From positions 1 to 23,228 of the IMG/VR virus record IMGVR_UViG_3300036851_000423: a DNA stretch of 23,228 bases. One strand, 5' to 3'. Shown here one piece after another: positions 1 to 23,228 of the stretch. The notes under the pieces were generated by a model that saw only the letters and a list, made by a program, of their open reading frames with translations, did no database searches and had not been told where the DNA came from. The DNA is from a virus. Made by a program: the position numbers and the translations under genes. The number at the start of each line of letters is the position of its first letter. The stretch's first letter is position 1.

Positions 1-230
1 ATAAAGTGGCGAAGAAGGATGCAGAAAAGGCTTGGGAGAAGCTCGGGCCGGACGAAAAAATGCTTAAGGAAATCCTGACAGGTATTACCAAGGCCAGCCT
101 AACGCCTGATTGGCAAAAAGACGGCGGTCGCTTCATCCCTCACCCGGCGACTTGGCTAAATGGCCGGCGCTGGGAAGACGAGGTCGAAACCAACGGAGGC
201 AGTCTTCATGACTTCCCGAGAGAACGATGA
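1..230 (+). CDS. C-terminal end of a replication/helicase-loader-type phage protein (partial)
   Basis: The reading frame is open to the left edge, so the gene probably begins outside the window; the GTG at position 6 is in frame but has no visible ribosome binding site. The visible 74 residues contain WQKDGGRFIPHPATWLNGRRWEDE, a tail often found at the very C-terminus of phage replication-initiator, DnaD/DnaT-like or helicase-loader proteins (family knowledge). It overlaps the next gene, a DnaB-like helicase, by 23 bases, which fits a loader-helicase pair. The DNA-binding N-terminal part that would settle the class is not in the window. Confidence 0.7.
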   Translation, partial: KVAKKDAEKAWEKLGPDEKMLKEILTGITKASLTPDWQKDGGRFIPHPATWLNGRRWEDEVETNGGSLHDFPRER

Positions 231-1092
231 GTTTCTGTCATACAACGGTGTGGATCGGGTCGTCCCTTCCGCCGAGTTCCGTGAGCTAAACAAAAGCAAA
301 TCGGAGCCGGTCAAGTTTAAGACTGGTTTCCCGGGATTGGATAAATTGATCGATGGAGTGATGCTGGGGGAACTGATTGTCGTGTCAGGGCCGACCAAAC
401 ATGGCAAAAGCACGCTTTGTCTCACGCTTGCCAGGAATCTTGAAAAAATGGGGCATAAAACGCTTTGGTTCAGCTTTGAGATGCCGGCTGACATCCTACT
501 GTGCCAGCGGTATAAGGATCTACAGACCCATGTGCCTCTTAAGACATTTTCGGGGGACATGAAGTGGATAAAGGACAGGATCATCGAAGGATATATGAAA
601 TTCGGGACACGGATCGTTTTCTTGGATCACCTGCATTTCGTCGCTGACATTTTTCGGATGCGAAACCCCAGCCTGGAAATCGGCGTGGTGATGCGATCAC
701 TCAAAAGCTTCGCTGTCGAACAGCGGATCGTGATTTTCCTTGTTGCCCACACGGGCAAGCTGGACCGAGAGAACATGCGCCCGCCCAGCGAGCAAGATAT
801 CCGGGATTCCTCGTTCATCACGCAAGAGGCAGACGGAACGCTGATGGTACATCGGTTCTTCCTGCCGAAGTCTGGAAACAAGCTCATGATTTCGGATTCA
901 CAATCTCAGGTTATTGTCTGCAACCATCGCCGAACCGGCGTGATGGGAAAGAAGTTCGTGGTCGAAAAGAAGGACGAGTACTACCAGGAAGTGGATAGTC
1001 GTGATGATGACAACGAGCCTTCCATTCTCAGGGACATCCGAAACGACATGAATAGGCGGGCCGGCCAAGATTGGTCCTATGGAAACGACTGA
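208..1092 (+). CDS. DnaB-like replicative helicase / RecA-fold ATPase
   Basis: Predicted to be the hexameric replicative helicase or a close relative that unwinds phage DNA using ATP. From the ATG at 208 (GGAGG at 195-199, 8-base spacing) the protein has 294 residues; a longer in-frame start at 160 lacks such a site. Walker A is GPTKHGKST (residues 61-69), Walker B is IVFLDHLHFV (136-145), followed by VAHTGK (about 179-184) with the sensor-like region QEADGTLMVHR and then HRRTGVMGK (240-248), matching the order of motifs in the DnaB C-terminal domain. The N-terminal DnaB domain is missing, as in many phage helicases. It lies between a loader-like gene and a nuclease gene. A non-helicase RecA-like ATPase is the main alternative. 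Confidence 0.85.
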   Translation: MTSRENDEFLSYNGVDRVVPSAEFRELNKSKSEPVKFKTGFPGLDKLIDGVMLGELIVVSGPTKHGKSTLCLTLARNLEKMGHKTLWFSFEMPADILLCQRYKDLQTHVPLKTFSGDMKWIKDRIIEGYMKFGTRIVFLDHLHFVADIFRMRNPSLEIGVVMRSLKSFAVEQRIVIFLVAHTGKLDRENMRPPSEQDIRDSSFITQEADGTLMVHRFFLPKSGNKLMISDSQSQVIVCNHRRTGVMGKKFVVEKKDEYYQEVDSRDDDNEPSILRDIRNDMNRRAGQDWSYGND

Positions 1093-1255
1093 GCCTGTAA
1101 GATCCCATCAGGAAGAGTGGTGGTTGAACCACATTTGGGAACTTTGTAGGAACAATGGAATCCAAAACTGGCTGGAAAAGGCTCGTTATGTATTCGATCT
1201 GTCTGAGGGCGATATAGAGTATTTAAGGAAAATTGACCAAGAGAGGACGCTTTGA
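1079..1255 (+). CDS. Small Trp-rich hypothetical protein
   Basis: A 58-residue ORF beginning METTEPVRSHQEEWWLNHIWE and ending in KIDQERTL. Its ATG lies inside the last codons of the helicase gene (14-base overlap) and its stop TGA overlaps the TTG start of the nuclease gene, so it is tightly packed in the operon. No domain is recognised. It is acidic and rich in Trp (four residues), without a signal peptide or membrane segment. The support is its fit between two real genes and the absence of any other gene in this 160-base gap; no strong ribosome binding site is visible, so translation may depend on coupling to the helicase gene. Confidence 0.6.
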   Translation: METTEPVRSHQEEWWLNHIWELCRNNGIQNWLEKARYVFDLSEGDIEYLRKIDQERTL

Positions 1256-1620
1256 TCGGGGGACTCAAAAATGGGCGCCCGTTCGGCTCAGAACAACAGC
1301 TTGTTCGGGCGATCCTGGACTATCTGCAAACGTTTCAGATCCCGCATGCCCACATCCGCAACACGGGCTCCATCCAGCGTCGTAGGGACGGGACCCTCTT
1401 TTTCGGCCGCTCTTCACACTCCCAGCGCGGCGTCCCGGACATCCTGGCATGCAAGCGCGGGCGGAGCGTGGCCATTGAGTGCAAGGCCGTAAACGGCAAG
1501 CTAAGCGAAGAGCAAACCGAGTGGCTCAAAAGACACAGCATGCACGGTGGCGCCAGCATGGTCCCGAGGACAATCGAAGAATTTATGAGCGCCTGGAGCC
1601 AATTGGAACTCAGAGGGTAA
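1252..1620 (+). CDS. VRR-NUC domain nuclease
   Basis: A 122-residue protein of the VRR-NUC branch of the PD-(D/E)XK nucleases, compact stand-alone enzymes common in phages and thought to act in DNA replication or repair. The motifs are GVPDILA (residues 60-66, catalytic Asp63), AIECKAVNG (74-82, catalytic Glu76 and Lys78) and EEQTEW (86-91, the conserved Gln). The start is a TTG at 1252 whose first bases overlap the previous stop; GAGAGG at 1241-1246 gives 5-base spacing. Position beside the helicase suggests a role in processing branched or replicating phage DNA, which is an inference. Length is normal for the phage form. Confidence 0.9.
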   Translation: MIGGLKNGRPFGSEQQLVRAILDYLQTFQIPHAHIRNTGSIQRRRDGTLFFGRSSHSQRGVPDILACKRGRSVAIECKAVNGKLSEEQTEWLKRHSMHGGASMVPRTIEEFMSAWSQLELRG

Positions 1621-1642
1621 ATCTGTTAACAAAGGAGCGTCT

Positions 1643-1819
1643 ATGACTTGCTGCGAGGACTGTCACGCTGCATTGCGGGAGATTAAGGAAGTGGTCGAGG
1701 ACTTAGAAGTAATCAACCCGATTGGCGCATGCTTGGCCGTGAAAAAGCTACTTTCTCGGCATTTTCTCGCCCATGGCGAGGAGCTGTCTGTAGCCGTGGA
1801 AGCTGTCCCGCGGGCCTAA
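1643..1819 (+). CDS. Small Cys-rich hypothetical protein
   Basis: A 58-residue ORF with a near-perfect ribosome binding site (AAAGGAG at 1631-1637, 5 bases before the ATG). It begins MTCCEDCHAALREIKEVVEDL, so three Cys and a His fall in the first eight residues, followed by an amphipathic helix and a further Cys at 30. A metal-binding N-terminus is possible but not shown. It is the last gene of the plus-strand replication operon; its stop overlaps by four bases the stop of the convergent minus-strand gene, with no visible terminator between them. Function unknown. Confidence 0.7.
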   Translation: MTCCEDCHAALREIKEVVEDLEVINPIGACLAVKKLLSRHFLAHGEELSVAVEAVPRA

Positions 1820-2037
1820 AGACCGTTTAAGCGACTGGCGGCGTCTTCAAGGGCCTTGCTCGCCGAGATCAGCGCGCGCGCTCCATCAGGGTTCCCTGTG
1901 CGTCTTAAAAGCGATGCCTGGATAACGCAGGCGTGCCTGAGACAGGCCAGAACGCGGCGGATATCCATTTGGTCCAGGAAACCGCGGAGCGTCTCGGCCG
2001 TGTCGAAATCGCCCTGGTGCATGCCTCCATCCATCAT
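1816..2037 (-). CDS. Small helical hypothetical protein
   Basis: A 73-residue ORF starting MMDGGMHQGDFDTAETLRGF and predicted mostly helical, with Ala/Leu-rich segments and no membrane or signal segment. The start ATG overlaps the stop of the upstream DUF6166-like gene as ATGA (2034-2037), so it is probably translationally coupled; the second ATG at 2034 is an alternative start. It is the last gene of the minus-strand block and meets the plus-strand operon tail to tail with overlapping stop codons. No family recognised. Confidence 0.65.
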   Translation of the reverse strand: MMDGGMHQGDFDTAETLRGFLDQMDIRRVLACLRHACVIQASLLRRTGNPDGARALISASKALEDAASRLNGL

Positions 2038-2357
2038 GCCGGAATTTCCTTCTCGTTGACGAATTCACGGATCTCTTGATCCGAGACAGAGAACCCCTCT
2101 TTTGCAGCTCCCGCAACGAACTTCCATTTGAACGCTTTGTAATGCTTGAGGGCTTTTTCTTGGTCCTGGGTTGCATCCAAGAGCACGGCCAAGGCCAATT
2201 GGGCCGGCCCTGAGCCTCCATAGCCCCACTCGAAACCGTCCGGAGAATGGTTCCGAAGCTTTTGCGATGGGCGCGCGTCCAGCCAGTAGAATTTGTCTCC
2301 CTCCTCGACCCTGACAGAACGCCCCCACTTTTTGCGGTCGGTGTGGTAGGTTTTCAT
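2034..2357 (-). CDS. DUF6166-like phage protein
   Basis: A 107-residue protein that I recognise as the DUF6166 type, a conserved family of unknown function seen in phages and mobile elements. Typical features are WLDARPS (residues 25-31) and the long conserved block RNHSPDGFEWGYGGSGPAQ (35-53), followed by a helix (LALAVLLDA) and a lysine-rich middle part. No catalytic motif is evident. It is followed with ATGA overlap by a small helical gene and preceded by a Cys-rich small gene. No strong ribosome binding site precedes the ATG; translation may depend on the upstream gene. Family assignment is from memory of the consensus. Confidence 0.8.
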   Translation of the reverse strand: MKTYHTDRKKWGRSVRVEEGDKFYWLDARPSQKLRNHSPDGFEWGYGGSGPAQLALAVLLDATQDQEKALKHYKAFKWKFVAGAAKEGFSVSDQEIREFVNEKEIPA

Positions 2358-2369
2358 GAGAGCTGGCCG

Positions 2370-2597
2370 TTAAAGGCGTCCTTTGGATTTTTGTATGGAA
2401 ATCCAAAGGTCGTGCATTGCCTTTGGGAGAACCCGGATTTTGTTTTCCTGGTAGAGGCCATAAACAATTTGCGCCTGGTCCAGCAGTTCACGGCCCGTCT
2501 TATGCATGGGGCAGAACTCCAGTTCATCGAAGCCGTTGGAGCGCTTAATCCTGCAACCACAAGTGACGTTTAAAGCCCTTTCTATTCCATTTTTCAT
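2370..2597 (-). CDS. Small Cys-rich protein with CGC...CPMHK motif
   Basis: A 75-residue protein with a strong ribosome binding site (AGGAGAGG, 7 bases before the ATG on the minus strand). It has CGC near residue 13 and FCPMHKTGRELL about twenty residues later, a pattern resembling the CGC...YCPLHKAARELR of the gene at 3823-4077, so the two are probably paralogues. A CxC plus CxxH arrangement suggests a small metal-binding fold, followed by a helix. This type of short phage protein is widespread and of unknown function. Directly upstream lies copy A of the two-hairpin element. Confidence 0.7.
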   Translation of the reverse strand: MKNGIERALNVTCGCRIKRSNGFDELEFCPMHKTGRELLDQAQIVYGLYQENKIRVLPKAMHDLWISIQKSKGRL

Positions 2598-2613
2598 GGT
2601 GTCGCCTCTCCTG

Positions 2614-2672
2614 TCAGCCGGACTTGGGACCGGCCTTGTGGTTTAACGGGGCTTGCGGCCCCGCCCCTCGCC
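2614..2672 (-). repeat. Two-hairpin intergenic element, copy A
   Basis: Read on the minus strand the copy folds into a first hairpin (arms 2658-2663 and 2647-2652, six pairs), a short TTAA-containing linker and a second hairpin (arms 2630-2634 and 2617-2621, five pairs) whose loop is TCCCAAGT. It ends just before the ribosome binding site of the gene at 2597. The same layout recurs at 2714-2777, 4091-4153 and 4608-4671 with changed but still paired stem bases. Confidence 0.7.
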
Positions 2673-2713
2673 ATGGTCCAGATGGCTCGGACTGTTTGTG
2701 GGCGTCCTTTAAA

Positions 2714-2777
2714 TCTGCCGGGGTTGGGACCGGCTTCCCGCATTAAACGCCCGACCAGATCGGGTGCCCCCTCTGCG
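2714..2777 (-). repeat. Two-hairpin intergenic element, copy B
   Basis: It starts right after the stop of the RHH gene (2778) on the minus strand. First hairpin arms 2760-2764 and 2750-2754, linker with TTTAATGC, second hairpin arms 2730-2734 and 2717-2721 with loop TCCCAACC. Its second hairpin lies exactly 100 bases from that of copy A, so A and B are a tandem pair; no gene lies between them except possibly a 26-codon ORF that runs through copy A and ends in ATGA at the start of the next gene. Confidence 0.7.
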
Positions 2778-2954
2778 TCAGTTCTTGTCCGTTTTTTGCG
2801 GGTCGGGCGGATATCTCCGGTCGAACTCGTTGATCAACCACGTAATGAAGCCAGTCAAGCTCCGGTGCTCCCGCTCAGCCAACGACTTCCATCGTTCCTT
2901 TTTATCCTCGGTCAGCCGTAGGCTGAGGCTCTTCATTCGGCGCTGCTTTGTCAT
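2778..2954 (-). CDS. Ribbon-helix-helix (Arc/CopG-like) regulator
   Basis: A 58-residue protein. After a basic start (MTKQRRMK) comes the strand SLSLRLT (residues 9-15), then helix one (EDKKERWKSLAEREH) and helix two after RSLTGFITWLINEFD, the pattern of dimeric RHH DNA-binding proteins. The predicted DNA-contacting strand is residues 9-15. AAGGGGG lies about 6 bases before the ATG. Just upstream, a perfect inverted repeat (2973-2989) overlaps a TATACT -10 sequence, so the gene probably represses itself; the same operator occurs at 5325-5345. A second RHH gene lies just upstream. Fold call is firm, target is inferred. Confidence 0.8.
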   Translation of the reverse strand: MTKQRRMKSLSLRLTEDKKERWKSLAEREHRSLTGFITWLINEFDRRYPPDPQKTDKN

Positions 2955-2968
2955 TCAAGACCCCCTTA

Positions 2969-2989
2969 AGTATAACGCAAGTTGCGTTA
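2969..2989 (-). promoter_or_regulatory. Operator (TAACG-N7-CGTTA) on a candidate promoter of the RHH gene
   Basis: Positions 2973-2989 form a perfect 8-base inverted repeat with a 1-base centre. On the minus strand its end runs into TATACT (2969-2974), a good -10 hexamer placed just before the ribosome binding site of the RHH gene. The -35 match is poor. The half-sites and 7-base spacing are identical to those at 5327-5343. Confidence 0.6.
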
Positions 2990-3008
2990 CAAATTCAGGC
3001 AAATTTTT

Positions 3009-3167
3009 TTACCGCGGATTCTCCCTCTCGAATTTTTCGACCAGCCAGACAACCATGCTTATCATGCTTCGCCTTTCTCTTTTGGCCAGTCGCTTAAGCT
3101 TTCCGTGTTCCTCCTCGGAGATCCGTAGGTTCAATGTCTTTCGTCTGAGTTCTTTTTTGTCTTTCAC
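3009..3167 (-). CDS. Second ribbon-helix-helix protein (possibly the C-terminal half of a frameshifted gene)
   Basis: An open frame of 52 residues from a GTG: VKDKKELRRKTLNLRISEEE, then a helix, then RSMISMVVWLVEKFEREN. The strand KTLNLRIS followed by two helices matches the RHH fold and parallels the neighbouring gene (KSLSLRLT..., RSLTGFITWLINEFD). There is no good ribosome binding site at this GTG. The frame stays open upstream, past the start of the 7-base A run (minus strand; T at 3195-3201) where the frame of the zinc-finger-like gene would join it after a one-base shift. Either this is a separate RHH gene overlapping its neighbour, or the C-terminal domain of one protein of about 96 residues. 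Confidence 0.65.
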   Translation of the reverse strand: MKDKKELRRKTLNLRISEEEHGKLKRLAKRERRSMISMVVWLVEKFERENPR

Positions 3168-3312
3168 TCCCGGTTTGTTCCGCTCGTAGGCGCCTTTTTT
3201 TGCGCAGCAGTGAATTTAGCTTATTCTGATCGTCCCGGTGTTCACGTATGCAATAGTCCGCCCCCTTACGTAGGACAGGTTTTAAGCAGAATTTGCATTT
3301 CGGTCGGCCCAT
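3094..3312 (-). CDS. Zinc-finger-like small protein, possibly frameshifted into the RHH frame
   Basis: A 72-residue ORF starting MGRPKCKFCLKPVLRKGADYC and then IREHRDDQNK. C6-x2-C9 with C21 and H25 looks like a small treble-clef or zinc-finger knuckle. GAGGG lies 7 bases before the ATG. After LLRKK a run of seven A bases is met; the in-frame continuation is a low-complexity, strongly charged tail, whereas a one-base shift continues into the RHH domain encoded at 3009-3167. The N-terminal half is credible; the C-terminal 30 residues may be an artefact of an indel. A real 72-residue protein overlapping the RHH gene is the alternative. Confidence 0.6.
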   Translation of the reverse strand: MGRPKCKFCLKPVLRKGADYCIREHRDDQNKLNSLLRKKRRLRAEQTGSERQKRTQTKDIEPTDLRGGTRKA

Positions 3313-3362
3313 TGTTTGCCCTCGGTCTGTGTCCTATCCCCTATCGGCTATCCCATAGTTTA

Positions 3363-3704
3363 TCATTTTACTGTCCAAATCACTACTTTGGCGGACCAGA
3401 CTTCATTCCGTTTTAAGAGGTTTTGATGATGTCCCAGGTCGGTCAAAGCGTCTCCACCCATCTTCGCCGCTTTCCGTTTCATCGCGTTGATGGCACCATC
3501 AGGCGAGAATCCCCTGGCGGCCGGCTCGCCTTCCACCATCCCGATGACCTTATACGGCCTTTTGATGTCGGCGGCATCGACTATCTCGATCTCGGAAGCA
3601 TCGCGTTTCGGCGTGCGCTTAACGCTGTCGTAACGGATCAGGTGCGCTGTCCCGCAGCCGGCCAAGAAACAGGCCATTAAAATAAAGAGAAGACGTTTTT
3701 TCAT
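3363..3704 (-). CDS. Small lipoprotein, DUF4156/YbjQ-like
   Basis: From the ATG at 3704 (AGGAG seven bases upstream) the protein has 113 residues. It begins with a type II signal peptide, MKKRLLFILMACFLAGC, with Cys17 in the LAGC lipobox, so it should be lipid-anchored outside the cytoplasm. The mature part contains EIEIVDAADIKRPYKVIGMV and then AINAMKRKAAKMGGDALTDL, resembling bacterial lipoproteins that carry the pattern 'RPYKVIG...A...K+AA..GADA'. In a phage it may modify the infected cell surface or be a gene picked up from a host; the exact family is uncertain. The frame is open for 70 codons upstream of the chosen start but without a ribosome binding site. Confidence 0.75.
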   Translation of the reverse strand: MKKRLLFILMACFLAGCGTAHLIRYDSVKRTPKRDASEIEIVDAADIKRPYKVIGMVEGEPAARGFSPDGAINAMKRKAAKMGGDALTDLGHHQNLLKRNEVWSAKVVIWTVK

Positions 3705-3730
3705 AAGTATTCTCCTGTGCAGCGTTTTGG

Positions 3731-3782
3731 CATATCCCATATGGGGTATACCATATCCTAGGTTCGTTGACTGCTCATATCC
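3731..3782 (-). promoter_or_regulatory. CATATCC repeats and palindromes upstream of the lipoprotein gene
   Basis: CATATCC occurs three times on the plus strand at 3731, 3752 and 3776 (spacings 21 and 24, about two helical turns). Between the first two lie two adjoining palindromes, CCCATATGGG (3736-3745) and GGTATACC (3745-3752). This lies in the 118-base gap ahead of the lipoprotein start, so it is probably a promoter/operator zone, but no convincing -35/-10 pair was identified. Confidence 0.35.
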
Positions 3783-3822
3783 AGGGATTTTTGCGCGCGC
3801 TGCTCGGTCGGCCCCGCGCCAG

Positions 3823-4077
3823 TTACCAGTCCTTGGCCTTAACAAGCAGGTGCTTCGCCTGGGCCAGTAGGGCCTGTTCATCGCTGGCCTTGCCCTTCTC
3901 GACGCCATCAACAAGCATCGCTATGAATTCCCGGAGCTCCCGCGCGGCCTTATGCAGCGGGCAGTATTCTAGGACGTAGGCACCCGGAGGGAAATGCGGG
4001 ATCTCAAGATTGCTCGATAGGTGGCACCCGCAGGGCATGTCCTTGATAACAACGGGCAATTCTCGTTTTTGGTCCAT
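3823..4077 (-). CDS. Small Cys-rich protein with CGC...CPLHK motif
   Basis: From the ATG at 4077 the protein has 84 residues, MDQKRELPVVIKDMPCGCHL and so on, with CGC at about 16-18 and YCPLHKAARELREFI around 38-52, then a helical C-terminus. It is probably paralogous to the gene at 2370-2597. Small phage proteins with this CxC...YCPLHxAAxEL pattern are common and uncharacterised; metal binding is likely from the Cys/His spacing. An in-frame ATG at 4122 lies inside the upstream two-hairpin element (copy C) and would add 15 residues; GGAG about ten bases before 4077 favours the shorter form. Confidence 0.7.
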   Translation of the reverse strand: MDQKRELPVVIKDMPCGCHLSSNLEIPHFPPGAYVLEYCPLHKAARELREFIAMLVDGVEKGKASDEQALLAQAKHLLVKAKDW

Positions 4078-4090
4078 GGCCTTTTCTCCA

Positions 4091-4153
4091 GTCGGCCGGG
4101 GCTTGGGACTCGGCCAGCGCATTAACGGCCCGTTGCCGGGCCGCCCCTCTGCA
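4091..4153 (-). repeat. Two-hairpin intergenic element, copy C
   Basis: Minus-strand order: AGAGGGG, hairpin one with seven perfect pairs (arms 4137-4143 and 4126-4132) closed by a GCAA tetraloop of the GNRA type, linker TTAATGC, hairpin two (arms 4111-4115 and 4094-4098) with a loop containing GTCCCAAG. It fills the space between the gene ending at 4154 and the start at 4077. Confidence 0.75.
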
Positions 4154-4582
4154 TTACCGGCCTTCTGAAACGTGGATAGATTCGGATGAATGAGCCATGA
4201 TCGCGCAAAGTAAGGCCCTGGCTTCATCCACCTTGCCGGCGTCCAGGAGGCTTATGGCCTCCGTTGATTTTCTGTAAACGACCCCGTGCCGGTCACGCAT
4301 GAACGGCGCGGCAGCAATGAGGTCTTCGTCCGCACGTTTTTGCTCGGAGCCTTCCATCGGGTGGAGATCCCGATCCCATGCCGAAGGCAAGGTGGCGACA
4401 AGGCGCCGTTTGCCGTTCACCATCGCCCATACCCCGCCGCGGAACTTGAACCAAGGGCCGGGCGTATGAGCCCCGTTGGCGATTCGGAGCGACTTGTCCG
4501 TGGCGATGTCTTCCGCGATGTATTGGGCGGTTCGTTCGTCTTCTCCGTCGTCTTGCATCCACCGCTCGATCTTTGGCTTCAT
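4154..4582 (-). CDS. Phage hypothetical protein with HTPGPW and LIAAAP motifs
   Basis: A 142-residue protein with GGAGG before its ATG. The middle contains the pattern HTPGPWFKFRGGVWAMVNG (about residues 39-57) and DLIAAAPFM (about 87-95), which is typical of a widespread group of small phage proteins, usually encoded near replication or accessory genes and of unknown function. The N-terminus is acidic and helical (ERWMQDDGEDERTAQYIAED); the C-terminal part AISLLDAGKVDEARALL resembles a short helical repeat. Upstream is copy D of the two-hairpin element, and the ribosome binding site is part of an 18-base sequence shared exactly with the gene at 5284. Confidence 0.75.
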   Translation of the reverse strand: MKPKIERWMQDDGEDERTAQYIAEDIATDKSLRIANGAHTPGPWFKFRGGVWAMVNGKRRLVATLPSAWDRDLHPMEGSEQKRADEDLIAAAPFMRDRHGVVYRKSTEAISLLDAGKVDEARALLCAIMAHSSESIHVSEGR

Positions 4583-4589
4583 GGCTATA

Positions 4590-4607
4590 CCTCCATACGC
4601 TCGTTTT
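4590..4607 (-). promoter_or_regulatory. Shared start-associated ribosome binding sequence, copy 1
   Basis: On the minus strand reads AAAACGAGCGTATGGAGG, with the GGAGG placed 7 bases before the ATG at 4582. The identical 18 bases occur at 5294-5311 before another gene. It is longer than a ribosome binding site needs to be, and its GAGCGTATGGA core is complementary to a segment of the leader RNA at 5374-5384. Confidence 0.7.
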
Positions 4608-4671
4608 ATGGGCCGACTTGGGACGGCCCCTGTGCATTACGGCGCCCATGTTGGCGCGCCGCCCTCTGCAT
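4608..4671 (-). repeat. Two-hairpin intergenic element, copy D
   Basis: Minus-strand hairpin one has six pairs (arms 4656-4661 and 4640-4645), then GTAATGC, then hairpin two with six perfect pairs (arms 4624-4629 and 4610-4615) around loop TCCCAAGT. It lies between the gene ending at 4672 and the start at 4582, immediately before the shared ribosome binding sequence. Confidence 0.75.
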
Positions 4672-4935
4672 CTAGATATTTCCTCCATAGACAAACTCGC
4701 CGCAGTCCTCGCAATTCTGCTTCTCTTCATGTTCCCCAAAAAATATGGGAACGGGAACTAACGCTGAGTTTTGTGCATCATGGAAACAACATCCCTGCGC
4801 AGGAAACACGTCAAGCATTTTCTTTTGACCGCAAGGAATACAATAGACGGCGCCGTGATAGATGTATCCGTCTAAGCCAGGACCGCCACTTAATGCGTGT
4901 TTTAAAAACACCCAGTCAGTGTTTTCGATTTTCAT
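4672..4935 (-). CDS. Small zinc-ribbon-like protein
   Basis: An 87-residue protein starting MKIENTDWVFLKHALSGGPG. It has two Cys pairs, YCIPCGQKK (about 31-39) and NCEDCGEF (about 74-81), with GCCFHD between them, which suggests a zinc ribbon or a related metal-binding fold. GGAGG lies 8 bases before the ATG, and the ATG overlaps the preceding stop as ATGA, so it is coupled to the gene at 4932-5141. No family recognised. It is soluble, with no signal or membrane segment. Confidence 0.7.
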   Translation of the reverse strand: MKIENTDWVFLKHALSGGPGLDGYIYHGAVYCIPCGQKKMLDVFPAQGCCFHDAQNSALVPVPIFFGEHEEKQNCEDCGEFVYGGNI

Positions 4936-5141
4936 ACGCCGTTCCTCCTTTTGTCGTAGGCCCGCATCAGCTCCGTGACCCTGTCCATGAATTCCCGTTT
5001 CCAGCGCACGTCTTTGCTGCCCAGCGACGCCCGCACTAGGGTGTTGATGGTGTCTATCTCGATACCCTTATCCAGTTCCCATTCTTGGGAGAGAACCACG
5101 CGGTTCCCATCGACAACCAAGGCCACACAGTAGGAGCTCAT
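4932..5141 (-). CDS. Small hypothetical protein
   Basis: A 69-residue ORF, MSSYCVALVVDGNRVVLSQE and so on, with a predicted beta-hairpin start and a helical, basic C-terminus (FMDRVTELMRAYDKRRNGV). Its ATG overlaps the stop of the previous ORF (ATGA at 5138-5141) and its stop overlaps the next start in the same way, giving a chain of three coupled small genes. The same frame is open upstream to an ATG at 5465 with its own ribosome binding site, which would give a 177-residue protein; I prefer the short form because the upstream part is full of inverted repeats. Function unknown. Confidence 0.6.
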   Translation of the reverse strand: MSSYCVALVVDGNRVVLSQEWELDKGIEIDTINTLVRASLGSKDVRWKREFMDRVTELMRAYDKRRNGV

Positions 5142-5284
5142 GGCCGCACCGCCGCCGGCCGCAACACCGGCCGCCCCGTGGGCGTCTTCCATTTCACGAG
5201 CTGCCACAACAACCGATGCCCGAACGGTGTCTTTACGAGGTTCGGAAACAGCACATACATTTGATCCGCAATGAACTGAATCAT
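5138..5284 (-). CDS. Small basic hypothetical protein, first gene of the coupled trio
   Basis: A 48-residue ORF, MIQFIADQMYVLFPNLVKTP and so on, ending in a basic, Pro-rich tail. The N-terminal half is hydrophobic and aromatic, the rest basic, so peripheral membrane binding is conceivable but not shown. GGAGG lies 9 bases before the ATG within the 18-base sequence shared with the gene at 4582. The stop forms ATGA with the next start. It is the first short ORF after the leader RNA and operator at 5325-5422, which makes it the probable first target of that control. Confidence 0.55.
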   Translation of the reverse strand: MIQFIADQMYVLFPNLVKTPFGHRLLWQLVKWKTPTGRPVLRPAAVRP

Positions 5285-5293
5285 GGTCGTTTC

Positions 5294-5311
5294 CCTCCAT
5301 ACGCTCGTTTT
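5294..5311 (-). promoter_or_regulatory. Shared start-associated ribosome binding sequence, copy 2
   Basis: The same 18 bases as at 4590-4607, placed before the ATG at 5284. A weaker relative (GAGCGTATCGGAGG, minus strand, 5471-5484) precedes an ATG at 5465. The core can pair over 13 positions (12 Watson-Crick, one G-U) with the leader segment at about 5374-5386. Confidence 0.7.
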
Positions 5312-5322
5312 GGACTGCATGG

Positions 5323-5345
5323 AATGTAACGTAATTGACGTTACA
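5323..5345 (-). promoter_or_regulatory. Operator (TAACG-N7-CGTTA), second copy
   Basis: Positions 5325-5345 form a perfect inverted repeat with 8-base arms and a 5-base centre. Its TAACG-N7-CGTTA core matches the operator at 2973-2989 in sequence and spacing. On the minus strand the end overlaps TACATT (5323-5328), at the same place where the other copy overlaps TATACT. It lies between the leader terminator and the gene at 5284. Confidence 0.6.
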
Positions 5346-5354
5346 CTTTTGGAC

Positions 5355-5422
5355 AAAAAAACTCCCCTGGGGTGAGCGTATGGAAGTCGGACACGAGTCC
5401 GACACCACAAGGCCCCAGGGGA
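5355..5422 (-). terminator. Leader hairpin with U-tract (attenuator-like) and exposed anti-Shine-Dalgarno segment
   Basis: On the minus strand a perfect 10-pair outer stem (5413-5422 with 5363-5372) encloses a perfect 7-pair inner hairpin (5397-5403 with 5386-5392, 4-base loop) and is followed by seven T (5361-5355). This resembles an intrinsic terminator. The unpaired 3' side between the stems contains TCCATACGCTC (5384-5374), complementary to the ribosome binding sequence of the genes at 5284 and 4582. Confidence 0.55.
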
Positions 5423-5490
5423 AATTATTGTTGGACCGACCACAAACAAAAAAACCCGTGTCCATAAAGACCTCCGATACGCTCGGGGTC

Positions 5491-5519
5491 AGTTTAACCC
5501 CAGGACCTATTTTTGTCAA
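5491..5519 (-). promoter_or_regulatory. Sigma70-like promoter, minus strand
   Basis: TTGACA (5519-5514), 17-base spacer, TAAACT (5496-5491). The expected start is near 5484, so the transcript would begin with the leader that contains the GAGCGTATCGGAGG site, the ATG at 5465 and the terminator-like hairpin. The -35 is a full consensus match, the -10 four of six. Confidence 0.6.
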
Positions 5520-5532
5520 GGCTTTTGTTTTT

Positions 5533-5629
5533 CTCCGACGGAAAATAGTAATTCCCACCATGCGTCATTCACGCATGGAGATAAAAATAAATTCTCTCTC
5601 CGTCGATAAACCGCCAATTACCGTCGGAG
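5533..5629. repeat. Nested inverted repeats in the divergent control region
   Basis: An outer pair CTCCGACGG (5533-5541) and CCGTCGGAG (5621-5629) encloses a perfect 8-5-8 inverted repeat at 5558-5578 (CCATGCGT and ACGCATGG). The inner repeat lies between the minus promoter at 5519 and the plus promoter at 5639 and is a candidate binding site for a regulator of both. An origin or a structured RNA are alternatives. Confidence 0.45.
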
Positions 5630-5638
5630 CGCCGCGAC

Positions 5639-5668
5639 TTGACAAGTGCCTCGTCACGGACTTATGCT
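5639..5668 (+). promoter_or_regulatory. Sigma70-like promoter, plus strand
   Basis: TTGACA (5639-5644), 18-base spacer, TATGCT (5663-5668). The -35 is a full match, the -10 four of six. It points into the plus-strand packaging/head module and would first transcribe the structured stretch at 5675-5797. Confidence 0.6.
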
Positions 5669-5674
5669 TACCCG

Positions 5675-5797
5675 ACTTCGGGCGGTTTTTCATAAGCGCG
5701 CGCCGGGCGTCTTGCGCCGTGGGTGCGCGTAACACAAAACAGAGAAAAGACTTTTGACCATATCCGCGGGCACGGATGGGTTGAAAGTCTTTTTCAT
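5675..5797 (+). ncRNA. Candidate structured RNA / leader ending in a terminator-like hairpin
   Basis: The stretch after the plus promoter has no good gene. It begins with a CCCG...CGGG hairpin followed by TTTTT, has a GC-rich hairpin around 5696-5730, and ends with a long hairpin (5745-5754 with 5784-5793, ten perfect pairs, and an inner ATCCG/CGGAT stem) running into TTTTT. A short RNA of about 120 bases or an attenuated leader would both fit. Only the promoter, hairpins and T-tracts are seen directly. Confidence 0.35.
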
Positions 5798-5822
5798 TTT
5801 CTGGGAACAGGTGCAAGCACTT

Positions 5823-5850
5823 GTACGCAGTTGCAAGCAATTGTTATCAG
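5823..5850 (+). repeat. 28-base direct repeat, copy 1
   Basis: Begins GTACGCAGTTGCAAGCA and matches 6045-6072 at 23 of 28 bases. It contains the palindrome TTGCAAGCAA, and a CAAGCACTTG palindrome lies just upstream. An iteron or operator role is possible. Confidence 0.45.
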
Positions 5851-5913
5851 GTGCTAACGCCCGGCCTCTTGAAGGCGCTCAAAAACCCTTAAAAGCGCTT
5901 AAGCCCGTGATGC

Positions 5914-5975
5914 GGGGAGGGGAGAGGAAGGGGGGGACTATAGGGGGGAAAGAAGTAGGGTGGGGCAGAAGGGGG
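5914..5975 (+). other. G-rich tract with quadruplex potential
   Basis: Positions 5914-5948 hold four G runs of 4, 4, 7 and 6 bases separated by 1, 7 and 6 bases, fitting the usual G-quadruplex pattern; three further G runs follow to 5975. The strand is strongly purine-biased over about 60 bases, unlike the neighbouring genes. Confidence 0.5.
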
Positions 5976-6022
5976 TCCTTCCTTGGTTTGGAAAGAAGGT
6001 CCGTCCCCAGTAGAAAAGAGGG

Positions 6023-6715
6023 GTGCAGGGGGGAAAGGGAGTGTGTACGCAATTGCAAGCAGATGATAGCAGCAACGATCCGAACGCGGAAGCCAAAGAG
6101 GGCCTTGAGGCCCAGACTAAGTCGGCCAAACACTACCGAGAGCCGAATGGGAAGAATACGCCGCCCAGTAAGATTGCCGCAGTGTTGGCCCTCAGTAGCC
6201 TGGGCATGAGCCAGAACGCCATTGCGAAAGTCGAGAAGATGTCGCCGCAAACCGTGGCGGTGTTGGTGAAACAGGGGGATCAACATAATCCGGCGTTGGT
6301 AGAGAGAATAAAAAAGAGTTTGGCCGCGCATTGGTACGTGACGGCGGAGCGCGGATTGCAGCACATTACCGACGATAAACTTGAAAACAGTTCAGCTGCG
6401 CAACTCGCGGTAATTTCGTCGATAGCGACGGAGAAGGCTTTGCTTGCCGACGGTAAAGCCACGGCGCGGATGGAGTTCGTAGGCATGGCAGACCAGGCGT
6501 TGCAAGAGGAGATCATGGCCCTAGAGTCACAAGTAGCAGCGATGAAGAAAAACGCAATTACCGTCGATGCGGGTACACAACTGGGTACACAAGACGTTGC
6601 ATCGTCGTCGGAAGTAGACTCTTGCACGGAAGAGCGGATGGTCGAAAACGTTGCAGAGGCCCCCGGTGAGCCCCCCTCTCCCCCTCCCCCATCAGGATCG
6701 ATCCATGCCGTATAG
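6023..6715 (+). CDS. Helix-turn-helix protein, candidate small terminase subunit
   Basis: A protein of up to 230 residues. Residues about 50-84 (KIAAVLALSSLGMSQNAIAK and on to VAVLVKQ) form a helix-turn-helix, followed by a helical stretch with ATEKALLADGKAT (135-147), a charged segment and a Pro/Ser-rich tail (PPSPPPPSG). HTH proteins with this build, upstream of a large terminase, are often small terminase subunits that recognise the packaging site; here 1.6 kb and six small genes intervene, so the call is tentative, and a transcription regulator is equally possible. Starts: GTG 6023 (GAGGGG abuts it) or GTG 6041 (G-rich site 7 bases upstream); the N-terminal 40 residues are low in structure. 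Confidence 0.65.
   Translation: MQGGKGVCTQLQADDSSNDPNAEAKEGLEAQTKSAKHYREPNGKNTPPSKIAAVLALSSLGMSQNAIAKVEKMSPQTVAVLVKQGDQHNPALVERIKKSLAAHWYVTAERGLQHITDDKLENSSAAQLAVISSIATEKALLADGKATARMEFVGMADQALQEEIMALESQVAAMKKNAITVDAGTQLGTQDVASSSEVDSCTEERMVENVAEAPGEPPSPPPPSGSIHAV
6045..6072 (+). repeat. 28-base direct repeat, copy 2
   Basis: Second copy of the repeat at 5823-5850. It overlaps the first codons of the HTH gene, so the HTH protein could bind here to control itself or to mark a packaging or replication site; this is inference. Confidence 0.45.
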
Positions 6716-6718
6716 GCA

Positions 6719-6769
6719 CCCCGCCCTGAAAGCGATTTTTCTCCGCCTCCCCGCTCTAAAAGTGTTTTT
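6719..6769 (+). repeat. 30-base tandem repeat before small gene
   Basis: Two copies of CCCCGCYCTRAAAGYG followed by a T-run start at 6719 and 6749. A related third copy, CCTCCCGGCTAGAAAGGCG, lies at 7028-7046 before the next small gene. It fills the gap between the HTH gene and the gene at 6794 and may mark gene-cassette duplication. Confidence 0.45.
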
Positions 6770-6793
6770 GGGTGTCAGTGTTGCGGAGTGCGT

Positions 6794-7009
6794 ATGAAAG
6801 CCTTTTCCCCCGCCCCCCCCGAAATAAAAAGCGTTCCCGAAGACCGCGACGCCGTGATCGAGCGCCAGAAGGCCCAGATCGCGCGTTTGCAGGAAGCGTT
6901 GACCGAGATCCAACATCTGGCGCCGCCGCCTCTGGTCCGGGAAACGAAGGCGGATATGCGAGTATGGATTGACGCGATTTACGAAATCGCGGAGAGAGCG
7001 CTGTCGTGA
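6794..7009 (+). CDS. Small coiled-coil protein, paralogue 1
   Basis: From the ATG at 6794 (GGAG at 6785-6788) the protein has 71 residues. It contains EDRDAVIERQKAQIARLQEA, a heptad-like helix, then PLVRETKADMRVWIDAIYEI. It aligns along almost its whole length with the protein at 7339-7569 (DAVIAKQKDQISRMVWALTD...PVLVREQRVETRQYIEAVL), so the two arose by duplication. A run of eight C bases near the start is a possible slip site. Function unknown; soluble. Confidence 0.65.
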   Translation: MKAFSPAPPEIKSVPEDRDAVIERQKAQIARLQEALTEIQHLAPPPLVRETKADMRVWIDAIYEIAERALS

Positions 7010-7051
7010 ATCACCTTTCCCCTTCCGCCTCCCGGCTAGAAAGGCGTTACC

Positions 7052-7324
7052 ATGGATTTTGGAAGATTCTGGGTTTTGATAGTTTTGCTTGGTTCTACCA
7101 GAATCAACGCCAAACGCGCGAGGCTGGGCAGAAAGGCGGGTGAAATGGCTGATGAAGGGGATGGCCAGGGCGAAGCCGAAAACGTGCGCGGGCGGCCGGA
7201 GACGATGCACTCTGTCCCGACCTCGGGAAAATATCTTGTGGAGGACAACGAGCATGGGATTCGTGTGTTGACGCTCAAGGCCGGCGACCGGATCAAGGCG
7301 TTCTACATCGAGAAGCAGAAATAG
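7052..7324 (+). CDS. Small hypothetical protein
   Basis: A frame of up to 90 residues. The long form starts MDFGRFWVLIVLLGSTRINA with a short hydrophobic stretch; the short form starts at ATG 7145 (MADEGDGQGEAENVRGR), 8 bases after GAAAGG, and has 59 residues. The shared C-terminal part, TSGKYLVEDNEHGIRVLTLKAG then DRIKAFYIEKQK, looks like a small beta-rich domain. The stronger ribosome binding site favours the short form. It lies between two paralogous coiled-coil genes. No family recognised. Confidence 0.5.
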   Translation: MDFGRFWVLIVLLGSTRINAKRARLGRKAGEMADEGDGQGEAENVRGRPETMHSVPTSGKYLVEDNEHGIRVLTLKAGDRIKAFYIEKQK

Positions 7325-7338
7325 GCGATGGATGCGGA

Positions 7339-7569
7339 ATGGAATCCAAAGACGAGGACGTTGAATCCATGTCCGCGAATGAGAAAGACGCGGTTATTGC
7401 GAAGCAGAAAGACCAGATTTCGCGGATGGTGTGGGCGCTGACGGACATTCGACAGATGTCGATGCCGGTTTTGGTGCGGGAGCAGCGGGTGGAGACGCGG
7501 CAATATATCGAGGCGGTGCTGGGAATGGCGGAAAAGGCGCTGCGTGCGTATTTCAGCGAGGACAAATGA
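7339..7569 (+). CDS. Small coiled-coil protein, paralogue 2
   Basis: A 76-residue protein whose residues 14-70 match the protein at 6794-7009 in the order NEKDAVIAKQKDQISRM, PVLVREQRVETRQ and EAVLGMAEKAL. The N-terminal segment is acidic. The ribosome binding site is weak at 7339; ATG 7372 (MSANEKD) is an alternative start, after GAGG. It is soluble and probably a homo- or hetero-oligomerising helix. Its partner gene flanks a shared neighbour, suggesting duplication of a cassette. Confidence 0.65.
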   Translation: MESKDEDVESMSANEKDAVIAKQKDQISRMVWALTDIRQMSMPVLVREQRVETRQYIEAVLGMAEKALRAYFSEDK

Positions 7570-7576
7570 CTTTAAA

Positions 7577-7609
7577 TCCCTCTCTTGATCTCCACGGATC
7601 AGAGAGGGA
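7577..7609 (+). repeat. Thirteen-pair hairpin upstream of the Tad1-like gene
   Basis: Arms 7577-7590 and 7597-7609 pair over 13 bases with one bulged T and a 6-base loop. There is no T-tract, so it is not a standard terminator. It contains the TTG at 7585 that would be the longest start of the next gene, which argues for the GTG at 7627. Confidence 0.6.
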
Positions 7610-7626
7610 CTGATTGGGGAGGCCGT

Positions 7627-7986
7627 GTGAGGCAACAGGTCAAGGAAAAGCATGTTCTTGTCGAGGGCGGAAACCCGGCTGGCGGGACGACCGAGGGCGT
7701 GGGGATTCGGATTGACTGGCAGAACGGACCCTTGGGGCAGGGGGCGACCCGTAAGGAGCCGAACGGGGCGTTCGTTGAAGGGGTTATCGCCGCGGCGGTG
7801 GGGCGGCTGGCGTTTTACCAGACCACGAAGTTCAAGTGCCGGGAAAACGCGCTTGCCATTACGAAACTGGAAGAGGCCCTGCATTGGCTGGACGCGCGGA
7901 CGCGCAAGCGGGAGGAGGACGGCGTTGAGGGAACACACGAGCTCACGCCGGCCGAAGAGTTTCAGGCGGGGGTTGAGGGGAGATGA
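7627..7986 (+). CDS. Tad1/Acb2-hairpin-like protein, candidate anti-Thoeris/anti-CBASS sponge
   Basis: From GTG 7627 (GGGGAGG at 7616-7622) the protein has 119 residues: VRQQVKEKHVLVEGG, then WQNGPLGQGATRKEPNGAFV and, further on, FKCRENALAITKLEEALHWL followed by DARTRKREEDGVEGTHE. The CREN...AITKLEEAL.WL..RT..R...GVEGT block matches my memory of the helical-hairpin part of the Tad1 family, small phage proteins that bind cyclic-nucleotide or gcADPR immune signals. The Asn in CREN and the two Arg at +17 and +21 have the spacing I recall for ligand-contacting residues of Tad1. This is recollection, not a search. Many homologues in phages are annotated only as hypothetical. It sits among small accessory genes, as anti-defence genes often do. 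A longer frame begins at 7585. Confidence 0.6.
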   Translation: MRQQVKEKHVLVEGGNPAGGTTEGVGIRIDWQNGPLGQGATRKEPNGAFVEGVIAAAVGRLAFYQTTKFKCRENALAITKLEEALHWLDARTRKREEDGVEGTHELTPAEEFQAGVEGR

Positions 7987-8201
7987 GGCTCTTCCATGCC
8001 GGGTTCATTTGCGCCTTGTTGTTGGTGGCGGGCTGCGTGAGCCGGGGGGCCTACTTGCAGAAAGAGTCCGAGGTGGTCCTCCTGGGGGAGAAGCTGGGGG
8101 ATCTGGAACGCCATCTGAAGCTGGTCGAGCTGGAAAACGAAGCCCTTCACAAGGCCGTGGACGAGCTGTCGGCTAGGGTCAAAAAAAAGGCGGGAAAATG
8201 A
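7983..8201 (+). CDS. Coiled-coil lipoprotein (spanin-like possibility)
   Basis: A 72-residue protein with a type II signal peptide: MRLFHAGFICALLLVAGC with lipobox LVAGC (residues 14-18). The mature part is one long helix with heptad character, VVLLGEKLGDLERHLKLVEL and on to AVDELSARVKKKAGK. The ATG overlaps the previous stop (ATGA) and GAGGGGAG lies just upstream. Small outer-membrane lipoproteins with a coiled coil resemble o-spanins, but the usual partner gene and Pro-rich region are not seen, so a surface or superinfection-exclusion role is equally possible. Confidence 0.65.
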   Translation: MRLFHAGFICALLLVAGCVSRGAYLQKESEVVLLGEKLGDLERHLKLVELENEALHKAVDELSARVKKKAGK

Positions 8202-8202
8202 C

Positions 8203-8328
8203 ATGACGGCGATGCGAAGCAATTACCCCTCGCTTCTGGGCAAGCGGTTGTCAAGGCAGGCGGCGAAGAAGATGTCCAGAAAAATGTCCCTGAAGCCAAA
8301 AGGTGGAAAGTCCAAGCGTTGCCGTTGA
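8203..8328 (+). CDS. Tiny basic hypothetical protein
   Basis: A 41-residue ORF (MTAMRSNYPSLLGKRLSRQA and a tail rich in Lys/Arg/Ser) lying between the lipoprotein stop and the terminase gene, overlapping the terminase start by 26 bases. About a third of the residues are basic, suggesting nucleic-acid binding. GGCGGG precedes the start at about 9 bases. It could instead be leader sequence of the terminase mRNA. Confidence 0.4.
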   Translation: MTAMRSNYPSLLGKRLSRQAAKKMSRKMSLKPKGGKSKRCR

Positions 8329-9868
8329 GAGCCCGGAAGCGAAACTTGGGCGTCTCAAGAAGCTCCAGGAGCTGGAAGAGGCGCTCCGGGCTCGAAGGCA
8401 GGAACTCGAACGGCGGTACAGGAACCACTCGATTCGGTATTACGCGGTCAAGCGGGATACGGCCACGGGCAAGTGGAAGTTCCGCGGGCCGCACAGACAG
8501 CAGGATCTTTGTCATCGGGACAAGTCCCTTATCCGCGTGGCCTCTGGCGGAAACAGGTCAGGGAAGTCCACCTTCGGGATCAACGAGGACGTGGCGCATG
8601 CCCTCGGCTATCGGCCCTGGCTGCCGGAAACGGACCCGGACCACAAGATCCCCGTCCAGGTCCCGAATAAGGGGCTGATCTGCGGGGAGTCCTTCGGGGA
8701 GCAGGTCAAAAAGGTTTTGGTGCCCAAGCTCCTGGGCGACCCCGAGACGGGGACACCGGGAGCGGTGCCCGCGGACGAGGTGGCTTGGACCAAGAAGAAC
8801 CCGGCGGGCGTGACCAACGAGATTCACCTGAAGAACGGGTCCTCGATCTTTCTTCAGTCGTATGAGCAAGAGGTTGATCTTTTCGAGTCCGCGGACTACG
8901 ACTGGTTTCATCCCGACGAGCCGCCGCCGCGGCCGATTTGGGTGGCGGTCCAGCGCGGCCTCGCGGACCGCCGGGGGCGGACATGGCTGACCATGACGCC
9001 CCTGAAAGAGCCCTGGATCTTCGACGAGATCTACAGCCGCAAAGACACCGGGCTCTACTACTTCGACATCGAGGACAACCTCGATTTTGGGTTGACACGG
9101 GAAGGGATCGACCAGTTTTCACGGTCTTTGACAGAGGATGAGAAGGAAGCCCGGCTGCGGGGCCGGTATTTCCACCTGACGGGCCTCGTGTACAAGGCGT
9201 ACTCGAAGCCACACCGGCTCAAGCGTTTCAAGATTCCAAAGCATTGGGGCCTTTGGTTTCACGTGGATACGCACCCGCGGACGCCGCACCACGCGGTCTG
9301 GATCGCGGTTTCGCCGGAGCAGAAGAAATACGTGTGCGGCGAGCTCAAGAACCGGCACCCCAACAATTCCGTGCCGGCCATGATCGAGTCGATCAAGGTC
9401 TATGAGAAGACCATGTTCGACCGGCGGCCAGACGAAATCGTGCGGCTAATAGAGCCTGGCGCCCAGGCGCCGGACCCACTCCAGGATGGGCGGTCCATTT
9501 GGGACGAGTTCGCGGACAAGGGCCTGCGGTGCAGGCCGGGCTCCAAGCAGCGAGATTCAGGGATTTTGCTCTTTCAAAAGGAGCTGGCGTACGACCCGGA
9601 CCAGGGGATTTACCCCATGATCTTTTTCTTTGATGACCTGGAGGGCGTTCACTTCGAGATGACCCACTATATCTGGGACGACTGGGCCAAGAAGGCGGGC
9701 GAGGGCAAGACCGAGAAGCAGGCGCCCAAGGATAAGAACGATCACTTTATCGAGGGGATTCACCGGATACTTTTGGATGAGCCCTATTGCGCGAACGATT
9801 CAGAGGAAGACGAGGATGAGACGGCTGACGCCGGCATTTCAAGCGTCAATCGGATCACGGGATACTGA
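8303..9868 (+). CDS. terL: Large terminase subunit (packaging ATPase-nuclease)
   Basis: A 521-residue terminase that drives DNA into the capsid and cuts it. Walker A is GGNRSGKST (residues 82-90), Walker B is YDWFHPDEP (199-207), and the coupling motif TMTP lies at 230-233. The nuclease half has the first acidic site in WFHVDTH (Asp322), a second acidic region in RLIEPGA (around 400), and the last conserved Asp in KNDHFIEGIHRIL (about 480). Residues 14-40 form a short coiled coil. The start is a GTG with GAAG 7 bases upstream. The C-terminus is very acidic (DSEEDEDET). It is followed at one base by a small gene and then the portal. Confidence 0.95.
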   Translation: MESPSVAVESPEAKLGRLKKLQELEEALRARRQELERRYRNHSIRYYAVKRDTATGKWKFRGPHRQQDLCHRDKSLIRVASGGNRSGKSTFGINEDVAHALGYRPWLPETDPDHKIPVQVPNKGLICGESFGEQVKKVLVPKLLGDPETGTPGAVPADEVAWTKKNPAGVTNEIHLKNGSSIFLQSYEQEVDLFESADYDWFHPDEPPPRPIWVAVQRGLADRRGRTWLTMTPLKEPWIFDEIYSRKDTGLYYFDIEDNLDFGLTREGIDQFSRSLTEDEKEARLRGRYFHLTGLVYKAYSKPHRLKRFKIPKHWGLWFHVDTHPRTPHHAVWIAVSPEQKKYVCGELKNRHPNNSVPAMIESIKVYEKTMFDRRPDEIVRLIEPGAQAPDPLQDGRSIWDEFADKGLRCRPGSKQRDSGILLFQKELAYDPDQGIYPMIFFFDDLEGVHFEMTHYIWDDWAKKAGEGKTEKQAPKDKNDHFIEGIHRILLDEPYCANDSEEDEDETADAGISSVNRITGY

Positions 9869-9869
9869 A

Positions 9870-10070
9870 ATGGACCAAAACACCCAGCACGTTTATCCGG
9901 TCAGGGACGAAATCAAGCACACGCTGGGCTCGCCCTGGGAGTGCCGGTGCGAACCGGAAGTTGATTTGGTCAGGAACGATTCAGGCCGCGTGATCGGCCG
10001 CGTCGTCATTCATCAAAGACTGAAGGACAATGCCAGACGAACCCGTAGCAGAACAGCAAATCGACCCTAA
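9870..10070 (+). CDS. Small protein between terminase and portal
   Basis: A 66-residue ORF, MDQNTQHVYPVRDEIKHTLG and then SPWECRCEPEVDLVRND and RVIGRVVIHQRL. The WxCRCxPEV...GRVVIH pattern is like that of short phage proteins often found next to portals, with a beta-strand ending in VIH. A single CxC pair is the only possible metal site. It starts one base after the terminase stop and overlaps the portal start by 41 bases. No strong ribosome binding site is seen, so coupling is likely. Function unknown. Confidence 0.65.
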   Translation: MDQNTQHVYPVRDEIKHTLGSPWECRCEPEVDLVRNDSGRVIGRVVIHQRLKDNARRTRSRTANRP

Positions 10071-12141
10071 AGACGCCCGCAATCCGAACCTGGCGGCCAA
10101 GTGGGGGGCTGAGGACCGGAAGAAGATCGCCCGGGCGGTCTGTCAGTGGTACCAGGACGACAAGCTTGGCCGCAAGGACTGGGAGAACAAGCGAGACCGT
10201 TGGTACAAGCTCTGGCTCATGCATCGTGAGCCCAAGAGCGAGCCATGGCCCGGCTGTTCAAACGTCTGCCTGCCGCTTCTGGCCATTGCCTGCAACCAGA
10301 TGCACTCGCGGTCATATCAGGCCATGTTCAATCCCCCCCAAGTCGTTAAAACCATGCCCGTGGGCGAGAACGACGTCACCCGCTCCAAGAACGTCGAAGG
10401 GTTTATGAATTGGCAGGTCATGTACGACATGCCAGACTTCGAGGAAGAGCACGACAAGCTGTTGCTCAATATTCCCATCTCAGGCACGAATTTCACGAAG
10501 TCCTGCTACGACGCGGAGAACGAGCGCCCGTCCGTGGAGTACGTCTCAGGCGTCAACGTGATCCTACCCTACCGGACCCGCAACTTAGAGTCCGCGCGCC
10601 GGATCTGCCACGAGCTCTGGCTGCACCATGACGAGCTGGCTATGCGGAATGCCACGAAAAAGGGCTACTACGTTGACTTCGACAAGGTCCCGGAGACCCC
10701 AAGCTCGGAACAGACGCGGGCCGATATTGAGAACACCAAAGACGAAATTGAAGGGGAAGCCTATCCCACCACGGAAAAGCCGCGGCTTCTCTTGGAGTGC
10801 CATACCTGGTGGAAGAGCAACGGCAAGGACCTTCCCGAGCCCTATGTTTTCTTGGTCGATTTCGAAAGCGAGACGCTGCTGCGGGCGACAAGCCGAGAGG
10901 TGAAGACCAGCCGGCACAAGAGGGTCCTTCAGTATTTCACGGACTATCACTTCATCCCCAACCCGGAAGGGTTTTATTCCTTCGGGTTCGGGCATTTCCT
11001 TGAGACCTTGAACGAGATGGGAAACACCGCCTTCAACCAAATTTTTGACGCGGGCCGGGTATCGAACCAGCCTTTCGGGTTTTACGGGCGCCGCTCGGGC
11101 CTGCGCACGAAAGAGATCAAGCTCTACCCGGGAAAGATGATCGAGGTAGAAGACGCTTCCCAGGTGTTTTTCCCCAGCATGCAGCGCGTGGACTCCGTGC
11201 TGTTCCAAGTCCTGGGCCTGATCCAGAGGTACACGGAGTCCTTCACCTCGACTTCGGACTACATGATGGGGCGGGAGGCTAGCGGGGTGAAGACGCCCAC
11301 GGCCGCGGGAACCCAGGCCATCATCGAGCAGGGCTTGATCGTATTCGGGGTGATGATCAAGCGGATATTCCGGTCTTTGAAAAAGGAACTGAAGCTGCTC
11401 TATGAGATCAACGGCCTGTTCTTGCCAGAAGAAAAGCAGTATCGGGTCATGGAAGCTGAGAATAAGATCGCATTTCCCAAGATTAAGCGGGCGGATTTTG
11501 AGGGCACCATGGACGTGATCCCATTGGCGGACCCGACATACGCGAGCCGCTTGACCCGCCGGCAGGAGGCCCAGGAAATATACGGCATGATCCTGCAAAA
11601 TCCGCTCCTCGGCGTGGCGAACCCGCAACTGGTGGTGAAGAACCCAAAGGCCATTTTGGCCGCGACAAGAGAAGTGGTTGAAACCTATGATCGAAAAAAT
11701 CTTCTGTCCGTCATCCCGGAATTACCGCCGGAGCCCATGTCGCCTATCGCGGAGAACGCCCTTTTCATGCAGGGAGATTCTCACGACCCGATGCCGGGCG
11801 AGGATCATATGGGCCATTTTGAGATACACATGGGTTTCACGCGCACGCCGTTTTTTGCCTCGATGCCGCCCGAGTTCAAGAAACTTCTGATGGACCACAT
11901 CGATAAGACCAAGTCCTTGCTTTATGCGGAGCAGCAGACGCGGCAGGCCCTCGGAGGCGGTTTGCCTCCCGGAGGGATGGGCGCCGGGGCGATGATGCCG
12001 CCAAGCCCTGCGCCCGCGCCGATGGGTCCCCAGCCGGGCCAGCTCGGCGCTGGCTCGGCGGGACCGGCCGGTGGGCCAGGCGTTCCCATGATGGCGGGCG
12101 CGATTGGCAACGGAGGGATGGCGAATGGCGCCGGAATTTAG
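10030..12141 (+). CDS. Portal protein
   Basis: A 703-residue protein that should form the dodecameric portal ring at the capsid vertex. Its size, the EPWPGCSNVCLPLLA segment (residues 72-86), the long helical middle with the tract VLFQVLGLIQRYTESFTSTS (about 396-415, followed by DYMMGREA), and its place after the terminase are typical of P22-like portals. The last 65 residues are low-complexity Gly/Pro/Met/Ala (from about ALGGGLPPGGMG), probably flexible. GAAGGA lies only two bases before the ATG, tight for a ribosome binding site, so translation may be coupled to the preceding gene. Confidence 0.9.
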   Translation: MPDEPVAEQQIDPKDARNPNLAAKWGAEDRKKIARAVCQWYQDDKLGRKDWENKRDRWYKLWLMHREPKSEPWPGCSNVCLPLLAIACNQMHSRSYQAMFNPPQVVKTMPVGENDVTRSKNVEGFMNWQVMYDMPDFEEEHDKLLLNIPISGTNFTKSCYDAENERPSVEYVSGVNVILPYRTRNLESARRICHELWLHHDELAMRNATKKGYYVDFDKVPETPSSEQTRADIENTKDEIEGEAYPTTEKPRLLLECHTWWKSNGKDLPEPYVFLVDFESETLLRATSREVKTSRHKRVLQYFTDYHFIPNPEGFYSFGFGHFLETLNEMGNTAFNQIFDAGRVSNQPFGFYGRRSGLRTKEIKLYPGKMIEVEDASQVFFPSMQRVDSVLFQVLGLIQRYTESFTSTSDYMMGREASGVKTPTAAGTQAIIEQGLIVFGVMIKRIFRSLKKELKLLYEINGLFLPEEKQYRVMEAENKIAFPKIKRADFEGTMDVIPLADPTYASRLTRRQEAQEIYGMILQNPLLGVANPQLVVKNPKAILAATREVVETYDRKNLLSVIPELPPEPMSPIAENALFMQGDSHDPMPGEDHMGHFEIHMGFTRTPFFASMPPEFKKLLMDHIDKTKSLLYAEQQTRQALGGGLPPGGMGAGAMMPPSPAPAPMGPQPGQLGAGSAGPAGGPGVPMMAGAIGNGGMANGAGI

Positions 12142-12382
12142 CCCTGAAGATCTCAGGCAATGGCAGAAGGACCCGAAGGGTGCGGTCTTTTGGGAGTCGA
12201 TCAGGGGGATGTTCGCAGATGGGGTCACGAATTTGAGGCGGGCCGCGGCGAAGGGAGACCCCATCGAAAGTGCCCGTTACGCTTCGCATGCGGAGACTTT
12301 GGAGGAGGTCTTGAACTTGCCGGACCTCATTATCCAGCAACACGCGCGAGAGCGCGCTGAGACGAAGGGGGAAGCGAAATGA
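12125..12382 (+). CDS. Small helical protein after the portal
   Basis: From ATG 12125 (GGAGGG at 12112-12117) the protein has 85 residues: MAPEFSPEDLRQWQKDPKGA and then VFWESIRGMFADGVTNLRRA. Helices with a Trp/Phe-rich N-terminal part and a charged end. It overlaps the portal stop by 17 bases and the GroES gene by 4 (ATGA). Small genes in this position are common in head modules and are usually uncharacterised; a minor virion or scaffold-helper role is only a guess. Confidence 0.7.
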   Translation: MAPEFSPEDLRQWQKDPKGAVFWESIRGMFADGVTNLRRAAAKGDPIESARYASHAETLEEVLNLPDLIIQQHARERAETKGEAK

Positions 12383-12702
12383 TCAAACCGCTTGGACAGC
12401 GAATCGTGGTCAAGCGCCTGTCAGAGACAGAGCACAATGGCATCCTGATCCCGCACCAGGCTCAGAAAACGAGCTTGGTCGGGAAGGTCGTTCATAAAGG
12501 ACCGGATGCTGAATGGGTGGAGGTCGGGGATATCGTTCACTTCGCCCGTTTCTCGGGGTGCGAAGTGAAGCCGGACACGAAATACGTGGGACCCGACTAT
12601 GAAGATTGCCTCTATATGAACTGCGAGGATCTCTTGGGAATCATTGAGCTTCCATCTCTGATCGAGATCCCACACATGGAGGTGGCGGGACATGCCTCCT
12701 GA
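12379..12702 (+). CDS. GroES-like co-chaperonin
   Basis: A 107-residue protein of the Cpn10 fold. IKPLGQRIVVKRL (2-14), GILIP (21-25, in the mobile loop that contacts GroEL), GKVVHKGP (35-42), VEVGDIVHFARFSG (47-60) and LYMNCEDLLGIIE (78-90) follow the family order. The loop is short and the C-terminus has a 17-residue extension. Phage co-chaperonins such as T4 gp31 redirect host GroEL to fold the capsid protein, and the gene's place among head genes fits that. It overlaps both neighbours. Confidence 0.9.
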   Translation: MIKPLGQRIVVKRLSETEHNGILIPHQAQKTSLVGKVVHKGPDAEWVEVGDIVHFARFSGCEVKPDTKYVGPDYEDCLYMNCEDLLGIIELPSLIEIPHMEVAGHAS

Positions 12703-13492
12703 AACCGAAACGCTGAAGCCGCCGGCGGCGGCGCCCGAGAAGAACGGCGAGGAGAAGCGCGAGACCGAGGAAACGGAAGGCCAGGAACCTCACAAGCCAG
12801 CCGAAGAGGAACACCTTGAGACCGTCCGGCGAAATCAAGAAAACATCTCGCCGGAAAACCCGCGATTTAAAGAAGTCTATGGGAAGATGAAAACCTACGA
12901 GGCCGCTCTCTCCGAGCGCGAAAAAGATATCGAGGTCATCCGGGCGCACAATGCCCGCTTGGCGGCCCGGCTGGACGAGATCGAAAAGAACAAGGCGGAT
13001 CGCAAAGCGGACCCTCCGCCGGACCCGACGGTAGACCCTGAAGGCTATAAGAAATGGCACGAATACGAGCTGGCCAGGAAGGACAAAGAATATCGGGACA
13101 GCTTGGCCGCGCAGCGTGTCCAGACCATGATCGAAATCGAGCAGGGCCTTCACGAGGACTATGCCCAGGTCATTACGGCAGTTGAACGGGAAATGGAACG
13201 GGACCCCAAGCTAAAGAAAGAGATATGGGAGAGCCCGAACCCGGCTCGCGCCGCGTACAAATACGGGAGAAAAAAGATGGATGAGCGCCAGAACGCCGTA
13301 AAAGAAGAAACGGAAAGGCAGGAGCGCTTGGAGCAGACGAAGGTGGAAAGGGCCAATGCTCCGGCGGCTCCCAAGGAAGAGGCGACCGTGACGGACGGGG
13401 AGAAGCGGGTCATTCGAAACCTGTTCCCGGATCTACCCTACAAGGAAGCGGAAAAGAAATACCTGACGCAAAAGAAAGCGATGGGGAGGTAG
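12692..13492 (+). CDS. Scaffold-like head protein
   Basis: A 266-residue, highly charged, mostly helical protein. It opens with a disordered Pro/Glu-rich stretch (PPAAAPEKNGEEKRETEETE), then long coiled-coil regions (residues about 60-100 and 195-225), and ends in a basic helix (EAEKKYLTQKKAMGR). Composition, length and position between portal and capsid genes fit the internal scaffolding protein that guides procapsid assembly; scaffolds are poorly conserved, so no sequence motif proves this. GGAGG lies 13 bases before the ATG. It overlaps the GroES gene by 11 bases. Confidence 0.7.
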   Translation: MPPETETLKPPAAAPEKNGEEKRETEETEGQEPHKPAEEEHLETVRRNQENISPENPRFKEVYGKMKTYEAALSEREKDIEVIRAHNARLAARLDEIEKNKADRKADPPPDPTVDPEGYKKWHEYELARKDKEYRDSLAAQRVQTMIEIEQGLHEDYAQVITAVEREMERDPKLKKEIWESPNPARAAYKYGRKKMDERQNAVKEETERQERLEQTKVERANAPAAPKEEATVTDGEKRVIRNLFPDLPYKEAEKKYLTQKKAMGR

Positions 13493-13495
13493 GCC

Positions 13496-14035
13496 GTGGC
13501 GAATTGGATAAAGTCCGTCAAAGAAGAGAACGAGCGGTTGAAGGCGGAGAATGAGGCTCTTAAAGCCCAGATGAATAGTCCGACGCCGGCCGCGGCAGTG
13601 CCGGGAAGGGCGGCGCTCGGTGATCGGCCTCCGACAAAACCGTGGAACAGGAAGGATTTGACTCACAGGTCTTTCAGGCGGGACTATTTCAACATCAACA
13701 AAAAGGCGGAATGGCAGGAGCGGTTCGTCACGGCCGAGAACGTGGAAACGCTTTTGACACGCGGCTATGAGGTCGCTCCCGCGGCAGAATACAAGCTGGT
13801 GGACAAAGTGATCGATGACGGGAAACCGTTGGCGAGCCATATCACACGGCGCGGCATGGTACTGATGAGAAAACGCCGAGAGGATTATGAGGATGATCAG
13901 CGCCTGAAAGAGGAGCTCTTAAAGCAGAAACGCAAGAGCTACAAGCAGCAGGTCAGAGAAGAAGCTAAAAAAGTCCAGGCTGAAATGGGCGGCGATCATC
14001 GGGTTATCATCGACGACGATGAAGAAGAAAAATAA
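13496..14035 (+). CDS. Coiled-coil protein of unknown function in head module
   Basis: A 179-residue protein beginning with a GTG (MANWIKSVKEENERLKAENE), GGGGAGG 6 bases upstream. It has an N-terminal coiled coil (residues 8-27), a Pro/Ala linker, a central part with AEWQERFVTAENVETLLTRG and EYKLVDKVI, and a Lys/Glu-rich helical tail ending DDDEEEK. It may be a second scaffold component or a minor head protein. No family recognised. Confidence 0.6.
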   Translation: MANWIKSVKEENERLKAENEALKAQMNSPTPAAAVPGRAALGDRPPTKPWNRKDLTHRSFRRDYFNINKKAEWQERFVTAENVETLLTRGYEVAPAAEYKLVDKVIDDGKPLASHITRRGMVLMRKRREDYEDDQRLKEELLKQKRKSYKQQVREEAKKVQAEMGGDHRVIIDDDEEEK

Positions 14036-14039
14036 TTTT

Positions 14040-14070
14040 CAGGGGAAACCCTGCCTTCACCCTTGGGGTG
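14040..14070 (+). repeat. Tandem hairpins before the decoration gene
   Basis: Two hairpins: CAGGG-GAAA-CCCTG (14040-14053, GNRA loop) and CACCC-TTG-GGGTG (14058-14070), followed by CCTTCAC. The rest of the gap to 14160 is AT-rich and ends in TAAGGAGG. They share the CTTCAC-stem-GTGCCTT pattern with the hairpins before the capsid gene. No T-tract follows. Confidence 0.6.
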
Positions 14071-14159
14071 CCTTCACAAAGTCTCTTTTAGGGACAGCGT
14101 GCGAATGACCAAAAACAATGACGAAAACAATAAAAAGTCATCTCTAAGGAGGCATTTCA

Positions 14160-14696
14160 ATGGCTAACGTTGACAACCCCAGGGGATTGAGACCCTACGG
14201 CGCGCCCGGCGGAGGCGTTCCCCGCTTGACGAAGTATCTGGCTGGGACGACCACGAGCATTTGCCGGGGAGACATCGTGGCCCGGGCCACGAATGGCCGG
14301 GTTCACAGGATCGCCACCACCACGGGTTCGGCCCGGATCGTTGGCGTGGCGGCCAACTACGTGAACGCGACTTCCGGCACCGGCGCGACAACGGCACAGG
14401 ACGTTTGGGTTTATGACGACCCAAACCAGTTGTTTGAAATTCAAGACGACGGAGCAGCGGCAACCCCGGCCAGGTCGGACTTGGGCGCCACTTTTGCCTT
14501 GATCGTCGGCGCTGGGAACACGACCACGGGACAGAGCATCTTTGAAATCGACGCCTCGGCCTCGGGCACGGCTTCCACCGATCCGATCCTGGCCATTGAC
14601 TTCAAAGTCGGCCCGACCTTCGAGGTCGGGAAAAATGCCACGTGGATTGTGAGGCTGAACCGGCATCTGTATCGTTCCGCCAGCGCTGGCATCTAA
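14160..14696 (+). CDS. Head decoration / structural cement protein
   Basis: A 178-residue protein with a perfect ribosome binding site (TAAGGAGG). It starts MANVDNPRGLRPYGAPGGGV, the typical opening of small phage structural proteins that bind the outside of the capsid ('structural cement' Gp24-like). The rest is beta-rich, with Gly/Thr/Ala turns and no signal peptide. In these phages it precedes the major capsid gene, as here except for the inserted sugar-modification gene. The family name is by recollection. Confidence 0.75.
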   Translation: MANVDNPRGLRPYGAPGGGVPRLTKYLAGTTTSICRGDIVARATNGRVHRIATTTGSARIVGVAANYVNATSGTGATTAQDVWVYDDPNQLFEIQDDGAAATPARSDLGATFALIVGAGNTTTGQSIFEIDASASGTASTDPILAIDFKVGPTFEVGKNATWIVRLNRHLYRSASAGI

Positions 14697-14700
14697 CGTC

Positions 14701-15972
14701 ATGAAAAAAGGGCTTTTGGTTTTCTGCGTCAACCACAACCACGATTTTATGCCCACGAATTTCCTGTGGACATATCTTCGGATGATGAAACCAAATGGCT
14801 CTCTGGCTGTGCAAGGGTCTTCGTCCATCAAGGCGTCCTCCATCAACGACAGCATTTACCAGGCGTTCGAGCTTGGCGCAGAGTGGATGTTCTTGATGGA
14901 CGTTGATCAGACTTTTCCTCCGAACACAATACCGCGGCTGTTGGAGTCGGCGGAAAAGTATGACGCAAAGATCTTGTCTGTGCTGTACCACATCGGCAGG
15001 GTGCCGTACGCGCCGGTTTCCGGGTGGGTCAAGGAATACGAAGTTAAGGGCGAAAAGGGCTACGCCTACGTGAACAAAAACGGCCAGGCGTGGAAGTCGG
15101 AATATGTCCCGTTGGGCCAGGGCGTTGTGGAAGTTGACTGGGCCGGCTCCGGTGGCATGTTGATCCACCGGAGCGTGGTGGAAGCCATCGGTTGGCCTCC
15201 CTTCTTGGATGTATGGGAAAAGGGGCGGGGCGCCAGAACCCTTGGCCACGACGTTAATTTCTGTCTCAGAGCCAAGGAAAAGGGCTTCAAGACGTATGTG
15301 GATACGACCCTTGAATCGGATCACGGCAAGTTCACCTATGTCAATCGCTTGTGGGCTGAGGGTTTTACCGAGTCCGGCATGTTGGAAAAGATGGGCGGGC
15401 TTTTGCTACGGCACACTCAGGAGGCGGGATACTGGGACACGATCTGGCAGACGGAGAATTTGAAGAACAAGTCGAGAGACGGGATTTACCAGGACACATT
15501 CAAAGACATCCTGGAGGCCGTCCCGGACGGCGCTCTTGTTGCGGATCTGGGCTGCGGGCCGGGGGCCTTGATGGAATTTCTCAAGGACAAGAAGAAGTGC
15601 ACATGCGTAGGCTATGACTTTTCCGAGAAGGCCGTGGAGATCGCCAAGTCGAAAGGATTTGAGGCCCACCAGGCAGACTTTCGGGCCTTTCAGCCGAATG
15701 GGGACAGCAGACGTTACGACGCCGTGATCTCAACTCATACGATTGAGCACATCGAAGATGACAAAAAGTTTTTGGCGGCGGCAAAAGAACTGTGCAAGCC
15801 GGGCGGGAAGCTGATCGTGGCCACGCCCTGGCGGGAAGAGATCCAAGGGCACTTTGAGCATTGTCATGCTTACTCCGAATCTGAACTTGCAGCTTTGTTG
15901 GAGAAGGATTTCAAGAACGTAGAAGTCAAAAAGAACAACCGCGATTTCATCGTCGTCGGCTCCGCCGACTGA
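14701..15972 (+). CDS. Glycosyltransferase-methyltransferase fusion protein
   Basis: A 423-residue protein with two domains. Residues 1-230 look like a GT-A glycosyltransferase: hydrophobic strand KGLLVFCVNHNHD, the DxD-type site FLMDVDQTFPP (64-74) and a GSGGMLIHR segment (149-157). Residues about 270-423 are a class I SAM methyltransferase: VADLGCGPGALMEFL (280-294), THTIEHIED (345-353) and LCKPGGKLIVATP (364-376). It lies 4 bases after the decoration gene and before the capsid gene, so it is probably made with the late head proteins and may add a methylated sugar to virion or cell-surface material. Two separate genes with the same domains occur at 18058-19442. Acceptor and sugar are unknown. 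Confidence 0.8.
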   Translation: MKKGLLVFCVNHNHDFMPTNFLWTYLRMMKPNGSLAVQGSSSIKASSINDSIYQAFELGAEWMFLMDVDQTFPPNTIPRLLESAEKYDAKILSVLYHIGRVPYAPVSGWVKEYEVKGEKGYAYVNKNGQAWKSEYVPLGQGVVEVDWAGSGGMLIHRSVVEAIGWPPFLDVWEKGRGARTLGHDVNFCLRAKEKGFKTYVDTTLESDHGKFTYVNRLWAEGFTESGMLEKMGGLLLRHTQEAGYWDTIWQTENLKNKSRDGIYQDTFKDILEAVPDGALVADLGCGPGALMEFLKDKKKCTCVGYDFSEKAVEIAKSKGFEAHQADFRAFQPNGDSRRYDAVISTHTIEHIEDDKKFLAAAKELCKPGGKLIVATPWREEIQGHFEHCHAYSESELAALLEKDFKNVEVKKNNRDFIVVGSAD

Positions 15973-15991
15973 CGGAAATCGCGTCTGCTTT

Positions 15992-16059
15992 CACTCCCCT
16001 CTGAGGGAGTGCCTTTCACTTCACTCCTACCTGGGAGTGCCTCCGCGGGACCAGCCGCG
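15992..16059 (+). repeat. Three tandem hairpins before the capsid gene
   Basis: CACTCCC/GGGAGTG (15992-15998 with 16005-16011), CACTCC/GGAGTG (16022-16027 with 16034-16039) and CGCGG/CCGCG (16044-16048 with 16055-16059). The first two share the sequence context CTTTCACTCC...GGAGTGCCT. They fill most of the gap between the fusion gene and the capsid gene. No T-tract. Confidence 0.65.
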
Positions 16060-16113
16060 CTCAGCAGTATCCACAAAACATAGGCCGACAACGGCACTAC
16101 AGGAGGATTGCGT

Positions 16114-17004
16114 ATGGTTGCAATACGTGCGAACTTCGGGGATCTTCTGGCGCCTGGTTTCCGGGAGATCTTCTTCAATAGGTTCAATCTGAATCCAGAC
16201 GAGTACACCAAGATCTTCAACGTGGTGAACTCCAGTCGTCAGTATGAGGACGATTCGAGCATTTCCGGGTTCGGAACGGTTCCTGAAAAATCAGAGGGAG
16301 GCGGGATCACCTACGACGATCCTATTCAGGGATACGACAAGAGGTACACCCACACGACCTATGGCCTTGGGTTCCGGGTCACGCGGGAAATGTGGGAGGA
16401 CGACCTCTATGGGAAGATGAAGAAAATGGCCAAGGCCCTGGGGCGTTCGATGCGCTACACCATCGAGCAGGACGCGGCCAACGTGTACAACCGGGCCTTC
16501 AACTCCAGCTACACCGGGGGCGACGGCAAGGAATTGTGCGCGACCGATCACCCGCTGACGGGCGGCGGAACCGAACAGAATGAACTCACGACCGCGGCCG
16601 ACTTCAGCGATACGAGCTTTGAACAAGCTCTTATCGACATCGCTGCGACGACGGACGACCGTGGGTTGATCGTGGCCCTGATGCCGAAGCTTCTGGTGGG
16701 ATCGCCCAGCTCGGACTGGACCTTTGCCAAGATCCTTAAGTCCTCGCAGTCCCCCCTCGACGCCAACAACGCCATCAATCCGGCGAAGGGGCGCCTTGAA
16801 TACACGATCAACCACTACTTCACGGACACCGACGCTTGGTTCATCCTCTGCGACGACCACGAGGTGAACTATTTCTTCCGCCGGCGCCCGGACTTTGAAC
16901 AAGGATCTGACTTCGATACAGAAGACGCCAAGTTCAAAGGGACCTATCGGTCCAGCAATGGTTGGAGCGAGTGGCGGGGCGTGTACGGCTCGCCTGGAGC
17001 TTAA
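16114..17004 (+). CDS. Major capsid protein, Mu gpT-like
   Basis: From ATG 16114 (AGGAGG at 16101-16106, 7-base spacing) the protein has 296 residues: MVAIRANFGDLLAPGFREIF and so on. Features such as DKRYTHTTYGLGFRVTREMW, AKALGRSMRYTIEQDAANVY and GLIVALMPKLLVGSP match the HK97-fold major head subunit related to Mu gpT, which builds the icosahedral shell. Length is near that family's usual value. Three hairpins precede it and a hairpin overlapping its stop codon follows. Its strong ribosome binding site fits high expression. Confidence 0.85.
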   Translation: MVAIRANFGDLLAPGFREIFFNRFNLNPDEYTKIFNVVNSSRQYEDDSSISGFGTVPEKSEGGGITYDDPIQGYDKRYTHTTYGLGFRVTREMWEDDLYGKMKKMAKALGRSMRYTIEQDAANVYNRAFNSSYTGGDGKELCATDHPLTGGGTEQNELTTAADFSDTSFEQALIDIAATTDDRGLIVALMPKLLVGSPSSDWTFAKILKSSQSPLDANNAINPAKGRLEYTINHYFTDTDAWFILCDDHEVNYFFRRRPDFEQGSDFDTEDAKFKGTYRSSNGWSEWRGVYGSPGA

Positions 17005-17092
17005 GATCAGGCGACTGATCTTAAAGGCTGTCGGCAACACATATCGGGTAAGGGGCCGTGCGATTCGGCCCGGCACCGCAGATCGCTGCGGT
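17001..17092 (+). repeat. Three tandem hairpins after the capsid gene
   Basis: Ten-pair hairpin TTAAGATCAG-GCGA-CTGATCTTAA (17001-17024, GNRA loop, overlapping the capsid stop), GGGCCG/CGGCCC (17053-17058 with 17066-17071) and ACCGCAG-ATCG-CTGCGGT (17075-17092). AAAAAAGGAG follows as the next ribosome binding site. Likely messenger-stability or processing signals, because no T-tract is present. Confidence 0.65.
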
Positions 17093-17116
17093 TGTCCCTA
17101 AAAAAGGAGAAATCAA

Positions 17117-18052
17117 ATGGGCGTGACAAACTTCCCTGGCGGTATCACTTCGTTCGGCGTTCCCCTTATCGGGAGCGGGTATTCGGTTCCGGCCACGACA
17201 GGTACGTACTGGTTCGTGGATTCGACCACGGGCAGCAACGGCAACTCGGGACGGGACAAGGACCATCCGTACGCGGACCTGGCCACGGCCGTCAGCAGCA
17301 GCACCGCAAGCAAGGGTGATGTGATCCTGCTGATGCCGGGCCACTCCGAGACGGTGACGACCACCATCACCCCGAAGGCCGGTTCCTACATCATCGGGCT
17401 CGGCCACGGACGTAACCGCGCGGTGCTGACGGCCGGAACAGGGGCCATCGACACATTCACAATCAGCGCGGCCAACGTGACGTTGCAGAACTTCGTGATC
17501 GTCGGCGCGGCTTCCGGCGTGACGGCGCTGGTCGAATGTAGCTCCAATGACCTGCGCTTGAGCGGCATGGAACTCCAAGGCGCTGCGGCTCCGACCACGC
17601 TGATTACGTTCTCGAACGCTTCCGCGACTCGTCCGCTGATTGAGAACTGCATCATCCGAGCGGCGGCGGGGACGGCCATCATCATCGCTCCCGAGGTCAC
17701 GGGAACCTGCTGTGAGGATATGCGGATCATCAATACCTATATCCATGGTTCCAGCGTGCGCGACATCGACACGGCCGTTATCCAGTCCTCCAAAAAGAAC
17801 TGCACCGGCCTGCTCATCAACGGTCTGTATGTAGTCGGCATCGTTGGCGGTGACAACGTGGCGGGAGCGTTTGACTTCAACTCCTCCACGGGCTTGGTCG
17901 ACGGCATGTTGGTGAACGTCCACATCGGGTTCGATGCGGCGGTGACTGGCGGTGAAGTCTTGGACGCGGGGGGCATGTTGACTTCTCAGTGTTTCTTCAC
18001 CGACGTGGTTTCGGCCACGGGTGCCAGGTTCCCGGCCACGACCGCCAGCTAA
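17117..18052 (+). CDS. Right-handed beta-helix structural protein
   Basis: A 311-residue protein with AAGGAG before its ATG. After a conserved start (MGVTNFPGGITSFGVPLIGS) comes WFVDSTTGSNGNSGRDKDHP and DVILLMPGHSETV (69-81), the start of a pectate-lyase-like parallel beta-helix with repeated short strands such as VTLQNFVIVGAA and LLINGLYVVGIVGG. Such proteins directly after the capsid gene are common in uncultured tailed phages and may decorate the capsid or bind sugars; no enzymatic residue pattern was confirmed. It precedes the sugar-modification genes. Confidence 0.75.
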   Translation: MGVTNFPGGITSFGVPLIGSGYSVPATTGTYWFVDSTTGSNGNSGRDKDHPYADLATAVSSSTASKGDVILLMPGHSETVTTTITPKAGSYIIGLGHGRNRAVLTAGTGAIDTFTISAANVTLQNFVIVGAASGVTALVECSSNDLRLSGMELQGAAAPTTLITFSNASATRPLIENCIIRAAAGTAIIIAPEVTGTCCEDMRIINTYIHGSSVRDIDTAVIQSSKKNCTGLLINGLYVVGIVGGDNVAGAFDFNSSTGLVDGMLVNVHIGFDAAVTGGEVLDAGGMLTSQCFFTDVVSATGARFPATTAS

Positions 18053-18057
18053 TCGCC

Positions 18058-18837
18058 GTGAGCGGTCGCGTGAAGATCGCCGTTGCCGTCCCTTGGTCCA
18101 GCCCGTTTATTTGGACGCGGTTTACAGAAGCCGCGTTCCAGGTGCGGGCACCCGCTGGAACCGAAGTCCGGTGGGTATTGGGAAAGGGATGGTGTCCGGC
18201 GCGTCGTCACACGGATGCCGTTGAGAAGGCATTGCATTGGGGGGCCGACCTGGTTTGCATCTTCGGTGCAGACCAGGTCGCGCCGCCCGACCTTTTGGAG
18301 CGGCTGCATGCCCGCATTTGCGAAGGCTACCCGGTGATAAGCGCCCTCGTCCCGTCCAGGGGCTATTTTGAGCATAACGTAGGAACTAAACCGTTCCAGC
18401 CGTTGGCCTGGCGGTGGAAGTCCGTCCAGCTTGATGAGAGCGGGAAGATTGTCAAGCGGGAATACAGGAACCAGGACCTTGATTCCGACATGATCGAGGT
18501 GGTGAAGGCCGATGGCTCCGTGCAGCCCATCCATATCATCGGGTCAGGCTGCATCATGTTTCACCGGGACCATATCCTGGCGATGAAGCGCCCTTGGTTC
18601 CAGGAGTCGGCTGACCCCGTGACCTACAAGCGGGCCGCGACCATGGACACGCGCTTTGCCTGGCGGCTCATAGCCGAGGTCGGGGCCACGATCTGGTGCG
18701 ATACGGGCATCAAGATCGGGCACCTGACGGACATGATGATCGACGAGACGTTCCAGGATCGGTTTGACGATTTTATGGACCCGACAAAACCCACGTCGGA
18801 GCCGGGAATCGTTGAGCGAAAGGCGGCGGCGAAATAG
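18058..18837 (+). CDS. Glycosyltransferase-like protein with altered DxD site
   Basis: From GTG 18058 (GTG 18070 also possible) the protein has 259 residues: VKIAVAVPWSSPFIWTRFTE..., WGADLVCIFGADQVAPPDLL (61-80) and RGYFEHNVGTKPFQPL. It is paralogous to the protein at 19439-20095 (VPWMSPFLWAK, GADYIWFVDADQLVEPDTLE) and related to the N-terminal domain at 14701. The expected DADQ reads GADQ here, so the first metal-binding Asp is missing; it may be inactive or use another residue. It follows the beta-helix gene by five bases and is followed by a methyltransferase-like gene. Confidence 0.75.
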   Translation: MSGRVKIAVAVPWSSPFIWTRFTEAAFQVRAPAGTEVRWVLGKGWCPARRHTDAVEKALHWGADLVCIFGADQVAPPDLLERLHARICEGYPVISALVPSRGYFEHNVGTKPFQPLAWRWKSVQLDESGKIVKREYRNQDLDSDMIEVVKADGSVQPIHIIGSGCIMFHRDHILAMKRPWFQESADPVTYKRAATMDTRFAWRLIAEVGATIWCDTGIKIGHLTDMMIDETFQDRFDDFMDPTKPTSEPGIVERKAAAK

Positions 18838-18863
18838 ACGCGGCCGTATTCGACAAGTGGCGC

Positions 18864-19442
18864 GTGGAGTATCCGACCGCGACGAGCGCGGGTCTCGCAG
18901 CCGTCTACGACGATGCGTTTAGGAAGAACCCCGAGAAGGCGTCGTTTTCCGGGCGGGCCGTGCGCGTGTTCCTGAACCAAGCGGGCGGCTCTCCGGTGGT
19001 GGCGGAGGTCGGAGGTCGGAACGGGGCCTTGGCGAAGGTGGCGCTTGAGTCCACGCCGTCGATCAAGCGATGGATCAATTACGAGATCAGCGAGGCATCC
19101 GTGCTCGGCGGCGTGACGAAAGACCCACGCTACGAGGCCCGCTTTTTAACCGATTTCCGCTGGTGGAGATCGAACAAGATGGAGGGCGACATCCTGATCA
19201 TGAGCCATGTAATCGAGCATTTGACCGACGAGGATTTTAAGGACTTGGCGGTCCATATTCCGGCGAACATCAAGGGGGTCCATGTGCAGGCCCCCATCCC
19301 CATGCGCGGCCCGACCAATTGGAAGGGTTTTAACGGGGCGCACATCCTGGCCCTTGGATGGGTGGAGGTTGACCAGGTGTTTACCGCACACAGCTTCAGA
19401 CCGATCCCGGCCTATGACGGGGCGAGTTGGATGCGCCGATGA
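18864..19442 (+). CDS. SAM-dependent methyltransferase-like protein
   Basis: A frame of 192 residues from GTG 18864. VAEVGGRNGALAKVA (46-60) is a motif I-like glycine loop, LIMSHVIEHLTDEDF (111-125) matches the SHVIEHL motif of class I sugar and lipid methyltransferases. It is not clear where it starts: the frame is open from 18816 with no ATG/GTG/TTG before 18864, and an ATA at 18834 is preceded by AAAGG. The N-terminal region before the GTG (EIDAAVFDKWR) looks protein-like. It ends with ATGA overlap at the next gene. Together with the gene at 18058 it mirrors the domain order of the fusion at 14701. Confidence 0.7.
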   Translation: MEYPTATSAGLAAVYDDAFRKNPEKASFSGRAVRVFLNQAGGSPVVAEVGGRNGALAKVALESTPSIKRWINYEISEASVLGGVTKDPRYEARFLTDFRWWRSNKMEGDILIMSHVIEHLTDEDFKDLAVHIPANIKGVHVQAPIPMRGPTNWKGFNGAHILALGWVEVDQVFTAHSFRPIPAYDGASWMRR

Positions 19443-20095
19443 AGTTGGCCTGCGTGGTTCCGTGGATGTCCCCCTTCCTGTGGGCGAAGCCGGTGCCGGC
19501 CTTCCTGAACCTTCGATATCCACCTGAAGTGGATTATCGGTGGTTTATGCCATCGGGGTGGTGCTCGGCCCGGCGAAAGACGGCGGGCGTGGAGCAAGCA
19601 CTGGAGTGGGGAGCGGATTACATCTGGTTTGTAGACGCCGACCAGCTTGTGGAGCCGGACACATTGGAGCGCCTGTGGGGCCACGTCAAGGTCGGGCGAT
19701 GCCCTGTGGGAGCGCTCCAGCCGGCGCGGGGGTATTTCCCTCAGTTCAAGGGGTCCAAGCCATTTCAGCCGCTGTGTTGGGACGCAGCCGGGGAGCCCTT
19801 CACGCCAACCGTGGTGGGGCGAGTGATTTATGGCCCGCTGAACTGTTTTTTGATTCAGGCCGCCATTTTCCAGACGTTGAGGCGCCCGTGGTTCAGCGAA
19901 CGGTTCAATGTGACGACTATGGCGAGACTTTCATCATTGGATCAGCATTTCACCAAGAAATTGTGGGACGCCGGGACCCCGCTGTGGATTGACCCGACGA
20001 TTCGGCCCAGGCACATGGATGCGGTTCCTCTGGATTGGTCTTTTCAGGACAGGTTCGACGATCTGATGGAAACAGATGATGCAAAAGTCGGATAG
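19439..20095 (+). CDS. Glycosyltransferase-like protein with intact DADQ
   Basis: From ATG 19439 (overlapping the previous stop) the protein has 218 residues: MKLACVVPWMSPFLWAKPVP..., GADYIWFVDADQLVEPDTLE (58-77), ARGYFPQFKGSKPFQPLCW. The DxD-like DADQ at 66-69 marks a GT-A type nucleotide-sugar binding site. It shares most of its length with the protein at 18058. The final part (DLMETDDAKVG) overlaps the next gene by 20 bases. It is probably a sugar transferase acting on the same glycan as its neighbours; acceptor unknown. Confidence 0.8.
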   Translation: MKLACVVPWMSPFLWAKPVPAFLNLRYPPEVDYRWFMPSGWCSARRKTAGVEQALEWGADYIWFVDADQLVEPDTLERLWGHVKVGRCPVGALQPARGYFPQFKGSKPFQPLCWDAAGEPFTPTVVGRVIYGPLNCFLIQAAIFQTLRRPWFSERFNVTTMARLSSLDQHFTKKLWDAGTPLWIDPTIRPRHMDAVPLDWSFQDRFDDLMETDDAKVG

Positions 20096-20801
20096 GTTCA
20101 AGGCGATTGTGATCGGCCTTGGGGAAACCGGGGGACCGCTTTACGGGGTCCTCGTAAGCGCTTATCCCGGCCAGATCTTTGGATACGACATACGCCGAGG
20201 CCAAGAGCTGTTGAAGAACCTTGCCAATGCTTACGAGTTCCTGAATATCTGTCTGCCTTACGGCCCCGGCTTTTTGCGGGCGGTGAGGAACTATCAAGAA
20301 CGGCTGAAACCAAAACTGACCATCGTTCATTCAACGGTTCCCGTCGGCACGACGGCGAAACTCAAGGCCGCCGTGCATAGCCCGATACTCGGCCGCCATA
20401 AGCGCATGGCCGAAGAGCTCAAAGAATACGTGAAGTGGGTGGGCGGCAGTAAAGCCAACGAAGCGGCCCTGTTTTTGAGTGGGGCGGGGATGCGGTGCAG
20501 AGCGGTGACGACAAGCGAAGAAACGGAGCTTTTGAAATTAACTTGCTTGGCCAAGTATGGTCTTTCGCTGGCTTTCACGGATTTTCAGGAACGGCTGTGC
20601 GCCAGATACAAAGTCCCCTTCCGCCATGTGATCGAGTGGGACAAGAACTACAACGAGCATGTGGCTCACGCATACAGGCGGCCTATTTTAATTCCACCCA
20701 AGGACGGCAAGATCGGAGGACATTGCGTTGTCCCCGGCTCTCGCATTTTAAACAGCCAGTTCCCGAACCCCATGCTCAAGGAAATACTGCGTCATGGGTA
20801 G
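20076..20801 (+). CDS. Shortened nucleotide-sugar dehydrogenase-like protein
   Basis: A 241-residue protein with an N-terminal Rossmann fold (IVIGLGETGGPLYG, residues 11-24), IVHSTVPVGTT (83-93) and the active-site segment GKIGGHCVVPGS (211-222) with Cys217. The order matches UDP-glucose/UDP-GlcNAc 6-dehydrogenases, which make uronic acid sugar nucleotides, but full enzymes have about 400 residues and a C-terminal UDP-binding domain that is absent here. It could be a reduced phage form or a non-catalytic relative. It precedes an acetyltransferase of the type used for acetamido-uronic sugars. Confidence 0.75.
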   Translation: MMQKSDRFKAIVIGLGETGGPLYGVLVSAYPGQIFGYDIRRGQELLKNLANAYEFLNICLPYGPGFLRAVRNYQERLKPKLTIVHSTVPVGTTAKLKAAVHSPILGRHKRMAEELKEYVKWVGGSKANEAALFLSGAGMRCRAVTTSEETELLKLTCLAKYGLSLAFTDFQERLCARYKVPFRHVIEWDKNYNEHVAHAYRRPILIPPKDGKIGGHCVVPGSRILNSQFPNPMLKEILRHG

Positions 20802-20838
20802 GCCAGGCGAATTTCGGTTGATTTCGGAGGGTCGGTCC

Positions 20839-21273
20839 ATGGCTTGGGAGCCATGCAATATCTATCCGACGGCCAAGATCGGGGTAAACGTGAACATAGG
20901 GGTCTTTTCCGAGATCGGCAATAAGGTATTGATCGGGAACAATGTGCGGATCGGAGCCATGTGTTTCATCCCGGAAGGCGTGACTTTGGAAGACGACGCT
21001 TGGGTCGGGCCGCGCGTGACATTCACCAATGACCTTTATCCGCCATCGAGCCGAAAGAACTGGAAGCGGACAGTGGTGAAAAAGGGGGCGCGCTTGGGGG
21101 CCGCCGTGACGGTTTTGCCGGGGGTCACGATCTATGAGAACGCTTTGGTGGGCGCCGGTTCCGTCGTGACCCATGATGTTCCGGCCAGCGAAACGTGGGC
21201 CGGCGTCCCAGCGCGGAAGATTCAACACAAGGAGACGAAAAATGTCCAGCCGTTATCAGTACCCGCAATTTAA
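20839..21273 (+). CDS. Hexapeptide-repeat N-acetyltransferase (WlbB/WbpD-like)
   Basis: From ATG 20839 (GGAGGG at 20826-20831) the protein has 144 residues: IYPTAKIGVNVNIGVFSEIG and NKVLIGNNVRIGAMCFIPEG, the hexapeptide pattern of a left-handed beta-helix, then VTFTNDLYPP, KKGARLGAAVTVLPGVTI and VGAGSVVTHDVP. Enzymes of this build form trimers and transfer acetyl groups to amino sugars; FTND...P resembles WbpD/WlbB that acetylates 3-amino sugar nucleotides. An earlier in-frame ATG at 20794 overlaps the previous gene. It ends inside the next gene by 32 bases. Confidence 0.85.
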   Translation: MAWEPCNIYPTAKIGVNVNIGVFSEIGNKVLIGNNVRIGAMCFIPEGVTLEDDAWVGPRVTFTNDLYPPSSRKNWKRTVVKKGARLGAAVTVLPGVTIYENALVGAGSVVTHDVPASETWAGVPARKIQHKETKNVQPLSVPAI

Positions 21274-21604
21274 CGAAGTCGGCGAGGTGACGAACAGTTC
21301 CGCCTCCCTGGAACTGGTGGCAAGCCCCGGCTCGGCGCTTTATCTGAATGTTGAGAGGGTAGCGATTTCCGTTTATAGAGCCGCTGTCGGCGGAGGCGGG
21401 ATCGCGCGGCTACAGGACACGAGCGGGAATACGATTTACACCGTAAACGCGGATGGCGTAAAGGACGTGTCTTTGGATTTGGGCGACGAGGGCTTCCAAA
21501 TAGGACCGAACGTCGGGATTCAGCTTGTCGTCGGGGGAGCTCAGGGAGAGCAAGCCTCTGTCTCTTGCGCGATTTCCGGTCATTTGACGTTTAGGATCGC
21601 ATAG
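21242..21604 (+). CDS. Small beta-rich virion protein candidate
   Basis: From ATG 21242 (AAGGAG seven bases upstream) the protein has 120 residues: MSSRYQYPQFNEVGEVTNSS and a beta-rich body with GGGGIARLQDTSGNTIYTVN and GPNVGIQLVVGGAQGEQASV. Short all-beta proteins with such Gly/Ser/Thr turns in this place are usually minor virion or decoration proteins. It overlaps the acetyltransferase end by 32 bases in another frame. No family recognised. Confidence 0.65.
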   Translation: MSSRYQYPQFNEVGEVTNSSASLELVASPGSALYLNVERVAISVYRAAVGGGGIARLQDTSGNTIYTVNADGVKDVSLDLGDEGFQIGPNVGIQLVVGGAQGEQASVSCAISGHLTFRIA

Positions 21605-21612
21605 GAGGAGAT

Positions 21613-21933
21613 ATGAAACTCAAGCTGAGCCATTTTAGAAAGACCGTTACGACTGCCGGGACCCGGGAGCAACTGACGACTTCGGAAGTCAAATCCCCAT
21701 CGGTTTCCATTCAAGCCCTGCGGGCCAATACGAATACGGTTTTCATCGGGAACAACCAAGTGAGCTCAACGACGCACTTCGTCTCTTTGGCGGCCGGTGG
21801 GACAACCGTTCTGAGTGCGGAGGCGTTCGGGTTGGCCGGCGCCCAAATCGATTTAAGCCAGATTTGGTTGGACGTTGGCGTCAACGGCGAAGGAGTCGTG
21901 GTCGGTTACTTGGATAGACAGGATAGCGACTGA
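21613..21933 (+). CDS. Small virion-associated protein candidate
   Basis: A 106-residue protein with TAGGAGG just before the ATG. The sequence MKLKLSHFRKTVTTAGTREQ..., TVFIGNNQVSSTTHFVSLAA and LSQIWLDVGVNGEGVVVGYL fits a compact beta-sandwich similar in style to small phage head or neck proteins. It follows the previous small gene by 8 bases and shares a TGATG overlap with the next. Function unknown. Confidence 0.7.
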   Translation: MKLKLSHFRKTVTTAGTREQLTTSEVKSPSVSIQALRANTNTVFIGNNQVSSTTHFVSLAAGGTTVLSAEAFGLAGAQIDLSQIWLDVGVNGEGVVVGYLDRQDSD

Positions 21934-22139
21934 TGCCATACAGCCGAAAATACATCCCTGGGGATAGGTTGGTCGATTGCGACGTGTGCGGGTTCACGTA
22001 CCGTCGAAGCCAGATGCGACGCGGCGTCACGGGCAAGCAAAAAGGCTTGATTGTTTGTCCAGACGATTTTGACTCCATTCATCCGAATGAGGGAAGCGTC
22101 CCAAACAAAGTCGAAGGCAAGTTGGTGGAGATTAAATAG
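21933..22139 (+). CDS. Small zinc-ribbon-like phage protein
   Basis: A 68-residue protein: MPYSRKYIPGDRLVDCDVCG FTYRRSQMRRGVTGKQKG, then LIVCPDDFDSIHP. CxxC (16-19) and a later CPDDFD give a zinc-ribbon-like pattern that I recall from small proteins next to phage neck genes. Its ATG overlaps the preceding stop (TGATG), and its TAG overlaps the GTG start of the adaptor gene. It is short and soluble. Role unknown, probably virion assembly. Confidence 0.7.
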   Translation: MPYSRKYIPGDRLVDCDVCGFTYRRSQMRRGVTGKQKGLIVCPDDFDSIHPNEGSVPNKVEGKLVEIK

Positions 22140-23023
22140 TGGCTGTCATCACAAACATCACAGCCAGCAATTTGGTCAACGAAGCCTTTGACGAGTGCGG
22201 GATCGACAGCGCCACATCCACCCAGAAGACACGCGCAGAGGATTACTTTTTGCAGTTCATCCTCAACGACATCATGAACACGGCGTTTAAGGACGGCAAT
22301 ACGCGCTTAAAAACGTTGCAGGAAACGCTTTTGGACGCCAGCGTGGAAGGCCAAAGGACGCTTGATTTGGCCGAAGACATGGACGAGGAAATCCTGGTGG
22401 AGGTGTTGGATGGGAGCCGCCGCAATACCGCGCAGACCGGAAATTCGACAACAATTACCCTTGTCTCTTCGGATTCAGGCACGGCCTCGAACACTGAAGG
22501 ACGCTGGATTTTCCTGACAGGAGGCACGGGCGCCGATCAGATCAGACAGGTAACGGATTACAATGCCACAACCAAGGTGGCCACGGTGGATTCTGCCTGG
22601 AGTACCACACCGACTTCCAGCACGACCTACCTCGTGGTGGATAACGTGTATCCCTTGGACGAGGTAAACATTTCGGAAATCGAGTCTTCGGCCACCAAAA
22701 GCACGGGCCGGCCTACATGCTTTGCCAAATACAACCGCCAAATCATTTTCGATAGAGCTTTTGATCGGTCAACTTACGGGATTCGGCTGCGCTATTACAT
22801 GAACGTCCATGAACTGGACCGAACAGAAGGATCGACGTCTCGTTATACGCGGGTTCTCCAGAACTGGCAGTCGGTCCTGGTTACAGGCGTTGCCTGGAAG
22901 ATCTTGGAGGATATCGATGACAACCGGCAAATCTCCAAGATCCAGGAATATGAAACCAAGAAACAGGGCCTGCTTGTGAAGGAGATCCCCTATGGCGGGG
23001 AATTTGCGGGGTTCGCAGTCTAA
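22139..23023 (+). CDS. Head-tail adaptor (P22 gp4-like) with inserted beta domain
   Basis: A 294-residue protein from GTG 22139. The N-terminal helices (NLVNEAFDECGIDSATSTQK, DYFLQFILNDIMNTAFKDGN) and the C-terminal block (YGIRLRYYMNVHELDRTEG, then WKILEDIDDNRQISKIQEYE) fit the adaptor that binds below the portal. Residues about 105-165 (STTITLVSSDSGTASNTEGR and on to SSTTYLVVDNVYP) look like an inserted small beta domain. It is preceded by a zinc-ribbon-like gene and followed at one base by the next virion gene. Confidence 0.7.
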   Translation: MAVITNITASNLVNEAFDECGIDSATSTQKTRAEDYFLQFILNDIMNTAFKDGNTRLKTLQETLLDASVEGQRTLDLAEDMDEEILVEVLDGSRRNTAQTGNSTTITLVSSDSGTASNTEGRWIFLTGGTGADQIRQVTDYNATTKVATVDSAWSTTPTSSTTYLVVDNVYPLDEVNISEIESSATKSTGRPTCFAKYNRQIIFDRAFDRSTYGIRLRYYMNVHELDRTEGSTSRYTRVLQNWQSVLVTGVAWKILEDIDDNRQISKIQEYETKKQGLLVKEIPYGGEFAGFAV

Positions 23024-23228
23024 TGGGATATATCGGCCAATCCTACTTGACGCCATTTGACAATTCGGCCCTTAACGGCAACAAAAATATCGACAAGATC
23101 CCCGCAAATAGTTTCGTCCTGGCTCGTAACGTCAGCTTGCACGAAGGGGGCGTTGGCACGCGCGGAGGAACGGCTAAGGATAATAGCACCGCGGTATCTG
23201 GCGCCCCGCGGATCATGGGTCTTTACCA
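23023..23228 (+). CDS. Virion protein, 5' end only (partial)
   Basis: An ORF starting at ATG 23023 (TAATG overlap with the adaptor stop) and running off the right edge. It reads MGYIGQSYLTPFDNSALNGN, then KNIDKIPANSFVLARNVSLH and EGGVGTRGGTAKDNS. The pattern 'NVSLHEGGVGTRGGT' is common in phage tail/neck proteins with a beta-propeller-like body, such as tail stabilisation (P22 gp10-like) proteins. Only 68 residues are visible, so the family is uncertain. Confidence 0.6.
   Translation, partial: MGYIGQSYLTPFDNSALNGNKNIDKIPANSFVLARNVSLHEGGVGTRGGTAKDNSTAVSGAPRIMGLY

Follow-up and report, generated by a model that had tools for sequence, protein, structure and literature searches.

A phage operon leader with mutually exclusive predicted folds and complementarity to two downstream ribosome binding sites

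The operon of small, mostly unassigned genes that descends from about 5484 on the minus strand of the window, a virus record of 23,228 bases with terminase, portal, head protein and DnaB-like helicase, opens with a leader RNA for which a terminator and an antiterminator are predicted as mutually exclusive folds. The part of the terminator that the 5′ end of the RNA captures in the antiterminator also holds the complement of the ribosome binding sites (RBSs) of two later genes. An even chance is given here to the reading that the leader is an intrinsic attenuator whose terminated product would act as antisense RNA on its own new copies and, less surely, on the two later RBSs. In manner, the leader is most likely comparable to the P4 CI and P1 c4 RNAs, without detectable kinship to them. 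The features are collected in Table 1.

Table 1. Features of the leader and of the operon downstream of it (window coordinates)
Feature	Position	Strand	Description
Sigma-70-type promoter	5491..5519	minus	TTGACA 5519-5514, 17-nt spacer, TAAACT 5496-5491
Near-palindrome GGGGTTAAACTGACCCC	5485..5501		covers the -10 box; sequence reading
seqA, antiterminator 5′ arm GAGCGTATcGGAGGTCtttatGGACACGGGT	5454..5484	minus	first ~30 nt of the RNA
Leader Shine-Dalgarno (SD) GGAGG	5475-5471	minus	followed by ATG 5465
Terminator	5355..5423	minus	outer stem, inner stem, weak 5-bp helix, 7 U
seqB, anti-SD segment TCCATACGCTC	5374..5384	minus	3′ side of the terminator internal loop
Palindrome TGTAACGTCAATTACGTTACA	5325..5345		between terminator and first gene; second copy 2991-2973
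seqC1 AAAACGAGCGTATGGAGG	5294..5311	minus	RBS of ORF 5284; 13 positions complementary to seqB
48-aa ORF (ORF 5284)	5139..5284	minus	first gene after the leader; no family match
69-aa ORF	4932..5141	minus	overlaps the 48-aa ORF; no family match
Twister-P5 ribozyme	4612..4670	minus	directly upstream of seqC2; 49.5 bits (gathering score 37.6)
seqC2 AAAACGAGCGTATGGAGG, second exact copy	4590..4607	minus	RBS of ORF 4582
142-aa ORF (ORF 4582)	4154..4582	minus	RBS seqC2; weak match to phrog_1273 (function unknown)

Promoter, terminator and antiterminator

The initial annotation had proposed a full-consensus -35 and a good -10 box with a transcript start at about 5484, and both boxes were confirmed by direct reading and a consensus scan, in which the -35 hexamer matched in 6/6 positions and the -10 hexamer in 4/6. 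The site was the top-scoring one on the minus strand of the region in the promoter scan. Standard spacing places the predicted +1 at G5484, which coincides with the first base pair of the antiterminator, that of G5484 with C5374. In the predicted folds the balance between the two states was tied to this exact nucleotide, since transcripts starting at 5483 or downstream, or at 5486 or upstream, on the minus strand favoured the terminator with at least 98%, so that the start site matters. The near-palindrome over the -10 box is a possible repressor operator. Just upstream of the leader promoter, at 5630-5520 (minus), lies a large inverted repeat, CTCCGACGG...CCGTCGGAG around CCATGCGT/ACGCATGG, which folds 2.7 sd better than shuffles. 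Further upstream, at 5802-5850 and 6044-6072, ten-base units of type TTGYAMGCAR stand in tandem with a spacing of one helix turn and may be an array of sites bound by a replication or repressor protein.

The RBS with ATG at 5465 and the two-part hairpin with seven T, both reported earlier, were found as described. The outer stem (5421-5413/5372-5364) extends to 11 pairs in the MFE structure (5423-5413/5372-5362), the inner stem (5403-5397/5392-5386) has 7 pairs, and the seven T (U in RNA) are at 5361-5355. Folding of the terminator hairpin was 4.8 sd below shuffles, and CGCUC of seqB is predicted to be single-stranded in this fold. Another T-run at 5454-5448 was rejected as a terminator, no hairpin preceding it.

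The best partner of 5398-5374 was the leader's own 5′ end, 5484-5454. Complementarity of the leader to two genes had been noted before and was borne out, but this strongest partner had been missed. The 5′ arm pairs with 5398-5374 over 8+7+9-10 bp, about 24 base pairs, and the duplex of -38.5 kcal/mol was matched by 2/5000 shuffles of the arm and by 0/5000 shuffles of the rest; in the surrounding 4 kb the terminator alone was stronger. Because the antiterminator recruits the 3′ strand of the inner stem and crosses the outer stem, it excludes the terminator. When both folds of the minus-strand RNA were scored they proved near-isoenergetic, with -52.7 kcal/mol for the forced antiterminator and -52.4 kcal/mol for the forced terminator. 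In a fold series of the growing transcript the antiterminator was dominant with the 3′ end between 5376 and 5356, and once the U-tract was complete the terminator reached parity with it. A mutually exclusive terminator and antiterminator, as expected of an intrinsic attenuator, is present in the predicted folds of the leader. The attenuator suggested in the initial annotation thus has support in silico and is strengthened by an explicit antiterminator that is nearly isoenergetic with the terminator.

As a default, a free 5′ end would catch 5398-5374 first and RNA polymerase would read through. With the 5′ end occupied by a 30S subunit at the SD, by a protein or by seqB of a terminated leader, the terminator would form instead, a fold predicted to leave the 5′ end unpaired and to expose that part of seqB which lies in the loop.

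Complementarity to two downstream ribosome binding sites

TCCATACGCTC at 5384-5374 is the exact complement of GAGCGTATGGA at 5306-5296 and at 4602-4592, and the pairing of seqB with the two genes spans 13-14 positions with one G-U, in agreement with the complementarity first described (13 positions with one G-U). Among the 38 gene starts in the window, the strongest bare duplexes of seqB were those with the 4582 RBS (-25.6 kcal/mol), with seqA (-25.2 kcal/mol) and with the 5284 RBS (-24.4 kcal/mol), the next gene start reaching -17.1 kcal/mol. The 18-mer AAAACGAGCGTATGGAGG is identical at both RBSs, where its flanks are unrelated, and its 8-nt core is also present in seqA. Since the 18-mer holds AAAAC, which is not complementary to seqB, pairing is not the sole cause of the 18-mer.

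Pairing in trans through seqB was weaker when the costs of opening were counted, with -6.9 kcal/mol for the terminator hairpin with seqA and -3.9 kcal/mol with the 4582 RBS, and pairing of the hairpin with the 5284 RBS was not predicted on this count. The SD of ORF 5284 lies in a local hairpin of its own, so trans action on this gene is the weakest of the three. The net energies are modest, and among the gene starts the two genes ranked 16 and 19 of 38 and seqA ranked 2; whole-RNA cofold energies did not discriminate among targets. An antisense action of the terminated leader on its own operon, as originally suggested, finds a parallel in the layouts of P4 CI and P1 c4, which served as positive controls, but pairing of the terminator hairpin through seqB with the 5284 RBS was not predicted. 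The companion suggestion for the gene at 4582 agrees with a predicted pairing, the value of which is however unremarkable among the 38 gene starts.

The attenuator with an antisense product can be set out as follows. Terminated copies have passed through the fold in which the seqB loop is exposed and so are the right species for seqA of nascent copies. In trans, their seqB would bind seqA of leaders still being transcribed and raise termination; it would also bind the RBS of ORF 4582 and, less surely, of ORF 5284, with less translation as a result. The net outcome would be a negative feedback like that of the P4 CI and P1 c4 RNAs, but exerted on an intrinsic terminator. Cleavage by the ribozyme at 4670-4612, if active, would separate the 4582 message from the leader, which could then reach it in trans only.

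The same data could be read as a purely cis-acting attenuator in which the 5′ end and the terminator form the switch, the signal comes from a ribosome or a ligand that occupies the 5′ end, and the copies at 5284 and 4582 are mere RBS duplicates. The helix between seqA and seqB (about 24 bp) far exceeds the match of 13-14 nt with the genes and is enough to account for seqB; the modest trans energies, the hairpin around the 5284 RBS and a repeat longer than its complementary part point in the same direction. Yet at the two RBSs the repeat stops sharply after 18 nt, the flanks being unrelated, its 8-nt core recurs in seqA, and P1 and P4 are precedents for exactly such a triple. A cis-only switch is regarded as unlikely, though it deserves consideration.

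Less probable again is recognition of GAGCGUAU(n)GGAGG at each of the three sites by a phage RNA-binding repressor or directly by the 30S subunit, which would favour termination at the 5′ end and block translation at 5284 and 4582. This would suit the same element being present at three RBSs and the AAAAC in two of them, which pairing does not explain, and the antiterminator alone would account for the complement in the hairpin. No candidate RNA-binding protein, however, was identified among the family matches of the window genes. It is slightly less credible still that the leader is a free-standing sRNA, the operon being transcribed without attenuation from another promoter close to the 5345-5325 palindrome. 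The terminator is strong, and that palindrome between terminator and first gene is shared with the site upstream of the ribbon-helix-helix (RHH) gene at 2954, but the scan gave no consensus promoter from 5355 to 5284 and an antiterminator would be pointless in a free-standing sRNA.

A complement of at least 11 nt to the SD region of the next gene arose in 0.24% of shuffled leaders. A position-specific search asked for a promoter-like site with an element X in the first 40 nt, then its complement, and later X at an SD with a start codon. With at least 8 nt, the layout X...rcX...T-run...X-at-RBS gave 1 match, the leader itself, among 1067 promoter-like sites in 2.39 Mb. A chance origin of the complementarity is unlikely in view of the shuffles and of the other sequence, about 2.4 Mb, in the search. 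Inverted matches of short length are frequent, X-rcX-X triples of 8 nt free of position rules occurring about every 4 kb and being alone without meaning, but the shuffle tests and the position-specific background make an ordinary terminator after the leader with coincidental complementarity extremely improbable.

Comparison with known RNAs and search for relatives

The classic phage self-silencing antisense RNAs cut from their own message are P4 CI and P1 c4, which belong to one RNA family. In P4 immunity, as in the leader, one target copy lies upstream, the antisense lies in a structured RNA, and another target copy lies downstream at an RBS. The P4 8-mer TTCACAGG is at 8651, its complement at 8463 and the second copy at 8384 as TTCACAGGAGG..ATG, within TTCACAGGAGGCTGCCATCATG, an RBS. 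The middle site is inside a C4-family match (8507-8420) and the first inside an isrK-family match (8692-8615), and the gene downstream of seqC in P4 is kil. The targets of CI RNA are seqA on its upstream side and seqC on its downstream side; pairing with them causes premature termination, and the RNA is released by processing (PMC4825925), whereas the leader RNA would be released by an intrinsic terminator. Unlike in P4, seqA is the very 5′ end of the transcript, and there is a second downstream target in the window.

P1 is annotated with promoters and one transcript in the order a1/b1 - c4 - a2/b2 - icd (RBS at b2) - ant1, the last overlapping icd. The window has the same order, with a small ORF that overlaps the next by ATGA. 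P1 c4 blocks translation around the RBS (PMC12197685). Its complementarity is split between two segments, a′ and b′, whereas the leader has one contiguous segment, of 11-14 nt toward the genes. As in the C4 family, copies of the target flank the antisense on both sides (seqA at 5484, seqB at 5384-5374, seqC at 5306 and 4602), but two separate segments a′ and b′ are not found in the leader. The Rfam C4 model RF01695, with scores of 68.8 bits for P1 c4 and 74.9 bits for P4 CI RNA, gave no leader match at E<=10, and none came from the further Rfam models scanned.

IsrK of Gifsy-1 is a short terminated RNA with read-through to the operon mRNA, the short form acts in trans on the long one, and its alternative A and B folds are near-equal in predicted energy (PMC4825925). 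An intrinsic terminator, read-through into a small ORF and alternative folds are likewise found in the leader, the latter as predicted folds. IsrK activates orf45 translation, whereas the leader segment covers SD sequences and should repress. The isrK model RF01394 recovered P4 as positive control upstream of the CI RNA (60.8 bits) and gave no match to the leader, with an unrelated 10.9-bit match elsewhere in the window. Since neither the C4 nor the isrK model matches, the leader is not filed as a member of either family and is a look-alike in layout. In pT181 and pIP501 a choice between terminator and pre-emptor helix is tipped by an antisense RNA on the leader (PMC5703833). That antisense RNA has a separate promoter on the opposite strand in the leader region, whereas here it would be the leader's own 3′ half. 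The sole promoter-like site nearby on the plus strand, at 5639-5668, points away from the leader, and none opposite the leader was found by the consensus scan, which could miss one.

The leader was not found elsewhere when viral contigs were queried with the terminase, the terminase pair, ORF 5284, ORF 4582, the helicase and three DNA patterns, nor was it found in the genome contigs scanned, in annotated phages or among 295 genomes belonging to one phylum; the leader switch is known from one genome. The closest relative found, L125, has 72% terminase identity, and its early promoter has a palindrome over the -10 box and no leader switch. In this promoter, TTGACA...TAGGCT at L125:240-310 (minus), the palindrome reads CATGTAATAGGCTATTACATG and is comparable to GGGGTTAAACTGACCCC in the window; repressors may control the early promoters of this group of phages. 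Several matches were discarded: 14-mer matches elsewhere had no comparable complementarity upstream; L129 has both 10-mers, but there the promoter is divergent and has operators of the GCGTATACGC type, so that it is not the same thing; and a 12-nt match in L111 lacks the layout of promoter and leader and seems to be a coincidence within coding sequence.

It is doubtful, though conceivable, that the leader is an immunity-type RNA independent of C4/CI in origin, in which one 22-nt antisense stretch, dependent on termination, attenuates its own leader and blocks two RBSs, one of them freed by a self-cleaving twister ribozyme of this operon. If true, this would suggest that self-directed antisense attenuation evolved more than once, and the leader would offer a simple version of it that can be tested in vitro. 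The layout of X, complement, T-run and X at an RBS provides a search rule independent of sequence similarity.

Operon genes, ribozymes and candidate operators

Codon statistics favour the frame of the 48-aa ORF, the stop of which overlaps the next ATG (ATGA), and the 69-aa ORF is probably translationally coupled to it. A protein of 178 codons from ATG 5465 to 4932 was rejected, its codon statistics over 5284-5142 not being gene-like and the 5284 frame winning there; an open stretch through the leader arises in 16% of shuffles. The 178-codon frame (5465-4932, minus) crosses the terminator and is in frame with the gene at 5141; a read-through fusion by this route is conceivable.

Ribozymes associated with phage genes are known (PMC10085705), and the operon has four Twister-P5 ribozymes on the minus strand (2777-2718, 2672-2618, 4153-4097 and 4670-4612), each between or just before genes, with 49.5-54.5 bits relative to the gathering score of 37.6. 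The cluster may cut the operon into separate messages.

The palindrome at 5345-5325 is a candidate repressor operator, perhaps with a promoter of its own. Its counterpart at 2991-2973, TGTAACGCAACTTGCGTTA, closely precedes the gene at 2954-2778, which is Arc-like (ribbon-helix-helix), and the matching palindromes suggest an RHH repressor that is autoregulated and has a further site ahead of ORF 5284. The neighbouring small ORFs at 3167-3009 and 2954-2778 (minus) have similar ribbon-helix-helix-like sequences, LNLRISEEEHGKLKRLAKRERRSMISMVVWLV and KSLSLRLTEDKKERWKSLAEREHRSLTGFITWLI, and are probably paralogous repressors; the family scan covered ORF 2954-2778 of the two and gave weak Arc-like matches.
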